Assembly (NCBI GenBank): GCA_015065425.1
Contig: SVQH01000006.1
Location: 1-64,000 of the forward strand
Length of the DNA stretch: 64,000 nt
Direction: 5' to 3'
DNA from: Oscillospiraceae bacterium
Lineage (GTDB): Bacteria; Bacillota; Clostridia; Oscillospirales; Acutalibacteraceae
Below the pieces are notes generated by a model. That model did not search any database, was not told the DNA's origin, and saw only the letters and a program-made list of their open reading frames with translations. Positions 1 through 64,000 of the stretch are shown here, piece after piece (positions within the stretch are counted from its first letter, which is position 1; the number at the start of each line of letters is the position of its first letter). The position numbers and the translations under genes are program-made.

Positions 1-54
1 GTCCACCTGCCTTTCAGTAATTTTCTATAATTATACTCTTCTGTACCAAGAAAG

Positions 55-318
55 TCAATATTTTAAAAGTGGTGTTATGTATAAATCAGCTCTGAGTAAA
101 TTAAAGTAAATTAATAGTAAATTAATTAATTCTGTTGTAACAACTTCACGTGTCCTTGCTTCAATATTCTGTATACGGCATATCCATTCCATCTGATTAT
201 CTTTTTTTAGTTGCTCAGTTACACCTTCAGCCTTTTTCATCTGTTCCACGAGAGTATCAAACATCTCATGAGCCTGATTTTCTACCTCGGCACAATGTTG
301 ATAAAGTTTACCACATGT
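55..318 (-). pseudogene. TnpV-like protein, C-terminal remnant
   Basis: Reading the minus strand from about 318 downwards gives KLYQHCAEVENQAHEMF, then EGVTEQLKKDNQMEW and TREVVTTELI. This is the conserved second half of TnpV, a small protein of unknown role carried by Tn4451-like transposons. No start codon or N-terminal half remains. Homology stops abruptly near 315-321, where the recombinase tail begins on the other strand. The residues after TTELI do not look like TnpV and run to a stop at 55. I infer a deletion that joined two parts of one mobile element. Confidence 0.6.
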
Positions 319-671
319 CGCACCAATATGAGGTTGAGAGAGCAGAACTGAAGGTTAAGATATTTAACCTTAGAGAAAAGGTAGCAAATATGCAGACAGT
401 TCAGCACAGCAAGGATATGTTTATCGGTGCGGTAAGAAAGTTCTTGGACATGGATACTATCACTGCACCACTAATTCACGAGCTCATTGACCACATTGAT
501 GTTTATGAGGCAGAGGGCAAGGGTAAAAACAAGACACAGAGAGTTGTGATTCACTACAACTTTGTAGGTTATCTTGAAATCCCTGAGAATGACGAGCCTT
601 GCTTTACGGCAGATACCCGTCAGGGAGTAGCAATAGGATATATTGCAAAACCTACAGAAAAGTCAGCATAA
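315..671 (+). pseudogene. Large serine recombinase (TnpX-like), C-terminal remnant
   Basis: The open frame from 315 encodes the coiled coil and C-terminal DUF4368-type region of a large serine recombinase of transposon type: HQYEVERAELKVKI, then AVRKFLDMDTITAPLIHEL, the IDHIDVYEAEGKGK segment and a beta-rich end. The N-terminal resolvase catalytic domain and the central recombinase domain are missing, so it cannot be active. The frame stays open upstream to 150, but that stretch lies antisense to the TnpV remnant and is not recombinase-like. Together with the TnpV fragment it marks a dead integrative element next to a tRNA gene. Confidence 0.7.
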
Positions 672-678
672 CAAAAAA

Positions 679-702
679 GTCGCACTCCGAAAGGAATGCG
701 AC
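679..702 (+). terminator. Hairpin after recombinase remnant
   Basis: GTCGCACTCC and GGAATGCGAC form a stem with one mismatch directly after the recombinase stop. No strong T-run follows on the plus strand, while A residues precede it, so it could act in either direction or be part of the element end. Confidence 0.4.
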
Positions 703-748
703 GATACATAAAAATTATATCAAACTATATACAAAACTCTATTTTAAG

Positions 749-792
749 CAAAAAAATTGAGTATTCACAGGTCAAATCCCTTATGAATACTC
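749..792 (-). terminator. Intrinsic terminator of tRNA-Pro
   Basis: Perfect 9-bp arms GAGTATTCA (759-767) and TGAATACTC (784-792). Read on the minus strand the hairpin follows the tRNA 3' end immediately and is followed by a T-rich run (complement of 751-758). Confidence 0.75.
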
Positions 793-796
793 AATA

Positions 797-873
797 TGGT
801 CGGAGTGACGGGATTCGAACCCACGACCTCTTGGTCCCGAACCAAGCGCACTACCAAACTGTGCCACACCCCG
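797..873 (-). tRNA. tRNA-Pro (CGG anticodon)
   Basis: On the minus strand the gene starts CGGGGTG and ends CACTCCG-A-CCA, giving a 7-bp acceptor stem with one G-U pair and an encoded CCA. The anticodon arm is CTTGG, loop TTCGGGA, CCAAG, so the anticodon is CGG, read as proline. The T arm carries GGTTCGAATCC. Length 77 nt fits tRNA-Pro. It is a single tRNA gene with its own promoter and terminator. Confidence 0.95.
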
Positions 874-898
874 GAGATTTAATTTTTTGAACTTTATA

Positions 899-927
899 AG
901 TATAGCAAAACTTTTTTGTAATGTCAA
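899..927 (-). promoter_or_regulatory. Promoter of tRNA-Pro
   Basis: Minus strand: -35 TTGACA (922-927), 17-bp spacer, -10 TATACT (899-904). Near-consensus vegetative promoter about 25 bp upstream of the tRNA 5' end. Confidence 0.85.
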
Positions 928-1186
928 TATTTTTGTGCAGGGTGCGGAAAAATTGCAGGGAAATTGCGAAAATTGCGAAAAAAGGCTTTGCAAGATATAA
1001 AATGCACAAACAGAGGACAAAGATAAAATTTAATACTGAGAAGAAATTGCGGAAAGGTTGCCTATATAAAATGTTTATTGTTTGTTCATAAATTCTTTAT
1101 ATTTGTCTTGCACTGCGGTGATGTTTGTGATATAAATATATTATCGGATATTAATGTGGATTATTTTCTTGTCTTGAGGTGTTTTT
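928..1186. other. Non-coding gap between tRNA promoter and isomerase gene
   Basis: No gene is supported here. The stretch has three short AAATTGC copies (950, 961, 970) and is AT-rich near 1070-1170, where the promoter of the next gene probably lies. No convincing -35/-10 pair stands out. Confidence 0.5.
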
Positions 1187-2023
1187 ATGTACCGCCATAT
1201 TCTGTGTATGAATACTTCACCTGCTTTCGGTGTATCTTTGGAAGAACAGATTGTTATGCTGGGAAAAACGGGTTTTGAGGGATTTTTTACTCCGTGGTAT
1301 GAAAATTGCCCCATGGACTTATGGGCAAAAACTGCCCGTGATAATAATATGATATATCAGTCTGTCCATGCTCCCTTCGGAGGAGTAAAAAAACTGTGGC
1401 ACGGACAGGACGACGAAGCGGATATTGCCGAAAAAGAACTTGTTGACTGTGTGCACGATTGCAGTGACAACGGTATAGGACTTATGATTTCCCATTGTTA
1501 TATAGGCTTTGACAGTGTTGTTGACATTACCCAAAAAGGGCTTGAACGGTACGGCAGGATAATTGAAGAAGCACAAAAATGCGGAGTAAATATAGCATTT
1601 GAAAACACCGAAGGGGAAGAGTACCTTGCTGCCGTATTGGATAACTTCGGAAATAACAGTAATGTGGGTTTTTGCCTTGATACGGGGCATGAGTTGTGCT
1701 ATAACTACGGAAAAGATTTATTGTCCCTCTGGGGGGATAAGCTGATAGCAACTCATATAAATGACAATCTCGGAATTAAGGACCGTGACGGAAAAATATT
1801 CTGGCATGATGACCTTCATCTTCTGCCCTTTGACGGAATACGGGATTGGGATGAAACCGCCAGCAGATTAAAAAATTGCGGTTATAAAGGGATTCTTACA
1901 TTTGAACTTAATAAATCTTCAAAACCTGAAAGACATGAAAATGATGTTTATGAAAAAATGTCTTTACAGGAATATTTTACTCAGTGCTATATAAGAGCCT
2001 GCAGATTTGCTGCGAAGCTGTAG
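1187..2023 (+). CDS. Sugar phosphate isomerase/epimerase-like TIM-barrel protein
   Basis: A 278-residue protein of the xylose isomerase-like AP-endonuclease-2 superfamily. Likely divalent-metal ligands sit at strand ends: the SHCYIGFD segment, AFENTEGEE, the CLDTGHE motif near residue 163, THINDN, and HDDLHLLPFDG. Such proteins isomerise or epimerise free or phosphorylated sugars in the cytosol; the substrate here cannot be told. The ATG at 1187 has GAGGTG five bases upstream. It is a single-gene unit: 114 bp separate it from the next operon, which has its own promoter-like sequence. Confidence 0.8.
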   Translation: MYRHILCMNTSPAFGVSLEEQIVMLGKTGFEGFFTPWYENCPMDLWAKTARDNNMIYQSVHAPFGGVKKLWHGQDDEADIAEKELVDCVHDCSDNGIGLMISHCYIGFDSVVDITQKGLERYGRIIEEAQKCGVNIAFENTEGEEYLAAVLDNFGNNSNVGFCLDTGHELCYNYGKDLLSLWGDKLIATHINDNLGIKDRDGKIFWHDDLHLLPFDGIRDWDETASRLKNCGYKGILTFELNKSSKPERHENDVYEKMSLQEYFTQCYIRACRFAAKL

Positions 2024-2067
2024 TTTATCATAGAGAAACTTCTGACAGGTATGTGAGTTTTTGTTTA

Positions 2068-2097
2068 TTGTTTATTTGCGTATTAATGTAATATAAT
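2068..2097 (+). promoter_or_regulatory. Possible promoter of the fusion-enzyme operon
   Basis: TTGTTT (2068-2073), 18-bp spacer, TATAAT (2092-2097), 40 bp before the start codon. The -10 is perfect, the -35 weak. Confidence 0.5.
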
Positions 2098-2137
2098 TAT
2101 CTGAACAGTTAACTGAAAAAAAGGAAAAGGAAAAAAC

Positions 2138-5100
2138 ATGATTTTAGAGGATCTTACCCAACTTCGTAATCTTAAACAGATGGTTGATTACGCTGCTGAA
2201 AACTTTGCTGACACTGATTTTATTCAGTATAAGGTTCCCGGGGGAACGGGATCAAAAAAATACAGCCGTTTAAAAAAAGACTGTGATGCCTTCAGCCTTA
2301 TGCTCGAGGACAAAGGCCTTCGCGGTGCACATGTCGCAGTTATCGGTGCTACAAGCTATAATTGGATAGTGACTTATTTCGGAACGGTTGCAACTGAAAG
2401 TGTTATAGTTCCTCTTGCAACAACAGAGACGACAGAAATGAATTGTCGTCTTATGGATTTTTCCGATGCAGATGTACTGGTTTTCGATGAAAAATGTAAA
2501 CCTTTGTATAAAGCAGCCCGTGAACAGCTTCACGGGATAAAACTGTTCATATCCTCAGATGATACCGCCGATGAAGACGGAGTTGAAAATTTCAGCGATA
2601 TCCTTAAAAAATATAAAGGTGAATACCATAAAGAACCCGATGCCGAAAAAACCTGTGCCATAATGTTTACATCAGGTACTACGGGATTTCCCAAGGGAGT
2701 AATGCTCTCTCATAAAAATCTTGTTTATTCTGCAACAAGCGTTCATATTGCCTGTCCTACAACAAAAATGTTCTGTTGTCTTCCGATACATCACGGCTTT
2801 TGTTTTACTGCAAATATTACAAAGAGCATCTGTAAGGGTAAAACCGTCTGCGTGAATGACAATCTTGCCGATATTGTACCAGACCTTCGCTTGTTTAAGC
2901 CTGACAGTATCGTGGCAGTTCCTCAGATAATTAAAAAACTTATGGGTGGTGCACTTAAATATGCCTCATCAAAGCCCGATATGACGGAAGAAGAGGCTGT
3001 AAGAGAGTTTCTCGGGGGAAATATCATTGATATCATTTCAGGCGGTGCTCCTCTTGATGCCGCACTCAATGAAAGATTTAATGCAACAGGTGTACTTGTT
3101 CTCAACGGCTACGGAATGACAGAGTGTTCACCCATTATTTCAAACAATGCCGTCGGTAATTTCCGTCACGGCTCTGTCGGTATGCCCATTCCTTGTATGG
3201 ATGTAAAAATAGTTGACGGAGAAATACTTGTAAAGGGCCCCAGTGTCATGCAGGGGTATTATAAAAACCCCGAAGCTACAAAGGAAGCCTTTACCGAGGA
3301 CGGATATCTTCATACAGGAGATGTCGGTCACTTTGACGATGACGGATTCCTCTATATTACGGGCAGATGTAAAAATCTCATTTTGCTCGACAACGGTGAA
3401 AATGTTTCCGCAGAAATGCTTGAAGATAAATTTTCTTTTGAACCTATGGTTCAGGAGGTCGTATGCTTCGGTGAAGACGGTGCAATATATGCTGAAATAT
3501 ATCCCGATAAGACATATATTGCCGAAAACAATATAACCGATATTGATAAGGCAATGATTGAAATGCTTATGCGTGTCAATTCCACTCTTGCAGGTTTTCA
3601 GAGAGTTTCCGCATACATACTAAGAGATACTCCTTTTGAAAGAACCGCTTCATCAAAAATAAAAAGAGGTGCTCACGGAGCAGTTAAAAAGGCAGCTCCC
3701 GTGGAACCTGAAACTCCCGAAGAGAAAAAAGTTTTTGATGCAGTAAAAGAGCTGCTCGGTCTTTCAATTCTCAGTATGACAGACAATTTCTTCGCAGTAG
3801 GCGGTGATTCACTCAATGCTGTTGAGCTTGCCGTTTCTCTTAACATAAAGCCTCAGGAGGTTTATGATAATCCTTTCCTTTATGCACTTGCAAATAAACT
3901 TAAGGAAAATACTGAAACCGAGGCAGACGGAATCAGTAACATAAATGAACTCATACTTGAAACAGAAAGTCCCGATATTCCTGAGATAAAATATTCATCT
4001 GCCCTTCTTACGGGTGCTACGGGTTTCCTCGGTATTCATATTCTCAAAGAGCTTATTGATTCGGGACTTAAAGTATATTGCCTTGTCCGAAACGAAAAGA
4101 AGCTTTTGTCACAGATAAAATATTATTTCGGCTCTCTTGATATGACAAATATCAGAGTAGTTCCGGGAAACATTGAGGCACACAGGCTGGGACTCAGTAA
4201 AGAAGATTATGAAACTCTTGCAAAAGAGGTTGATGTTGTTTATCATGTTGCCGCAAATGTTCATCATGCAGGTGACTATTGCGACCTTGAAAGAACAAAT
4301 GTGGGTGGTACAAAAAATGTTATAGATTTTTGCTTTTTTGCCGATGCTGTATTGCAGCATACATCTACGGTAAGTGTACATGGTGCTGCCACGGTCCGTC
4401 AGAGTTTCAAAAATGCCGTTTTTCATGAACATATACTTGACATCGGTCAGCATTACTGTGACAATGTATACATTCACAGTAAATACCGTGCCGAAGAGGC
4501 TGTTATTGAAGCAAGAACCCGCGGACTTAAAGCCAATATCTACCGTATAGGCAATCTCACATGGAGAGCATCTGACGGAAAATTCCAAAGTAACTCTGCA
4601 GACAACGGTTTCCTGCACCGCCTTCATGCAATGCTGAAACTGGGGCTTTATCATGAAAATATGGATAAATATCCCATGGATCTGACTGCAGTTGACGAAT
4701 GTGCGGATGCTTTTGTAAAACTTTCGCTGCTCGGCAAGGTAAATGAAATATATCATCTGTTCAATCATAATTTCCTTGATTCAAGGGATATGTTTGAATT
4801 TCTCGGTGTTTCATACCGTCATGTATCTGCAACTGAGATGATAGAAACAGCGTTTGCAAATACTTCCGACAGAGATATACATGTATATCTTTTCTATATG
4901 ATAATTTCGGGGCGTTCGCAGAATGTCCCCATGTATAATGATTTTACCCTTTCGAGACTCAGAAAAACAGGTTTCAGATGGAGTATTCCCGATAAAAAGT
5001 ATCTTACGGTATCCTCCGACGGAGAAAAAGGATTGTGTCTTGATTTTGACCCGGTGGAAATAAAATCCATGAGAAAAACAGGTGGTATACTGAATCCCAT

Positions 5101-6268
5101 TCAGAAGCTTACTTTAGGGGTGCTTAAAAATGCTTATCCTGTTGACAGTAAGGTTATAAGAGGAGCAGGAAAGATAGCTGAGCTTAAAAATGAGCTTGGA
5201 TTAATGGGTGTAAAAAGACCTCTTGTCATAACTCTTCCGAATGCAGATTCATTTAAGGGTATAAATACTTTTATTAATTCATTCTCCGAAAAGCCTGTTG
5301 TTTTTGATGCAATTTACGGGGAACCCACCGTTAAGAATACTGATGATGCACTCGCTTTGTATATTGAAAACGGATGTGATTCTGTTGTAGGTATCGGCGG
5401 CGGTTCGGTACTTGATACTGCAAAAATAGTAGCATTGAGAGCAAACAATAGAGACAGCGTAATTGATGATATATGTAAGCTTGAAAGTGACGCAAATATG
5501 AGTGTCCCGCTGTTTCTTGTTCCTACAACGGCAGGTACAGGCTCGGAGGTGACCTTTTTCGCTGTTGCTACCGAGGAGGAAGAAAACAAAAAGAGACCCT
5601 TTGTAAGTGATAAATATCTTCCCGATGTTGTAATACTTGACCCTGAGCTTACTCTTACGGTCCCCGCAAAGAGTACTGCTTTTACGGGAATTGATGCCAT
5701 GTCCCACGCAATAGAAAGTTATGTAAGTCTTTTTGCATCTGCTTTTGAAGAGGATGCTGCACTTTCTCCCGATGTATGTAAGGACATTTTCGCTCATCTT
5801 TACAATGCCTGTCTCAATCCTGCTGATATTTTTTCCCGTGAGGTGCTTCAGAATGCGGCATTTAATGCAGGTCTTTCTTTCAGAAGAATCGGAACAGGAT
5901 ATATTCACGCCATAGGACACAGACTCGGTGAATTCTGTCACATTCCTCACGGACTTGCAATAGCTGTATGTATTGCTCCCGTTCTTCGTGCATATCTGCC
6001 TTTCGGAGCAGATAAGCTTTCTGAACTTGCATTGCACTGCGGTATCGGAAGTGTTACCGATACAAACGAAGTCAATGCGGAAAACTTTATTTCAGCCATT
6101 GAAAAGCTTATCGGAAAGCTGGGTATTTCTGCTGATTCAATAGAATTCAACGAAGGTGACATCGATGAGATAACAAGACGGTCACAGGAAGAAGCAAAAA
6201 TAATCGGTTATCCGAGACCCTTCAGTGATGAAGAGCTTAAGAGTATTATTCTTTCAATTTTCAGATAA
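2138..6268 (+). CDS. Four-domain carboxylic acid reductase-alcohol dehydrogenase fusion (A-T-R-ADH)
   Basis: A 1376-residue enzyme in one unbroken frame. Residues 1-510 are an acyl-adenylating domain of fatty-acid ligase type, with TSGTTGFPKG (178-187), NGYGMTECSP (323-332), TGD near 395 and the C-terminal catalytic lysine in SSKIKR (K507). Residues 525-590 are a carrier domain with phosphopantetheine serine S558 in GGDSLNA. Residues 620-980 are a thioester reductase of short-chain dehydrogenase type (TGATGFLG 625-632, YxxxK Y778/K782). Residues 1000-1376 are an iron alcohol dehydrogenase (GGGSVLDTAK 1087-1096; likely metal ligands D1186, H1190, H1257, H1271). By analogy with carboxylic acid reductases it should activate an acid, load it on the carrier, reduce it to an aldehyde, and pass this to the dehydrogenase to give an alcohol. 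Substrate unknown; a fatty acid is my guess from the adenylation domain. No signal peptide. A phosphopantetheinyl transferase must act in trans. Confidence 0.88.
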   Translation: MILEDLTQLRNLKQMVDYAAENFADTDFIQYKVPGGTGSKKYSRLKKDCDAFSLMLEDKGLRGAHVAVIGATSYNWIVTYFGTVATESVIVPLATTETTEMNCRLMDFSDADVLVFDEKCKPLYKAAREQLHGIKLFISSDDTADEDGVENFSDILKKYKGEYHKEPDAEKTCAIMFTSGTTGFPKGVMLSHKNLVYSATSVHIACPTTKMFCCLPIHHGFCFTANITKSICKGKTVCVNDNLADIVPDLRLFKPDSIVAVPQIIKKLMGGALKYASSKPDMTEEEAVREFLGGNIIDIISGGAPLDAALNERFNATGVLVLNGYGMTECSPIISNNAVGNFRHGSVGMPIPCMDVKIVDGEILVKGPSVMQGYYKNPEATKEAFTEDGYLHTGDVGHFDDDGFLYITGRCKNLILLDNGENVSAEMLEDKFSFEPMVQEVVCFGEDGAIYAEIYPDKTYIAENNITDIDKAMIEMLMRVNSTLAGFQRVSAYILRDTPFERTASSKIKRGAHGAVKKAAPVEPETPEEKKVFDAVKELLGLSILSMTDNFFAVGGDSLNAVELAVSLNIKPQEVYDNPFLYALANKLKENTETEADGISNINELILETESPDIPEIKYSSALLTGATGFLGIHILKELIDSGLKVYCLVRNEKKLLSQIKYYFGSLDMTNIRVVPGNIEAHRLGLSKEDYETLAKEVDVVYHVAANVHHAGDYCDLERTNVGGTKNVIDFCFFADAVLQHTSTVSVHGAATVRQSFKNAVFHEHILDIGQHYCDNVYIHSKYRAEEAVIEARTRGLKANIYRIGNLTWRASDGKFQSNSADNGFLHRLHAMLKLGLYHENMDKYPMDLTAVDECADAFVKLSLLGKVNEIYHLFNHNFLDSRDMFEFLGVSYRHVSATEMIETAFANTSDRDIHVYLFYMIISGRSQNVPMYNDFTLSRLRKTGFRWSIPDKKYLTVSSDGEKGLCLDFDPVEIKSMRKTGGILNPIQKLTLGVLKNAYPVDSKVIRGAGKIAELKNELGLMGVKRPLVITLPNADSFKGINTFINSFSEKPVVFDAIYGEPTVKNTDDALALYIENGCDSVVGIGGGSVLDTAKIVALRANNRDSVIDDICKLESDANMSVPLFLVPTTAGTGSEVTFFAVATEEEENKKRPFVSDKYLPDVVILDPELTLTVPAKSTAFTGIDAMSHAIESYVSLFASAFEEDAALSPDVCKDIFAHLYNACLNPADIFSREVLQNAAFNAGLSFRRIGTGYIHAIGHRLGEFCHIPHGLAIAVCIAPVLRAYLPFGADKLSELALHCGIGSVTDTNEVNAENFISAIEKLIGKLGISADSIEFNEGDIDEITRRSQEEAKIIGYPRPFSDEELKSIILSIFR

Positions 6269-6277
6269 GGTGATGTT

Positions 6278-7294
6278 ATGTCCGACAAAAAGAAAACGGA
6301 TATTCTGAAAGTTTTTGCAGGTGCTGCCATAGCGGCGGCATCTGTGCTTTTTATTTGGATGCTGTCAGAACCGCGTTTTTATAATATTCCTCCTGTTATA
6401 TTAATTGCAGTAATTATTGCTTTTATTGGTGAAACAGCACTTCTTGTTGTTTTAAGAGGAAAGAACATATTAAAAAGAATAATTAAAATTATCCTGCTTT
6501 TGGCGGTAAATATTTCAGTCTTCACTTGTGCTGTTATTTATAGCTTTGCCCCTGCTTTTATTCTTCAGCCCCATTCGGATGAAACTTCTTATGAAGCACT
6601 GAAAACCCATCCGTCTGCCGAGGAAATAAGCTTTGAAGGGACAAACGGCAGTATAAACGGATGGTTTTATAATGCGGCAGGGCGGAGTGCTCCGACTGTT
6701 TTATATTTTTACGGAAATTATGAAACCGCATCAACAAGACTTTTGCAGCTTAGCCGTAATTATGAAAATTCAGCCTTCCGCGATTGCAATTTTGCGGTTT
6801 TTGATTATCCCTCTTACGGAAAAACTGAGGGCAGATGCTCGGATGATACGCTTCTTGCCTTTTCCCTTGATGTTTTTGATAAACTTTCAGAAATAACGGA
6901 TAATATTATTGTTCTCGGCTATTCCGTGGGTACGGGACCCGCCTGTTATCTTGCAAGTAAGCGGGATGTGAAGGCTCTTGTGCTTTATGCCCCCTACAGT
7001 AACGGAGTTGACCTTTATAACAATGTTATTGATATCTTCCACGGTGCTTTGGAAGGGCTTGTATCATTTAATATCGAAAACGAAATTTATGCTTCGCAGA
7101 TTGCCGAAAAAGCACTTGTTTTTGCATCTCCGAGTGACGAACTCATTCCGTATTCGTCTTCGATGAGGCTGTCGGAGAAATTTGATGTTTGTAATTTTGT
7201 TACGGTACAGGGAATCGGACACAATGATTTTCTTTCAAACGGAGAAATAAAAGAGAAAACAGCAGGGTTTATAAAAGAGGTGACGGCAGAATGA
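6278..7294 (+). CDS. Membrane-anchored alpha/beta hydrolase
   Basis: A 338-residue protein with three N-terminal membrane segments (about 12-29, 38-58, 68-92) followed by an alpha/beta hydrolase domain resembling the BEM46/ABHD13 group. The nucleophile elbow is GYSVG (S216); D287 in SPSDELIP and H315 in GIGHNDF complete a plausible triad. The domain most likely faces outward if the first helix enters from the cytosol, but topology is not certain. It begins 9 bp after the fusion enzyme and overlaps the next gene by 4 bp, so all three are probably one operon. Expected activity is ester, thioester or amide hydrolysis on a lipid-like substrate; this is inference. Confidence 0.8.
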   Translation: MSDKKKTDILKVFAGAAIAAASVLFIWMLSEPRFYNIPPVILIAVIIAFIGETALLVVLRGKNILKRIIKIILLLAVNISVFTCAVIYSFAPAFILQPHSDETSYEALKTHPSAEEISFEGTNGSINGWFYNAAGRSAPTVLYFYGNYETASTRLLQLSRNYENSAFRDCNFAVFDYPSYGKTEGRCSDDTLLAFSLDVFDKLSEITDNIIVLGYSVGTGPACYLASKRDVKALVLYAPYSNGVDLYNNVIDIFHGALEGLVSFNIENEIYASQIAEKALVFASPSDELIPYSSSMRLSEKFDVCNFVTVQGIGHNDFLSNGEIKEKTAGFIKEVTAE

Positions 7295-7539
7295 AAAATG
7301 AATTGAAAAAATCTCTTAAAATTGCCGCACTTTTTATTTCTTTCGGGCTTCTGATTTCACTGTTTGTGTTTTTTCTTCTTTTCGGAAAAGGGCTTCAGAT
7401 ACTTCTGCCCCTGATTTTTTTCTGTATATTTTTTGCAGTTTTCTTTCTTTTTGAAAAACTGCCCTTTATAAAGCGACATACTATATTAAAAATTATTGCA
7501 GCATTGATTCTTATTGCAGTTTTTATTGTGATACTTTAA
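7291..7539 (+). CDS. Small membrane protein
   Basis: An 82-residue hydrophobic protein with two to three predicted membrane segments (about 10-30, 32-52, 62-82) separated by short basic stretches. No family recognised. Its ATG overlaps the hydrolase stop codon (ATGA), which ties it to the fusion-enzyme operon by translational coupling. Confidence 0.65.
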   Translation: MKNELKKSLKIAALFISFGLLISLFVFFLLFGKGLQILLPLIFFCIFFAVFFLFEKLPFIKRHTILKIIAALILIAVFIVIL

Positions 7540-7584
7540 ATCGAGTAGGAGGCTAACCATTAGTTGTTAGCCTCCTACTCGATT
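7539..7584. terminator. Perfect 19-bp inverted repeat between convergent stops
   Basis: Arms 7539-7557 and 7566-7584 are exact reverse complements around an 8-base loop. The repeat fills the space between the stop codon of the plus-strand small membrane gene and the stop of the minus-strand gene. Neither side has a strong T-run, so it is not a textbook intrinsic terminator, though it probably serves as a two-way transcript end. Confidence 0.6.
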
Positions 7585-8219
7585 CAGCAGTTATTTTGTT
7601 GGGTATTTTCTCCGAAGTCATTGGGAGAGTTTTTCTGTGACGGTTCGTTATCTCTGAATTTTTTTCTGAGGGAAAAAAGGGCAGAAACAACAAGAAACAT
7701 AGCTATCAGAGAAATCATACCCGGGATACTTGTAATGATGACGGCAATATCTTCGGGAACAGAGTGGAATTTAAGAGTAATATAACTGAATATAAATATC
7801 ACAGTCATGCAAATTGTATAAATGTTTCGCCTTACGATAAATTTTCTGTCAAGTGCCTCATCTGTCTGCTGATATTTCTCTGCAATCAGACTTAAATCCG
7901 TGAGTAACTGAAAATTAAAATAAATAGTAATGATGCTGACTGTTATGTTTATGAGGGATGAAAAAGGGAAGCTTGTAATGCCGAATACCTGTAAAATACA
8001 TAATATTGTATGCCATACCGCAAGAACGGTGCCGAGCGGTTTAAGAAGCATTATTGTTTTACATTCATCTTTAAGGATTGAAATTGCATAAATAATCATA
8101 ATATATCCCACAAAATCGGGAAGGAAATCGAAAGGACCTATTTTTATATGAACAAGGATAAAAATGAAACCGTATGCAATTTTTGATATTGCTTTATAAA
8201 GGGTAAGCCTGTCAGTCAT
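7584..8219 (-). CDS. Multi-pass membrane protein, third gene of the BlaI/BlaR1-like operon
   Basis: A 211-residue protein with about six hydrophobic segments and a polar C-terminal tail rich in Asn and Gln. I do not recognise the family. The ATG lies two bases after the stop of the upstream M56 peptidase gene, so it is translated from the same message and is a candidate effector or partner of that sensor. Confidence 0.6.
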   Translation of the reverse strand: MTDRLTLYKAISKIAYGFIFILVHIKIGPFDFLPDFVGYIMIIYAISILKDECKTIMLLKPLGTVLAVWHTILCILQVFGITSFPFSSLINITVSIITIYFNFQLLTDLSLIAEKYQQTDEALDRKFIVRRNIYTICMTVIFIFSYITLKFHSVPEDIAVIITSIPGMISLIAMFLVVSALFSLRKKFRDNEPSQKNSPNDFGENTQQNNC

Positions 8220-8221
8220 AT

Positions 8222-10177
8222 TCAGTTCTCCCTTTCTAAAACAGCTTCAGCATAAATCTCGCTGTTGACATAAAGTATCCCATTGACCTGTGCAGGTAAA
8301 TACATTTTGCCTTCCTTATATTCTGCGGTGTGCCCGCCGCCACCGAAATTCAGGATATCGTCCCAGTTTTCGCTGAGTGTTGTTGATGAACTTAATGAGC
8401 CGTTTGTGCTCGAAGAAGAAAAATCTCCGTCTGTTACAGTTGATATTTTTTCCAATAAACTGCTTAGTGCCTTCTGTGGAGCCGAAGGAGCATCAGAAGA
8501 GGTTATGAGTTTATCAATAATACTGCTTTCTTTTCCTTCTGAACTCGAGAAGCCCAAACGGGTTATCTCAGACTTTTTTTCTTCGGGACCGTGATAAATA
8601 CACCGTGAAAAAGTATATACGGTTACTTCATAAAACGGGGCATTGAGAATTGGTGTTGACACATTTTTATAATTTTTGTTAATGTTAAAGCACAGCTGAT
8701 AGTGACGTTCAAGAGTAAAATCATCTGTTTCGGCACGGTATATATAAGTCGGTAAATCCTGACAGCCCAATGTTCCTAACATTTTGTATGTCAGAACATA
8801 ATTGAAATCAGAAGAAGCAGTCACGACCCACCTGTTATCTTCTTTAAAAACCTTTACCTTCTGATACGCTATTTTCTGATTATTGTATTCATTGGGGTCA
8901 TGGTAGTTTATTATGAAAACAAGATATGCACTGTATTCATCGTCTCCGGTTTCTTCAAAATTATAAATATAATAACTGTTCGAATCCTCGGGAGAGCCGT
9001 CAACACCTGCACTCCATAGTGGAAAATGCTTACTTTCCAGATTCTGTTTTATTGTGTTTTTTATTTCTTCATGATGGGATAGAGGAGCTGAGACAGCCCT
9101 GTATATACCGTTATTCTGAAGCACTGCCTTGCCGTATGTGTCAAGTGCGGCAGCGGGTGTTGTGCAGAAATAACTTCTTGCCGCCGATAAAGCAACGGCA
9201 ATCGATGTTTCGTTTGTCACCTGAATATATCTTTCGGGAAGAATTGCTGCATTTACCCGTATCAGCAAAAATGATGCCATAATCAGTGTTATGCATACTG
9301 AAATCAATGCGTTGTTTACAGGGTACTGTTTGAATCTGACTATTGTTTCAATGCGGGAGCTTATGTTTTTTCCTCCGTTTGCTATTGATGTTGTTCCGAA
9401 ACAGGATGAATATTTTTCATTTGCCATGGAAAGAAGTATATTTCCGTATTCCCGCCTTTCTTCTCCTTCAATAAGAGAGAGAACTCTCGAATCACATAAT
9501 TCTTCTATATCGTTATTGATTTTATTAAAGCAATGCCATAAAACCGGATTGCACCAATGTATTGAACGAAAAAGTGCAATAAAAATTCCCCAAAAAGCAT
9601 CCTTGTATTTCAGGTGAAGAAGCTCGTGCAGTACGATTTTTTCGTCGGGAAAATCTTCGGGGAGAATAAGAACAGGATTTATAAAACCGAAAATAAAGGG
9701 AGAAGAAAGCCCCTTCATTGTAACGGCTCTACACTTTTTCAGCAGATATTTTCCTGCTATTGAACTTAGTTTTTCTTTATTTTCAGCGGATAAGGGGGGA
9801 CACTTTTTGGTGACTATCTTTAACCTGACAAAAGATATAAGATATTTGATGAAAAATACAAATACACCTGATACATAAATCAGAAATAAGATGTCAGGAA
9901 TATTTTCGGGCACGGAAAAATCCGGCACGGGAAAGAAAAAAGCGGGTCTTGAAACTGTATATTCACCCGATGTAAATGTTTTCAGCAGTTCAGCAAAAAA
10001 CGAAATATTGCTTGAAAATGAAAAAGGAATCAGAAGTGCTGTTGCAAGAATACTCCACACTCCGAATTGCCAGGACGGATGAAGTTTATTGCGGAAGATT
10101 CTTTTTATGATAAGAATAAATATCCCTACTCCGCTGGCATAAGCAGTCTGTATGAGAAATTCAAATATATCGTGCAT
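8222..10177 (-). CDS. M56 (BlaR1-like) membrane metallopeptidase with a novel C-terminal domain
   Basis: A 651-residue protein. The first 310 residues match BlaR1/MecR1 sensors: four membrane segments and the zinc motif HELLH (H184, E185, H188), with a further acidic candidate ligand in ELCDSRV near 228. A last membrane segment (about 285-312) leads to an extracytoplasmic region of about 335 residues. In BlaR1 this part is a penicillin-binding sensor; here no SxxK/SxN/KTG set is evident, so it probably senses something else. It has a serine-rich patch near 575-610. On signal, such enzymes bring about cleavage of the BlaI-type repressor. GGAGGTG precedes the start, overlapping the end of the repressor gene. 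Confidence 0.82.
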   Translation of the reverse strand: MHDIFEFLIQTAYASGVGIFILIIKRIFRNKLHPSWQFGVWSILATALLIPFSFSSNISFFAELLKTFTSGEYTVSRPAFFFPVPDFSVPENIPDILFLIYVSGVFVFFIKYLISFVRLKIVTKKCPPLSAENKEKLSSIAGKYLLKKCRAVTMKGLSSPFIFGFINPVLILPEDFPDEKIVLHELLHLKYKDAFWGIFIALFRSIHWCNPVLWHCFNKINNDIEELCDSRVLSLIEGEERREYGNILLSMANEKYSSCFGTTSIANGGKNISSRIETIVRFKQYPVNNALISVCITLIMASFLLIRVNAAILPERYIQVTNETSIAVALSAARSYFCTTPAAALDTYGKAVLQNNGIYRAVSAPLSHHEEIKNTIKQNLESKHFPLWSAGVDGSPEDSNSYYIYNFEETGDDEYSAYLVFIINYHDPNEYNNQKIAYQKVKVFKEDNRWVVTASSDFNYVLTYKMLGTLGCQDLPTYIYRAETDDFTLERHYQLCFNINKNYKNVSTPILNAPFYEVTVYTFSRCIYHGPEEKKSEITRLGFSSSEGKESSIIDKLITSSDAPSAPQKALSSLLEKISTVTDGDFSSSSTNGSLSSSTTLSENWDDILNFGGGGHTAEYKEGKMYLPAQVNGILYVNSEIYAEAVLEREN

Positions 10178-10179
10178 AT

Positions 10180-10542
10180 TTACACCTCCATATTATCAAG
10201 CAAATTTTTGAGTTTTTGCATTTCTTCCTTTGTTATCGTTTCTTCCTTGAGAAAAGCGGCAATCATATCACTCGTACTGCCTTTATATACACGGCGAAGA
10301 AAGCTTTGTCTTTCGTTTTTCTGACATTCATCTTTTGTAAGTGCGGCTTTATAAATATGCGGATTCATATTCTTGTCAATGAAAACAAGCCCTTTGGCTT
10401 CCATTCTTGTAAGATAAGTGTGAACGGTGTTGCGACTCCATGCAGTATCTTTTTTCAGCATTTCGACAATCTCACCCAGCTCACATCCGTCTGTTCCCCA
10501 TAATACTTCAAGAACTATCCATTCTTTATCCGATAATTTCAT
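10180..10542 (-). CDS. BlaI/MecI-family repressor
   Basis: A 120-residue winged-helix repressor: MKLSDKEWIVLEVLWG opens the domain, NTVHTYLTRMEAKGLV is the recognition-helix region and the C-terminal helices (EEMQKLKNLLDNM) form the dimerisation part. I place the start at 10542 because AGGAGG lies just upstream; the open frame continues to 10605 but that part overlaps the operator. It forms an operon with the M56 sensor and the membrane protein and should repress it through the palindromic operator at 10553-10592, with release when the sensor triggers its cleavage. Confidence 0.88.
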   Translation of the reverse strand: MKLSDKEWIVLEVLWGTDGCELGEIVEMLKKDTAWSRNTVHTYLTRMEAKGLVFIDKNMNPHIYKAALTKDECQKNERQSFLRRVYKGSTSDMIAAFLKEETITKEEMQKLKNLLDNMEV

Positions 10543-10552
10543 GGTAATTCCT

Positions 10553-10592
10553 CCTACAGTTGTAGTATCTGATATTATACTACAACTGTAGG
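10553..10592. promoter_or_regulatory. BlaI-type operator (two CTACA/TGTAG dyads)
   Basis: A perfect palindrome with 16-bp arms (10553-10568 and 10577-10592) and an 8-base centre. Each arm contains CTACA-two bases-TGTAG, close to the TACA/TGTA sites bound by BlaI/MecI dimers. It spans the -10 region and the ribosome-binding site of the repressor gene. Confidence 0.82.
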
Positions 10593-10605
10593 AGAAAATT
10601 GTCAA
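10577..10605 (-). promoter_or_regulatory. Promoter of the repressor-sensor operon
   Basis: Minus strand -35 TTGACA (10600-10605), 17-bp spacer, -10 TAGTAT (10577-10582), with TATAAT three bases further. The operator overlaps the -10 and initiation region, which explains autorepression. Confidence 0.75.
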
Positions 10606-10645
10606 TACGATTCTGAATTTTATTCTGCTGTTTTTGCCTTATTGA

Positions 10646-10674
10646 TTGACAATCAGTTGTTTTTAATATAAAAT
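10646..10674 (+). promoter_or_regulatory. Promoter of the ABC exporter operon
   Basis: TTGACA (10646-10651), 17-bp spacer, TAAAAT (10669-10674), 35 bp before the ATG. It diverges from the repressor promoter, but no BlaI dyad overlaps it. Confidence 0.75.
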
Positions 10675-10708
10675 TTCAATGATTTCAAACATATTCCGGA
10701 GATAGAAA

Positions 10709-12541
10709 ATGAACAAAAAGAAAAAACAGAAAAAGATAAGACAAAAGGCTTATGTGTTAAAAAACACAGCTTTTATGCTTGGCTGTGCTTTTAAGTGTGC
10801 ACCTTTGTCGCTTATTATTATCTATTTATCATATATTGCGGAAAATGTATATTATTCCGTTGTCATTAATGTTATGTTCCTTGAAACAGCATTGTCCATT
10901 GTCGAGGGCAACGGTACTTTCAATGAGTTCGTTTTTTGGATGAGTGTTATAGTTGCGGGAAAGCTTCTGATTGACCTTCTCGGTTACATTGATTTTTATA
11001 CTGTCAGGACAAAATTTGAAATTAAATGCGAAAGTTATATAAATTCGCTTATATTCAAAAAAGCTCAGGAGGTGGAACTGGGCTGTTATGAAGACCCCGA
11101 TTTCTTTGATAAATATAACCGTGCCACATGGGTAGTTGAAAAAGGCGGCTTCAAGAGAATAATTGAAGGCTCGGCCTGGACCATTGGCTCATTTATAAGC
11201 ATTGTTTCTCTTATCAGCTATCTTATTTCCATTGACCCTGTTCTTCTTATTTTTATCGTATGTCCTCTTGTGGTAATCGTTTTCAGAATATTCAAAAATA
11301 ATATGGAACTTGAAAAAGAAAAGGAAATGACCCCCTTTGAAAGACAGAAGGATTACGTAAGAAGAACCATTCTTCTCAAGGATTTCGCAAAGGAAATAAA
11401 AACAACGAATATATTTGCCGTCATTGATAAAAGATTCCGTTCTGCCATTCAGAAAAACATTGATGTCATAAAAAAATACGGCTGGAGGATAGCTGTTCTT
11501 GAGTGTATTTCGGATTATTTTGCTGAAATAATCCCCGTTACGGGAGGTTTTCTTTACGCCTGTTACAGGCTTATTGTAGTACAGAATCTTCCGATATCCG
11601 AATTCTCTGTTCTCATTTCTGCCATTACCACCTGCAGAAATAAGCTCAATCATCTTGCACATTATTTTGCCATGCAGCAAAAACACTGTCTGTGGGTTCA
11701 GAATTTGAGAGAATTCATTGAATACGAACCAAAGATAAAAGGCGGAGAACTCATCCCCGAGGATTTCAAAAGCCTTGAATTCAGAAATGTTTCCTTCAGA
11801 TATAAAGAAGACGGAGATTGTATTCTTAAAAATATTTCCTTTAAGATAGAAAAAGGTCAGACCGTAGCCATAGTAGGTCATAACGGTGCAGGTAAGACAA
11901 CTTTTTCAAAACTTCTTATGAGACTTTATGACGTAACGGACGGCGAAATACTTTATAACGGTATAAATATTAAAGAATATGACCTTATAAAATACCGTGA
12001 GAAATTTGCAGGAGTTTTTCAGGATTACCGTGTCTTTGCCATGAGTGTTTCCGAAAATGTGCTGACAAGAGAAATTACGCCCGAAAATGAAGCCGTGGCT
12101 GTAAAAGCTCTCAAAATGGCAGGTGTTTATGATAAGATAGCATCCCTTCCGGATAAGGAAAATTCAATACTTACCAAAGAATTTATGTCTGACGGTATCC
12201 TTCTTTCGGGCGGTGAGACACAGAAGGTCACCATTTCCCGTATTTTTGCAAGAGATTTTGATATTGCTGTTCTTGATGAGCCGTCTTCTGCTCTTGACCC
12301 TGTTGCTGAAAGTAAAATGTACGATGCACTTCTTGAAGGCACAAAAGGAAAGACGGTATTTTATATTTCACACCGTCTTTCAAGTGCCACTCGCTCGGAT
12401 AATATACTTGTTTTCAATAACGGAACCGTCATAGAAAGCGGAACCCATGAGCAGCTGATGGAAAAGGGCGGAGAATACAGCGAAATGTTTACGCTTCAGG
12501 CTTCGGGATATAAAGGGGAGGTGTCCTACGATGAAGAATAA
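10709..12541 (+). CDS. ABC exporter half-transporter, subunit 1
   Basis: A 610-residue fused permease-ATPase of exporter type: a basic N-terminus, about six membrane helices through residue 320, then the nucleotide-binding domain. Walker A is GHNGAGKTT (390-398); the signature LSGGETQ lies near 499, followed by Walker B with catalytic glutamate (AVLDEPSSALDP) and the H-loop ISHRLSS. Its last 11 bases overlap the start of a second half-transporter, so the two should make a heterodimer. Substrate is not evident; both catalytic glutamates are intact, so two active sites are expected. Confidence 0.88.
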   Translation: MNKKKKQKKIRQKAYVLKNTAFMLGCAFKCAPLSLIIIYLSYIAENVYYSVVINVMFLETALSIVEGNGTFNEFVFWMSVIVAGKLLIDLLGYIDFYTVRTKFEIKCESYINSLIFKKAQEVELGCYEDPDFFDKYNRATWVVEKGGFKRIIEGSAWTIGSFISIVSLISYLISIDPVLLIFIVCPLVVIVFRIFKNNMELEKEKEMTPFERQKDYVRRTILLKDFAKEIKTTNIFAVIDKRFRSAIQKNIDVIKKYGWRIAVLECISDYFAEIIPVTGGFLYACYRLIVVQNLPISEFSVLISAITTCRNKLNHLAHYFAMQQKHCLWVQNLREFIEYEPKIKGGELIPEDFKSLEFRNVSFRYKEDGDCILKNISFKIEKGQTVAIVGHNGAGKTTFSKLLMRLYDVTDGEILYNGINIKEYDLIKYREKFAGVFQDYRVFAMSVSENVLTREITPENEAVAVKALKMAGVYDKIASLPDKENSILTKEFMSDGILLSGGETQKVTISRIFARDFDIAVLDEPSSALDPVAESKMYDALLEGTKGKTVFYISHRLSSATRSDNILVFNNGTVIESGTHEQLMEKGGEYSEMFTLQASGYKGEVSYDEE

Positions 12542-14336
12542 TGCAAAAGAAAAAGTCAAAGAGAGCTCAAATGCTCTGAAAAACTATGTTTATATGCTGA
12601 AATTTATCGGAAAACACACACCGTTTATGCTTTTCGGTTATATGTTTTTTGATGTACTTGCAAATCTTCCGTGGACACTTTCAAATGTTGTACTGCTGAA
12701 ATATATAATAGATGTAGTTACCGAAGGAACGGGCTATGAAAGAATATTTTATGTTCTGGCGGCTTTCGTCGTCTTTGTTATTGTAACAAATCTATGCACA
12801 ACACTGTTTTATGAAGCATCCGTACCGAAACAGAAGGAGAAACTCTACTTCGGTATTTATAAAACAATATATGATAAAGCGGCAAAAATGGATTATGAGG
12901 CTTATGACAATCCCGAATATTATAATGACCTTGTCCTTGCCATGAATTCAATGAACGACAGGGCGTACAATGTGCTTGGTAATACGCAGGATATTCTTAC
13001 CAATATTGCAGGGGTTCTGACCATAGGTACCGTTATTGTTACAATAGACCCTGTCTGTCTTGTCTTTGTTTTTCTGTGCGTCGCCATAATGACTCCCATC
13101 GGAAGAATGATTGCAAAAGTAAATGTTGAACGAACCGAGGCCATGACACCTCTCGACAGAAAGAATCTTTATTTCAGCCGTGTGTTCTATCTTCAGGATT
13201 ATGCCAAGGAATTAAGACTTTCAGGTGCGGGAAAAATGATAGAAAGAAGATATAATAAGAATATCTTTGACCGTATCACCACAATTTCTCCTTATCTCAG
13301 ACGTCAGTGGCAGCTTTATTTCTGTCAGGAATCTCTTCCCATGACTCTTCTTATTTATCTCGGGATCACTCTTCTTATGGGATATAAAGCCATTGTTACA
13401 AAAGAAGTGGGAATGGGGGATTTTGCCGCAACCTTCAACGGTGCTGCTTCTATCAGCAACAGTGTTTTTGCAATTACAAGCTGGTTTGCAATTTCCTTCC
13501 GTGAAAACGGACTTTATATTGAGAAATTCAAGCGTTTTATGAACGCAAAGGAAAAAATAATAAACGGAACAGACAAAACCGTTTACAAAAAGCCCGTAAC
13601 AATAAAGTTTCAGAATGTTTCTTTTAAGTATCCCGGTACTGAAAAATATGTCCTCAGAAATATAAACCTTGAAATTTCTCCGTATAAAAAAATAGCCCTC
13701 GTAGGCTATAACGGTGCGGGAAAAACCACGCTTACAAATCTGCTTCTGAGGCTTTACGATGTGACAGACGGTAAAATAACCATAGACGGCAAAGATATAA
13801 GAGATTGGGATATAAAGACATACCATGAGAATTTTGCCGCAGTTTTTCAGGATTTCTCTCTTTTCGGTGCCACTCTCGGTGAAAATGTTTCAATGAACGA
13901 TTCCCCTGAAGCTGAAAAGGTCAAAAAGGCACTTGAAGCATCAAATTTTGAAAGAGAGCTTCCCGACGGAACAGACAGTATGCTTCTCAGGGAATTTGAT
14001 GATAACGGTGTGTCTCTTTCAGGCGGCGAAGCACAGAAAATTGCCATTGCCCGTGCGTTTTATAAGGATTGTGCCTTTGCTGTGCTGGATGAACCCAGTG
14101 CAAACCTTGACCCCATTGCGGAATATGCTCTTAATCATTCCATGACAAAAGCGGCAGAGGATAAAACGGTTATATTTATTTCTCACCGTCTTTCCACCAC
14201 AGTAATGGCAGATGAAATATATATGCTTGAAAACGGTGAAATAGTTGAACACGGCACTCATGAAGAGCTCCTGGAAAAGGACGGAAAATACGCATATATG
14301 TTCCGTCTTCAGGCTGAAAAATATAATTCAAAATAA
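12531..14336 (+). CDS. ABC exporter half-transporter, subunit 2
   Basis: A 601-residue partner of the preceding gene with the same layout: membrane domain to about residue 330, then NBD with Walker A GYNGAGKTT, Q-loop AVFQDFSLFG, signature LSGGEAQK, Walker B AVLDEPSANLDP and H-loop ISHRLSTT. The ATG sits inside the end of the first gene next to a GGGGAGGTG ribosome-binding site, indicating coupled translation. The pair resembles lipid, peptide or drug exporters of Firmicutes. No peptidase C39 domain is present, and no precursor-peptide gene is seen nearby. Confidence 0.88.
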   Translation: MKNNAKEKVKESSNALKNYVYMLKFIGKHTPFMLFGYMFFDVLANLPWTLSNVVLLKYIIDVVTEGTGYERIFYVLAAFVVFVIVTNLCTTLFYEASVPKQKEKLYFGIYKTIYDKAAKMDYEAYDNPEYYNDLVLAMNSMNDRAYNVLGNTQDILTNIAGVLTIGTVIVTIDPVCLVFVFLCVAIMTPIGRMIAKVNVERTEAMTPLDRKNLYFSRVFYLQDYAKELRLSGAGKMIERRYNKNIFDRITTISPYLRRQWQLYFCQESLPMTLLIYLGITLLMGYKAIVTKEVGMGDFAATFNGAASISNSVFAITSWFAISFRENGLYIEKFKRFMNAKEKIINGTDKTVYKKPVTIKFQNVSFKYPGTEKYVLRNINLEISPYKKIALVGYNGAGKTTLTNLLLRLYDVTDGKITIDGKDIRDWDIKTYHENFAAVFQDFSLFGATLGENVSMNDSPEAEKVKKALEASNFERELPDGTDSMLLREFDDNGVSLSGGEAQKIAIARAFYKDCAFAVLDEPSANLDPIAEYALNHSMTKAAEDKTVIFISHRLSTTVMADEIYMLENGEIVEHGTHEELLEKDGKYAYMFRLQAEKYNSK

Positions 14337-14350
14337 ATTTTAAGAAATTG

Positions 14351-14379
14351 TTGATTTGATGAAGGTTTTCTTATATAAT
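14351..14379 (+). promoter_or_regulatory. Promoter of the lipoprotein gene
   Basis: TTGATT (14351-14356), 17-bp spacer, TATAAT (14374-14379), about 50 bp upstream of the ATG. Confidence 0.7.
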
Positions 14380-14427
14380 AATGTATGAGTTGATTTTCAT
14401 GCTCAAATAACTGAAAGGAATGAAATT

Positions 14428-14832
14428 ATGAAAAAAATAATCAGTGTAGCACTTATCCTTGTCGTTCTTGTAACTGCTTTTGCATCCTGTAAAGGTGCTG
14501 AAGAAAAAATTCTCGGTGCATGGAAGTGTACGGAAGAACTCGGCGGCGGATTTTCTCAGGAAAAGACCTATGTTTTCAATGAAGGCGGCACAGGTACGGT
14601 AAGTGTTGTCGGTGAAGCAGTTTCTCTTAACATGAAATGGTCCATTTATGAAAAAAATCTTACCATTGAAATTGATACTTCTGCAGATGTAAACATCCTT
14701 CAGAGCATAATCAATATGGGTAGTGCTCTTATTTCCGACCCTGTTACATACGGCTTCAAGATTAAAGGCGATACTCTTACTCTTACCGCAGCAGACGGAA
14801 CAGTTACCACTCTTACAAGAGTTGAGCAGTAA
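14428..14832 (+). CDS. Small lipoprotein with lipocalin-like fold
   Basis: A 134-residue protein with a lipoprotein signal peptide: MKKIISVAL, hydrophobic core and lipobox AFASC, so Cys21 should be lipidated and the protein held on the outer face of the membrane. The mature part starts EEKILGAWKC and has alternating beta segments, like DUF5640/lipocalin-like proteins common in gut Clostridia. Function unknown. It has its own promoter and a strong terminator, so it is a single-gene unit after the ABC operon. Confidence 0.78.
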   Translation: MKKIISVALILVVLVTAFASCKGAEEKILGAWKCTEELGGGFSQEKTYVFNEGGTGTVSVVGEAVSLNMKWSIYEKNLTIEIDTSADVNILQSIINMGSALISDPVTYGFKIKGDTLTLTAADGTVTTLTRVEQ

Positions 14833-14886
14833 TATAAAAAACGAATATTCAGCCGAATGCTGATAATGAAGTATTTTTGAAAATTT

Positions 14887-14922
14887 GGTGTAACCTCATA
14901 AAAACGAGGTTGCACCATTTTT
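14887..14922 (+). terminator. Terminator of lipoprotein gene
   Basis: Stem GGTGTAACCTC (14887-14897) with GAGGTTGCACC (14906-14916), one G-T wobble, followed by a T-run. Confidence 0.85.
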
Positions 14923-15252
14923 ATTTATACGGCATTGTGTGTAATATCCTTTTTTGTAATGCAAATATTTGTCTTTACATTTTTATGGAAGTGTTTTTTA
15001 TCAAAATTGATAAATTCAAAAAGGTGCAAAAAAGTCTGAAAAAATGTACAAAATAGTACAAGCAGCACTTTACAGATTAACTACGCGTACCGATGAAATC
15101 ATTAATCTTTGATTATTATCGTTGATTTGTGGCTGAAGGTGCAAAAAACAAAATCAAAAACTCTGTAAAAGGTGCAAATAACTTATAAAATAACTTGAAG
15201 AATGGTGTAAGTTATGCTATAATACATTCATTGAATTCCCGGAGGTTTGTCT
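14923..15252. other. Intergenic region with iterated GGTGCAAA motifs
   Basis: No gene. GGTGCAAA occurs at 15023, 15138 and 15171, with a related GGTGTAAG at 15204; the last three are exactly 33 bp apart, about three helical turns. A TGTAC/GTACA dyad lies at 15045-15060. The last motif falls inside the spacer of the promoter of the following ATPase gene, so these look like operator sites; the regulator is unknown. Confidence 0.5.
15195..15223 (+). promoter_or_regulatory. Promoter of the AAA/DUF4143 gene
   Basis: TTGAAG (15195-15200), 17-bp spacer, TATAAT (15218-15223), 30 bp before the start codon. The GGTGTAAG motif lies in the spacer. Confidence 0.72.
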
Positions 15253-16614
15253 ATGGAGCGAAATGCATTGCAAAAACTGATCGATTGGAATAATAATAAA
15301 CGCAAAAAACCCATGATTGTTTGGGGGGCAAGACAGGTGGGTAAAACCTATCTCGTTCAAGAGATTTTTGCTGAAACTTATTATAAAGATAATTATATCT
15401 ATGTGGACTGCAAAAAGGAGGACGAAATCCGTGATTTTTGTTCCGAGACTGCCAATGCAGAGAAAATCATTGAATACATCTCTCTTCTGAAAGGAAAGCA
15501 AATCAATGAAAATACACTTTTGATTTTTGACGAAGTGCAGGAATGCCCCAATATTATTTCTTCCCTCAAATACTTCTGTCAGGATTTCAGAGAAATTCCC
15601 GTTATTGCAACAGGCTCAATGGTGCGAATTAAACTTCAAAGAGAAACTCACAAAAGAGGGTCAAAGGAAAACGACAAATTTCTTTTTCCCGTAGGAAAGA
15701 TAAATCAGATGACGGTTTATCCTATGACCTTTGACGAATTTTTGATGAACAGCAATAAAATGCTTTATAATACTATTAAAAAAGCTTATGAAAGCAAAAC
15801 CTCATTGTCTGTCAAAATTCACGATTTGGCGATGGAGCAGGTATATAAGTATCTGCTTGTGGGCGGGATGCCGGAAGCGGTAGACGCCTATATTGACAGT
15901 GAAAACCTTTTTGAGCCAAGAGAGATACTTAAGGCTTTGTATGATAACTATTTTTCTGATATGGACTTGTATCAGGCGAGTCAGGAAGCTGTTTTGCGTT
16001 CTCGTACATTATTCCGGAATATCTATAGGGAACTCAACAAGGAGTCCAAGAACTTTTCTCCCGGGCTTATTGAAGAAAAAAGCAAAACAAGAGATTTCGC
16101 AACCTCTATTCAGTGGCTCACAATGGCACACGTTGTCAATCAGTCTTTCCAACTGAAAGAGCATATTACAATGCCTCTTATGCCGGATAACGAAAGTAAC
16201 TTCCGTCTTTTCCTCGGTGATATCGGTATGTTCTCCCACCAAAGCGGTATAAATGCAGCCTCATTTATATCAGGTAAAAGAGAAAATACTTTGTCGGGTA
16301 TTTTCTTTGAAAATTTTGTGGCTAATGAGCTGATAGCAAAAGAGCATAAGTTGTTTTACTGGCGTGGGAAAGCATCTGCTGAGATAGAATTTATTATCGA
16401 ATCTGATAATAAACTGTATCCGATTGATGTTAAAAAAGGCAGAGGAACACTTAACTCTCTTGAAAAGTTCTCAAATCATAACAAGTTTGAGTATGCCATT
16501 AAGGTTTCAAAAAACAACTACGGTTATAATGCCGAGCAAAAACTGCTCACGATACCGTTTTATTTTATCCCGTTTGCGGCTAAAGACCTCGCAGACGGAA
16601 CAATGGCAATATAA
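15253..16614 (+). CDS. AAA_14/DUF4143 ATPase
   Basis: A 453-residue protein of the family with an N-terminal AAA+ ATPase and a C-terminal DUF4143 domain that resembles a PD-(D/E)xK nuclease fold. Walker A is GARQVGKT near residue 25, Walker B LLIFDEVQE near 90, sensor-like IATGSM near 119; the C-terminal part has AEIEFIIE and DVKKGRG, which fit the acidic and lysine positions of that fold. These proteins are frequent in gut anaerobes; their job is not established. I choose ATG 15253, with GGAGG seven bases upstream, over the TTG at 15247. It stands alone between regulated promoter and terminator. Confidence 0.82.
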   Translation: MERNALQKLIDWNNNKRKKPMIVWGARQVGKTYLVQEIFAETYYKDNYIYVDCKKEDEIRDFCSETANAEKIIEYISLLKGKQINENTLLIFDEVQECPNIISSLKYFCQDFREIPVIATGSMVRIKLQRETHKRGSKENDKFLFPVGKINQMTVYPMTFDEFLMNSNKMLYNTIKKAYESKTSLSVKIHDLAMEQVYKYLLVGGMPEAVDAYIDSENLFEPREILKALYDNYFSDMDLYQASQEAVLRSRTLFRNIYRELNKESKNFSPGLIEEKSKTRDFATSIQWLTMAHVVNQSFQLKEHITMPLMPDNESNFRLFLGDIGMFSHQSGINAASFISGKRENTLSGIFFENFVANELIAKEHKLFYWRGKASAEIEFIIESDNKLYPIDVKKGRGTLNSLEKFSNHNKFEYAIKVSKNNYGYNAEQKLLTIPFYFIPFAAKDLADGTMAI

Positions 16615-16730
16615 CGTAATTATTATTTTGCATATATGTTTTTCTTATGCTGTTTTTATGTGAGCAGTCAACGGAAAATATGCAAGAGATAATAAAAATT
16701 AATACATGTAATTAATAGTTTTTTATAAAC

Positions 16731-16781
16731 AGCGGAACTTCTTCGCAGTCCTCTTAAGTGCTGTGGAGAATTCCGCTTTTA
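16731..16781 (+). terminator. Terminator before spoIIIA operon
   Basis: Imperfect long stem from AGCGGAA (16731-16737) to TTCCGCT (16771-16777), extended inward by TTCTTCGCAG and CTGTGGAGAA, followed by TTTTATT. Confidence 0.7.
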
Positions 16782-16806
16782 TTATTACTTTTCAAGAGTG
16801 GTAATC

Positions 16807-16833
16807 ATATTGACGGACAAGACAGCATAATAT
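16807..16833 (+). promoter_or_regulatory. Sigma-E-type promoter of spoIIIA operon
   Basis: ATA (16807-16809), 16 bases, then CATAATAT (16826-16833). This fits the mother-cell sigma-E pattern ATA-N16-CATAnnnT, and sigma E drives spoIIIA in Bacillus and Clostridium. It is placed just upstream of spoIIIAA. Confidence 0.7.
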
Positions 16834-16853
16834 GAAAAAGAAGGGTGGATGCT

Positions 16854-17834
16854 ATGAAAAACGAAATTATACAGGCTCTGAGAGTATTTCCCGATCGGCT
16901 TAAAACGCCCGTTTTGTCGGCTTCTTCTTATGTTCAGGATATATATGAAATACATCTGATTTCGCAAAGGGCAGTTTATTTTTTTACTTCTTCGGGTATT
17001 CGTTTTGTAAGTGACAAAGGCTTCGTAAGTCTTACTCCTTCCGACAATGTGCTGGTGCCCTATGAAAGTGAGCTTGAAGAAATAACTGACCGTGCCTCGG
17101 GTTTTTCGGGCTTTTTACATGAAAAGGAACTGCAGGAAGGATATATTACTTATTCGGGCGGTTACAGAATGGGTATATGTACCTCCGGCTCGGGAGAAAA
17201 CTTTTCTCAGGGAAAAATAAATTCTCTGTGTATAAGAATTCCCGACAGCGGAAAATGTATATTCCCCACGGATACAAAAGACGTCCTGTGCGGTATAAAA
17301 AACGGACTTCTGATTGCGGGACCGCCGTGTTCAGGGAAAACCACTTTGCTGAGATATTTTGCAAGACTTCTCTCCGATGCCGGGGTGACCGGCTATAAAA
17401 AGGTAGCCGTAATAGATGAAAGAGGGGAACTTTCACGGGGAGAACCTCTCGGATACTGTACGGACATAATAGGCGGCAAAGAAAAAAGTGTTTGTATACT
17501 TCATGCTTTGAGACTTACTTCCCCCGAGTACATAATCTGTGACGAAATAGGTACTGTTTCAGAGACAAAGGCTATTTTACAGTGTCTCAATTCAGGTGTG
17601 CGTTTTATCTGTACCATGCACGCAGGAGACATTTTAAGCCTTACGAGAAGAGAGCAGTTCAGAATACTTTTCAGTGAAGATGTTTTTGACAGGATTATTT
17701 TTTTGTCAGAGGAACAGCCGGGGAAAATTCTGTCCGTTCTTTCAAAAGAGGAGGTATGGGATGAAAACTTCAGGGCTTGTCCTTCTTTGCTGTGCGATAG
17801 CAATGACAGGCTTTTATCTTATGTTCCGCAATAA
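16854..17834 (+). CDS. spoIIIAA: Stage III sporulation protein AA (ATPase)
   Basis: A 326-residue ATPase of secretion-ATPase type. It has Walker A AGPPCSGKTTLL, a Walker B-like VIDERGELS segment and EYIICDEIGT. SpoIIIAA powers the SpoIIIA-SpoIIQ channel that links mother cell and forespore after engulfment and acts on the mother-cell cytosolic face. I take ATG 16854, five bases after AAGGGTGG, over an in-frame GTG at 16845. First gene of an eight-gene operon with all members present in canonical order. Confidence 0.93.
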   Translation: MKNEIIQALRVFPDRLKTPVLSASSYVQDIYEIHLISQRAVYFFTSSGIRFVSDKGFVSLTPSDNVLVPYESELEEITDRASGFSGFLHEKELQEGYITYSGGYRMGICTSGSGENFSQGKINSLCIRIPDSGKCIFPTDTKDVLCGIKNGLLIAGPPCSGKTTLLRYFARLLSDAGVTGYKKVAVIDERGELSRGEPLGYCTDIIGGKEKSVCILHALRLTSPEYIICDEIGTVSETKAILQCLNSGVRFICTMHAGDILSLTRREQFRILFSEDVFDRIIFLSEEQPGKILSVLSKEEVWDENFRACPSLLCDSNDRLLSYVPQ

Positions 17835-18270
17835 TACAAAACTGGCTGTTTTAAGAGCCTTTTCCGCTTTCTTCCGTGAACTTTCCTTTTCTTCTTCACT
17901 CACTTTTGCAGATGCTTTTGAGTGTGTTTGCGGATTTTGTGAAAAATCTTCTTTTGGTATGCTGACTTTTATTAATGAGCTCTCGGTAAATTATGAATAC
18001 GGCTGTGATTTCAGAAAACTATGGAGAGACTCTCTGGAAAATTCCTCTGAACTGAGGTATCTCGAAAAAACTCAGCGGTCGGTACTTTTATCCTTCGCCG
18101 ATGTATTTGGTAAATCTTCAAAGGATGAATTTTCTGAAAAATGCATGCAGTACTCTGTTTTATTCAGGGAATATTATGATGAAGAAAAAAAGAAAAGTGA
18201 AAAAAACAAAGCTCTTGCAGCCGCCTCGGGTCTTCTTACGGGTGCTGCCGTATTTATAATTTTTGTGTAA
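17761..18270 (+). CDS. spoIIIAB: Stage III sporulation protein AB
   Basis: A 169-residue protein, the usual length of SpoIIIAB, with an N-terminal membrane anchor and a C-terminal membrane segment around AAASGLLTGAAVFIIFV. It resembles GspF-type platform proteins and is part of the feeding-tube channel. Start ATG 17761 follows GAGGAGG; the open frame runs back to 17674 inside spoIIIAA but that extension is not SpoIIIAB-like. It overlaps spoIIIAA by 74 bp. Confidence 0.9.
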   Translation: MKTSGLVLLCCAIAMTGFYLMFRNNTKLAVLRAFSAFFRELSFSSSLTFADAFECVCGFCEKSSFGMLTFINELSVNYEYGCDFRKLWRDSLENSSELRYLEKTQRSVLLSFADVFGKSSKDEFSEKCMQYSVLFREYYDEEKKKSEKNKALAAASGLLTGAAVFIIFV

Positions 18271-18273
18271 GAG

Positions 18274-18477
18274 GTGATATGTACGGATATTGAAATAATT
18301 TTCAAAGTGGCAGCGGTAGGACTTATAGTTGCCGTACTCAATCAGGTGCTTATCCGTTCGGGCAGGGAAGAATATACCATGATTACAACTCTTTCGGGAC
18401 TTGTTATTGTAATAATGATGGTACTGCCTTATGTGGGTTCACTTTTTTCGTATGTCAGGAGCGTGTTTGATTTGTGA
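18274..18477 (+). CDS. spoIIIAC: Stage III sporulation protein AC
   Basis: A 67-residue membrane protein with two hydrophobic helices; IIFKVAAVGLIVAVLNQVL and SGREEYT are typical of SpoIIIAC, a ring-like component of the forespore channel. The start is odd: the only conventional start codon in frame is GTG 18274, which itself lies within the GAGGTG that looks like the ribosome-binding site. The ATG at 18279 is out of frame and meets a stop after three sense codons. Either GTG is used with a weak upstream AAGAGG, or a rare start codon just downstream is used. Confidence 0.85.
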   Translation: MICTDIEIIFKVAAVGLIVAVLNQVLIRSGREEYTMITTLSGLVIVIMMVLPYVGSLFSYVRSVFDL

Positions 18478-18863
18478 TGTTGAAAATAGCAGGTGTCGTT
18501 CTGTGCGAAATACTGGTTTATACGCTTCTCAAACAATATAAACCTGAATTTGCAGTTATTTCAGAGGCGGCATCTCTTGTTCTGTTGATTTTTCTTTTAG
18601 GGGATGAAATAGAAAATGCCATAAGCTCTTTCAGTTTTTTCTTTGATTCCTCAGGGCTGCCGTCGGAATATATTGCTGTTTTGCTGAAAGTATCGGGTAT
18701 CGCTCTGATAACTCAGTTTTCTGCTGATATGTGCAGAGACTCTGGAGAAAGTGCAATGGCTTCAAAGGTTGAATTCGCAGGTAAAATTATTATAACAGCG
18801 GCAAGTATTCCCGTCATTGAAGGCTTTACGGGACTTATTGCCCGACTGGTGGAAAGTGTATGA
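18477..18863 (+). CDS. spoIIIAD: Stage III sporulation protein AD
   Basis: A 128-residue membrane protein with four hydrophobic segments, paralogous to SpoIIIAC but longer, including ALITQFSADMCRDSGESA, a conserved SpoIIIAD stretch. The ATG overlaps the spoIIIAC stop (TGATG), giving coupled translation. A GTG directly before it could also start. Integral membrane component of the mother cell-forespore channel. Confidence 0.9.
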   Translation: MLKIAGVVLCEILVYTLLKQYKPEFAVISEAASLVLLIFLLGDEIENAISSFSFFFDSSGLPSEYIAVLLKVSGIALITQFSADMCRDSGESAMASKVEFAGKIIITAASIPVIEGFTGLIARLVESV

Positions 18864-19954
18864 AAGTATTTTCCCTTATTGCATTATGTGTGTTTCTTGT
18901 GCCGTTTTTCGGAGTATGTGCCAATGCCTCCGAAAATATGTATGATGAAATTTTCGATGTGCTCTCACCCGAAACAGAAAAGCTTCTTGAAAGCTTCGGA
19001 ATAACCGGTGATGTTCAGGAAAATTTTACTGAAGTGTCTGTTGAAAAAGCGTTTGATACCGTTCTCGGAATATTCAGAGGAGAACTTATTTCTCCCGTAA
19101 AATATCTCGGAGTGTGTCTTGCTTTGATGTTTATTTCCTCACAGCTGAGCCAACTTTTTTCCGTTGCCGGTTCTGTAGGCTCTCTCAGCAAGAGAATATC
19201 CCTCTTGTGCGTTATGTTCAGCATAGTCAGTATGAGTGCAGGAATATTTTCCCAATGCAGTTCCTCTCTTCTGACAACAAAGGACATGATGCTGGTGCTT
19301 ATCCCCATATTTGCCGGAGTGGTCTCTTTCGGTGGTGACATAGCTCTTGCAATGAGTTTTAACACGGTAGCTTTTTCATTTGCCGAAACTGTAGCTATAT
19401 TTTTTAACGGAGTTTTTCCTTTGCTTTGTACCGTGATGACAGCCGTGACATCTGCCTCGGCAATAAATCCTCTTATTAAGCTTGACGGAGTGGGAAAAAC
19501 TCTTTCAAAAGCAGTAAATGTTATAATGGCATTTATATCAGGCATTTTTGTTGCGGTACTGTCCATCCGCGGTGTTATTGCAGGTGCGGCAGATACGGTT
19601 GCAATAAGAGGAGTCCGTTTTATTATCGGAAATTCCGTTCCCGTTGTAGGCTCTGCCATAGGTGAAGCTCTCAATTCAGTGGTGGCAGGAATATCGCTTA
19701 TGAAAAATACTGTGGGTATGGTGGGTATTGCTGCTGTTATTGTGATAAATCTTCCCGTGATAATAAAAGTTGCAGTCTGGAAAGGTGCACTGTATTTTAT
19801 TTCTCTTTGTGCCGACATGCTGGATCTTCCCGAAATCAGAAGCTTTTCAGAAAACATGAACGGTGTTTTGTCTGTAATAACGGGAGCACTGTTTTTTGTA
19901 TCTTTTGTATTTATAATTTCAATAGCAATTATTCTCACTGTAAGTAAGGGGTAA
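18860..19954 (+). CDS. spoIIIAE: Stage III sporulation protein AE
   Basis: A 364-residue protein with a signal peptide (about residues 1-21), a short extracytoplasmic part, then seven to eight membrane segments. This matches SpoIIIAE, the large polytopic member of the SpoIIIA channel. Its ATG overlaps the spoIIIAD stop by four bases. Confidence 0.92.
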   Translation: MKVFSLIALCVFLVPFFGVCANASENMYDEIFDVLSPETEKLLESFGITGDVQENFTEVSVEKAFDTVLGIFRGELISPVKYLGVCLALMFISSQLSQLFSVAGSVGSLSKRISLLCVMFSIVSMSAGIFSQCSSSLLTTKDMMLVLIPIFAGVVSFGGDIALAMSFNTVAFSFAETVAIFFNGVFPLLCTVMTAVTSASAINPLIKLDGVGKTLSKAVNVIMAFISGIFVAVLSIRGVIAGAADTVAIRGVRFIIGNSVPVVGSAIGEALNSVVAGISLMKNTVGMVGIAAVIVINLPVIIKVAVWKGALYFISLCADMLDLPEIRSFSENMNGVLSVITGALFFVSFVFIISIAIILTVSKG

Positions 19955-19956
19955 AT

Positions 19957-20424
19957 ATGGATGCTGTAAAAGACTGGGGTATGATGCTGATTTTTGTATC
20001 TGCAGGTTGTATGATATATTATTTTCTTCTGCCTTCAGGTAATGTTTCAAAAACTGTCAAGGGGGTTGTTGCCGTAACGGTGATGTCTCTTATTTTTATG
20101 CCACTGTTTTCCGTTCTTTCCTCTTTGTCACAGTTGAAAATAAACTTTTCTTCTCCGCCCTCTGTGGTAAGTCCTGAAGATGTCATAATTGACAGTGCCC
20201 GTGAAAGAGTAAACGGTATTATTGATGAAACGGTAAAGGAATTTTCGGACATTTCTTATAAATCTGAAATTTTTATTGATATTGAGGATGACCGCAGCAT
20301 ACATATTAGACAGGTAGAACTGACTTTTCCCTCTCTTCCTTCCGAAATCAGAGAAATAAAAGAGGCTCTGTATGAAAAATTATCCATAATGCCCGTAATC
20401 AAGGTTGAAAAAACAGATGAATAA
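19957..20424 (+). CDS. spoIIIAF: Stage III sporulation protein AF
   Basis: A 155-residue protein with two N-terminal membrane helices (about 7-25, 34-54) and a soluble C-terminal domain of ring-building fold facing the intermembrane space. AAGGGG precedes the ATG. It forms one ring of the channel with AG and AH. Confidence 0.88.
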   Translation: MDAVKDWGMMLIFVSAGCMIYYFLLPSGNVSKTVKGVVAVTVMSLIFMPLFSVLSSLSQLKINFSSPPSVVSPEDVIIDSARERVNGIIDETVKEFSDISYKSEIFIDIEDDRSIHIRQVELTFPSLPSEIREIKEALYEKLSIMPVIKVEKTDE

Positions 20425-20932
20425 AACTATAGAAAAAAGCATAAACAGAATAAAGAAGGACAAAAAGCTGCTTATAATAATGGCTTTGGGCTTTCTCGGA
20501 ATGCTGTTGCTTCTTGTGTCCGGTTTTTTACCTGAAAAAAATGAAATTGATTCAAGCGGTAATACCGATACGGCAAGTGTTGAGCAACAGATAGAAAAAG
20601 ACCTGTCCGAACTTCTGAAAAGTGTGGACGGTGTGGGAAAGGTAAAGGTTATGGTGACCCTTGACAGCCTCGAAGAACGGATAATTGCTCAGAATACGGA
20701 AAATGAGAGCTCAGACGGCTCTTACGAAGCAAAAAATGAGTATGTCCTTACGGAATTTTCGGGCGATACGGACGGATTAATACTTAAAATAATTACTCCT
20801 GTCATAAGAGGTGTCGGTATTTCCTGTGAGGGGGCAGTGTCAAATACCATGAAACAGGAAATAAAAAAACTCGTATGCTCGGCTCTCGGTATTGCCGAAA
20901 ACAAAGTATGGGTATCAAAAATGCAAGAATAA
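20417..20932 (+). CDS. spoIIIAG: Stage III sporulation protein AG
   Basis: A 171-residue bitopic membrane protein: one helix near residues 18-37, then an extracytoplasmic ring-building domain with VDGVGKVKVMVTLDS and the end GIAENKVWVSKM, close to the YscJ-like SpoIIIAG core. In Bacillus it forms a large ring in the intermembrane space. I prefer ATG 20417, which overlaps the spoIIIAF end by 8 bp; a TTG at 20405 is possible. Confidence 0.9.
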   Translation: MNKTIEKSINRIKKDKKLLIIMALGFLGMLLLLVSGFLPEKNEIDSSGNTDTASVEQQIEKDLSELLKSVDGVGKVKVMVTLDSLEERIIAQNTENESSDGSYEAKNEYVLTEFSGDTDGLILKIITPVIRGVGISCEGAVSNTMKQEIKKLVCSALGIAENKVWVSKMQE

Positions 20933-20946
20933 ACGGAGGAATCTAT

Positions 20947-21492
20947 ATGCATGTACTTTTAGGTAAAAAACAAATCGTTCTGGCGGCTCTCGTTGTGGCT
21001 CTCGGTCTTGCCGTATTTGTAAACTGGTATTATACCGACAGCGGTGCGGAGCTTTTCCCCGAAGGAAGTGTTTCGGATGAAGATAAAACTCCCGCTGACT
21101 CCTCGAATGGGGAAGCAGAGTATGTCGGAAATACTGAGGAATCCGAATATTTCGCTTCGGTAAGACTTACAAGAGATTCTGCCCACGCATCTGCTCTTGA
21201 AGAACTTCAGGCTGTTATTGCAAACGCTCCCGAGGAAGGTGAAGCGGCACAGAATACAGCCTCTGCCATAGAACAACTGAGCAATGTCATAAAAATGGAA
21301 ACAGATATAGAAAGCCTTGTCACGGGTAAAACAGGAAACGAATGTGTCGCAGTGATTTCTGAAAAAACCGTCGAAGTCCTCGTTCCCACATCTGCTCTTT
21401 CCGATTCAAATGTACTTACCATTTCCGATGTCATAAATGAAGTGTGCGGAAATAAATTTGAAAACATAAAAATCTCAGGTGCCGCAGTATAA
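20947..21492 (+). CDS. spoIIIAH: Stage III sporulation protein AH
   Basis: A 181-residue bitopic protein beginning MHVLLGKKQIVLAALVV, with one N-terminal helix, an acidic linker (residues 35-65) and a C-terminal ring-building domain. SpoIIIAH normally contacts SpoIIQ, or its clostridial stand-in, across the septal space. ATG 20947 follows GGAGGAA; the longer frame from 20875 overlaps spoIIIAG and is not credible. Last gene of the operon. Confidence 0.92.
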   Translation: MHVLLGKKQIVLAALVVALGLAVFVNWYYTDSGAELFPEGSVSDEDKTPADSSNGEAEYVGNTEESEYFASVRLTRDSAHASALEELQAVIANAPEEGEAAQNTASAIEQLSNVIKMETDIESLVTGKTGNECVAVISEKTVEVLVPTSALSDSNVLTISDVINEVCGNKFENIKISGAAV

Positions 21493-21504
21493 AACTTTCC
21501 CGTG

Positions 21505-21533
21505 TTGACAAAAACACCGCCTTTCGTTATTAT
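21505..21533 (+). promoter_or_regulatory. Promoter of the DUF1292 gene
   Basis: TTGACA (21505-21510), 17-bp spacer, TATTAT (21528-21533); a TATAAT also begins at 21531. It lies within the left arm of the spoIIIA terminator. Confidence 0.6.
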
Positions 21534-21582
21534 AATGATTATGAAACCGATAACCATTATAAAGAAAAGACGGTGTTTTTTT
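21508..21582 (+). terminator. Long hairpin terminator of spoIIIA operon
   Basis: Left arm pieces AAAACACCG, CTTTC, TTATAATG and TTAT pair with ATAA, CATTATAA, GAAAAG and CGGTGTTTT on the right, with single-base bulges, and a T-run follows. It overlaps the promoter and leader of the next gene. Confidence 0.7.
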
Positions 21583-21837
21583 ATGGATTATATTAATAAA
21601 GGAAAAGACGGAGAAATAATTCTTTCAGACGGCAAAAATGAAGCTGTATTTGAGTTTATGGATATGTACGTACTGAACGGACAGGAATATGCCGTTTTAC
21701 TGGAACTCGGTGACGACATGATAACCATAATGAAATTCACCGAATCCGACGGCAAATCCCCCGAAATATATTCCGAAATAGAAGACGATGAAATTTTTGA
21801 AACGATACTTAATATGTATGAAGAAGATAACGATTAA
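21583..21837 (+). CDS. DUF1292 family protein
   Basis: An 84-residue acidic protein, MDYINKGKDGEIILSDG onward, with the Y-V-L-N-G-QEYAVL beta core typical of DUF1292, a small family in Firmicutes often linked to basic housekeeping loci. Function unknown. No proper ribosome-binding site precedes the ATG; the T-run of the hairpin ends directly before it, so initiation may rely on AAAGACGG in the right arm. Confidence 0.8.
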   Translation: MDYINKGKDGEIILSDGKNEAVFEFMDMYVLNGQEYAVLLELGDDMITIMKFTESDGKSPEIYSEIEDDEIFETILNMYEEDND

Positions 21838-21862
21838 AATCTATTTGGATTTGCTTGTTATA

Positions 21863-22612
21863 TTATTGCTTTCTGAATACAAACAGATATTCGTGTGCAA
21901 TTAACAGGAAATTATATTTTACACTATTGGTTTTCCAATATCCCGTAGCTTTGCAGTTGTGTTGCTCTTTTATGATAAGTTCTTTTAGCTTGAAACCTGC
22001 ATTTTCAAATATACGCATAACTTCAAAAGACATTGGAATTATATGACCTTTCTGACGGGTATCGCCCATAAGTACAGCACAGAATTTATCTTTTTTTAAT
22101 ACACGGTGGCTCTCAGCAGCCACCTTTTTCATTTCCTCAAGAAAATCTTTGACTTTCAATAAAGATAAATCTTCAGGAATATTTTCGCTGTATTTGATAA
22201 TATCTGCATACGGCGGATGTGTACAGATTAAATCAATACTGTTATCCGGTACAAAGTCAAGATTTCTTGCATCACCCTTATGAAGATATACTTTTCCGTT
22301 TGCACCCTCGTGTTCAAAATCAGTTTTTTCTTTGCACCGAGTAAGAGCAACATCATTCACATCAACGCCAATAATATTTCGATTTAGTAATTTTGCCTCT
22401 ACAAGGGTAGTTCCTCCACCCGCAAATTGATCGAGAACCAAATCGTTCTCTCTTGAATAACGTAGCAAAATGTTTCGAGGTATGTATGGAGACCAATTAC
22501 CACGCCATTTTGCATCGTGAGTCGCCCAATCGCCACGTTTTGGAAAAGACCAATGTGTAGTCATTTCCATCTCGAAATCTTCCGGCTCCCATTTTGTTGT
22601 TTTTTTTGCCAT
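21863..22612 (-). CDS. DNA methyltransferase with HPPY motif
   Basis: A 249-residue amino-methyltransferase (N6-adenine or N4-cytosine type). The AdoMet motif FAGGGTT (63-69) comes before the catalytic motif THPPY (131-135), where the usual D/N/S is histidine. There is no obvious long target-recognition insert. It is the last gene of the restriction island; its ATG is at 22612 where the DpnII-like gene ends. It could protect the same GATC sites in another context, as the second methylase of DpnII systems protects single-stranded DNA, or serve the Mrr-like nuclease; order of motifs argues against simple orthology with DpnA. Confidence 0.78.
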   Translation of the reverse strand: MAKKTTKWEPEDFEMEMTTHWSFPKRGDWATHDAKWRGNWSPYIPRNILLRYSRENDLVLDQFAGGGTTLVEAKLLNRNIIGVDVNDVALTRCKEKTDFEHEGANGKVYLHKGDARNLDFVPDNSIDLICTHPPYADIIKYSENIPEDLSLLKVKDFLEEMKKVAAESHRVLKKDKFCAVLMGDTRQKGHIIPMSFEVMRIFENAGFKLKELIIKEQHNCKATGYWKTNSVKYNFLLIAHEYLFVFRKQ

Positions 22613-23493
22613 TACTTAAAAACCTCGCTAATTATATCATCTTCCAAATCCTTTATGTTATAGATGTGTTGCATAACATCAAAAGTTTCTTCAAGATTGT
22701 TTTTTGCACTTGTCCAGCCTTTTCCATCGGTAAACCAAACGAATGTGAAACCGTTAATTTTTTCTGTTTCCCAAACAAGAGTCTTATAGCTGCGAGCAGT
22801 TTCGTTTAATTTGCTGCCGCCACTGCCATAGAAATTAGTTTCAATACCATAAATCATAGTGGGTGTTTTAATTACAAAATCGAAGCGTTTTTCCATTTTA
22901 CCCTGATTTGAAATAGCGGATAAATCTATATGCCACTTATCTGTAATTTGGTGAATATACATTTCTTTGAAGTAGTTGACACCTTTGACGAAGCCTGCTT
23001 TTTGAATAAAATTCTCAACTAAATCTTCCATAAGATGTCCGCCACGATTTTTACGTCCGTTGGAGTCAAGTCCTGTTTCAACACCGGTTGCATAATCAAT
23101 CAAGTTGTTTACAATGTGATTCTTTAACAAATCAAACAATCCGGTTTCTCTCATAAAATATTTATATCTCTCATAATGAGTGTGACTGTTCAGCGGATAC
23201 TTCCCGGAATCAAATTGGAATAAATGACCGCCATTTTCATCCTGACAGTATATTTCATTCGCTCGAACTGCCAAAAGAAGAGGGATACACTTCAATACTT
23301 CGGGATATTTTCTCATTAGGTTCTCAAAATCAGCTTCAATATTCTTAGATCCAATGAGTGAATTTAAGATATTAAGTTCAATTTTGATGTTATCCACATT
23401 TCTATGAACTTTTTCAAAGTCTATGTAATAGCCATAGTCAGCGATGCTATCACGAAATCCGGATAACCACATATTAAAATCTCTATTTTGCAT
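22612..23493 (-). CDS. DpnII-type restriction endonuclease (predicted GATC)
   Basis: A 293-residue nuclease of the DpnII family. GLDSNGRKNRGGHLMEDLVE (141-160) is a family hallmark, followed by HIDLSAISNQG and the likely PD-(D/E)xK core FDFVI (D205) and IETNFYGS (E218). DpnII cleaves unmethylated GATC. The start is set at 23493, where AAGGAG lies seven bases upstream; the frame extends to 23514 over the previous gene. It sits downstream of a Dam-type methylase and an Mrr-like nuclease in one minus-strand operon. Confidence 0.85.
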   Translation of the reverse strand: MQNRDFNMWLSGFRDSIADYGYYIDFEKVHRNVDNIKIELNILNSLIGSKNIEADFENLMRKYPEVLKCIPLLLAVRANEIYCQDENGGHLFQFDSGKYPLNSHTHYERYKYFMRETGLFDLLKNHIVNNLIDYATGVETGLDSNGRKNRGGHLMEDLVENFIQKAGFVKGVNYFKEMYIHQITDKWHIDLSAISNQGKMEKRFDFVIKTPTMIYGIETNFYGSGGSKLNETARSYKTLVWETEKINGFTFVWFTDGKGWTSAKNNLEETFDVMQHIYNIKDLEDDIISEVFK

Positions 23494-23494
23494 G

Positions 23495-24313
23495 TTAAAT
23501 CTCCTTAAATTCAACGATAAAATTATTGTCGGATTCTATGTGCCAGACAGCCTTTTTTGACACAAAAACACCATCCGGTTGCCTTAGACCAAAGTTCTTA
23601 TAAACTTTTGAAATACCGCCGACATATCTTCTTTGAGCATCAATTCTGTACTCTTTGTATAAACTGTCACCAAATTTGATTTTGATAGTAGAAGAATCTT
23701 CAGAAAGACTATTCTTAATTGCTCGCGGTAAAACTAAAATATATGCTCGTGTATCATTTTCTGTCACAATTCTTTCTACTGTAGTTGATTGCTGATTTGT
23801 TCTGGAAGGTACTTTTTGCATTATATTGTCAAGGGCGGTTTTGCTGAAAATAGGTTTGAACGTAAAACCAATTTCTTTCTCTATGCAAGTGCTAACGAGT
23901 TCCTTCCCATCTACAACAATAATGGGTCTGATAGGATCTACTTGCTGTGCTTCTGCTTTTGCATTATCAGACACTTTTCCGGTAGTGATAAACATTCCGA
24001 TTCCACTTCTGAAAGAACCTCTTAACGCACGAATTTTCTCAGGGGACACAGTGCTTGACGGGGAATAACGTTTTGCCTGTATGTAAAACGTTTCATCAAC
24101 CGCATTAGATAAACCACCAATACCTTTCCGTACAGCAATTAAATCAATTCCTCCATCACCTGATTTTTTTGTTACAAAAATTTCTTCTAAGCCTATTTTT
24201 TCTAAATATATCCTTAAAAACTCTTCAAATTTATAACCATCTTCAAAGTAACTATAGAAGTTGTCCATAATTTCGTTGTATTCTTCCGATGATAAGTCAA
24301 TATTCTTTCTCAC
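23495..24313 (-). CDS. Mrr-like restriction endonuclease
   Basis: A 272-residue protein with an N-terminal Mrr-type PD-(D/E)xK domain: KKSGDGGIDLIAV with D57 and FYIQAKRY with Q79/K81, then RSGIGMFITTG. The second half (from about 165) is a different domain with a beta-rich YRIDAQRRYVGG segment, unrecognised, perhaps for DNA recognition. Mrr proteins cut modified DNA or act as ordinary restriction enzymes. It lies between the methylase and the DpnII gene with almost no gaps, so it is made together with them. Confidence 0.78.
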   Translation of the reverse strand: MRKNIDLSSEEYNEIMDNFYSYFEDGYKFEEFLRIYLEKIGLEEIFVTKKSGDGGIDLIAVRKGIGGLSNAVDETFYIQAKRYSPSSTVSPEKIRALRGSFRSGIGMFITTGKVSDNAKAEAQQVDPIRPIIVVDGKELVSTCIEKEIGFTFKPIFSKTALDNIMQKVPSRTNQQSTTVERIVTENDTRAYILVLPRAIKNSLSEDSSTIKIKFGDSLYKEYRIDAQRRYVGGISKVYKNFGLRQPDGVFVSKKAVWHIESDNNFIVEFKEI

Positions 24314-24325
24314 TCCACTTACTCC

Positions 24326-25396
24326 TTAAAAATTGCTAATAAGTAATTCTTTTATTTTGCCTCTTGCTTCGCTGTTACTGTTTATCATTCGATTAGCTTC
24401 AACTCGTTTGATTTTATGAGCAGAATAAATGTTGTCAAAGAAATCATCTTCTGCGTTTGAGTTCTTCGGATCAGAATTACTAATTACGATCTTTGCACCT
24501 TTTCGGTGCATAGCATCAACGAATTTTGCAAGTTCAATCTGTTCTTTATCATTAAAAAGAGTTTCTGTGTATGCAGTAAAATTTGCTGTATCTGTAATAG
24601 GTCTGTAAGGCGGATCAAAATAAACAAAGGTATTTTTATCAATAAATTCTGTCGATTCTCTGTAATCTCCGCAAACAATAGTGACTTTCTGTAATTTCTC
24701 GGACACTGAGCGAAGATTGTTTTCATCGTAAATCATAGGATTTTTATAGGCACCAATAGGAACATTGAATAATCCTTTTTTGTTCACTCGGTATAAGCCG
24801 TTGAAACAAGTTTTATTTAGGAATATCATCAATGCCGCTTTTTCAATATTGATGTTCTTGTTGCCGGTGACTTTCAAATCGTTAAAACGCTCACGTTTTT
24901 CCATATAATATACTTTACGATTATCTGTATCTAACGGAATAAAATCGTTCTGCATAACGCAAAGCATTTGGGTCAATGCATCAATATCATCACGAATAAT
25001 TCGATAAGTATTGATAAGTTCGGCATTAATGTCACTGATATAAATTTCTTCTAAATCATATTTGCTGAGTATGTCAAATAATACAGCACCGCCGCCAACA
25101 AACGGTTCTGCATACTTTGTAATAGTGCCGTCAGAAAAAGGATAATACTGTTCAATTTCTTTAAGGAGCTGTCCCTTTCCTCCGGCCCATTTCAGGAAAG
25201 GCTTGATTGCTTTTTCTTCGTTATTATGATATCTGCTGCGTGCATCTTCGGGCTTTTTTGCGTCGATGGGGATAATCCACATGTTACCTAACATTGCAAC
25301 ATCACTTATACGGTTTTCCTTGCATAATGTTAAAACACGTCTATGTGATATATTCCATTTTTCTGCAGCTTCATTTGCTGTCATATATGCCAACAT
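24326..25396 (-). CDS. Dam-type DNA adenine methylase with N-terminal HTH domain
   Basis: A 356-residue protein. Residues 5-52 form a helix-turn-helix-like domain of a kind usually found alone in Firmicutes (MTANEAAEKWNISHRRV, ending IIPIDAKKPEDAR). Residues 65-356 are a D12-class N6-adenine methylase: FLKWAGGKG (68-76), EPFVGGGAVLF, CFNGLYRVNKKGLFNVPIG and catalytic DPPY (261-264), close to Dam and DpnM. Predicted to methylate adenine in GATC and protect the cell from the DpnII-type nuclease. AGGAAGTG precedes the ATG. The extra domain may help site choice or bind the operon promoter. Confidence 0.85.
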   Translation of the reverse strand: MLAYMTANEAAEKWNISHRRVLTLCKENRISDVAMLGNMWIIPIDAKKPEDARSRYHNNEEKAIKPFLKWAGGKGQLLKEIEQYYPFSDGTITKYAEPFVGGGAVLFDILSKYDLEEIYISDINAELINTYRIIRDDIDALTQMLCVMQNDFIPLDTDNRKVYYMEKRERFNDLKVTGNKNINIEKAALMIFLNKTCFNGLYRVNKKGLFNVPIGAYKNPMIYDENNLRSVSEKLQKVTIVCGDYRESTEFIDKNTFVYFDPPYRPITDTANFTAYTETLFNDKEQIELAKFVDAMHRKGAKIVISNSDPKNSNAEDDFFDNIYSAHKIKRVEANRMINSNSEARGKIKELLISNF

Positions 25397-25418
25397 TTTA
25401 TCACTTCCTTATGAAATC

Positions 25419-25447
25419 ATTATATTCCAAAATCCGAACAATAGCAA
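25419..25447 (-). promoter_or_regulatory. Promoter of restriction-modification operon
   Basis: Minus strand: -35 TTGCTA (25442-25447), 17-bp spacer, -10 TATAAT (25419-25424), 23 bp before the methylase ATG. Confidence 0.7.
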
Positions 25448-25481
25448 TATCAATTTAAAATATTAATGACATATTGATATT
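25446..25481. repeat. Inverted repeat at the restriction promoter
   Basis: AATATCAAT (25446-25454) and ATTGATATT (25473-25481), overlapping the edge of the -35 box. A candidate operator; AT-rich context makes chance possible. Confidence 0.4.
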
Positions 25482-25557
25482 TTGTGCAACATTTTTGCTT
25501 GAAGTGATATGCTATTTTTTGTACTAAATTCTATGGGTATGGTAGTCTCTTTTTATA

Positions 25558-25586
25558 TTGCAAAGTTATATGATTTATATTATAAT
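25558..25586 (+). promoter_or_regulatory. Promoter of the flavoprotein-cmk-ispH operon
   Basis: TTGCAA (25558-25563), 17-bp spacer, TATAAT (25581-25586), 20 bp upstream of the ATG. Confidence 0.75.
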
Positions 25587-25606
25587 ACACATTCAGAGGT
25601 GTTTTT

Positions 25607-26854
25607 ATGACGAGTGATGTAATTGTTATAGGTGCGGGACCTGCAGGGCTTATGGCGGCGGGAAAAGCTGCTGAGAGAGGACTTTCCGTAATCGTTCTTG
25701 AAAGAAATCCCCGACCTGCGAGAAAGCTTATGATAACGGGTAAGGGCAGATGTAATGTTACAAATGCCTGTACGCTTGTAAATGAACTTATGGATGCCAT
25801 TCCCGGAAATGCACGTTTTCTTTACGGTGCTTTTTCGAGATTTATGCCTTATGATACCATGGATCTTTTTGAAGCTCAGGGAGTTCCTCTTAAAATTGAA
25901 AGAGGAAACCGTGTTTTCCCGGAGTCTGATAAGGCTGTTGATATTGTTGATGCCATTGTCGCTTTTGCCGGAAACAACGGTGCAAAGATAATAACAGGGG
26001 AGAGAGTGACGGCACTTCTTACCGATGAAAACGGTATTTCGGGTGTAGTATGCGAAAGCGGTAATAAATATAATGCTCCTGAAGTGATAATTGCAACAGG
26101 AGGCTGTTCATACCCTCTTACAGGCTCAACGGGTGACGGATATACACTCAGTGAATGTGTCGGACATACCGTGACACCTCCCGTTCCATCTCTTGTTCCT
26201 CTTGAAACCGAAGAAGCATGGGTAAAACGCCTTCAGGGATTGTCTCTTAAAAATGTCAGCATCTCAATAAGAGATACTGACACTTATAAAGAGGTATATA
26301 CCGATTTCGGTGAAATGCTCTTTACACATTTTGGTGTATCAGGCCCCATGATACTCAGTGCCTCGGCTCATTTAAGAAATATTACTCCCGGAAAATACGA
26401 GCTTTCCATTGACCTGAAGCCTGCACTCAGCGAAGAAAAGCTTGATGAGAGAATACTTAAGGATTTCGCAAAATATTCAAATAAAGCTCTCGGAAATGCT
26501 CTCAGTGAGCTGCTTCCGAGAAAGCTTATTCCAGTAATTGTTTCTCTGTCGGGAATAGAACCTGACCTCAGAGCCAATAAAATTACAAGAGACATGAGAA
26601 AAGACCTTTTGTGGCTTCTTAAAAATCTTACCTGTACCATAAAGGGCACAAGACCCATTGATGAAGCTATAATAACTGCAGGCGGCATAAAAACAAATGA
26701 GATAGACCCAAAAACCATGCAGTCCAAAAAAGTCAGAGGACTATATTTTGCAGGCGAAGTAATTGATGTTGACGCATATACAGGCGGATTTAATCTTCAG
26801 ATTGCGTTTTCCACAGGAGCACTTGCGGGAAACAGCGTAGGAAAGGGAGAATAA
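25607..26854 (+). CDS. HI0933/BaiN-family flavoprotein
   Basis: A 415-residue FAD-dependent oxidoreductase of the HI0933 family: dinucleotide motif VIVIGAGPAGLMAAGKAAE at residues 4-22, GKGRCNVTN, and the C-terminal TAGGIKTNEIDP and GLYFAGEVIDVDAYTGGFN segments. Members are widespread and mostly uncharacterised; BaiN acts in bile-acid dehydroxylation, but the family is too broad to infer that here. It leads an operon with cmk (2 bp gap) and ispH-rpsA, an order seen in many Clostridia. Confidence 0.88.
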   Translation: MTSDVIVIGAGPAGLMAAGKAAERGLSVIVLERNPRPARKLMITGKGRCNVTNACTLVNELMDAIPGNARFLYGAFSRFMPYDTMDLFEAQGVPLKIERGNRVFPESDKAVDIVDAIVAFAGNNGAKIITGERVTALLTDENGISGVVCESGNKYNAPEVIIATGGCSYPLTGSTGDGYTLSECVGHTVTPPVPSLVPLETEEAWVKRLQGLSLKNVSISIRDTDTYKEVYTDFGEMLFTHFGVSGPMILSASAHLRNITPGKYELSIDLKPALSEEKLDERILKDFAKYSNKALGNALSELLPRKLIPVIVSLSGIEPDLRANKITRDMRKDLLWLLKNLTCTIKGTRPIDEAIITAGGIKTNEIDPKTMQSKKVRGLYFAGEVIDVDAYTGGFNLQIAFSTGALAGNSVGKGE

Positions 26855-26856
26855 TT

Positions 26857-27522
26857 ATGATAAATATTGCAATAGACGGTCCTGCAGGTGCAGGTAAAAG
26901 TACGGTAGCTAAAATGGTTGCAAAGGAACTTGGTTTTATTTACATTGATACAGGGGCATTGTACAGAAGTATAGGCATTGCCGCACTGAGAAAAGGTTTT
27001 TCAACAGATAACCGTGAACAGGTCATTTCAATATTACCTGAAATTGAGCTTTCTCTTAAGTTTGTTGACGGGGAACAGAGAGTTATACTCAACGGTGAGG
27101 ATGTAAGCCGTGATATAAGGCTTCCCGAAGCATCCATGGCGGCATCAAATGTATCTGCAATTCCCGAAGTGAGAAGCTTTCTTCTTGATATGCAGAAAAA
27201 ATTTGCCCGTGAAAACAACTGTCTTATGGACGGCAGAGACATAGGAACGGTTATACTTCCCGATGCCGAGCTTAAAATTTTCCTTACGGCTTCTCCCGAA
27301 GTCAGAGCTGACAGAAGGTATAAAGAGCTTATAGAAAAAGGTACTCCCAAGGCTTATGACGAGCTTCTTGAGGAAATAAAAGTCCGTGATTACAATGATT
27401 CACATAGGGCAGTAGCTCCCCTTAAGCCTGCAGAAGATGCCGTAATTGTGGATACATCTGAAATGTCACTTGATGAAGTTGTAGAAAAAATAATCTCACT
27501 TGCAAAGGATGTAAAAAAATGA
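26857..27522 (+). CDS. cmk: Cytidylate kinase
   Basis: A 221-residue CMP/dCMP kinase: P-loop GPAGAGKSTVAK (residues 8-19), IDTGALYRS, MDGRDIGTVILPDA and the lid RYKELIEKG typical of Cmk. It phosphorylates CMP and dCMP to diphosphates in the cytosol for nucleic acid and lipid synthesis. GGGAG precedes the ATG. Its stop overlaps the start of ispH (ATGA). Confidence 0.95.
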   Translation: MINIAIDGPAGAGKSTVAKMVAKELGFIYIDTGALYRSIGIAALRKGFSTDNREQVISILPEIELSLKFVDGEQRVILNGEDVSRDIRLPEASMAASNVSAIPEVRSFLLDMQKKFARENNCLMDGRDIGTVILPDAELKIFLTASPEVRADRRYKELIEKGTPKAYDELLEEIKVRDYNDSHRAVAPLKPAEDAVIVDTSEMSLDEVVEKIISLAKDVKK

Positions 27523-29597
27523 AAATAACCCTTGCAAAATCAGCAGGCTTCTGCTTTGGTGTGGCAAGAGCCGTAAAACAGGCTGAAAAATATGTTGAGG
27601 ACAAAATCAATGCCTGTACGCTGGGCCCTCTCATTCACAATCCCGATTTTGTAAAGGGACTTGAAGAAAGAGGAGTATATGCGGCGAAAGAACTTTCTGA
27701 TGTAAAAGACGGTTACACTCTGATAGTACGCACACACGGCATAACAAAAGAGCTTTTCTCCGAAATTGAAAATTCGGGACTGAAGTTTTATGATGCTACC
27801 TGTCCTTTTGTAAAAAAGATTCACTCAATAGTTGCCGAAAGGTCAGCTCTCGGTGACAAAATTCTCATTGCAGGTGACAAAAACCATCCTGAAGTTATCG
27901 GAATCAGAAGCTATTGTGCAGGGGAAAGCTATGTTTTTTCCAATGCCGAAGAACTGGAATCGATTAAGAAAAATAATCAATTTTCAGAAAATGACACTTT
28001 TTCTTTGGTATCTCAAACAACTTTTGATTCAAAAGAGTTTAAAAAATGTGAAAAAAATGCAAAAATACTATATACAAACTTGAAAATATTTGATACAATA
28101 TGTAATGCTACCGCTTTGAGGCAGGAAGAAGCAATGTCTCTTGCCAAAGAGAATGATATGATGATAGTAATAGGCGGCAGAAACAGTTCCAACACGGAAA
28201 AGCTGTATAAACTCTGCAGCGAAATTACTGAAACATATCTTATTGAAAAGGCTTCCGAGTTATCGGATATAAATTTTGAAGGTGTCTTTTCAGTCGGAGT
28301 TACTGCAGGAGCGTCCACTCCTGACGGTACAATTAAGGAGGTAATTAAAACAATGTCTGAGTCCAATGTAAACATCGAAACAGCAGCAGAAAACCAGGGA
28401 CAGGTTGAAACTGCTGTGAACACCGAGGAAATGTCCTTCGAACAGGCTCTTGAGGAATCCCTCAACAGCATGAACAATGACCAAAAAGTAGTGGGCGTAG
28501 TTATGCACATCGCTCCCAATGAAATTCAGGTAGATATCGGCAGAAAACAGACCGGTTATATCCCCAGCGACGAGTACAGTGCAGACCCCACAGCAGATCC
28601 CATGAAGGAGCTTAAAGTTGGCGATGAACTCAACCTCATCATCATGAAAACAAATGATGTAGAAGGTACAATCATGCTTTCAAAGCGTCGTTATGATGCA
28701 ATTAAGTATTGGGATAGCATTGTTGAAGCAAATAAGGAAGGAACGATCCTTGAAGGTTCAGTTGTTGAGGTAATCAGCAAAGGACTTATCGTTGTTGTTA
28801 ACGGTGTAAGAGTATTTGTTCCCGCTTCTCTTTCCACAGTTCCCAAAGATGGAAGACTTGAGGAAATGCTCAACAAGACCGTAAACTTTGTTGTTATAGA
28901 TATTGATAAGCGTCGCAGAAGAGCTGTAGGCTCCATCCGTGAGGCTTCCAAGACTCTTCGTAAGGCAAATCAGGAAAAGTTCTGGGCTGCTGCTGAAGAA
29001 GGACAGAAGTACACAGGTACTGTTAAGTCCCTTACCGATTACGGTGCATTCGTTGACATCGGCGGTGTTGACGGTATGATTCACAGAACCGAACTTTCAT
29101 GGAAGCGTATCAAGCATCCTTCCGATGTTGTCAATGTAGGCGACACCGTTGAAGTATACATCAAGGCTCTTGATAAGGAAAACAAGAAGATTTCTCTCGG
29201 TTATAAGAAAATCGAAGACAATCCTTGGGAAATCCTTAAGAGAGACTATCCCGTCGGTTCCGAAATCGAGGTTAAGATTGTAAGAATCACAACCTTCGGT
29301 GCATTTGCTGAAATCTTCCCCAGAATGGAAGGTCTTATTCATATTTCACAGATTGCAAATGAAAGAATCGAAAAGCCCCAGGATGTAATTTCCATTGATG
29401 AGACGGTTAAGGTTAAGATTACTGATATCGATTTCGAGAAGAAGAGAATCAGCCTTTCAATGAAGGCCCTGCTTCCTGCTCCCGAAAAGCCCGCTGTTGT
29501 TGAGGAAGAAGTTGTTGAAGATGACGCTCCCGTAACAATGTCCATTGATGAACTCATTGCTAAGGCAAATGAGGAAGCAGCTGCTGATGCTGAATAA
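27519..29597 (+). CDS. ispH: IspH-ribosomal protein S1 fusion
   Basis: A 692-residue bifunctional protein. Residues 1-278 are HMBPP reductase (IspH/LytB), the last step of the MEP isoprenoid pathway, with iron-sulfur ligands C12, C95 and C195 and conserved H40, H73 and H124. A linker (280-315) joins four S1 RNA-binding repeats at about 320-400, 405-485, 490-565 and 575-655; repeats three and four carry the classic YGAFVDIGGVDGMIH and FGAFAEIFPRMEGLIH forms. The tail is acidic. This fusion is known from Clostridia. The S1 part should help mRNA binding at the ribosome. Confidence 0.93.
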   Translation: MKITLAKSAGFCFGVARAVKQAEKYVEDKINACTLGPLIHNPDFVKGLEERGVYAAKELSDVKDGYTLIVRTHGITKELFSEIENSGLKFYDATCPFVKKIHSIVAERSALGDKILIAGDKNHPEVIGIRSYCAGESYVFSNAEELESIKKNNQFSENDTFSLVSQTTFDSKEFKKCEKNAKILYTNLKIFDTICNATALRQEEAMSLAKENDMMIVIGGRNSSNTEKLYKLCSEITETYLIEKASELSDINFEGVFSVGVTAGASTPDGTIKEVIKTMSESNVNIETAAENQGQVETAVNTEEMSFEQALEESLNSMNNDQKVVGVVMHIAPNEIQVDIGRKQTGYIPSDEYSADPTADPMKELKVGDELNLIIMKTNDVEGTIMLSKRRYDAIKYWDSIVEANKEGTILEGSVVEVISKGLIVVVNGVRVFVPASLSTVPKDGRLEEMLNKTVNFVVIDIDKRRRRAVGSIREASKTLRKANQEKFWAAAEEGQKYTGTVKSLTDYGAFVDIGGVDGMIHRTELSWKRIKHPSDVVNVGDTVEVYIKALDKENKKISLGYKKIEDNPWEILKRDYPVGSEIEVKIVRITTFGAFAEIFPRMEGLIHISQIANERIEKPQDVISIDETVKVKITDIDFEKKRISLSMKALLPAPEKPAVVEEEVVEDDAPVTMSIDELIAKANEEAAADAE

Positions 29598-29612
29598 TTT
29601 TACTTAAATGTT

Positions 29613-29663
29613 AAAGACTGTTTTCAGAACCATTTTGAAGTCCTGAAAGCAGTCTTGTCTTTT
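29613..29663. terminator. Terminator after ispH-rpsA
   Basis: AAGACTG-TTTTCAG pairs with CTGAAAG-CAGTCTT (29613-29656), then TGTCTTTT. It lies between convergent genes and may work both ways. Confidence 0.78.
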
Positions 29664-30006
29664 ATCCTAAACCGAAGCTTACGCTGAGTGCTTTGTTTAT
29701 TTTGTTCATTTCGGAATTGTCAAGCGTTCCCATGTGTTCTTTAAGTCTCGTTTTATCTATGGTACGCACCTGTTCAAGAAGAACTATGGAATCTTTCGCA
29801 AGACCGCAGCCGCCCCCGTTTACACTTATGTGTGTGGGAAGCTGTGTTTTGTATTTCTGACTTGTAATTGCCGCAGCAATAACGGTAGGCGAGTATTTGT
29901 TACCCACATCATTTTGGACTATAAGTACGGGTCTTACTCCTCCTTGCTCACTTCCTACTACGGGACTTAAGTCTGCATAGTATATGTCGCCCCGTTTTAC
30001 TGTCAT
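29662..30006 (-). CDS. mazF: MazF/NdoA-type mRNA interferase toxin
   Basis: A 114-residue toxin of the MazF/PemK family: VKRGDIYYADLSPVVGSEQG, GVRPVLIVQND, TVIAAAITSQ and EQVRTIDKTRL, all standard for EndoA-like RNases. It should cut mRNA at short sequences and is normally held by a MazE/NdoAI antitoxin encoded just upstream. No antitoxin gene is seen here: the upstream 220 bp hold only a hairpin, and the next gene is divergent. ATG 30006 is chosen for AGGAG eight bases upstream; a GTG at 30015 is less likely. Confidence 0.9.
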   Translation of the reverse strand: MTVKRGDIYYADLSPVVGSEQGGVRPVLIVQNDVGNKYSPTVIAAAITSQKYKTQLPTHISVNGGGCGLAKDSIVLLEQVRTIDKTRLKEHMGTLDNSEMNKINKALSVSFGLG

Positions 30007-30034
30007 GTTCAACACTCCTTTTTATTCAGTGTTA

Positions 30035-30062
30035 CGAAAAAAGCAGTTACCGCTTTTTTTCG
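30035..30062 (-). terminator. Hairpin in front of mazF
   Basis: CGAAAAAAGC and GCTTTTTTTCG form a long AT-rich stem about 30 bp upstream of mazF. Read on the minus strand it has a T-run inside its right arm, so it may attenuate mazF or end a transcript from upstream. Confidence 0.5.
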
Positions 30063-30146
30063 TTTATCCTTCTGACAGTATTTTTGCCTTAAAGAAACCA
30101 AAATAAACAGCCAAAAAAATTTTTTTGAAAAATTTTGCAAAAACTA

Positions 30147-30189
30147 TTGACAAATTAGAATTAATCCATTAAAATTAGAATTGTTCTAA
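30147..30189 (+). promoter_or_regulatory. Rubrerythrin promoter with PerR/Fur-like box
   Basis: TTGACA (30147-30152), 17-bp spacer, TAAAAT (30170-30175). Overlapping the -10 end is TTAGAATTGTTCTAA (30175-30189), a 7-1-7 dyad with one mismatch that resembles PerR boxes. A second TTAGAATT half-site lies 20 bp upstream at 30155. Confidence 0.65.
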
Positions 30190-30228
30190 GGCAATAAATA
30201 CAAAATCAATTATAAAGGAGTTTTTATT

Positions 30229-30777
30229 ATGACAAAGAAATGGATATGTTCAGTATGCGGTTATGTACACGAAGGTGACACACCTCCCGAAAATTGCCCC
30301 CAGTGCAGAGTTCCTGCTGAAAAGTTCAACGAGCAGAAGGCTGACGAAAGAACATGGGCAGCAGAGCATGTTGTAGGTGTCGCAAAGGGTGTTCGTGAAG
30401 ACATCATTATGGACCTCAGAGCCAACTTTGAAGGCGAATGCACAGAGGTAGGTATGTATCTTGCAATGGCAAGAGTAGCACACCGTGAAGGCTATCCCGA
30501 AATCGGTCTTTACTGGGAAAAGGCAGCATGGGAAGAAGCAGAACACGCAGCAAAGTTTGCAGAGCTTTTAGGTGAAGTTGTAACAGACAGCACAAAGAAG
30601 AATCTCGAAATGAGAGTAGACGCAGAAAACGGTGCAACAGCAGGTAAGTTCGACCTCGCAAAACGTGCAAAAGAATTAAACCTCGATGCAATCCACGACA
30701 CAGTACACGAAATGGCAAGAGATGAGGCTCGACACGGCAAGGCATTTGAAGGTTTACTTAAGAGATACTTTGGTTAA
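30229..30777 (+). CDS. rbr: Rubrerythrin (N-terminal rubredoxin type)
   Basis: A 182-residue peroxide-detoxifying protein. Residues 1-35 are a rubredoxin domain with C7, C10, C23 and C26; residues 45-182 are the ferritin-like diiron domain with [20 protein letters not shown] and DEARHGKAF supplying carboxylate and histidine ligands. This reversed domain order is common in anaerobes. It reduces hydrogen peroxide to water with electrons from NADH via flavoproteins. A PerR-like box at its promoter suggests induction by peroxide. Confidence 0.93.
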
Positions 30778-30797
30778 TATTTCCATATATAAAACAG

Positions 30798-30832
30798 AGG
30801 ACACAGCACAAAAACTGTGTCCTTGATTTTTT
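30798..30832 (+). terminator. Terminator of rubrerythrin
   Basis: AGGACACAG (30798-30806) pairs with CTGTGTCCT (30815-30823), followed by a T-run. Confidence 0.85.
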
Positions 30833-30864
30833 GAGTTTTTTTTAGAGTTTTTTTCGTAAGGGAA

Positions 30865-31644
30865 TTACCACTCAGTCGGGTCTTCAAGTCCTACAGATGC
30901 TCTGAGTATCAGTCTTGCATCGAATGATGAAACGGTTCCGTCTTTGTCTACATCGGCAAGGGCTTTTAATTCTTCCGTAAAAGTTTCAAGTCCCACGGAA
31001 GCACGAAGAACAAGTCTTGCATCGGAAGAAGAAATGGTATTATCACCGTCAATGTCACCGAATACCTGAACGGGTATTTTGTCAAAAGTATCAAGGTCAA
31101 TATGTATTGCAGGGCAGATGCCGTATTTATCTGATGCACGGACATTATCAAAATAGTCTATTGCACAAAATGTTCCCATAACAGATTCAAGTTCACCAGT
31201 ATCCGGGTTTATTACACCTAAAGCAAATTCCGGCATTTTCTTGCCGTAAACAACAGCAGGTCTATGCAAATTACCCGTAACTTTTCTGAGGAACCATCTG
31301 TTAAGTAATATTGAATCAATGTCCAGAGTTGAAGAATAATCAGTACAATTCCTATGTAATGCTTCACTTGTATAATAATAGTCAAAAATGTCTTCTTTGA
31401 ATGTATTGAATTTGAATTCAGGATTAATAACATCTTCTAAAGAAAACAACACAACATTATCAATCGTTGTACCGGTTTTTGTTTCATTTATGCTGTTTTT
31501 CTCAATATCGTTAAATACAGTGTTGAAAAACTCATTGTTTAGCCATGTTCTGATACTTGATGCCTCCCACTTGGCGGCAGGCTCAAGAGAGGTCATCTCA
31601 CTACTAAGGTCTTCAAAGAAGGTAAAACACTGAACATCAAGAAT
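30865..31644 (-). pseudogene. 5'-truncated dockerin protein (DUF6273-like plus dockerin)
   Basis: The frame ends with a type I dockerin of two calcium-binding repeats (GDIDGDNTISSSDARLVLR and ADVDKDGTVSSFDARLILR), preceded by about 170 residues resembling DUF6273 domains (EASSIRTWLNNEF, ILLNRWFLRKV). There is no signal peptide: the first in-frame ATG is at 31596, but domain-like sequence (FTFFEDLSSE) continues upstream of it to about 31640, after which the frame reads unrelated residues to a stop at 31708-31710. An exported dockerin protein needs a signal sequence, so I treat it as a broken 3' part of a larger gene. Confidence 0.65.
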
Positions 31645-31830
31645 ACTATTGCCGATAAGATTTATTCTTATATGAACTTTATCACGCAGAAGCCATTGAA
31701 AATGCTTTCATCGATATTGACAGCCTATAGGTGAAGCAAAAAAACGCATAAAAACACAGACATAACTTTTTCAGTTGTGCTGATTTTATGCTAAAATCTA
31801 ATAACATACTGATATATAGTGATTTTATGT

Positions 31831-31887
31831 GACGAGACCTGCCACGTAAAGGTTTTTGAATGTCTTCTTAAGAGATACTTCGATTGA
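31831..31887 (+). pseudogene. Rubrerythrin 3'-end relic
   Basis: Reading from GAC 31831 gives DETCHVKVFECLLKRYFD and a stop. The intact rubrerythrin 1.1 kb upstream ends [18 protein letters not shown] and a stop, 13 of 18 residues identical. Nothing else of the gene remains. Best explained as a decayed duplicate. Confidence 0.7.
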
Positions 31888-31897
31888 TTAATCAGAT

Positions 31898-31940
31898 GGG
31901 CTGCACCAAAACATCGTAAGCAGATGTTTTGGTGCAGCCC
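31898..31940. terminator. Perfect 18-bp hairpin
   Basis: Arms 31898-31915 and 31923-31940 are exact complements around a 7-base loop. It lies after the stop of the minus-strand CotH gene and after the rubrerythrin relic. No clear T-run on either side. Confidence 0.6.
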
Positions 31941-31971
31941 CTTTATCTTGATTTTAGAAAAACAAAACCAT

Positions 31972-33540
31972 TTATTCAGTTTCGGTCACAGGTGCAAATT
32001 TCTCATCGAGTACAGGAATTCTGTAATTAAGGAATTCTTCTATCTGAGATAAATCATAACCGGGAATTTCAGTGCCCCATTTTTCGGTTTCTTTGGTGAA
32101 AGTTTCCTCGGGAATTGAGGCTTTGAATTCTTCAAAGAGTTCCATAACATGTTCTTTTGTAAGAATATCACTGCGAAGTTCGGAATATCTCATTCTTATC
32201 TCTTTATCGAAAAGATTTATGAATCTTGACCAGAGCTTGTTGAGTTCAAAGGGAATCTGTTCCTGTTCATAATTAAACAGAGACTGTCCGGTCCAGTGTG
32301 CTCCCCAGCTTGTATCAAGGTCATAAAGGGAAGGATACCATAAACTTCCGTCGTATGTAACAAGCAACAGATTTTTTGCCTGATTATCACGAAGATAAGC
32401 AAATTCACACAGAATATAATAGTTTAGCATTGCATCAAGATTTAAATGCTGCTCAAAATTATTTCTGAATTCTTCATCGGAGCTTGTCATAACAAAAGAA
32501 ATAAGAGTGTTGAGCTTTCCGAGTTTTTCATCTGTTTCATCTCCGACTTCCAATGCCCACGTATCATAGGTTGCAGGTGCATAGAAAAAGTTTGCTTTTT
32601 CATAGCTTTCACCGCAGAAAACAATATGATCAGGGTTATCCTCATCCATATTGAACATCCAAGCATCCTTGGGAATGTTAAATGTGTAAAGACCTAAGAA
32701 CTCACCGTTGGAATATATTTCAATAGGAAAACCGTCAATGGCATTGTTTGCGGGAGAGTCAGTGAACATTTCATATTTCTGCTGTACTTCGGTGAAAATA
32801 TTTGCAGTTACTATATTTCTTGAATGAGTTTTATCAATCCAGTTAGCTTTGAGACAGTAGTTGTTTTGTGCACCCCAGCCGACATCAACATTCATTTTAT
32901 CTTCAAAATTGCTGTCTTTGTAAAAACTTATGTTGTAATTCTTCTTATTATAAGCAAGGCTTGAAGTGCCTTGAACCTTTAGTGTCGCATATCCTGTGAA
33001 GGATATATTTTCAGATGTATAAGAAATCTCAATATTTCTTACATCATTTTTGGAATTCATTTCTGAAATATTGCCTTCAAAACAGAGCTTCGGTAAAACA
33101 ATTTCATCTTCACAAATTGCTGAACACTGAGAACATATACCGTTTACGGGAGTGTGCAGAAGCATAGGCAAAACTCTTGTTTCAATATGCCCGCAACTGC
33201 ATATTCTTTTGTCTGTGCCTGTTGCCGAGCATGTTGCAGATGCATCGTTTTCCCATTCGGAATATTCATGGAGTGGGATGGTGTCTATGGCTACAGATGC
33301 TCTGAGTATACTTCTTGCATCAGCAGCTGTTATATCTCCGCTGTTGTCTGTGTCTGCAAGAAGTATCTGTTCGTCAGTGAAAACTTCAAGTTTTACAGCG
33401 TTTCGGAGAACAAGTCTCGCATCTGAGGAAGTTACAATGCCGTCAAAGTCAACATCCCCGGATATATGTGCTTGTGTAATTATACAAGTGAAAGAAATGA
33501 TAAACAATGTAAGTATAACCGTTAAATATTTATGATGCAT
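31972..33540 (-). CDS. Secreted dockerin-CotH kinase-like protein
   Basis: A 522-residue exported protein. A signal peptide (about 1-24) is followed directly by a type I dockerin (27-88) with two DxDxDG...DAR repeats, a cysteine-rich stretch with CSCGHIETRVLP, and a CotH-like domain (about 165-515). The CotH part shows LKANWIDKTHSRN, EFAYLRDNQAKN and YPSLYDLDTSWG, the last two fitting the kinase-like metal site. CotH of Bacillus phosphorylates spore-coat proteins; CotH domains beside dockerins occur in cellulosome-bearing Clostridia. The dockerin should bind a cohesin not encoded in this window. Confidence 0.85.
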   Translation of the reverse strand: MHHKYLTVILTLFIISFTCIITQAHISGDVDFDGIVTSSDARLVLRNAVKLEVFTDEQILLADTDNSGDITAADARSILRASVAIDTIPLHEYSEWENDASATCSATGTDKRICSCGHIETRVLPMLLHTPVNGICSQCSAICEDEIVLPKLCFEGNISEMNSKNDVRNIEISYTSENISFTGYATLKVQGTSSLAYNKKNYNISFYKDSNFEDKMNVDVGWGAQNNYCLKANWIDKTHSRNIVTANIFTEVQQKYEMFTDSPANNAIDGFPIEIYSNGEFLGLYTFNIPKDAWMFNMDEDNPDHIVFCGESYEKANFFYAPATYDTWALEVGDETDEKLGKLNTLISFVMTSSDEEFRNNFEQHLNLDAMLNYYILCEFAYLRDNQAKNLLLVTYDGSLWYPSLYDLDTSWGAHWTGQSLFNYEQEQIPFELNKLWSRFINLFDKEIRMRYSELRSDILTKEHVMELFEEFKASIPEETFTKETEKWGTEIPGYDLSQIEEFLNYRIPVLDEKFAPVTETE

Positions 33541-33568
33541 ATAAACACTCCTGTCGTTATTGTTACAA

Positions 33569-33597
33569 ATTATATCATAAAATTCTTATTTTTACAA
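33569..33597 (-). promoter_or_regulatory. Promoter of dockerin-CotH gene
   Basis: Minus strand -35 TTGTAA (33592-33597), 17-bp spacer, -10 TATAAT (33569-33574), about 30 bp before the ATG. Confidence 0.65.
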
Positions 33598-33688
33598 GTA
33601 TGAACGGTATTTTAAATAAAATCCACTATTACAATGCGATAGGTTCGTTTACAAAAGAATACTTTTTATTGATAGTTATATATATTTG

Positions 33689-33717
33689 TTGACAAAAATG
33701 CAATTTAATTGTAACAT
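33689..33717 (+). promoter_or_regulatory. Promoter of secreted lipase-like gene
   Basis: TTGACA (33689-33694), 17-bp spacer, TAACAT (33712-33717), 38 bp upstream of the ATG. Confidence 0.6.
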
Positions 33718-33755
33718 TATATTAAATTACATATTAAATAAAAGGGGAGTATGTT

Positions 33756-35522
33756 ATGAAAAGAGTAATCGCTGTTCTGCTTTCTGTTTCTCTTTTGCTC
33801 GGTATGACCGTAATTTCAACTGCAGCAGCTGAAACGGATAGTCCCGAAATTATTTACACACAGTCAGAGCTTGACTGGAGAGAACTTAACATGGAGGATG
33901 TTCCCGTTGTCGAAGTTCCCGGTTTCGGTGAGACTATTTACAGAGGACTTGACACCGAAGATGAAAGTGATGATACAACTGTTTTCGGGCCTTCAATGGA
34001 TGTCCTTCTGCCTGCAATTTTTAAGTATGTACCGGGTTTCCTTCTCGGTGTGCTTACAAGAAATTATGATCTTGTTGATGATAACTTGGGTCCGTTCTTG
34101 CTTGATGTTTTTTCTGATGTAAGCTGTAATCCTGACGGAACAATGAAAGAGGGAACAGGCGGTAAGTATGACAATAGCCTTGGTCTTGACGAAAATCTTG
34201 AACCCATAGAGCCTGAGGAAGAAGAACCCGAAAGTCCCGAAGAAAATTTCCTTTCAAAGATTTCCGGTTTCTTTAATCAGATGAAGGATAAAATCAACGG
34301 CTTCTTTGAAATGATAGGAAATATTATTGCTCCCGAAGAACCCGAAACTCCTCCTGCGGAAGATGTTGTTGAACATACTTATGGTTACAGAAACAGCTAT
34401 TATTTCAGATTTGACTGGCGTAAAGATATGCACACCCTTGCAGGTGAACTTCATGAATATATCCGGAGAGTAAAGAAAGTTACAGGCAGCGATAAGGTTG
34501 CAATAACTGCTTTTTCTCAGGGTAACTGTGTTGTCATGACATATCTTTATGAGTATTATTACACCGAGACCGATCCCGAAATCCGTGATGACATAACCTC
34601 AGTTGTATTTATTTGCGGTGCTATGAATGGTGTTGCCGCCTGTGCTGACCCCATTTCAGGAAACATAGGCATTGACAGTCTCTCACTTCTCAGATTCCTT
34701 AAGACTGCTCTCGGTGAAAATTCTGCAACACTCGGTCTTTACTATATGCTCGAAATGCTTTACGCAGTAGGTCTTTTTGATTGGCTTGTTGACATAGTAA
34801 ACGAATATCTTGCAACAAATCTTGATGCTGCTGTTGATCCTTATCTTCTTGAAACCTTTGGTGCAATTCCCGGTTTCTTTGCGATGATGAGCCCTGAAAG
34901 ATATAAGGAAGCAGAAGAATTCCTTTACGGTACTCCCGAAAGACAGGAAAAATATGCAGGTTTGCTTGAAAAGAACCGTTATTATCATGATGAAGTTCAG
35001 GCTAATATGTCAAACATCATTGACTCTTTCATGGCTGAAGGTAAGAATGTCGGTATTATTGCCGAATATGGCTATCCCATGGCTCCCTTTACATCAGACA
35101 ATGACAGAATGTCCGATTTCTCCATTTGTACAACTGATGAGAGTTTCGGTGCTACCTGCTCGGATGTAGACGGTATCTTGGGTCTTGATTACAAACAGGC
35201 AGAAACCTGCGAATGCGGTAAAAATCATGTATCCGTTGACCTTCAGATAGATGCTTCAACCTGTCTTTATCCCGATATTACCTGGTTCGGTAAAGGACTT
35301 AAGCATGATGCAAGCTCTCGTTTCTGGGGAAATCTCATAGACCTTATTCTTTATTCCGATGAACAGATTTCAGTATGGGATTACGAAGACCTTCCTCAGT
35401 TTATGGAAAATTGCAACAACGAATATCTTGTGCCTCTGACAAATGACGGAACTTTTGAGGTTCCCTTTGAAAGTACACTTATTTTCGGAAAATTCCGTGC
35501 AAACGGAAATACAAGTTTCTGA
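33756..35522 (+). CDS. Secreted alpha/beta hydrolase (lipase/LCAT-like)
   Basis: A 588-residue exported protein: signal peptide ending near STAAAE (residue 26), then VVEVPGFGETIYRG, an oxyanion-strand motif like that of LCAT-type lipases. The nucleophile is S254 in AFSQGN, after VAITAFSQG, preceded by DWRKDMHTLAGEL. Between the early fold and the core lies an insertion (about 147-207): acidic Pro/Glu-rich ends around an amphipathic helix (FLSKISGFFNQMKDKIN). This could be a lid or membrane-binding element. Expected to hydrolyse an ester outside the cell; substrate unknown. GGGG before the ATG serves as ribosome-binding site. Confidence 0.78.
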   Translation: MKRVIAVLLSVSLLLGMTVISTAAAETDSPEIIYTQSELDWRELNMEDVPVVEVPGFGETIYRGLDTEDESDDTTVFGPSMDVLLPAIFKYVPGFLLGVLTRNYDLVDDNLGPFLLDVFSDVSCNPDGTMKEGTGGKYDNSLGLDENLEPIEPEEEEPESPEENFLSKISGFFNQMKDKINGFFEMIGNIIAPEEPETPPAEDVVEHTYGYRNSYYFRFDWRKDMHTLAGELHEYIRRVKKVTGSDKVAITAFSQGNCVVMTYLYEYYYTETDPEIRDDITSVVFICGAMNGVAACADPISGNIGIDSLSLLRFLKTALGENSATLGLYYMLEMLYAVGLFDWLVDIVNEYLATNLDAAVDPYLLETFGAIPGFFAMMSPERYKEAEEFLYGTPERQEKYAGLLEKNRYYHDEVQANMSNIIDSFMAEGKNVGIIAEYGYPMAPFTSDNDRMSDFSICTTDESFGATCSDVDGILGLDYKQAETCECGKNHVSVDLQIDASTCLYPDITWFGKGLKHDASSRFWGNLIDLILYSDEQISVWDYEDLPQFMENCNNEYLVPLTNDGTFEVPFESTLIFGKFRANGNTSF

Positions 35523-35905
35523 TATAGAAATTTCTCTCCTCTTAGCCGAGTGTTTGTAAGGACACTCGGCAGTTATATTACGCTTTGCGTAGTGTTATTG
35601 ACCTTCGGTCAGCTATTTGCGAATAAAATATCACTGAAACTGAAAGTCTCAATATCACTATTGCCGAAGACAATAATATTACTCTGCCGTCAGGCTGAAT
35701 ATCACTTAATCTGTCCGAAATAAGAAAGGCACACTTACTCACTACCAAAGGTGAAAGTGTAAAAAAATGAGAGGTAACACGTATTACCTATTTTTTCTGT
35801 CCTCTGCAAACCCTTCCGCTTCGGAGGAGCGTTTTTTTGATTTTATGTTGAAATATTTTTCCGATTGTGTTAATATACCTTTAGATTTTTTTAAGGAGAA
35901 TGGTT
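35523..35905. repeat. Chain of small hairpins, probable composite repeat element
   Basis: No gene. In order: GCCGAGTGT/ACACTCGGC (35545-35570), ACGCtttGCGT (35580-35590), TGACCttcGGTCA (35599-35611), three AATATCACT copies (35627, 35651, 35698), an imperfect CACTT/AAGTG hairpin (about 35731-35758), AGGTAA/TTACCT with a T-run (about 35772-35796) and a CCGC/AGCG hairpin with seven Ts (about 35817-35838). The last two look like terminators. The rest resembles a non-coding, hairpin-built repeat. Confidence 0.6.
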
Positions 35906-36403
35906 ATGGCATATTTTTATAAGAAAGACGGAGAAATTTTTATCCCCGAGAAAATCAATCCCGACCTTGCAAAGCTCGCCTATGCAATAGTAAAGACCTG
36001 TAAGCTTTCATTCAAACTTCAGATGAAGACTACTTCTCTTAATAATGCCGTAAAAGGCGGTAAAAAAGAACAGATGCTCGACATCATGCAGAAGTGTTTT
36101 GAAAAGTATAAAAAGCTTTACAATCAGGATATGTCCCTCACAGGGGTTACCGTGGAAGAGGTCGATGCATCATTTTTTGATGATAAGGACGAGGCATTTT
36201 TTAAATCCCAGCTTCAGGTACTCCTTGATTTTGCTGCAATCAATACTGTTGTAGAGTCAAAGATGATGCCACTTATGGGCGGTGCATGTGAAAAAACTCT
36301 TGGTGTTCCGCTTAATAAAATAAAGTTCTTCTCAAATCAGGATGTCATTCTTGAAGATCCCGATGAAGATGAAGAAACAGAAGCAGAGAAAACAGAAGAA
36401 TAA
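35906..36403 (+). CDS. Conserved-looking hypothetical protein, acidic tail
   Basis: A 165-residue soluble protein, mainly helical, with no signal peptide or membrane segment. Lysine-rich in the middle (KGGKKEQML, KYKKLY) and strongly acidic at the C-terminus (DPDEDEETEAEKTEE). I recognise no family. ATG 35906 lies seven bases after AAGGAG, so it is preferred to the ATG at 35900. It is alone between the hairpin region and a two-way terminator; codon use looks like its neighbours. Confidence 0.65.
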   Translation: MAYFYKKDGEIFIPEKINPDLAKLAYAIVKTCKLSFKLQMKTTSLNNAVKGGKKEQMLDIMQKCFEKYKKLYNQDMSLTGVTVEEVDASFFDDKDEAFFKSQLQVLLDFAAINTVVESKMMPLMGGACEKTLGVPLNKIKFFSNQDVILEDPDEDEETEAEKTEE

Positions 36404-36415
36404 GAAAAATCTTAT

Positions 36416-36467
36416 GATTTATCAACCCCCTGCCCCGGATCTTGGGGGAATCGGTGTTTATTGATAT
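36416..36467. repeat. Hairpin repeat, copy 1
   Basis: GATTTATCAACC, then a CCCCC/GGGGG hairpin, then GGTGTTTATTGATATA. Outer parts TATCAA and TTGATA are inverted. A diverged copy with the same order of blocks occurs at 60826-60880. Confidence 0.65.
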
Positions 36468-36515
36468 ATGCAAATTACTTACAATGCGAGTAATTTCCTA
36501 CATATTAAAATATAA

Positions 36516-36549
36516 GAAGTAACAGCGGAAAAACTGTTACTTCTTTTTT
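36516..36549. terminator. Terminator between hypothetical gene and GH95 gene
   Basis: GAAGTAACAG (36516-36525) pairs with CTGTTACTTC (36534-36543) and a T-run follows; on the other strand the A-rich left flank is short, so it mainly serves the plus-strand gene. Confidence 0.75.
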
Positions 36550-36555
36550 CATTTA

Positions 36556-38766
36556 TTAAATTGTGATAACAGCTTCGTTGTCTTCCTTTAACTGTACCTC
36601 GTACATATTGCCGTTGGCTTTTACTTTTACGGTTATGTTTTCGGGGGCGTAAAGTACAACCTTTGTTACCTTGCCCTGTGAAAACTCTGCCGAAACATCA
36701 ACATTTCCTCTTGCTTTAAGAGAAGTAAAGGAGCCTGAAAGCCCTTCTTTTGCTGCAGGAAGTATTGAAATATATCCTTCGTGGGACTGTAAAAGAGATT
36801 CTGCAATACCTGCCGCACCTCCGAAATTTCCGTCAATCTGGAAGGGGGGATGAATATCAAACAGGTTTCCGAGGGTAGATTTTGTAAGAAGCAGTCTTAT
36901 ATGCTCATAAGTGTTTTTACCGTCTTTAAGTCTTGCAAAAAGATTTATAAGCCATGCTCTGCTCCAGCCGGTGTGCCCGCCGCCGAAGGAAAGTCTTCTG
37001 TCAAGTGTTTTTCTTATGGCATCAAAAAACTCGGGGGTGGCTTCTGTTATCATATTATCGGGATAAAGTCCGAATGCGTGGGAAATGTGTCTGTGACCGG
37101 GCTCGGGTTCACCGTAGTCTTCAAGCCATTCCTGAAGACAGCCGTTTTTGCCTACCTTAAGGGGAGGAAGCTTTTTAAGAGTTTCTTCTGCCTTCTTTTT
37201 ATCTTCGGGATTTACTCCGAGAATGTTTTCCATGTCAATATAGTTTCTGAGTGTTCCGCCGATTATTTCTATATCCATTGTAGGAGAAAATGCAATGGTG
37301 GCAGTGATATCAGTATTGCCCTCTATTGGATAATAGTCATTTTCGGGGGACATGGAAGGACCGGAGAGAAGATATCCGTCAGGACCTTCAAACATGAAGT
37401 CCATGAAGAAAAGTGCACATTCATGTAAGTAATCATAAGCTGTTTCTTTGAGGAAATCCACGTCTTTTGTATACAGATAATGCTCCCACAGATGAAAACT
37501 CAGCCATGCTCCGCCCATGGGCCACACACCCCATATACCGTCTGCAGGTGTTGTAAAACCGTAAATATCGCTGAGATGATGAAGCACTGTTCCGCGACAG
37601 TGATAATTTTCCTTCGCCGTCTTTTTTCCTGATTCAAGAAGGAAATTATTCATATAATCAAACAACGGAAGATGACATTCCGAAATATTTGCAACCTCCG
37701 GCAGCCAGTAATTCATCTGTAGATTTATGTTTGTGTGATAGTCGGAGTTCCACGGATTCTGAAGCTTTTCAACCCACACGCCCTGAAGATTTGCAGGTAA
37801 GGTGCCGTCTCTTGATGAGGAAATGAGAAGATATTTTCCGAATGCGAAATAAAGTGCAATAAGTCCGTCATCTTCTGCATTTTCGTCATTTTTAAGTCTT
37901 TCCAGACGCTCGTCGGTGAAAAGGGAAGCGATTTCTTCGTTTTCAGTGAATTCTATGTCAGAACGCTCAAAAAGAGAAGAAAAATCGGCAGAAGAAGCCT
38001 CTTTCATCTCTTCAAAATCCTCTGCTTCACTGAGTATATCAAGGCATACTGCTTCAAAATCAGAGCTGAAATTGAACTCGGTTGCAACTGCGATGAAAAG
38101 AACGGTATCAACACTGTCATTTATTGTCACTTTGCCGTCTTTATAGGTGATATCGCCGTCTGTCTCGATTTTTATGCCTACTGCAAATCTGTGTTTACCG
38201 CAGGAGGTTTTGGCTCTTACAAGAAGAAGGTCGTTGAGAAATGTTACGCTTTCGGTATTTTCTCTTGAAAAAACAAGAGTAAAACCGATTTCTTTTTCTG
38301 CTTCAATTTTTATTGCAGTTGTTTCATCTGCATAAGAACAGAATGCGGTTTCTTTTATGTTGTTGCCGTTTTTTGTGTATGAAATCTCGGCGATACCTGA
38401 ATTCAGGTGAAGACATCTTCTGTAATTCTCTGCCGGTGTCTTATCATCAAAATCAATGGTGAGAAGTCCTGCGTATTCATAGGATTTTATGGTTTCAATA
38501 CCTTCGCCGAGATATTTTTCAGCCCAAGGGTCAATTTCGGGAATTCTTCCTTCAAGATACATCTTTCGGATGCTGTCTACTCTTTCCTTGAAGTCTTTTA
38601 TTGTGGTATCTCTTTCTTCTCCGGACCATATACTTTCTTCACAGAGATAAATTTTTTCCGTATCGGTTGAGCCGAAGAGCATTGCACCGAATGAACCGCC
38701 GCCAATAGGAGATGCGTGCTCCCAGTTTTCAGCAGGCTTTGAAAGTTTTATGATGTGTTTCTGCAT
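36556..38766 (-). CDS. GH95 alpha-L-fucosidase family enzyme
   Basis: A 736-residue glycoside hydrolase of family 95. The N-terminal beta domain starts near NWEHASPIGGGSFGAMLFG; the (alpha/alpha)6 barrel has DYHTNINLQMNYW (the two catalytic asparagines of the family), SGPSMSPEN with the likely acid glutamate, and FQIDGNFGG with the catalytic aspartate. No signal peptide, so it acts in the cytosol on imported oligosaccharides. GH95 enzymes mostly release terminal alpha-1,2-fucose, some alpha-L-galactose. It ends a minus-strand pair with a GH27 enzyme 5 bp away, suggesting joint breakdown of fucosylated, galactose-bearing glycans. Confidence 0.9.
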   Translation of the reverse strand: MQKHIIKLSKPAENWEHASPIGGGSFGAMLFGSTDTEKIYLCEESIWSGEERDTTIKDFKERVDSIRKMYLEGRIPEIDPWAEKYLGEGIETIKSYEYAGLLTIDFDDKTPAENYRRCLHLNSGIAEISYTKNGNNIKETAFCSYADETTAIKIEAEKEIGFTLVFSRENTESVTFLNDLLLVRAKTSCGKHRFAVGIKIETDGDITYKDGKVTINDSVDTVLFIAVATEFNFSSDFEAVCLDILSEAEDFEEMKEASSADFSSLFERSDIEFTENEEIASLFTDERLERLKNDENAEDDGLIALYFAFGKYLLISSSRDGTLPANLQGVWVEKLQNPWNSDYHTNINLQMNYWLPEVANISECHLPLFDYMNNFLLESGKKTAKENYHCRGTVLHHLSDIYGFTTPADGIWGVWPMGGAWLSFHLWEHYLYTKDVDFLKETAYDYLHECALFFMDFMFEGPDGYLLSGPSMSPENDYYPIEGNTDITATIAFSPTMDIEIIGGTLRNYIDMENILGVNPEDKKKAEETLKKLPPLKVGKNGCLQEWLEDYGEPEPGHRHISHAFGLYPDNMITEATPEFFDAIRKTLDRRLSFGGGHTGWSRAWLINLFARLKDGKNTYEHIRLLLTKSTLGNLFDIHPPFQIDGNFGGAAGIAESLLQSHEGYISILPAAKEGLSGSFTSLKARGNVDVSAEFSQGKVTKVVLYAPENITVKVKANGNMYEVQLKEDNEAVITI

Positions 38767-38771
38767 ATTTG

Positions 38772-40460
38772 TTACCCCATTGCACGTATCTTGTATAATT
38801 TTACAGAGTGACCGTTGAGATTTGCGGAAATCTCATTTCCTGCCACAAAAGTAGTGTTTTCCCAGATGTCATAAACCGTATATCTGTCAGCCTTAGGAAG
38901 CTCAACATACATAAGCTCGGTCAGCTCCTTTATGCTGAAAGAGACATCTTTAGAAGAATTTCCCTTATTGAGAAGACATACTGCAACCTCTCTGTTTTCA
39001 AGAGGCTTTACAAGTACATCCGTAATGCCGTTGGTCTTTATTCTTCTGCACTGCATTCCGAGCTTATCCTGATTTATTGAAATTGCTTTTTGATTTGAAA
39101 TTATTTTAAGAACTTTATTGTTGTAATCAACACTACCGTCCTCTTTGATGAAACTTCTTATGTCATTGCCGAGAATAAGGGGAGCGGCGAGCATACACCA
39201 GAGTGAAAAATGTGCAATGTTTTCATTTTCCGTAAGCTTTCCGTTTCCCACTTCAAGCATGTCGGGGTCGTTCCAGTTTCCGGGACCCGCATATTCATAA
39301 AGACGGACTGTTGCTTCATAAATTCCTATTACGGATGCCCATTCGGGACGGATATCGGGAGTTGTTCTCCAGAGATTTCCTGCTGTGGAACCCCATTTCC
39401 ATGGCTTGTTCCAGCCCCATTCGCAAATGGAGAAGCATATAGGCTTCTCGGGTTTTCCTGTTTCTTCTGCAACCTTTTTAGTGGCTCTCATAAGCTCTTT
39501 TCCCATGTTCTGATACTGTCTTGCGGCAGAGTCCATTCTTGAACCGATGGGATTGTGAATAAGCAATGAGTTTTTGCCTTTTCTGAAATAAACCTGAGTC
39601 TGGTTTCTGCCTTCTCTTGTAAAGCCCTTTGAACCGGGAATACGGAAGGAATATGTATCTTTTCCGTTTACTATAATTTCACAGTATTTGTCTTTTCTGA
39701 CTGCTTTTCTTATGCCGAGTGTAAGCGTATATTCGCCTTCCTCGGGAATTTCAATATCATAGAAAATGGCTGTGCCCGATGCGTTTGAAAGTCCTGAAAT
39801 GTATTTTCCCGTAAGCGTGAGTCTTTCATCTTCAAAAATTTCGGCATCTCCGCGAAGTTCAGCCTCTTCTGCAAGAAGTGTGATAAATTCAGTTTCGCCT
39901 TTTTTTGCAATCAGTACCTTTTCTATTTCGGGAGCAAGTGTGGGAATAGGTTCATTGTGACAGAAGTCATATTTGAAATATTCAACACCCCATTCTGCAA
40001 AGGTCTCAGCATCAACTCTTTCATGATAAAGGCTTGAAGGAAGGTCTTCGCAGGTGAGTGTTCCGTTTGAAGTATATATACCCATCTTGAAGCCGTAAGA
40101 ATTAACAGCTTCCACCAGAGCTTTTATTCCTGAAGGGAATGTGGCAAGGTCACCCTGAAGTCTGCCGTTTTCATCTCTTACCGATGACATCCAGCAGTCA
40201 TCTACATTTATATACTGATATCCCAATTCATCAAGGTGAGCTGCTTTCATTGCAGCAGCTATTTCTTTTATTATATTTTCATTTATATTGTGACGGAATA
40301 AGTTCCAGCTTGCCCAACCCATTGGAGGAGTGAGTGCTACACCGTTAGAAAACCTGTCAGCACCGTTTACATGTATTTTTGTTGAAGCCATAAGTTTTTT
40401 CGCATGGCATACGGGGCAGAGATTTTTCTGTTTTAAAAGCTTCTTGAAAGACTCGTTCAT
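38772..40460 (-). CDS. GH27 alpha-galactosidase-like enzyme with inserted CBM-like domain
   Basis: A 562-residue enzyme. The GH27 barrel starts LTPPMGWASWN (43-53); the nucleophile is D165 in YFKYDFC and the acid/base D369 in WRTTPDIRPEW, with CEWGWNKPW between. Between them, about residues 195-310, sits an extra beta-sandwich-like segment (GTAIFYDIEIPEEGEY, NGKDTYSFRIP, QTQVYFRKGKNSLLIHN) resembling CBM35-type modules, splitting the barrel. The N-terminal extension has CPVC (15-18). No signal peptide, so cytosolic. I set ATG 40460, after AAAGGAGG; an upstream frame to 40520 exists. Likely removes alpha-galactosyl or alpha-N-acetylgalactosaminyl ends. Confidence 0.85.
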   Translation of the reverse strand: MNESFKKLLKQKNLCPVCHAKKLMASTKIHVNGADRFSNGVALTPPMGWASWNLFRHNINENIIKEIAAAMKAAHLDELGYQYINVDDCWMSSVRDENGRLQGDLATFPSGIKALVEAVNSYGFKMGIYTSNGTLTCEDLPSSLYHERVDAETFAEWGVEYFKYDFCHNEPIPTLAPEIEKVLIAKKGETEFITLLAEEAELRGDAEIFEDERLTLTGKYISGLSNASGTAIFYDIEIPEEGEYTLTLGIRKAVRKDKYCEIIVNGKDTYSFRIPGSKGFTREGRNQTQVYFRKGKNSLLIHNPIGSRMDSAARQYQNMGKELMRATKKVAEETGKPEKPICFSICEWGWNKPWKWGSTAGNLWRTTPDIRPEWASVIGIYEATVRLYEYAGPGNWNDPDMLEVGNGKLTENENIAHFSLWCMLAAPLILGNDIRSFIKEDGSVDYNNKVLKIISNQKAISINQDKLGMQCRRIKTNGITDVLVKPLENREVAVCLLNKGNSSKDVSFSIKELTELMYVELPKADRYTVYDIWENTTFVAGNEISANLNGHSVKLYKIRAMG

Positions 40461-40565
40461 AACATAAGCCTCCTTTATATTCATACATATTATATTACAC
40501 ATAAAATAAATAAAAATCAACCGTTATTTGCTTTTTGCATATACTGATTTTAAGAGGTGGTTTTT

Positions 40566-41222
40566 GTGCGGAATAATAAAAGAAAAGGTATGTTTTCACT
40601 CGTAAAACTGCTTATTGTCGTGTTGGTTGCCATAGCTTTATATTTTTTCTGTGATGAGAGAATGACGCCTGTTATCAATACTCTTGCATTATCAAGGGCA
40701 CAGAACCTTGCGACGGTTATAATCAATGATACCGTAGCTGAAATGCTTTCAGACGGTACTTCTGATTTTTCCGACCTTGTAAAAATTGAATATGATTCTG
40801 CGGGGAAAATATCCGCACTTAAAGCTGACAGTGTCGGTATGAACAGACTTAAATCACTTATCAGTGTCAGCATTACAAAGGCAATAGGGGAAATAGAGGA
40901 GAGTAAAATAAGTATTGCCCTCGGAACTCTTACGGGAAGTACGTTTTTAACGGGCAGAGGTCCTAAAATCGATTTGAATGTAAATATTTCATGTTCGTGC
41001 TCTATTGAAGTCAGAAATTCCTTTGAATATTCGGGAATAAACCAGACAATGCATAAGGTAATGCTTGATATCACCACCAATGTTTATGTCCTGTCAATAG
41101 GAAATACTCTGACTTCGGAGGTTTTTACAAGCATACCTATTTCCGAAACCGTAATAATAGGACAGATTCCCGAAATATATGCGGGAAAAGAGGACTCTTT
41201 GTGGCAGGATCTTATCAACTGA
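40566..41222 (+). CDS. yunB: Sporulation protein YunB
   Basis: A 218-residue protein with one N-terminal membrane helix (about 12-30) and an extracytoplasmic domain. The segments MTPVINTLALSRAQNLAT, NRLKSLISVSI and GPKIDLNVNISCSCSIE fit YunB, a sigma-E-dependent protein of Bacillus endospore formers. The start is GTG 40566, five bases after AAGAGGTGG. A CATATACT at 40538-40545 could be a sigma-E -10, but no matching -35 is clear. Confidence 0.82.
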   Translation: MRNNKRKGMFSLVKLLIVVLVAIALYFFCDERMTPVINTLALSRAQNLATVIINDTVAEMLSDGTSDFSDLVKIEYDSAGKISALKADSVGMNRLKSLISVSITKAIGEIEESKISIALGTLTGSTFLTGRGPKIDLNVNISCSCSIEVRNSFEYSGINQTMHKVMLDITTNVYVLSIGNTLTSEVFTSIPISETVIIGQIPEIYAGKEDSLWQDLIN

Positions 41223-41276
41223 TACTTTACAATATCTGCAAAAAGTATTAAAATATATTTTCAGGAGAAAATTACT

Positions 41277-43370
41277 ATGATACTTATAATTGCGGAAAAG
41301 CCTTCACTTGCAAGAAACATAGTTGCAGGTATAGGGCAGATGAAAAGAAATAACGGATATTTTGAAGGCTTGGGTTATATAGTGACCTGGGCTTTCGGGC
41401 ATTTGTTTTCTCTTTGTGATATAGAAGATTATACAGGTGCAACCTCAAGCGGCAGATGGAGTATGGAAAATATTCCTTGCTTTCCCGAAAAATTCCGTTT
41501 CAGACTGAAAAACGGTGAGGATAAAAAACCCGATGCGGGAATTATAAAGCAGTTTGAACTTATTAAGACACTTTGTAACCGCAGTGATGTTGATACCATT
41601 GTAAATGCGGGAGATGCCGACCGGGAAGGTGAGATAATTGTCCGCCTCTGTGTGCAGAATGCACTTAATGAGGAAAAGCCCTTCAAGAGGCTGTGGCTTC
41701 CCGATCAGACACCGGAAACAGTCGCTGAAGCTCTCAAGGATATGAAAAATGAAAGTGAATATGACCTTCTTGCAAATGAAGGCTTTGCAAGGACATATAT
41801 AGACTGGCTTTACGGGGTAAATCTTACGAGATATGCCTCTCTCAGAACGGGTGTTTTACTTCGTGTGGGAAGAGTTATTGTTCCCGTTGTAAAGGCAATA
41901 TATGACAGGGATATGGCTATAAGAAACTTTGTTCCCGATAAGTATTTTGCCCTTGTAAGCAGTGCCGAGACAAACGGAGAGACAGTGGAACTTGTATCCA
42001 AACACAAATTTCCCAAGGAAAAAGCAGCCCTTGCACAGCGTGCCTGTGACAAGCTTAATGCTCAGGAGGCTCTCGTTACGGCAAAGAAAACAAAAAAAGA
42101 TAAACTCAATCCCGGAAAGCTTTATTCTCTTTCAAAACTTCAGAACTTTCTCGGTAAAAAATATAAAATGAACATGGATACTTCTCTTCGTATAGTTCAG
42201 AAACTTTATGAGGAAGGTTTTCTTACATATCCCAGAACCAATTCCGAATATCTTGCAACTGCTGAAAAAGACAAGATAAAAAAGATAATTGAAATTGTAA
42301 AAGGGAAGGGATATCCCGTAGAATTCAAGGATAAAAAGACCATTTTCGATGACAGTAAAATAGAATCCCATTCAGCACTTACTCCTACTTATAAATTCCC
42401 GCAACCGGGACAGCTTTCAGACGAGGAGAAAACCGTTTATTCGGCTGTGCTCCGCCGTTTCGTTGCAGTTTTCTGCAGTGAGGAATGTGTTGTTCAGAAG
42501 ACGGAAATAACCGTATCCGTGGGCGAGTGCGAGGACTATAATCTCAAAGGGCTTATGATTCTTGAACCCGGTTGGACAAAGTATGACGAGGCAGGAAAAA
42601 ACAATAAAATATTACCGAATCTTGAAAAAGGCGACAGGGTAAACATTGATTTCAGACTCAAAGAAAAAGAGACAAGCCCTCCTAAGCACTATACTATAGA
42701 GACACTTAACAATTATCTGAAAAATCCTTTCAGGGAAGAAAAAGCGGCTGCCGATGACAGTGATGATGCCGAAGATTACAGAGCAATTTTTGAAGGTCTT
42801 GAGCTTGGAACGGAGGCCACAAGAACGGGAATAATAGACAATGCCGTAAAAAGCAAATATATAGAACTGAAAAAGGATGTCTATAAGATACTTCCCGATG
42901 GAGAATATCTTATAGAACAGCTTTCAAATATGGGTATTTCCATGGATAAATATAAGACAAGTGAACTGGGTCAGGCACTTAAGAAAGTTTATCACGGTGA
43001 AATAAGTATAGATGACAGTGTTTTGCAGGCTGTGAATGAAATTAAAGGTGTGTTCTCAGCACCCGAAAATTCCCCTGATTCAGACAGGTATTTCGGCTTT
43101 GCAGGAGATGAAATAGGTGTGTGTCCCGTCTGCGGAAAAACCGTTTCAAGGGGAAAATACGGCTATCAGTGTGACGGTTATAAAGAGGGGTGTAAATTCC
43201 GTATTTACGGAATGATGAGCAAAAGAGTAATTACCCCCTCTCATGCAAAACAGCTTCTGAGTGAGGGTAAAACAGAAAAAATTGACGGTTTCATTTCAAA
43301 AAACGGCAAGTCTTTTGCAGCCTGTATTAAGCTTCAGGACAATAAACCCGTTTTTGTTTTTGACGATTAA
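41277..43370 (+). CDS. topB: DNA topoisomerase III
   Basis: A 697-residue type IA topoisomerase. The Toprim domain has IIAEKPSLARNI and NAGDADREGEII with the metal-binding acids; the catalytic tyrosine is in FLTYPRTNSEY near residue 314. The C-terminus has a zinc-ribbon-like CPVCGKTVSRGKYGYQC (four cysteines with GCKF) and a second copy-like repeat (GFISKNGKSFAACIKL). It relaxes and decatenates DNA. Compared with E. coli TopB the tail is different but usual for Firmicutes. A single gene with a terminator after it. Confidence 0.93.
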   Translation: MILIIAEKPSLARNIVAGIGQMKRNNGYFEGLGYIVTWAFGHLFSLCDIEDYTGATSSGRWSMENIPCFPEKFRFRLKNGEDKKPDAGIIKQFELIKTLCNRSDVDTIVNAGDADREGEIIVRLCVQNALNEEKPFKRLWLPDQTPETVAEALKDMKNESEYDLLANEGFARTYIDWLYGVNLTRYASLRTGVLLRVGRVIVPVVKAIYDRDMAIRNFVPDKYFALVSSAETNGETVELVSKHKFPKEKAALAQRACDKLNAQEALVTAKKTKKDKLNPGKLYSLSKLQNFLGKKYKMNMDTSLRIVQKLYEEGFLTYPRTNSEYLATAEKDKIKKIIEIVKGKGYPVEFKDKKTIFDDSKIESHSALTPTYKFPQPGQLSDEEKTVYSAVLRRFVAVFCSEECVVQKTEITVSVGECEDYNLKGLMILEPGWTKYDEAGKNNKILPNLEKGDRVNIDFRLKEKETSPPKHYTIETLNNYLKNPFREEKAAADDSDDAEDYRAIFEGLELGTEATRTGIIDNAVKSKYIELKKDVYKILPDGEYLIEQLSNMGISMDKYKTSELGQALKKVYHGEISIDDSVLQAVNEIKGVFSAPENSPDSDRYFGFAGDEIGVCPVCGKTVSRGKYGYQCDGYKEGCKFRIYGMMSKRVITPSHAKQLLSEGKTEKIDGFISKNGKSFAACIKLQDNKPVFVFDD

Positions 43371-43375
43371 AGATT

Positions 43376-43413
43376 ATATCCGCAATTCACTGATGAATGT
43401 GAACTGCGGATAT
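43376..43413. terminator. Bidirectional terminator topB/yraN
   Basis: ATATCCGCAATTCAC pairs with GTGAACTGCGGATAT, one mismatch, between convergent genes. Confidence 0.8.
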
Positions 43414-43418
43414 TTTGC

Positions 43419-43781
43419 TTAAAAAGCATCTGTTATATGATTTATGTCGGCGGTGAAAAGGTCGTGTAGGATGACTTCAATGATGTCGAATCTTGTTTCG
43501 GCTGAAATGTTACGCCGTCTGAGATATGCCGTGGCATTATTTTTGAGTCTCTTTTCCTTTTCATGGTCAACAGCTTCGGCAGGAGAAAACATCTGTCCGG
43601 GGGAACGGGTCTTTACTTCGACAAAGCATACCGTTCCGTTTTTCGATTTTGCGATTATGTCTGTTTCTCCGAGCTTTGTTGAATAGTTTGCCGCCATTAT
43701 TTCATAGCCGTGTTCTCTTAAATATCTTGCGGCGAGCTGCTCTCCTCGGAGACCTGTTTTAAGATGAGAGGGAAGTGCCAT
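43419..43781 (-). CDS. yraN: YraN/UPF0102 endonuclease-like protein
   Basis: A 120-residue protein of the UPF0102 family, a Holliday-resolvase-like PD-(D/E)xK fold: GLRGEQLAARYLREHGYEI, KLGETDIIAKSKNGTVCFVEVKTRS with the D and ExK residues. Role uncertain. It overlaps rnhB by one base at the end of the rplS-rnhB cluster, its usual neighbour. Confidence 0.92.
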   Translation of the reverse strand: MALPSHLKTGLRGEQLAARYLREHGYEIMAANYSTKLGETDIIAKSKNGTVCFVEVKTRSPGQMFSPAEAVDHEKEKRLKNNATAYLRRRNISAETRFDIIEVILHDLFTADINHITDAF

Positions 43782-44380
43782 TATTTTTCTCCGAGATTTT
43801 TAAGAAAAGATAACCTGTGAACGGGCGAAATGCCGTGTTCTTTTATCATTTCATAATGAAGCTTTGTAGGATATCCCTTGTGCTTTGAAAACTGATATTC
43901 GGGATATTGCTTGTCCAGCTCTGAAAGATATCTGTCACGGCTTACTTTTGCAAGAATGGAAGCGGCGGCTATCGAAATGGATTTTGCATCACCTTTTACC
44001 AGTGTCATTTCAGGTATTCCCGTTGAGGGCTTCCTGTTTCCGTCAACAAGTGCGGCATCGGGGCAGATATCAAGTCCTTCAACGGCTCTTTTCATGGCAA
44101 GAAATGTTGCATTGAGAATGTTTATTTCATCAATTTCCTTTTCACTTGCACTGGCAACCGACCATGAAACGGCTTTTTCCTTAATTATTTCAAAAAGAGT
44201 ATCCCTTTTCTTTTCCGAAAGCTTTTTTGAATCGTTTATTCCCAGCTCTTCGAGTCCGTCGGGCAGTATAACGGCGGCGGCAAAAACAGGACCTGCAAGA
44301 GGGCCTCTTCCCGCTTCATCGATACCGCAAACGACACTGAACCCTTTTTCTTTCAGCAGATTTTCATATTCATAAGTCAT
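43781..44380 (-). CDS. rnhB: Ribonuclease HII
   Basis: A 199-residue RNase HII: VCGIDEAGRGPLAGPV with the first catalytic acids D and E, DSKKLSEKKR, and ALVDGNRKP, with the SIAAASILAKVSRDRYL helix. It cleaves RNA-DNA hybrids and removes single ribonucleotides from DNA. It overlaps rbgA by four bases. Confidence 0.95.
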   Translation of the reverse strand: MTYEYENLLKEKGFSVVCGIDEAGRGPLAGPVFAAAVILPDGLEELGINDSKKLSEKKRDTLFEIIKEKAVSWSVASASEKEIDEINILNATFLAMKRAVEGLDICPDAALVDGNRKPSTGIPEMTLVKGDAKSISIAAASILAKVSRDRYLSELDKQYPEYQFSKHKGYPTKLHYEMIKEHGISPVHRLSFLKNLGEK

Positions 44381-45246
44381 AATGTGGGCCTTTCAAATGA
44401 AATTTTACCGAGTTTTCCGCCTCTGAGTTCATCAAAAAGCGTGGTGGCAGCACGAAGAGTATCGACTTCGCCGCCTGATATGAGCATACCTCTTTTTCTT
44501 CCTATCATTTCAAGAAGTTCATATCCTTCAAGAAGGGAAAAATCCTTCAGCTTATATCTTTCAGCAAGTTTTTCGGGATAATCACGGGAGAGTATTTCAA
44601 GAAGCTTTACTGCAAGACCTTCAACATCAAGAATATCATCCTTGATGCCGCCCGTGAATGCAAGTTTATATCCTACATCGGGGTCTTCAAATTTCGGCCA
44701 AAGAACACCCGGTGTGTCAAGGAGTTCAATTTTATCGCCGATGACGTACCACTGATTGTGTCTTGTAACACCTGCTCTGTCTTCAACCTTTGCCTTGCCG
44801 CCCTTTGCCATACGGTTAATAAAAGAAGATTTTCCCGTATTGGGTATGCCTACTACCATAAGACGCAGAGAACGACCTACCATTCCTTTTTCATTGTTGC
44901 TTTTTATTTTACCGGCAAGAACTTCGTTTACTGTCTGTCTGAAAAGATTCAGCCCTTTGCCGCTTCTGCAATCCACTGCAATGGCGGGAATACCCTGCGA
45001 CTTATAAAAAGAAAGCCACTCGGAAGTGGTTCTTTCGTCTGCAAGGTCTGCCTTATTCAGTAATATTATCTTCGGTTTTGAGCCGATAAGCTCACCCAGT
45101 TCGGGGTTCGTGCTGGAAAGAGGGATTCTCGCATCCCTCAGTTCTGTTACACCGTCAACAAGAGAAAGACTTTCTTTTATCTGACGGCGGGTCTTTGCCA
45201 TGTGTCCGGGGAACCATTGAACTGTCTGTTTCTGATTATCAGGCAT
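44377..45246 (-). CDS. rbgA: Ribosome biogenesis GTPase RbgA (YlqF)
   Basis: A 289-residue circularly permuted GTPase needed for assembly of the large ribosomal subunit. Motif order is G4 LLNKADL, G1 GIPNTGKSSF, G3 DTPGVLWP, preceded by WFPGHMAKTRRQI. The last domain binds RNA. GGAGG precedes the ATG. It lies between lepB and rnhB, as in many Firmicutes. Confidence 0.95.
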   Translation of the reverse strand: MPDNQKQTVQWFPGHMAKTRRQIKESLSLVDGVTELRDARIPLSSTNPELGELIGSKPKIILLNKADLADERTTSEWLSFYKSQGIPAIAVDCRSGKGLNLFRQTVNEVLAGKIKSNNEKGMVGRSLRLMVVGIPNTGKSSFINRMAKGGKAKVEDRAGVTRHNQWYVIGDKIELLDTPGVLWPKFEDPDVGYKLAFTGGIKDDILDVEGLAVKLLEILSRDYPEKLAERYKLKDFSLLEGYELLEMIGRKRGMLISGGEVDTLRAATTLFDELRGGKLGKISFERPTL

Positions 45247-45263
45247 GATGACCTCCGTATTGC

Positions 45264-45866
45264 TTATTGTTCAAAATTATAGTATATGTTCCATTCTCCG
45301 CTGAGTCTTATCTGTGCTTTCCCGAGAAGTGCATCAACAGGAGCAAAACCGACACTTGTGTATCTCGAGTCGGATGACATAGGACGGTTGTCTCCCATGA
45401 GCATTACATGGTTTTCGGGAACGGTTACGGGATATGTTCTGTCACCGTATCTACGGCTTACGGGAACGGTATAAGATGTTTCGTCAAGCTTTTCTCCGTT
45501 TACATAAACGCTGCCGTCTTCCGTGATGTTTACTTCATCACCTTCAGTTGCAATAACTCTTTTTACAATGGGACCCATTGTGTCAAGGCGGTGTGTTGAA
45601 ATTACGATATCACCATATTCGGGCTCGGAATAATAGGGTGTGACAATAAGCCAGTCTTTATTTTGAAGAGTGTTTATCATGGAAGTTCCGCTGACGCCCA
45701 CAAGTCTGAAACCGAAGGTGAAAACCAAAGCGATTATGAAAACCGAGGACATTACTACCGAAAAAGCTTCATAAATACTTGCAGAGAAAGATGTTTTCTC
45801 CTTAGATGTATGAGTGTTTTCTTCTGCAGTGTCCTGAGTATTTGTCATTATATCATTTTCATTCAT
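45264..45866 (-). CDS. lepB: Signal peptidase I
   Basis: A 200-residue type I signal peptidase with one membrane helix near residues 35-57. The catalytic serine is in SGTSMINTL and the lysine in VKRVIATEGDEV; the GDNRPMSSDSRY box follows. It removes signal peptides outside the membrane. The cytosolic N-terminus is longer and more polar than that of the paralogue directly upstream. Second of two tandem copies. Confidence 0.93.
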   Translation of the reverse strand: MNENDIMTNTQDTAEENTHTSKEKTSFSASIYEAFSVVMSSVFIIALVFTFGFRLVGVSGTSMINTLQNKDWLIVTPYYSEPEYGDIVISTHRLDTMGPIVKRVIATEGDEVNITEDGSVYVNGEKLDETSYTVPVSRRYGDRTYPVTVPENHVMLMGDNRPMSSDSRYTSVGFAPVDALLGKAQIRLSGEWNIYYNFEQ

Positions 45867-45878
45867 ATTTTATCACCG

Positions 45879-46436
45879 TCAATATAATCTGAATTTGCCA
45901 AAAGGCAGAAGTCTTACAAGTGCTTTTCCGTTTATTTCATCAAGACTTACAAAGCCTACTTCGGAATATCTTGAGTCAATGGAATTGTTTCTGTTGTCTC
46001 CCAGTACAAAAACCGAGTCCTCGGGAACGGTCACGGGAAAAGTGATATCGCCCGGCTCTTTTATTGCTTCAGTAACCTCATAGTCTTCATATATTACCTT
46101 GTTATTTACACTTATAACATGGGAGTTGAAGTCTATCATTACAGTGTCACCGGGAAGCCCTATTATCCGTTTTATCATGGACTCTTCTTTGGCACCCTTC
46201 TTACTGAATGCTATTATATCACCGTAATCAGGATTATACAAGAAGTTTGAGATAATAATTCTGTCATCTCTGTAAAGTGTCGGATACATTGAATCACCGC
46301 TGACTTGAACTAACCTGAAAAAAAACGTGAATGCCGTAAAAATAACGAGCATACATAAGAGAAAAGTCGAAAAGACGGAATAGATATATTCCGTCACTTT
46401 GTTGAATGTAGTTTTTTTGTCAGACGGGTTTTTCAT
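45879..46436 (-). CDS. lepB: Signal peptidase I
   Basis: A 185-residue type I signal peptidase: membrane helix about 16-38, serine in SGDSMYPTL, lysine in IKRIIGLPGD, and GDNRNNSIDSRY. It follows the rplS terminator and is 12 bp from the second copy. The two copies are clearly diverged, so they may divide substrates. Confidence 0.93.
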   Translation of the reverse strand: MKNPSDKKTTFNKVTEYIYSVFSTFLLCMLVIFTAFTFFFRLVQVSGDSMYPTLYRDDRIIISNFLYNPDYGDIIAFSKKGAKEESMIKRIIGLPGDTVMIDFNSHVISVNNKVIYEDYEVTEAIKEPGDITFPVTVPEDSVFVLGDNRNNSIDSRYSEVGFVSLDEINGKALVRLLPFGKFRLY

Positions 46437-46452
46437 GTCCGTTTCCTCAAAT

Positions 46453-46485
46453 CAAAAAAGAGGAACACCTTAAACGATGTTCCTC
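46453..46485 (-). terminator. Terminator of rplS
   Basis: Minus strand: GAGGAACA and TGTTCCTC arms (46460-46485) followed by six Ts (46454-46459). It separates rplS from lepB, which would then depend on read-through or a weak own promoter. Confidence 0.82.
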
Positions 46486-46498
46486 AAAAGTACGAAAA

Positions 46499-46843
46499 TT
46501 ACTTAAGTGATTCCTTAACCTTAGCAGCCTTACCGACTCTGCCTCTGAGGTAATAAAGCTTAGCTCTGCGTACTTTACCTTTTCTTACGATTGTAACGTT
46601 TGCAACGTTGGGGGAGTGAATGGGGAAAACTCTTTCAACACCGACACCATAGGAAAGTCTGCGTACTGTAAATGTTTCAGCAACACCGCTGCCTCTGCGA
46701 GCGATAACTGTGCCTTCAAATGCCTGAATTCTTTCTTTTTCACCTTCACGAATCTTAACAGCAACGTTTACTGTGTCACCGATTTCGATTACGGGGGGCT
46801 GCTCTTTAAGCATGCCTTCTGTCATAAGTTTAAGTGCGTCCAT
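46499..46843 (-). CDS. rplS: Ribosomal protein L19
   Basis: A 114-residue L19: [55 protein letters not shown] and the basic [17 protein letters not shown] end. It sits at the 30S-50S interface. A leader of about 120 nt precedes it. In many Firmicutes rplS follows trmD; here it starts the transcript. Confidence 0.96.
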
Positions 46844-46965
46844 AATAAGACCTCCGTTATTTTTATCAGATGTTCATTCGCCGTCATGACAGCCAGAGGA
46901 CCACCCGCTTTAGTTTTGCTGTTCACTAATCGCGGTGAGGGGAGAGCCCACACCCACAAGAACGC
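46844..46965 (-). ncRNA. Structured 5' leader of rplS (L19-leader-like)
   Basis: From the predicted start near 46965 to the ribosome-binding site there are about 120 nt of GC-richer sequence than the surroundings, with complementary pieces (for example ACAGC with GCTGT and GTGGGTG with CACCCAC-like parts). Ribosomal protein L19 leaders are known in Firmicutes as autoregulatory elements; I infer the same here but cannot fold it fully. Confidence 0.5.
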
Positions 46966-46971
46966 CTGTGT

Positions 46972-47000
46972 ATTATATCACAGTGTTTTTTGAATTGCAA
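46972..47000 (-). promoter_or_regulatory. Promoter of rplS
   Basis: Minus strand -35 TTGCAA (46995-47000), 17-bp spacer, -10 TATAAT (46972-46977). Confidence 0.75.
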
Positions 47001-47059
47001 TACCTTTTTTATGATTTTTTGCAAAAATTTACGAAAATTTCAAGTTGTCCTGTTTTTTG

Positions 47060-47088
47060 TTGACAAAAGTCCGACTATATAATAAAAT
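47060..47088 (+). promoter_or_regulatory. Promoter of RecQ-like gene and oxidoreductase
   Basis: TTGACA (47060-47065), 17-bp spacer, TAAAAT (47083-47088), 54 bp before the ATG. Confidence 0.65.
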
Positions 47089-47141
47089 AATTTTATTATT
47101 TATTATAATGATTTAATGGTTATTGTTAACAGGTAAAAAGT

Positions 47142-48146
47142 ATGATATTTGATGACAGAATAAAAAAAGTTATTGCTGCCGCTTTCAGTGAACGGCAGGA
47201 TGTCTTTCTACGTATTTCTTCCGATTTTCCCGATAAAATATCCTATGATGATATACCTTGTGTGTATTTGTTCCCGGGGGCATTTTCTTCGGTTGACGGA
47301 AATATATTTACAGACGGAAGAAAAGCATTGTCATGCATGCCCGAAGAAATAACCTGTTTTCCGATTTTTGCTGATGTGCGTTTTCTTAAAAATGTGAATT
47401 TCAGAAATCTTCTGCGTAAAATGAATGTCCGCCGTATTGTTATCCCTTTCGCCGAATGTGCTCTTGAAGGAGAATATATCTACCGTGAAAGTTTTTCTCT
47501 TGTGGGTGAATTCAGGGATGAAACAGAGTATTTCTGTCAGGTCGTTGCTTTTCTTCCTCCGTGTAATGTTGATGCCAAAGAACTTATGTTGCCATTCGGT
47601 TGCGAAAATGTGATATGTGCAGGTGAAAATGAGATTCTGCCCATAAACCCTTATGCAACGGGAAGTCCGCTGACAAAATTCTATCATACTGCCGCGGAAG
47701 CTGAAAAGTATGCTTATAAAAAAGTCCTCATCTGTTTTAATTCAAGAGGCGAAGCAAAGGAATTTGCCGCTTTTCTCAATAAAAGAGGGACTCCTTTCCG
47801 TTACATTGACGGAGAAACCGATGTTTATGCTAAAAGAAATATACTTGATGACTTTTTTATAAGTGATATCTCAATAATTCTCAGTACAAGAACCGTTATT
47901 CCTGAAACGCTGTTTTTCCGTTTTGATAAATGTATTTTTTGCGGAGTTCCATTTACTTTTTCGCATATTTTCAGATGTGCTTACTCTTCTTGCGAAAAAG
48001 AAGTTCTGACGGTTTTCTGTGAAGAAGATTTTGTAAGAAATGCGAAAATATCCCGTTCACTGGCTCATATTGCGGGGAATGAAGAAATATATGATAAAAG
48101 ACACAAAAGTCTTTTGGAAATACAAAAACTATTATCAGATTTATAA
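47142..48146 (+). CDS. Degenerate RecQ-helicase-like protein without ATPase motifs
   Basis: A 334-residue protein not assigned by any clear catalytic motif, but following the RecQ helicase order. Residues 80-125 (DVRFLKNVNFRNLLRKMNV, RRIVIPFAEC) align with the RecQ stretch around DEAHCISQWGHDFR, where DEAH is replaced by PFAE. Residues 193-255 match RecA-like domain 2 (KVLICFNSRGEAKEFAAFL; ISIILSTRTVI), and 270-297 match the GYYQE...RAGRDG...LLYS region, with the arginine-finger box lost. There is no Walker A, and the first 80 residues are short. Likely a non-catalytic DNA-binding or scaffold protein; this is inference. It forms an operon with the following oxidoreductase. Confidence 0.6.
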   Translation: MIFDDRIKKVIAAAFSERQDVFLRISSDFPDKISYDDIPCVYLFPGAFSSVDGNIFTDGRKALSCMPEEITCFPIFADVRFLKNVNFRNLLRKMNVRRIVIPFAECALEGEYIYRESFSLVGEFRDETEYFCQVVAFLPPCNVDAKELMLPFGCENVICAGENEILPINPYATGSPLTKFYHTAAEAEKYAYKKVLICFNSRGEAKEFAAFLNKRGTPFRYIDGETDVYAKRNILDDFFISDISIILSTRTVIPETLFFRFDKCIFCGVPFTFSHIFRCAYSSCEKEVLTVFCEEDFVRNAKISRSLAHIAGNEEIYDKRHKSLLEIQKLLSDL

Positions 48147-48160
48147 AGGAGACTAAAAAA

Positions 48161-49234
48161 ATGAAAGAAAAAATCAAAGTTGCTGTTATCGGATGCGGAA
48201 ACATCGCCAATAATGCTCATATCCCTGCTTATATGGACAGTGAAAACGCAGAGATAAAATATTTCTGTGACATCATTCCCGAAAGAGCTGATGCTGCAGT
48301 GGAAAAATACGGCTGCGGAAAAGCAGTTTACGATTATCATGAAATACTTGACGACCCCGAGCTTGATGCTGTTTCCGTTTGCACACACAATGACCATCAC
48401 TCCGTAATTTCCATTGATTTTATGCGTCACGGCAAGGATGTGCTCTGTGAAAAGCCTGCAGCAAGAATTCTCAGTGAAGCTCTCGAAATGGAGAAGGTTT
48501 CTTATGAAACGGGAAGAATTCTTTCCATTGGTGTATGTAACCGTTATTCAAATTCCGTAAACCGTATAAAGGAAATGATTGCAAGAGGTGACCTCGGTGA
48601 GGTTTTCCATGTATATGCATCCTTCCGTGCTCATCGCTCCATTCCGGGACTCGGCGGTGATTTTACAACAAACGCTTCCTCAGGCGGCGGTGCTCTCATT
48701 GACTGGGGTGTACACTATATTGACCTTATTCTTTATTGTCTCGGTGACCCCAAACCCGTTACTGCAAGCGGTGAGGCTTTTTCAAAGCTCGGAAAGAACA
48801 TGAAGGATTATACCTACATCAGTATGTGGGCAGAGGATACAAAGGATGTTGAAAACGGTACTTATGATGTTGATGACTCCGTAACAGGTCTTGTAAGAAC
48901 CGACAATGCAGTTTTAAGCTTTAACGGTGCATGGGCACAGAATATCGGTGAAAACGAAACATATATCGACTTTATGGGTGACAAGGGCGGTGTAAGACTT
49001 CAGTACTGCGGTCATTACACATATTACACAGCAAGAGACGGTATGCTTATCACAGAAAAGCCCGATTATAAGCTCAACGGTATGCATCATGATGAGGTCA
49101 TTGATTTTGTTGAATGTGTAAGAAAAGGTGAAAGAAACCGCAACGACATAAAGTATGCAGTAGGTACATCAAAGATACTTCAGGCAATATACGATTCCTC
49201 TGCTTCTCACAGAGAAGTAATAATCGATGACTGA
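48161..49234 (+). CDS. Gfo/Idh/MocA-family oxidoreductase
   Basis: A 357-residue NAD(P)-dependent sugar oxidoreductase: Rossmann motif VAVIGCGNIANNAHIPAY, then VCTHNDHH, the DVLCEKPAA motif with the conserved lysine, and GGGALIDWGVHYIDL in the C-terminal domain. Substrates of the family are sugars, inositols and amino sugars; not assignable here. It begins 14 bp after the RecQ-like gene with AAAGGAG, so they share a transcript. Confidence 0.9.
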   Translation: MKEKIKVAVIGCGNIANNAHIPAYMDSENAEIKYFCDIIPERADAAVEKYGCGKAVYDYHEILDDPELDAVSVCTHNDHHSVISIDFMRHGKDVLCEKPAARILSEALEMEKVSYETGRILSIGVCNRYSNSVNRIKEMIARGDLGEVFHVYASFRAHRSIPGLGGDFTTNASSGGGALIDWGVHYIDLILYCLGDPKPVTASGEAFSKLGKNMKDYTYISMWAEDTKDVENGTYDVDDSVTGLVRTDNAVLSFNGAWAQNIGENETYIDFMGDKGGVRLQYCGHYTYYTARDGMLITEKPDYKLNGMHHDEVIDFVECVRKGERNRNDIKYAVGTSKILQAIYDSSASHREVIIDD

Positions 49235-49271
49235 TATCTTTTTGCTTATAGCATGTATCAGTTTTATGTAT

Positions 49272-49300
49272 TTGACCGTTTATTCAATAAATGGTATAAT
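49272..49300 (+). promoter_or_regulatory. Promoter of V-ATPase operon
   Basis: TTGACC (49272-49277), 17-bp spacer, TATAAT (49295-49300), 41 bp before the first GTG start. Confidence 0.8.
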
Positions 49301-49341
49301 GCATGTTAAAAAAATAACAATCTATTCCGGAAGGTGATGAA

Positions 49342-49659
49342 GTGGCGAATAATCTGTTGGTAAAAATCAATGAGGCTGAAAAAGTACTGGACGAAAAAAT
49401 ATTGCAGGCAAAGCAAGAGGCTGCAAAAATCGTTTCTGATGCAGAGACAAAGGCAGAAGAAATACTTTTCGATTCCGATAAAAAAGCAACAGTTGCCGCA
49501 CAGGATATAATAAACGATGCCAATAAAAAGGCAGAGGCTTTTATTGCTGCGGAAAAATTAAAGTCAGATGAAAAAACGGCAGAAATAAAAAAGACTGCAC
49601 AGTCTCATGAAAGTGCCGCTGTACTTGCGGTAACCAAAAAACTTTTGGAATTGGCTTAA
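49342..49659 (+). CDS. ntpF: V-type ATPase subunit G/H (NtpF-like)
   Basis: A 105-residue, almost wholly helical, charged protein with heptad repeats rich in Ala, Lys and Glu (KVLDEKILQAKQEAAKIV and following). This is the peripheral-stalk subunit that pairs with subunit E. GTG start, with GGAAGG upstream. First of nine genes in the order F-I-K-E-C-G-A-B-D, the same as the Enterococcus hirae ntp operon. Confidence 0.85.
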   Translation: MANNLLVKINEAEKVLDEKILQAKQEAAKIVSDAETKAEEILFDSDKKATVAAQDIINDANKKAEAFIAAEKLKSDEKTAEIKKTAQSHESAAVLAVTKKLLELA

Positions 49660-49673
49660 AGGAGGGTGAGCTT

Positions 49674-51662
49674 TTGGCAAAACTCAGAATAATGTCAATG
49701 GAGCTTGCTGCCCCCGGAAGCAGAAAAGATGAAGTGCTGGATTATCTTCAGAGAAAGGGAGTCGTAGAACTCACTCAGCCTGAAGTAACAGAAAGTCTTT
49801 CCTATAAAGATTTTTCCCCTGAAAACAGTGAATGTATAAGAAAACTCAATGTTATTAATATGGCACATGATATTCTCTCAAAGCTTTGTCCCGTAAAAAA
49901 ACCTCTTACGGCAATGCTTGAACCGAGAAAAGATATGAGTGCGGCTGAGTTTTCTCTTATGGCTGAAAAATTCGGGGCAACATATAATCGTTGCGAAGAG
50001 ATAGTTTCGGTCAATAAGAAAAAAGCAGAGCTTTCAGCGGAAATAATCAGAAAAAAAGCACTTATTGAAGAACTGCGTCCCTGGACGGGTATAGACATTC
50101 CGCTGAAATCGGGAAGTACAAAAAATGTTGCTTACATTTTGGGCTCTTTCCGAAAACAGTTTTCACAGGAGGATATTCTTACTGCTCTTGCAAAGGAGTT
50201 TCCCGACAATCAGTGTATTGAAACGGAAATCACTTCAAGTGATGAAAACGGAACCTGTGCGGTAATTTTTGCTCTTAAGGACGATATTGAAAAAATTGAA
50301 GCTGTTTTGCGGTCTATGGGCTTTGTACGGGCACCTGAGTGTTCCGACAATACTCCTCTCCGGGAAATAGAACTGCTTGAAAAGGCAGTTGACGATGCAA
50401 AAAAACAGCAGGAGGAATGTGATGAAAAAATCCGTTCCGAAAAAGACCTTCACAGTGATATTGAATTTGCAAAGGACTATGTATCCATCTGTAAAGACAA
50501 ATATCAGGCAATGGAAAAAATCCCCGAAAGTGAAAGAATCTTTTTCATAAAAGGGTATATCGCAAAAAGAGATGCCGAAAAGGTAAAGGCATATCTTGAA
50601 AAGAATTGCGATGCGGCTGTAAGTTACAGTGACCCCGATGAAAATGAGGATGTTCCCGTTATTCTTTCAAATAATTTCTTCAGTGCTCCTCTTGAGGGTA
50701 TTACGGGAATGTATTCACTGCCGGGAAAATTTGATCCCGACCCCACGGGAATTATGGCATTTTTCTATTATTTTTTCTTCGGTATGATGCTCTCCGATGC
50801 AGGTTACGGGCTTTTAATGGTACTTGCAACAGGCGGTGTGCTCCTTTTTAAGAAAAATCTCGAAAAGAAAATGAAGAATATGTGTCTCATGTATTTCTTT
50901 TGCGGACTTTCCACAGTGTTCTGGGGAGCTATGTACGGAAGCTGGTTCGGTGACATGATAAATGTCATACGGACAGAGTTTTTAGGACTGGAAGAAGTAA
51001 GGCTCTACATCTGGATGGAGCCTGTAAACTCCCTTATGGAGCTTATGGTATATTGCTTCATTTTCGGGCTCGTCCACCTTTTTGTGGGTGTCGGTGTAAA
51101 AGCAGTGTCCGATTGGCGTAACGGAGATAAGTTCGGTGCTTTCTGTGACAGTGTTCCCACTTATCTTACCATACTCGGTATCGCTCCTATTTTCTTCGGA
51201 CTTTTTACCGAAGTTCCCCCCGTGCTTTCAAAAATAGGTACTCCCGTACTTATTGTCGGACTTATTCTTGTGGTACTGACGGCGGGAAGACATTCAAAAT
51301 CCCTGTTCGGAAAACTCGGCGGCGGACTTTATGAAGTATATAATCTTATAGGCGGTTATCTCGGAGATGTACTTTCCTATGCAAGACTTCTTGCACTGGG
51401 GCTTTCCACGGGTGTTATCGCAGAGGTTATGAATATGCTGGGTGTTCTTCCCAGTAACAAGATACTGAAACTCATAATGTTTATTGGTGTGGCAATAGTC
51501 GGACATATAGCAAACTTTGCAATAAATGTCATAGGTGCTTATGTTCATACAAACAGACTTCAATATGTTGAGTTCTTCGGTAAATTTTATGAAGGCGGAG
51601 GCAGAGCCTTTGTTCCTTTTGAGGCAAAAACAAATTATTATAAATTCAAGGAGGAAAATTAA
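49674..51662 (+). CDS. ntpI: V-type ATPase subunit I
   Basis: A 662-residue stator subunit. The cytosolic N-terminal half (1-340) is coiled-coil and holds the peripheral stalks; the C-terminal half has about eight membrane helices, with FGMMLSDAGYGLLM and YLGDVLSYARLLALGLSTG, the latter holding the essential arginine of the ion half-channels. Start TTG 49674 follows GGAGGGTG. Confidence 0.93.
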   Translation: MAKLRIMSMELAAPGSRKDEVLDYLQRKGVVELTQPEVTESLSYKDFSPENSECIRKLNVINMAHDILSKLCPVKKPLTAMLEPRKDMSAAEFSLMAEKFGATYNRCEEIVSVNKKKAELSAEIIRKKALIEELRPWTGIDIPLKSGSTKNVAYILGSFRKQFSQEDILTALAKEFPDNQCIETEITSSDENGTCAVIFALKDDIEKIEAVLRSMGFVRAPECSDNTPLREIELLEKAVDDAKKQQEECDEKIRSEKDLHSDIEFAKDYVSICKDKYQAMEKIPESERIFFIKGYIAKRDAEKVKAYLEKNCDAAVSYSDPDENEDVPVILSNNFFSAPLEGITGMYSLPGKFDPDPTGIMAFFYYFFFGMMLSDAGYGLLMVLATGGVLLFKKNLEKKMKNMCLMYFFCGLSTVFWGAMYGSWFGDMINVIRTEFLGLEEVRLYIWMEPVNSLMELMVYCFIFGLVHLFVGVGVKAVSDWRNGDKFGAFCDSVPTYLTILGIAPIFFGLFTEVPPVLSKIGTPVLIVGLILVVLTAGRHSKSLFGKLGGGLYEVYNLIGGYLGDVLSYARLLALGLSTGVIAEVMNMLGVLPSNKILKLIMFIGVAIVGHIANFAINVIGAYVHTNRLQYVEFFGKFYEGGGRAFVPFEAKTNYYKFKEEN

Positions 51663-51664
51663 TC

Positions 51665-52144
51665 ATGGATTTCGGTGTAGTATTTATTCTTTTAGGTGCA
51701 GCTCTTGCTGCTGCACTCCCCGGTATCGGTTCAGCTAAAGGTACAGGTCTTGTAGGTCAGGCTGCTGCAGGTGTTGTTGCAGAGGACCCCGCAAAATTCG
51801 GTAAGGTACTTATTCTTGAAGTTCTCCCCGGTACTCAGGGTCTTTACGGCTTCCTTACAGCAATTCTTCTTCTTTCAAATACAGGTATCATGAGCGGTAC
51901 CGCTCCCGAATATACCTGGTGGCAGGGGCTTTGCTATTTCGCTGCCTGTATTCCCATGATACTTGTAGGTCTCTGGTCAGCTCTCGCTCAGGCAAAGGCT
52001 GCAGCAGCAGGTGTTTCTCTTGTTGCTAAAAATCCCGAACAGAGCGGTAAAGCAATTATTTTCGCCGCTATGGTTGAAACTTATGCTGTTCTTGCTCTTC
52101 TCGTTTCTCTTCTTACAATAATGAACATCGGTAAACTTTTCTAA
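51665..52144 (+). CDS. ntpK: V-type ATPase subunit K (rotor ring), sodium type
   Basis: A 159-residue proteolipid with four membrane helices in two hairpins. The ion-binding glutamate is E138 in MVETYAVLALL. The other positions that bind sodium in Enterococcus NtpK are also present: L54, T57 and Q58 in LPGTQG and Q109 in ALAQAK. This predicts sodium rather than proton coupling. Only the second hairpin carries the glutamate, as in other V-type K subunits. Confidence 0.92.
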   Translation: MDFGVVFILLGAALAAALPGIGSAKGTGLVGQAAAGVVAEDPAKFGKVLILEVLPGTQGLYGFLTAILLLSNTGIMSGTAPEYTWWQGLCYFAACIPMILVGLWSALAQAKAAAAGVSLVAKNPEQSGKAIIFAAMVETYAVLALLVSLLTIMNIGKLF

Positions 52145-52166
52145 TAAACTAAAGGGAGAAATCAGA

Positions 52167-52736
52167 ATGTCAGGTTTAGACAATATTTTATCCCGTCTTG
52201 ATAATGAGTGTAAGGCTGTTTGTGAAGATATTATAAACAGTGCACGTTCTGAAGCAGAAAGAATCATCGGCGAAGCAGAAAAAAGTGCAGAAAAAGCTTT
52301 TGAAGAAAAAACGGCTGCGGCAAAAAAAGAGGCTGAGCTTATTGTTCAGAAAGCTGTTTCCGCTTCTCAGGCAAATGACAGAAAATCCGTTCTCGGTGCA
52401 AAGGTGGAGCTTATAGATGATATCCTCAACAAGGCTCTCAATAAACTGTATAATCTTGATGAAATGTCATATTTTGAAGTTCTGAGAAAACTTGCCGTAA
52501 ATAATTCTCTTGAAGGAAAAGGAACCATGTTCCTTTCGCAAAGGGACATTGAGAGAATGCCTTCAGGCTTTGCAGATGCTTTTTCTGATATTGAAATATG
52601 CCGTGAACCCATTGATATCAAAGACGGATTTATACTTAAATACGGCGACATCGAAGTGAACTGTACCTTTTCTGCAATGATGAGTTCGTCAAAGGATGAA
52701 CTTAAGAGCATTGCAAGTGAAATACTTTTCGGTTGA
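52167..52736 (+). CDS. ntpE: V-type ATPase subunit E
   Basis: A 189-residue peripheral-stalk subunit: an N-terminal long helix (ARSEAERIIGEAEKSAEKAF) that coils with subunit G/H and a globular C-terminal end binding A3B3 (IEICREPIDIKDGFIL). GGGAG precedes the ATG. Confidence 0.9.
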   Translation: MSGLDNILSRLDNECKAVCEDIINSARSEAERIIGEAEKSAEKAFEEKTAAAKKEAELIVQKAVSASQANDRKSVLGAKVELIDDILNKALNKLYNLDEMSYFEVLRKLAVNNSLEGKGTMFLSQRDIERMPSGFADAFSDIEICREPIDIKDGFILKYGDIEVNCTFSAMMSSSKDELKSIASEILFG

Positions 52737-52762
52737 TTTTACCGTAAAAAGGATTGAAGTAT

Positions 52763-53728
52763 ATGAAAGATACCGATTATACCTTCGCTGTGGCAAGAAT
52801 AAGAAGCAATGAGGCAAGACTTCTTACATCGGCAGAACTCAATGCCGTAATTTCTGCCGCTACCTATAAAGAGACTGTTTCCCGTCTCAATGAAAAGGGT
52901 TATGAAATAAGTGATACGGATTATTCCCCCGCACTTTCAAAAAGAATGGAGAATTTGTGGAAAACCGTATGCGAAGTGCTTCCCGACAAGTCACAGTTTG
53001 ACAGTGTTATATTGAAAAACGATTTTGCAAATCTTAAAATTCTTTCAAAAGCATTCATTCTCGGCAAAGACCCCGAATGTGAATATGAATTTCCTTCGGT
53101 ATATTCTCCCGAGGAGCTTAAAGAGAATGTTTTTGCAAGAAAAAATTCACTTCTGCCCGAATGTCTTCAGCATGCAGACAGAAGTTCGTACAGAATATTA
53201 TCAAAAACAAAATTTGCTCAGCTGTCCGACTCTGTTATTGACAGAGCATCAATGGAATGGAGCATAAAAACAGCAAAAAAGGCAGATAATCCCATTCTTC
53301 TTGAAATGGCTGAAATTGATACTGCCTGTGCAGATATAAAGGTGCTTTACAGATGTATTCTGACTGAAAAAGCACAGTCTTTTATGGAGAGAGCAGTTGC
53401 TGAGTGCAGGGCTTTTTCAAAGACCGATATTATTGCCGCGGCACTGAAGGGAATGGACAGCTTCCTTGAATTTCTTTCCCATACTGATTATAAGGGTGCA
53501 GCAGATGCTCTGAAGGTAAGCACCACCGAATTTGAAAGATGGTGCGACAATAAAAAGATATCTGCTCTGAAAAATACAAAGACCGAGGTCTTCGGAATAT
53601 CCCCCATAGTTGCATTTTATTATGCCGCAGAAACTGAGATAAGAAATATAAGAATAATTCTCTCTGCAAAAATGAACGGGCTTTCCGAAGAGACTATAAG
53701 AGCGAGAGTGAGGGACAGTTTTGTATAA
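52763..53728 (+). CDS. ntpC: V-type ATPase subunit C
   Basis: A 321-residue all-helical subunit (the d/C socket) linking the rotor ring to the central stalk: MKDTDYTFAVARIRSNEARLL at the start and AAETEIRNIRIILSAKMNGL near the end are typical. I use ATG 52763; a TTG at 52754 is too close to the ribosome-binding site. It overlaps the next gene by eight bases. Confidence 0.9.
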   Translation: MKDTDYTFAVARIRSNEARLLTSAELNAVISAATYKETVSRLNEKGYEISDTDYSPALSKRMENLWKTVCEVLPDKSQFDSVILKNDFANLKILSKAFILGKDPECEYEFPSVYSPEELKENVFARKNSLLPECLQHADRSSYRILSKTKFAQLSDSVIDRASMEWSIKTAKKADNPILLEMAEIDTACADIKVLYRCILTEKAQSFMERAVAECRAFSKTDIIAAALKGMDSFLEFLSHTDYKGAADALKVSTTEFERWCDNKKISALKNTKTEVFGISPIVAFYYAAETEIRNIRIILSAKMNGLSEETIRARVRDSFV

Positions 53729-54032
53729 AATAGGTGTTATGGGTGACCGTGACAGCATATACGGCTTCCGTTCAGTCGGTCTTACGGTCTTTCCCGTCGA
53801 TGATATGAACGAGGGAATAAAAATACTCAGAAGCATTTCGGAGGAATACGCAGTTATTTTTATTACAGAAAAGCTTGCAACCGAAATGGACAGCGAAATA
53901 CAGAAATATAAAGATAAAACTATTCCGGCTATAATACCCATCCCCGGTGTTACGGGTAACACGGGACTCGGTATGAAAAATGTCGTAAGATCCGTCGAGC
54001 AGGCTGTAGGCTCTGATATTCTCGGCGGCTGA
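53721..54032 (+). CDS. ntpG: V-type ATPase subunit F (NtpG)
   Basis: A 103-residue subunit of the central stalk: [20 protein letters not shown] and [11 protein letters not shown] are family hallmarks. Begins with TTG 53721, because the conserved N-terminus requires it, and lies partly inside the end of ntpC. It bridges subunits D and C. Confidence 0.9.
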
Positions 54033-54039
54033 GAAAGGT

Positions 54040-55821
54040 ATGATAATTTTGAGTAAAGGCAGTATTGTCAAGGTCGCAGGTCCCCTTGTAATAGCAGAGG
54101 GTATGCGTGATGCAAATATGTTCGACGTTGTCAGAGTAAGTGATGCTCATCTTATCGGTGAGATAATCGAAATGCACGGGGACAGAGCTTCTATTCAGGT
54201 TTATGAGGAAACTGCAGGGCTCGGAACAGGTGAGGAGGTTGTTTCCACCGGTATGCCTCTTTCCGTTGAACTCGGGCCCGGACTTATAAAAGGTATATTT
54301 GACGGTATTCAGAGACCTCTTGAAGCAATCATGAAGGTTGCAGGAAATAATCTTACAAGAGGTATCGAGGTGCCCTCTCTTGACAGAACGGTTAAATGGC
54401 ATTTTTATCCCACTAAAAAGACAGGAGATGTTCTTCTTTCAGGGGATGAAATCGGCTATGTTCAGGAAACAGATGTTGTAAAACATAAAATTCTTGTACC
54501 TGTCGGAACAAGCGGTACTCTTGAAAGTATATCGGAAGGCGATTACACCGTAGAAGAAACCGTTGCTGTTATAAAAAAGGAAAACGGCGAAAAAGTAAAT
54601 CTTACTCTTATGCAGAAGTGGCCCGTAAGACGCGGAAGACCCTATAAAACAAAGCTCTCTCCCGACAGACCTCTTATTACAGGACAGAGAGTTATTGATA
54701 CGCTTTTCCCCATAGCAAAAGGCGGCGTAGCCGCAATTCCCGGTCCCTTCGGAAGCGGTAAAACAGTAACCCAGCATCAGCTTGCAAAATGGGCTGAGGC
54801 TGATATCGTTGTTTACATCGGATGCGGTGAACGCGGAAATGAGATGACAGACGTTCTCAATGAATTTCCCGAACTCATTGATCCTCATACGGGAAAATCC
54901 CTTATGGAAAGAACGGTTCTCATTGCAAATACCTCCGATATGCCCGTTGCCGCACGTGAAGCATCTATTTACACAGGTATTACAATAGCAGAGTATTTCA
55001 GAGATATGGGTTACTCCGTGGCACTTATGGCAGACTCTACCTCCCGTTGGGCAGAAGCACTTCGTGAAATGTCGGGTCGACTTGAAGAAATGCCCGGTGA
55101 AGAAGGATATCCCGCATACCTCGGAAGCCGACTTGCACAGTTCTATGAAAGAGCCGGTAGAGTTATAACTCTCGGAAGTGAAGAGAATGAAGCTTCTCTT
55201 TCCGTTATCGGTGCTGTTTCTCCTCCCGGCGGTGATATTTCAGAACCTGTTTCTCAGGCAACTCTTCGTATCGTAAAGGTTTTCTGGGGACTTGACTCCG
55301 CACTTGCTTACAAACGTCATTTCCCTGCAATAAACTGGCTTACATCCTATTCGCTTTATTCCGATTCACTCGGAAAGTGGTTTAATGAAAATGTTGCGGC
55401 AAGGTGGACTGAGCTTCGCGGCAGATTTATGGAGCTTCTGTCTGAAGAAGCATCCCTTGAAGAGATAGTAAAACTTGTCGGTATGGATGCTTTGTCTTCA
55501 GGTGACAGACTTAAAATGGAAGCAGCCCGTTCCATCCGAGAGGACTTCCTTCATCAGCTTGCTTTCCACGATGTCGACACATATACATCCCTTAAGAAGC
55601 AATATCTTATGATGAGTCTTATTATGGCTTATTATGATAAATCATCTGATGCTCTGTCTCAGGGAGCTGATATAGACCTTATTGCAATGCTTCCCGAAAA
55701 AGAAGCAATAGGCAGATTCAAATATGTAAAAGAAGATGATATCGATGCGGAATTTAAGAAGACAATGGAGCTTCTTTCCGATGGTATCGCAAGAGTTTTA
55801 GCTGAAAGGGAGGATTACTGA
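54040..55821 (+). CDS. ntpA: V-type ATPase catalytic subunit A
   Basis: A 593-residue catalytic subunit with the P-loop [13 protein letters not shown], the non-homologous insertion (about 115-190) that marks A subunits, [10 protein letters not shown] with the catalytic glutamate, and [27 protein letters not shown]. Three copies alternate with B in the head. Confidence 0.96.
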
Positions 55822-57194
55822 TGCCAAGAGAATACAGAACCCTTGAAGAAGTTGCAGGCCCTCTTATGCTTGTACGTGATGTTGAAGGTATCAAGTATGA
55901 AGAGCTCGGCGAAATAGAACTTCAGAACGGTGAAACAAGAAGATGCCGTGTTCTTGAAGTAAACGGCACAAATGCCCTTGTTCAGCTTTTTGAAAATGCA
56001 CAGGGAATAAATCTTTCCACAAGTAAAATCAGATTTTCAGGAAGACAGATGGAGCTCGGCGTGTCACGTGATATGCTCGGTCGTGTTTTTGACGGTCTTG
56101 GTCGTCCCATTGACGGCGGTCCCGAAATTATTCCCGAAAAGCGAATGGATGTTAACGGTACTCCCATGAATCCCGCCGCAAGAAACTATCCTCAGGAATT
56201 CATTCAGACAGGTGTTTCCGCCATTGACGGACTCAATACGCTGGTAAGAGGACAAAAGCTTCCCATTTTCTCCGCTTCCGGTCTTCCTCACGCTGCCTTA
56301 GCCGCTCAGATTGCCCGTCAGGCAAAGGTAAGAGGTAAGGACGAACAGTTTGCCGTTGTATTTGCCGCCATGGGTATCACTTTTGAAGAAGCCAACTTCT
56401 TCGTCGAATCCTTCAAGGAAACAGGTGCCATTGACAGAACAGTTATGTTCTCCAACCTTGCAAATGACCCTGCCATTGAAAGAATCGCAACTCCCAAAAT
56501 GGCTCTTACTGCCGCAGAATATCTGGCATTTGATTTGGGAATGCACGTTCTTGTTATATTAACAGATATTACTAACTATGCCGACGCTCTTCGTGAAGTG
56601 TCAGCCGCAAGAAAAGAAGTTCCCGGAAGACGAGGCTATCCCGGTTACATGTATACCGACCTTGCAGGCATTTATGAAAGAGCAGGAAGACAAAAGGGAA
56701 AAGACGGCAGTATCACCATGATACCTATTCTTTCTATGCCCGAAGACGATAAAACACATCCCATTCCCGACCTTACGGGTTATATCACCGAAGGTCAGAT
56801 AATCTTAAGCCGTGAGCTTCACAGAAGAGGTATAACTCCTCCCGTTGACGTTCTTCCGTCCTTATCCCGTCTTAAAGATAAGGGTATCGGTGAAGGTAAA
56901 ACAAGAAAAGACCATTCAAACACAATGAATCAGCTTTTCTCTGCTTATGCCCGAGGTAAAGATGCAAAAGAACTTATGGTAATTCTCGGTGAAGCTGCTC
57001 TTACCGATATTGATAAGCTTTATGCAAAATTTGCTGACGAATTTGAAAAGCAGTATGTTTCTCAGGGTAACACCACTGACAGAAGCATTGAAGAAACACT
57101 CGATATCGGCTGGAAGCTTCTTAAAATTCTTCCCCGTTCCGAGCTTAAGAGAATTTCAAACGAGCTGCTTGAACAGTATTACGATAAACTATAA
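55821..57194 (+). CDS. ntpB: V-type ATPase regulatory subunit B
   Basis: A 457-residue subunit similar to A but without the P-loop lysine; it has [19 protein letters not shown] at that place and [21 protein letters not shown] with the arginine that enters the A-site. The ATG overlaps the ntpA stop by one base. Confidence 0.96.
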
Positions 57195-57208
57195 TAAGGG
57201 GGCTTAAT

Positions 57209-57856
57209 ATGGCAAGGCTTAATGTTAACCCCACGAGAATGGAGCTTACCAATCTCAAAAGAAAACTTGTAACAGCCAGAAGAGGCCACAAGCTTCTTAA
57301 GGATAAAAGAGATGAACTCATGCGTCGTTTCATGGAAAAGGTGCGTGAGAATAAAGAGCTTCGTAAAAAGGTGGAACAGAGAATTGAAGAGGCCAACAAG
57401 CACATGGCTGTTGCCCGCTCTGTAATGAGCGATTCCTCCATAGAAGCGGCACTTATGATGCCCATGCAGGAAATGAGCATTGATATTAAAAGTAAAAACG
57501 TAATGAGTGTTATTATCCCCGAATATAAAACAAGCTTCCGTTCTGCCGACAGTGCCGATATTTATTCTTACGGTTTTGCTTATACTTCTATTGACCTTGA
57601 TGATGCTGTAAAATCTCTCTCCGACATTCTTCCCGACCTTATAAAACTTGCAGAGACAGAAAAATCCTGTCAGCTTATGGCGGTTGAAATTGAAAAGACA
57701 AGAAGAAGAGTAAATGCCCTCGAACACGTTATGATTCCGAGATATGAAGAAACGATAAAATATATCGCAATGAAGCTGGACGAAAACGAAAGAGGTGCCA
57801 CCACCCGTACCATGAAGGTAAAAGATATGATGCTTAAGCAGGCACATAATTATTGA
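57209..57856 (+). CDS. ntpD: V-type ATPase subunit D
   Basis: A 215-residue coiled-coil rotor axle: VNPTRMELTNLKRKLVTARR at the N-terminus and EHVMIPRYEETIKYIAMKLDE in the C-terminal helix. It is the last gene before a strong terminator; NtpH/J homologues of Enterococcus are absent. Confidence 0.94.
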   Translation: MARLNVNPTRMELTNLKRKLVTARRGHKLLKDKRDELMRRFMEKVRENKELRKKVEQRIEEANKHMAVARSVMSDSSIEAALMMPMQEMSIDIKSKNVMSVIIPEYKTSFRSADSADIYSYGFAYTSIDLDDAVKSLSDILPDLIKLAETEKSCQLMAVEIEKTRRRVNALEHVMIPRYEETIKYIAMKLDENERGATTRTMKVKDMMLKQAHNY

Positions 57857-57871
57857 TATTTATACAAATCA

Positions 57872-57912
57872 AAAAATCCCTTGATGTAACAATACATCGA
57901 GGGATTTTTTTA
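57872..57912 (+). terminator. Terminator of V-ATPase operon
   Basis: AAAAATCCCTTGATGTA pairs with TACATCGAGGGATTTTT around ACAA, with T-runs on both strands; it can serve both converging units. Confidence 0.9.
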
Positions 57913-57923
57913 ACATTTACGAT

Positions 57924-59288
57924 TTATTTTTCACATTCATAAGTAGCATAAGCTAAAATTCTGTTGTTTACAAAGTCGACACCGTAAAGCACCATAGTGT
58001 CTTCATATACTTCAATGAGATAACCTTCACTCATATCGGGGTCTGTGCCGGACCAGAGAACCTGATAATTGTCTGTTACACGGGGAGAGGATACAGAGGA
58101 CACATGAACGAATGTTGCTCCGTCCTCGCCGTTTTTAGAGATGTTGAGGTTAGGATTGAGTGACTGCATGTGATAAGCCCAGTGAGAATGACCGTTGAAG
58201 AAAGTAACATTGTCATATTCTCTTAAAAGCTCTCTCATTTTAACCTCATCGCTTGCTCCGGGTGTGTAGAAAAGAGGATAACTCCAACCGAGGTCATTTT
58301 GAAGATTTCCCGTGCCCATTAAAGGATTGCCTTTTGCAGAATTGAGGAATGTATGGAAGAAGAGATAAACACTTTTTTCTTTGTGTGTTTCGAGCTGTGT
58401 TTCAAGCCAGTCAAGCTGAGAATTTTGCAGTAGTGCATTCCATAAAAGTCCGTAATTGTTTGAAGTCTGATTAAGGAAAATAAATATATCACCTGAAACG
58501 GGCTCCTCATATACGAAGTCCATATCATTATCGGCAACATTTATTATGTCTTCAGCTTTTTCTTCACCATATACTCCGGGATTCATGTATGTAAGCCAGT
58601 TTTCTTTTTCATACTTCGCATGAAGGTCGTGATTTCCTGTGGTTGTATATACCGGGAAATCATAATTTGATGAAATATTATTAAAAGCCATAAATGCTTC
58701 CTTTTCGCCGTCAGATGAAATGTCACCGGGCATTGCCACAAGTGAAACACCCGCTGCTTCATAGAAGGAAAGTGAACGTGCAAAAGTGGACTTTGCCACA
58801 TCAGCACCGCCTTCAAGCTCATAACGGTTGAAATGAAGGTCACTTATAGAACCGAAGGAATATGTCTTTTCTCCTCTGTCAGCTCTCTTTTCAAGAGGAA
58901 TGTCAAAAATTTCAAGAGTTTCTCCGTCACGGGTAACAAGAATGTTTGCGGCTTCTTCAGGAATTGCAGTGTAATCGGGAAGGTCAACGGAACCTGCTCC
59001 GAACACAGTTTCAACGGATGCAAATTCACTGTATTCTATTTCGTTGTCACCCAATGTAAAAGTGAGCTTCTGAAAATCTTCATCTGCCCAGTAAAGGTCA
59101 TAAGTACCGTCATTTGCAGCCTTGATGTCAATTATCATGTCTGCATTTCCGGGTGTTTCATTGAGATACTGAATACTTGTTTCAGTGATGATTTCTTCCG
59201 AAAAACCGGGAATGTCAGCACTTATATTGAACAGAGCAAAGAGGGAAGCAAGAAATGTAGCGAGAAATTTTGCAATAATACTGTACAT
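57924..59288 (-). CDS. Secreted metallophosphoesterase
   Basis: A 454-residue calcineurin-like phosphoesterase with an N-terminal signal sequence or anchor (about 1-24). After an N-terminal beta domain the metal sites appear in order: SISDLHF, MPGDISSDG, TTGNHDLHA, and FFNGHSHW near the end. It acts outside the cytosol on a phosphoester; substrate unknown. Single minus-strand gene convergent with the V-ATPase operon. Confidence 0.85.
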   Translation of the reverse strand: MYSIIAKFLATFLASLFALFNISADIPGFSEEIITETSIQYLNETPGNADMIIDIKAANDGTYDLYWADEDFQKLTFTLGDNEIEYSEFASVETVFGAGSVDLPDYTAIPEEAANILVTRDGETLEIFDIPLEKRADRGEKTYSFGSISDLHFNRYELEGGADVAKSTFARSLSFYEAAGVSLVAMPGDISSDGEKEAFMAFNNISSNYDFPVYTTTGNHDLHAKYEKENWLTYMNPGVYGEEKAEDIINVADNDMDFVYEEPVSGDIFIFLNQTSNNYGLLWNALLQNSQLDWLETQLETHKEKSVYLFFHTFLNSAKGNPLMGTGNLQNDLGWSYPLFYTPGASDEVKMRELLREYDNVTFFNGHSHWAYHMQSLNPNLNISKNGEDGATFVHVSSVSSPRVTDNYQVLWSGTDPDMSEGYLIEVYEDTMVLYGVDFVNNRILAYATYECEK

Positions 59289-59352
59289 ATTTTTTTCTCC
59301 TTTTGTTTTCTTGATTTAATTATAATTAACAGACATACTGCTTGTCAATATT

Positions 59353-60741
59353 TTACAGCGTTTTTTCTTTTTTCAGTTTCTTCATTTCTCCTCCGAAAAC
59401 AAAAATGAAAATGGTGGCTGATACGATAATTGAAATGGTATCGGAAACAGGTTCTGCAAGGAAAACGGCAAAGACCTTGTTTTCAAAGAAGTTCGGGAGA
59501 ATGTAAATAAGAGGTACAAGAAGGATAAGCTTTCTCAGACATGCAATGAAAAGTGATGCCTTTGCTTTGCCTATGGAAACAAGCCCTTGCTGTGCTGTCA
59601 TCTGAATGAAGAAAAACCCTGTTGCACCTACATAAACACGGATGAGGTCAGAATTAGCAAGAAGAAGAGGTGCATCGTTAAAAATTCCCATTATTACCTT
59701 CGGGAACAGCTGTACCGTCACCCAGCATGTAAGAAGATATATCCCCGATGCTGCAAGCATTGCCTTACATGCTTTTATGCATCTGTCGGGATTTTTTGCA
59801 CCGTAGTTATAACTTATTATCGGCTGTGCACCCATACCGATGCCTTGAGCCGGCATCCAGATTATCTGCATTATAGTGGCTGCAACCGTCATTGTCCCTA
59901 CTGCAATGTCTCCTCCGTATTTCTGAAGAGAAGAGTTGAAAGCTATATTTATGACAGCCTCAGTGCTCTGCATTACAAAAGGTGCAAGTCCCAGTGCAAG
60001 ACAGGGTAGAAGCAGCTTCATATCGGGCTTCATTACGGATAAACTAAGCTTCAGTTTTGTTTTTTTCCCCGTTAAGAAAAGCACTGTCCATATTGCAGAT
60101 ACTGCCTGTGATATTACCGTTGCTGCTGCCGCTCCCTTTACTCCGAGATCAAAAACAAATATAAAAAGAGGGTCAAGCAGAATATTAAGTCCTGCTCCTA
60201 TAAGTACCGTTGCCATGCTGAAAAGAGTAAATCCCTGAGTAGATATAAAGAGATTAAGTCCGAGGGCAATCATCACAAATACGGAGCCCGTTATATATAT
60301 ATTTATATAGTCCATGGAATATACTATAGTCTCTTGCGAAGCACCGAACATCCACAGAAGCTTTTCTCCCGTTAAGAGAAAAACTGCAGTAAGTACGGCA
60401 GACATAATAAGAAGTGTTGTAAAACAGCTTCCGAGGATTTTTTCAGCCGATTTATTGTCGCCCTTCCCCATAAATATTGCCGCTCTCGGAGCACCGCCCT
60501 GAGCTATGAGCATGGTAAATGCGCCGATAAGACAGATTACGGGAAAGCAAAGTCCTACCCCTGTAAGAGCTGTAGTACCTACTTCATCCATGTGTCCGAT
60601 ATATATTCTGTCAACTATGTTATAAAGAAGGTTTACTACCTGTGCTATAACAGAAGGAACTGCAAGCGAAAGCATAAGCTTACCCACAGGAGCAGTTGCC
60701 AGTCTGTTTGAAATATCTGTATTATTTGCCATCTGTATCAC
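59353..60741 (-). CDS. MATE-family efflux transporter
   Basis: A 462-residue multidrug and toxin extrusion transporter with about twelve membrane helices in two similar halves: VNLLYNIVDRIYIGH in helix 1-2, and QGIGMGAQPIISYNYGAK in the second half, both conserved in MATE proteins. It would export cationic compounds using sodium or proton gradients. Sits alone, 64 bp downstream of the phosphoesterase start on the same strand. Confidence 0.92.
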   Translation of the reverse strand: MIQMANNTDISNRLATAPVGKLMLSLAVPSVIAQVVNLLYNIVDRIYIGHMDEVGTTALTGVGLCFPVICLIGAFTMLIAQGGAPRAAIFMGKGDNKSAEKILGSCFTTLLIMSAVLTAVFLLTGEKLLWMFGASQETIVYSMDYINIYITGSVFVMIALGLNLFISTQGFTLFSMATVLIGAGLNILLDPLFIFVFDLGVKGAAAATVISQAVSAIWTVLFLTGKKTKLKLSLSVMKPDMKLLLPCLALGLAPFVMQSTEAVINIAFNSSLQKYGGDIAVGTMTVAATIMQIIWMPAQGIGMGAQPIISYNYGAKNPDRCIKACKAMLAASGIYLLTCWVTVQLFPKVIMGIFNDAPLLLANSDLIRVYVGATGFFFIQMTAQQGLVSIGKAKASLFIACLRKLILLVPLIYILPNFFENKVFAVFLAEPVSDTISIIVSATIFIFVFGGEMKKLKKEKTL

Positions 60742-60825
60742 CTTGAAATTTGATTCAAGTAATTATACTATATATGTTATATAAAAACAATATTAAAAAG
60801 ATTTTATGTTTAAGAAAAAATTTGC

Positions 60826-60880
60826 GATTTATCAACCTTCTGCTTACAATCTTTAGGGATGCAGGTGTTTTTTTGATATA
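60826..60880. repeat. Hairpin repeat, copy 2
   Basis: GATTTATCAACC, CTGC...GCAG hairpin, then GGTGTTTTTTTGATATA: the same block order as at 36416-36467 and the same inverted TATCAA/TTGATA ends. The hairpin has changed with compensation: here CTGC/GCAG, there CCCCC/GGGGG. Confidence 0.65.
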
Positions 60881-60912
60881 AAAAAACCGACTAAGCTGAG
60901 CTAATCGGTTTT
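60881..60912 (-). terminator. Terminator of CotJC-like gene
   Basis: Minus strand: AACCGATTAGCT pairs with AGCTTAGTCGGTT, followed by six or more Ts. Confidence 0.82.
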
Positions 60913-60929
60913 AGTATATCTTAAATATA

Positions 60930-61592
60930 TTATTTGTTGAAAGAGGGCGGTACAGTTTCATTTGTTGCGAACGAATCAGGTCCGGGTTCAGACATTGAAA
61001 AATACATTTTTGCTGCCTTTGTGGTTCCGAAATCACGGTTGGAGCCTGAATTCTGCACTTTATTGAAGGCATCACGGAACATCTGATTGTGTGCTTCTTC
61101 ACGGTTTAACAGGAAATCAATGGTCTCTCTGACCTTAGTGTCTTCAATTTGCCTGTAAAGATATTCGTAGACTACTTTTGCACGTTGCTCCGAAGCAATG
61201 TTTGACAGCAGATCTGCACAAAGATCTCCCGTTACGGTGACATAATCAGCCGTCCATGAATAGCCGGAGGCATTGATAAGCCCGGGGTTAAGTCCTAATA
61301 AAACATGTGTCTGAATCTCTCCGGCACTTACCTGCATAGCATCCGCATCATGTCCGTTCAGCAGATTTATCGTCTGAGCTATCATCTCCATGTGGCTGAG
61401 CTCCTCAGCCGCAATATCAAGAAAAAGGTCCTTGATTTCAGGGTCCTTGATGCGGAAGCTTTGTGATATATATTGCATCGCCGCCTTCAATTCTCCGTTT
61501 CCGCCGCCCAGCTGTTCCTGAAGAAGTGCCGCATATTGAGGATTAGGTTTTTCGATTTCAACCGGGTGAAAAAGCATTTTTTCGTGCTTGAA
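60930..61592 (-). CDS. cotJC: Manganese catalase-like protein (CotJC type)
   Basis: A 220-residue ferritin-like dimanganese catalase family protein: ELKAAMQYISQSF, AAEELSHMEMIAQTI and LLNREEAHNQMFRDAF give the Glu and His ligands. It is close to CotJC spore-coat proteins, shorter than full catalases. ATG 61592 follows GGAGG; the frame continues to 61637 without signal. cotJA and cotJB, the normal partners, are not next to it. Confidence 0.85.
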   Translation of the reverse strand, partial: FKHEKMLFHPVEIEKPNPQYAALLQEQLGGGNGELKAAMQYISQSFRIKDPEIKDLFLDIAAEELSHMEMIAQTINLLNGHDADAMQVSAGEIQTHVLLGLNPGLINASGYSWTADYVTVTGDLCADLLSNIASEQRAKVVYEYLYRQIEDTKVRETIDFLLNREEAHNQMFRDAFNKVQNSGSNRDFGTTKAAKMYFSMSEPGPDSFATNETVPPSFNK

Positions 61593-61820
61593 CATATTAT
61601 TACCTCCAAAACTGTTATCAAATTTTATTCTTCTCATTTTTTTGCACAGTTATGCAGGTAATAGTGACTTTTTCAATAATATATCCATTTATCCCGGTTT
61701 CTAAAGATAATTAAGGTGTTACAATAGTTGCAAAACTGTCTAATGGCTATTGAAAATTTATTATAAAATGTTAAAATTTAAATAAATTATTAACAAGTCT
61801 TCACAGTTGAGGAGTGAAAA
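61593..61820. other. Divergent intergenic region cotJC/TetR
   Basis: 228 bp, AT-rich, containing promoters for both directions that I cannot place with certainty. No gene or strong dyad seen. Confidence 0.4.
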
Positions 61821-61823
61821 ATG

Positions 61824-62369
61824 ATGGCAGATGCAAATTCGGCACGGGACAGACTTGAAAGAGCTTATTTCGAGCTGATTGAACAAATGCATTACAGTAA
61901 AATCAACGTTTCGGATATTATTTCAAAAGCAGGTGTGAGCCGTACTACTTTTTACCGTCATTATGCAGATATTTTTGATATGCACAAAAAAGTTGCCGAA
62001 AGGCTTGGAAATGCAATAATGGAAACCTGCATAGAAAAAGTAATTGAGTCTAAAAATGAGGAAGAATGCTTTGATGAAATTCTCCGTATTTTTAATTCAC
62101 AGGAAAAGTACATTGTATTTATTTCCGGTGAAAACGGAAGCAGATATTTTTTTGAATCAATGTTCCGTAAAGCTTCGTGCGAATTTTTTCCTGCTTTTAT
62201 TCATCTTACTGAAGATCAGCTTTTTCGCCTGCGATTTATGACAATGTCAATGGTGGGTGTTTATGTGAAGGATATACTTGAAGGCAGGGAGCATAACCCG
62301 CAGTATATAACAATCTGTAAAAAGCTGCTTAATTTTGAAGAACTGTTTGGAGGCTATTATGCAAAATAG
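61824..62369 (+). CDS. TetR-family regulator 1
   Basis: A 181-residue TetR-type regulator: helix-turn-helix INVSDIISKAGVSRTTFYRHYADIFD near residues 28-53, then a helical ligand-binding domain without a known signature. GAGGAG lies upstream; starts at 61821 (ATG) or 61824 (ATG) are both possible, the second is better spaced. It overlaps the next TetR gene. Confidence 0.82.
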   Translation: MADANSARDRLERAYFELIEQMHYSKINVSDIISKAGVSRTTFYRHYADIFDMHKKVAERLGNAIMETCIEKVIESKNEEECFDEILRIFNSQEKYIVFISGENGSRYFFESMFRKASCEFFPAFIHLTEDQLFRLRFMTMSMVGVYVKDILEGREHNPQYITICKKLLNFEELFGGYYAK

Positions 62370-62889
62370 TGTGGAATTAAAGCTCAGAAAGGCGATGGCT
62401 GAGCTTGCGGATAAAAATGTTGAAAAAATATCCGTTTTGGCTCTTTGCGAAAAAGCAGGCATATCCAGGGCAAGTTTTTACCTTTATTATAAGGATATAG
62501 ATGAACTCATTGTAAAAACCCGTGAATATATCATCAATAAGTTTGACGAGCAGCTGAACATTATTCTGAATATTAAAGATGGTGTTTGCACGGATAAGAG
62601 CCATATAGTTTTCACTGAAGAAGACCTTGCTTTACTCAAAGCCTTTACAGGGAAGCATGTTTATTGGGATTTTGCTGTGGATGCTAACAATATTATTGCT
62701 CCCAGATACAAAAAAAAGATGATTGAACGTTGGGGTGAAGATTATTATAATGAAAATAAAGAGATCTTTGAATTTATTCTCAACGGTGGTGTTGCAACGC
62801 TTTATATTGATTTGCTTAATCACGATAAAGAAACCTATATTAAAAATATGCACAGAATCAGCGATATTGCAAATGAACTTTTATTGTAA
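62359..62889 (+). CDS. TetR-family regulator 2
   Basis: A 176-residue TetR-type regulator: DKNVEKISVLALCEKAGISR followed by ASFYLYYKDIDEL is the DNA-binding region. Its ribosome-binding site GGAGG and ATG are inside the last codons of the first TetR gene, overlapping by 11 bases, so the two are coupled and probably work together, perhaps as a heterodimer. Similar to the TetR_C_7/33-like group; target unknown. A frame upstream to 62335 is not needed. Confidence 0.82.
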   Translation: MQNSVELKLRKAMAELADKNVEKISVLALCEKAGISRASFYLYYKDIDELIVKTREYIINKFDEQLNIILNIKDGVCTDKSHIVFTEEDLALLKAFTGKHVYWDFAVDANNIIAPRYKKKMIERWGEDYYNENKEIFEFILNGGVATLYIDLLNHDKETYIKNMHRISDIANELLL

Positions 62890-62978
62890 AAAATTTTTAT
62901 GTTAATATCATAAAATTCAAGTAACAAATTCTTGTGTTTTGTTAATGTTTGACAAAAACAAGGTTTTTGTTACTTGTT

Positions 62979-63007
62979 TTGTTTACAGAAAATTAATAAA
63001 ATATAAT
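62979..63007 (+). promoter_or_regulatory. Promoter of terminal secreted-protein gene
   Basis: TTGTTT (62979-62984), 17-bp spacer, TATAAT (63002-63007). An ACAAAAAC/GTTTTTGT dyad lies just upstream (62952-62970). Confidence 0.6.
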
Positions 63008-63072
63008 TAGTGGGTCTGCGTATAGGTGTTTCGCAGGCAAACGCGTATTAAAAATTAAAGGAGGAAACTCAA

Positions 63073-64000
63073 ATGAAAAAAACACTGGCAATCATTCTTT
63101 CAGTCATTATGCTTTTTGGTGTAATGCCCTTTGCTTCATTTGCGGCTGACGAGCCTGTTTATGACAGAGCTAAGATTGCCGCTAATGACGAAGCTTATAT
63201 AGCTGACATGACTGCGGAGCAAATAGCTTCTCTTATCCTTGACTGGGTAGACAGAGAAATCGCAAAGTACACAAATGAAATGAAGGCAGCTGCAACAGAG
63301 GCTGTCATCGCAGGCTTTGAGGGCTTTGAGCTCGCAGCTTTCGGTGATGTTATTGCTGAACAGATACCTGATATCGCATCACTTGATGATGTAATCACTT
63401 ACAAGGATTATCTTAAAGATCTTGGCGGCACATTTGCAGAGCTTGATGCAACAGCACTTATCACCCGTGCAGAAGCAGGCTCAGCAATCGGCTTTATAGA
63501 CGGTATTTTTCAGTTTATGGCTGACAACTCCGAAAAGTTTGGCAGAGTTTTCCGTTGGGATGAACAAGTATTCGATTATGGTAAGGTAGGCGAATATATC
63601 CTTTCTCTTGACGAAACAAATGCTGACAACAAGAAAATCATTGATTTCTACAACGATTATCTTATCGGTAACGATATTCAGTCAAAGTTCATTAACTGGA
63701 TTGCAAAGCAGATGAACTACACTCCCGCCGAAGGCGAAACTTTTGACGATACTCTCAACAACGGTATCCTTGGCTGGTTTGTTAATCTTTGCGAAACAAA
63801 CGGCATTCTTTCAGCAGAAGGCATTGCTGAGCTTAAAACATACGATCTCAGAACAAACGACATCTACACTCTTGTTAAGAATTTCGTAGCACTTGTTCAG
63901 TCAGACAATCAGGTTAAAATTGACACTTACTACAACTATCTTATGGATACAGTAGTTCGTTCACTTCTTAAGACAACCCTCGGTCAGGTAGCCTCAGCAG
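63073..64000 (+). CDS. Large secreted protein, 3' end beyond window
   Basis: At least 309 residues, open to the end of the window. MKKTLAIILSVIMLFGVMPF followed by ASFAADEP is a clear signal peptide with cleavage near residue 25. The mature part is helical and acidic (DRAKIAANDEAYIADMTAEQ, then repeated LLKTTL-like segments) and has no recognised domain; such N-terminal regions front large cell-surface proteins in gut Clostridia. AAAGGAGG precedes the ATG. The start is secure; function is unknown. Confidence 0.75.
   Translation, partial: MKKTLAIILSVIMLFGVMPFASFAADEPVYDRAKIAANDEAYIADMTAEQIASLILDWVDREIAKYTNEMKAAATEAVIAGFEGFELAAFGDVIAEQIPDIASLDDVITYKDYLKDLGGTFAELDATALITRAEAGSAIGFIDGIFQFMADNSEKFGRVFRWDEQVFDYGKVGEYILSLDETNADNKKIIDFYNDYLIGNDIQSKFINWIAKQMNYTPAEGETFDDTLNNGILGWFVNLCETNGILSAEGIAELKTYDLRTNDIYTLVKNFVALVQSDNQVKIDTYYNYLMDTVVRSLLKTTLGQVASA

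Follow-up and report, generated by a model that had tools for sequence, protein, structure and literature searches.

Does one gene at this locus encode the complete reduction of a carboxylic acid to an alcohol and, if so, what might that alcohol be used for? The window (the whole 64,000-nucleotide stretch of Oscillospiraceae DNA analyzed here) contains a single intact frame of 1376 codons that starts with ATG; the chance of a stop-free run of this length is approximately 1e-39 at 40% GC. An earlier note had claimed that adenylation (A), carrier (T), thioester reductase (R), and iron alcohol dehydrogenase (Fe-ADH) domains lie together in this frame, and all four pass curated Pfam cut-offs: AMP-binding (residues 19-375, 5e-60) with AMP-binding_C_3 (414-512, 23.7 bits against a cut-off of 20.8), PP-binding (531-569, 25.0 bits against 20.8), NAD_binding_4 (624-858, 2e-41), and Fe-ADH (1004-1169, 1e-41) with ADH_Fe_C (1180-1373, 1e-30).

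Table 1. The four-domain enzyme, its domains, and neighboring genes in the window.
Feature	Positions	Strand	Extent	Basis or remark
AP_endonuc_2-type TIM-barrel protein	1187..2023	+	278 aa	Pfam; upstream of the enzyme
A-T-R-ADH four-domain enzyme	2138..6268	+	1376 aa	Pfam domains and residue alignment
Adenylation domain, acyl-CoA-ligase type, K507	2192..3673	+	aa 19-512	Domain models and alignment
Carrier domain, S558	3728..3844	+	aa 531-569	Pfam and alignment
Thioester reductase domain, Y778/K782	4007..4711	+	aa 624-858	Best solved match NRPS chain 6vtj
Group III iron alcohol dehydrogenase, D1186/H1190/H1257/H1271	5147..6256	+	aa 1004-1373	Pfam, solved chains, and alignment
Putative membrane alpha/beta hydrolase	6278..7294	+	338 aa	Weak domain match, hydrophobic stretches
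Hydrophobic protein	7291..7539	+	82 aa	Overlaps hydrolase stop; conserved in G619 and G616

The catalytic residues had also been described as intact, and this holds across an alignment of the window enzyme with 20 relatives (21 sequences, the farthest approximately 50% identical to the window's). K507, S558, Y778, and K782 are identical in all 21 sequences; D1186 and H1190 are identical in all 19 sequences long enough to include them, and H1257 and H1271 in all 18. No dead carrier serine or dead metal site was found wherever sequence is present. The dehydrogenase is assigned to group III on the basis of Fe-ADH and ADH_Fe_C scores over cut-off together with D-H-H-H metal ligands. One phosphopantetheinyl transferase gene was found in the genome, its product of Sfp-like length (213 aa).

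From its domain content, the protein is likely an acid-to-alcohol reductase contained in one polypeptide. Its A domain would convert a carboxylic acid and ATP to an acyl-AMP, which would then be loaded onto the enzyme's own phosphopantetheine arm at S558; the R domain would use NAD(P)H to reduce this thioester, yielding an aldehyde; and the C-terminal Fe-ADH would turn the aldehyde into a primary alcohol before it escapes. We infer each of these steps from sequence. A genome of another family in the same order (G522) carries the same domains side by side, but in two genes: An Fe-ADH gene (7091-8260) is followed after 18 bases, on the same strand, by an A-T-R gene (8279-11188) whose product is 40% identical to the window enzyme. 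The presence of an ADH as a separate gene adjoining A-T-R supports the acid-to-alcohol reading, and the alcohol-forming role that had been inferred for the built-in dehydrogenase fits this pair. The G522 ADH matches the fused domain (42.7%, 265 bits) hardly better than it matches another iron ADH from the same genome as the window (37.5%, 243 bits), and it is a candidate ortholog only.

The R domain is of the NRPS type, matching 6vtj at 1e-34 versus 1e-6 for the carboxylic acid reductase (CAR) chain 5msp. Its relatives include MxaA (4u7w, 1e-24), which we take to be a four-electron reductase, and this leaves some room for an R domain that reaches the alcohol by itself, the Fe-ADH being used elsewhere to oxidize an alcohol substrate or to act on another aldehyde. 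We consider this unlikely: The presumably two-electron AusA reductase (4f6c, 9e-25) is equally near and 6vtj is nearer than either, the metal site is kept in every aligned sequence that reaches it, and an ADH adjoins A-T-R in G522 too.

The architecture is a new one built of known parts. No A-T-R-Fe-ADH protein was described in the titles and abstracts shown among the matches listed from the open PMC library. CARs share the A-T-R order with its catalytic residues and the chemistry from acid through thioester to aldehyde, but they stop at the aldehyde; the window enzyme scores 168.2 bits on the curated CAR model NF041592 (cut-off 1300), and differs further in its NRPS-type R domain and fused Fe-ADH. 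AdhE likewise has an aldehyde-producing part followed by a C-terminal Fe-ADH, which receives the aldehyde and forms the alcohol, and AdhE chains match the ADH domain of the window enzyme. However, AdhE takes acyl-CoA as its starting substrate and uses an aldehyde dehydrogenase domain for the first step; the window enzyme has no such N-terminal domain, and the acid would enter via ATP, carrier, and thioester reductase.

The myxobacterial protein ElbD had been put forward as comparable. It consists of FAR-like, acyl-CoA synthetase, ACP, and acyltransferase parts (PMC9131029). The comparison stands for the module types, since acyl activation, a carrier, and a reductase-type module share one chain in both, and breaks down for domain order and content: ElbD has an N-terminal FAR-like domain and an AGPAT-like acyltransferase, with no Fe-ADH named in the description (PMC9131029), whereas the window enzyme opens with AMP-binding and has no acyltransferase. 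ElbD is reported to be required for most of the ether lipid in Myxococcus (PMC9131029), which, with its joined synthetase, carrier, and FAR-like reductase, would favor an alcohol serving as the alkyl moiety of a glycerol ether, by analogy with ElbD or the mammalian FAR1-AGPS route. This ether lipid product, one of two options in the earlier note (the other being a wax-like ester), is weakened by the differing layout and now appears improbable. We also rejected an ether lipid made via plasmalogen genes: DUF2229, a marker of anaerobic plasmalogen formation, had no match in the window's own genome (approximately 95% complete), in a search that was positive in four of 14 controls. Use of this marker presumes that PlsA carries DUF2229, a link for which terms looked up in PMC12838417 gave no confirmation.

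The minimal NRPS ATRed and the AusA reductase domains are a further point of comparison, having the A-T-R order (for ATRed, PMC7586950) and, for AusA, R-domain kinship; they differ in using amino acid or peptide substrates and in lacking a dehydrogenase. Whole-protein NRPS models for AusA (202 bits) and MxcG (162 bits) stand in the best 25 of 74 models, far under their cut-offs, as might be expected if the protein were a minimal NRPS producing an amino alcohol. That reading is very improbable given the A domain. The single model that fits it best describes a subfamily of long-chain acyl-CoA ligases (score below the model's cut-off). Among the best 25 of 74 models, the top one for this domain is an acyl-CoA ligase (227.6 bits, also below cut-off), and TIGR01733, the general model for amino-acid adenylation, is absent. 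Amino-acid A domains carry an Asp at a motif position that, aligned by eye, is occupied by HHGFCF in the window enzyme. We infer an acid substrate that is fatty, branched-chain, or aryl rather than an amino acid; the long-chain alcohol of the earlier note is one candidate product.

The distribution of the enzyme is narrow: It occurs in 15 of 26 genomes of the window's genus and in seven of 250 of its family, and only the window's own copy was found among 391 sampled genomes of the class and 398 of the phylum. The host is a gut-type anaerobe, and the carriers are mostly uncultured gut and rumen bacteria. In the A-domain tree, which has several very long outgroup branches, the nine A domains from fused enzymes form one clade (97/100). 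Carriage on a phage or plasmid was rejected: Searches of phage and plasmid collections gave no match to the enzyme at E <= 1e-60, and viral contigs likewise gave no match. Separately, mobile-element genes lie on the far side of a tRNA from some enzyme loci.

Which genes travel with the enzyme? In the window, the hydrolase frame begins nine bases past the enzyme's stop, and spacing and conserved gene order suggest co-transcription; promoter-like matches were not above chance (22 versus 23.6 in shuffled sequence). The hydrolase has three hydrophobic stretches and is weakly recognized by Abhydrolase_1 (23.1 bits, under the cut-off of 25.8), with a candidate triad S216/D287/H315 kept in three relatives, two of them close and the third distant. 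It had been proposed as the enzyme's partner, but it lies beside the enzyme in only three of 21 loci, all within the window's own close clade, and is therefore a local neighbor rather than a general partner. The TIM-barrel gene adjoins the enzyme in the same three loci.

A stand-alone acyl ligase, T2, is a better-supported partner. It is found near the enzyme gene in five of 21 loci: immediately upstream on the same strand in three, and downstream and convergent in two further loci (adjoining in G614, two genes off in G610). All seven carrier genomes have T2, against 15 of 243 others (P = 1.5e-8, Fisher's test), as do five of five carrier genera against eight of 130 (P = 4e-6), although genomes do not count as independent samples.

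We favor supply of the alcohol to an uncharacterised wax-like ester pathway over an ether lipid. The four-domain enzyme would provide the alcohol half of the ester; T2, other separate ligases, and perhaps GH3 would provide the acyl half; and stand-alone condensation-type proteins would join the two into a wax-ester-like product. Candidate parts for such a pathway, condensation-type and PapA-like proteins, occur in the genus, and the HxxxD motif is present in all eight aligned condensation-type proteins. In G056 the enzyme is followed by GH3, condensation-type, and ligase genes, all on one strand. In G187, GH3 is followed by an acyltransferase (Condensation and PapA_C over cut-off, WS_DGAT_C just under) and then a ligase. 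However, condensation-type and GH3 proteins are present in all 26 genomes of the genus and the enzyme in 15, so these proteins are independent of it. Ten of the 21 loci have none of 14 other searched proteins nearby (five of these ten are approximately 10 kb or shorter), and the ester link therefore draws on the G056 cluster and on genome-wide co-occurrence. A tie between condensation subtype 2 and carriers (14 of 15 versus six of 11 others, P = 0.054; subtypes defined post hoc by identity) was rejected. Use of the alcohol in an ester is a tentative proposal.

Another reading, which we hold with reserve, is a fermentative or redox role outside lipid metabolism, in which the enzyme would reduce a short, branched-chain, or aromatic acid to its alcohol either to dispose of electrons or to excrete the product. 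The nearest solved relatives of the Fe-ADH domain are methanol, Alcohol dehydrogenase 2 (3owo), 1,3-propanediol, and lactaldehyde enzymes, which we take to act on short aldehydes. Some T2 relatives adjoin 2-oxoacid:ferredoxin oxidoreductase genes, which suggests that the acids of the T2 family may be of other kinds, and 20 of 21 loci have no condensation or GH3 gene nearby. Against such a fermentative role, the ATP spent per acid would make a costly electron sink, and the enzyme precedes GH3, condensation-type, and ligase genes in G056.

If the acid-to-alcohol reading is true, the enzyme would be a natural counterpart of AdhE with free acid as its starting point, and having the whole conversion in one chain would make it usable as a tool as it stands; fatty alcohol production through CAR depends on separate aldehyde reductases or dehydrogenases (PMC7744569). 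More speculatively, the gut Clostridia of this family may possess an undescribed anaerobic wax-like ester-lipid pathway that works without a classical fatty acyl-CoA reductase. If the alcohol does enter an ester lipid, this would be a lipid pathway that domain annotation by itself does not reveal, in gut and rumen bacteria that are for the most part uncultured.

The earlier note had described adenylation (A), carrier (T), thioester-reductase (R) and iron alcohol dehydrogenase (ADH) domains in one frame with apparently intact catalytic residues, and this observation is confirmed. Pfam places the domains in that order, all above cut-off (see the table), with the carrier and AMP-binding_C_3 domains scoring lowest. 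K507, the carrier serine S558, Y778 and K782 are invariant in all 21 aligned sequences (the window's and 20 relatives), as are the four metal ligands of the dehydrogenase in all 18 or 19 rows reaching them; four rows are partial (G060, G621, G629 and G613, the last also with an in-frame stop). Conversion of an acid to an alcohol is the likely mechanism. By function the enzyme would correspond to a carboxylic acid reductase (CAR) or a minimal NRPS (ATRed), with the C-terminal half of an aldehyde-alcohol dehydrogenase (AdhE) completing the conversion of its product. It falls outside the curated CAR family (168 bits vs. 1300) and has an NRPS-type R domain. No A-T-R-Fe-ADH protein appears in the titles or displayed abstracts of the open PMC papers listed; the enzyme combines known parts in a new architecture.

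Where two genes are adjacent in one genome and fused in another, they usually encode consecutive steps. In genome G522 an Fe-ADH gene precedes an A-T-R gene on the same strand, with 18 bases between them. This A-T-R protein is 40% identical to the window's; the G522 ADH matches the fused ADH at 43% identity over 323 aa (265 bits) and another iron ADH of the window's own genome at 37.5% (243 bits), while the own genome's other iron ADHs reach 36% at best against the fused domain. A small ADH tree neither supported nor rejected a sister position of the G522 protein to the fused ADHs. Near the A-T-R gene of G282, no ADH was seen by eye in the stretch read (start sequences).

The enzyme occurs in 15 of the 26 genomes of the genus, counting matches that extend past the ligase region (the raw 17 include the ligase-only G609 and G611) and including G629, which stops short of the dehydrogenase. 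Of the 12 genus genomes with a listed completeness of 90% or more and contamination of 5% or less, eight are carriers. In the family we find it in seven of 250 genomes (own included; G060 ends at residue 1042) and five of 135 genera. The order sample of 394 genomes, a different draw in which the other six family carriers are not among the matches, gave, besides the own genome, G282 and G522, whose A-T-R is not fused to a dehydrogenase, and G121, with a ligase match alone. Only the own genome matches among 391 class genomes (E <= 1e-170) and 398 phylum genomes (E <= 1e-150); all these sets are overlapping samples. One named carrier, "Ruminococcaceae bacterium isolate RUG11941" (L021), is among the 80 matching loci listed from genome_contigs. 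Plasmid and phage collections (E <= 1e-60) and viral contigs gave no match.

A tRNA gene lies beside the locus in six of 16 sources scanned: tRNA-Pro(cgg) in the window, G619 and G616, and tRNA-Thr(ggt) in G628, G615 and G630. The involvement of two distinct tRNA sites points to a gene that was relocated or sits in a hotspot. Across the tRNA from the enzyme, G616 and G628 carry a tyrosine integrase together with a Rep that has a Viral_Rep domain, and G630 the Rep and an FtsK-like gene. The window's DUF4368 frame, close to the contig end, may be a recombinase remnant, since a longer recombinase upstream in G616 has the same domain.

Coordinates of the enzyme, its domains and associated features
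Feature	Location	Basis or remark
A-T-R-ADH enzyme	window 2138-6268 (+)	single unbroken frame, 1376 aa
AMP-binding	aa 19-375	Pfam, above curated cut-off
AMP-binding C-terminal domain (AMP-binding_C_3)	aa 414-512	Pfam, 23.7 bits vs. cut-off 20.8
Carrier domain	aa 531-569	Pfam, 25.0 bits vs. cut-off 20.8
NAD_binding_4, thioester-reductase type	aa 624-858	Pfam, above curated cut-off
Iron alcohol dehydrogenase, two halves	aa 1004-1169, 1180-1373	Pfam, both above curated cut-off
TIM barrel (AP_endonuc_2-type)	window 1187-2023 (+)	
Membrane hydrolase	window 6278-7294 (+)	338 aa
82-aa hydrophobic frame	window 7291-7539 (+)	
BlaR1-type M56 peptidase, BlaI-type repressor	window 8222-10605	Pfam
DUF4368 frame	window 150-668	
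tRNA genes beside the locus	window 797-873 (-); L117 13116-13192; L118 13063-13139; L119 6462-6537; L120 7082-7157; L124 6389-6464	
Fe-ADH gene; A-T-R gene	L106 7091-8260; 8279-11188	G522
T2-type ligase, 2-oxoacid:ferredoxin oxidoreductase genes	L155 7834-12501; L160 4781-9168	G187; G003
GH3, PapA-like acyltransferase, acyl ligase in a row	L142 5942-10814	G187
Membrane alpha/beta hydrolase, condensation protein, ligase, SCP2 carrier, one run	L107 1428-6303	G121
GH3 gene, sugar-transfer-associated ATP-grasp gene	L143 7632-10420	G611

We searched 21 loci of the enzyme with 14 neighbour proteins. The membrane hydrolase, proposed earlier as the enzyme's partner, is not a general one: with the TIM barrel it accompanies the enzyme in three loci (the window, G619 and G616; enzyme identity to the window 82% and 77% in the latter two, respectively), and it is therefore a feature of the local branch. 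There it looks real: it starts 9 bases downstream of the enzyme, has three hydrophobic stretches and conserves S216, D287 and H315, and the hydrophobic frame overlapping its end is conserved in both relatives. A promoter scan gave nothing in excess of shuffles, so the term operon reflects spacing and order alone. An M56 gene follows the operon in G619 and G616, as in the window. Elsewhere, T2, a stand-alone acyl ligase, lies immediately upstream in the same orientation in three loci (G162, RUG11941, G060) and convergently downstream in two (adjoining in G614, two genes off in G610); a GH3-condensation-ligase set lies on the enzyme's strand in one (G056), and a GFO_IDH_MocA oxidoreductase is nearby in two (G628, G615). 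Ten loci, five of them about 10 kb or shorter, have none of the 14.

The A domain scores best with the model of a long-chain acyl-CoA ligase subfamily (227.6 bits vs. a cut-off of 476); AusA and MxcG, both whole-protein NRPS models, match too, far under cut-off. Among solved structures the domain is closest to luciferases and malonyl-CoA synthetase, followed by CAR and a long-chain acyl-CoA synthetase. These matches speak against amino acid substrates without fixing the chain length. The nearest solved relatives of the Fe-ADH domain are methanol, 1,3-propanediol and lactaldehyde enzymes and Alcohol dehydrogenase 2 (3owo), which act on small aldehydes; this counts against the long-chain alcohol proposed earlier. 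One PPTase-superfamily gene was found in the own genome (AusB and HetI are the named models that it matches best, under cut-off); its product, at 213 aa of a length typical of the Sfp type, could arm the carrier domain.

With a single T2 ligase as query (E <= 1e-100), relatives were found in 22 of 250 family genomes, a draw taken from common handles as identical to that for the enzyme: 7/7 carriers vs. 15/243 others, or 5/5 vs. 8/130 by genus, with P-values inflated by shared ancestry. At >=54% identity the counts are 4/7 (G162, G060, G003, G056) vs. 1/243 (G076). In G614 and G187, T2 also has condensation and ligase genes as neighbours. Other copies in G187 and G003 lie upstream of pyruvate/2-oxoacid:ferredoxin oxidoreductase genes (Pfam-tested for three in G187 and one in G003; by eye in G060), which counts against a single meaning for T2; these sets perhaps serve amino acid synthesis from branched or aromatic acids.

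An ether lipid is unlikely as the enzyme's pathway. The Myxococcus ether-lipid enzyme ElbD shares module kinds with it in a different order (PMC9131029).

Condensation-type proteins (E <= 1e-20) and GH3 proteins each occur in all 26 genus genomes, GH3 also in one of 14 control genomes. In the own genome, the two condensation proteins found (G000:C10, C43) each adjoin a ligase gene. All eight condensation-like proteins aligned have the HxxxD motif, and one from G187 matches PapA_C above cut-off and WS_DGAT_C slightly below. The G187 row is a possible second ester-forming cluster in a carrier genome, and the G121 run is a relative of the ligase-condensation pairs, here with a membrane hydrolase. 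In G611 a GH3 gene is followed by an ATP-grasp gene; GH3 therefore has other partners too. A ligase without a carrier domain together with a condensation-like protein is compatible with the transfer of an acyl group to an alcohol, and from the G056 cluster we infer a further step to a wax-like ester. An ester is a possible pathway for the enzyme.
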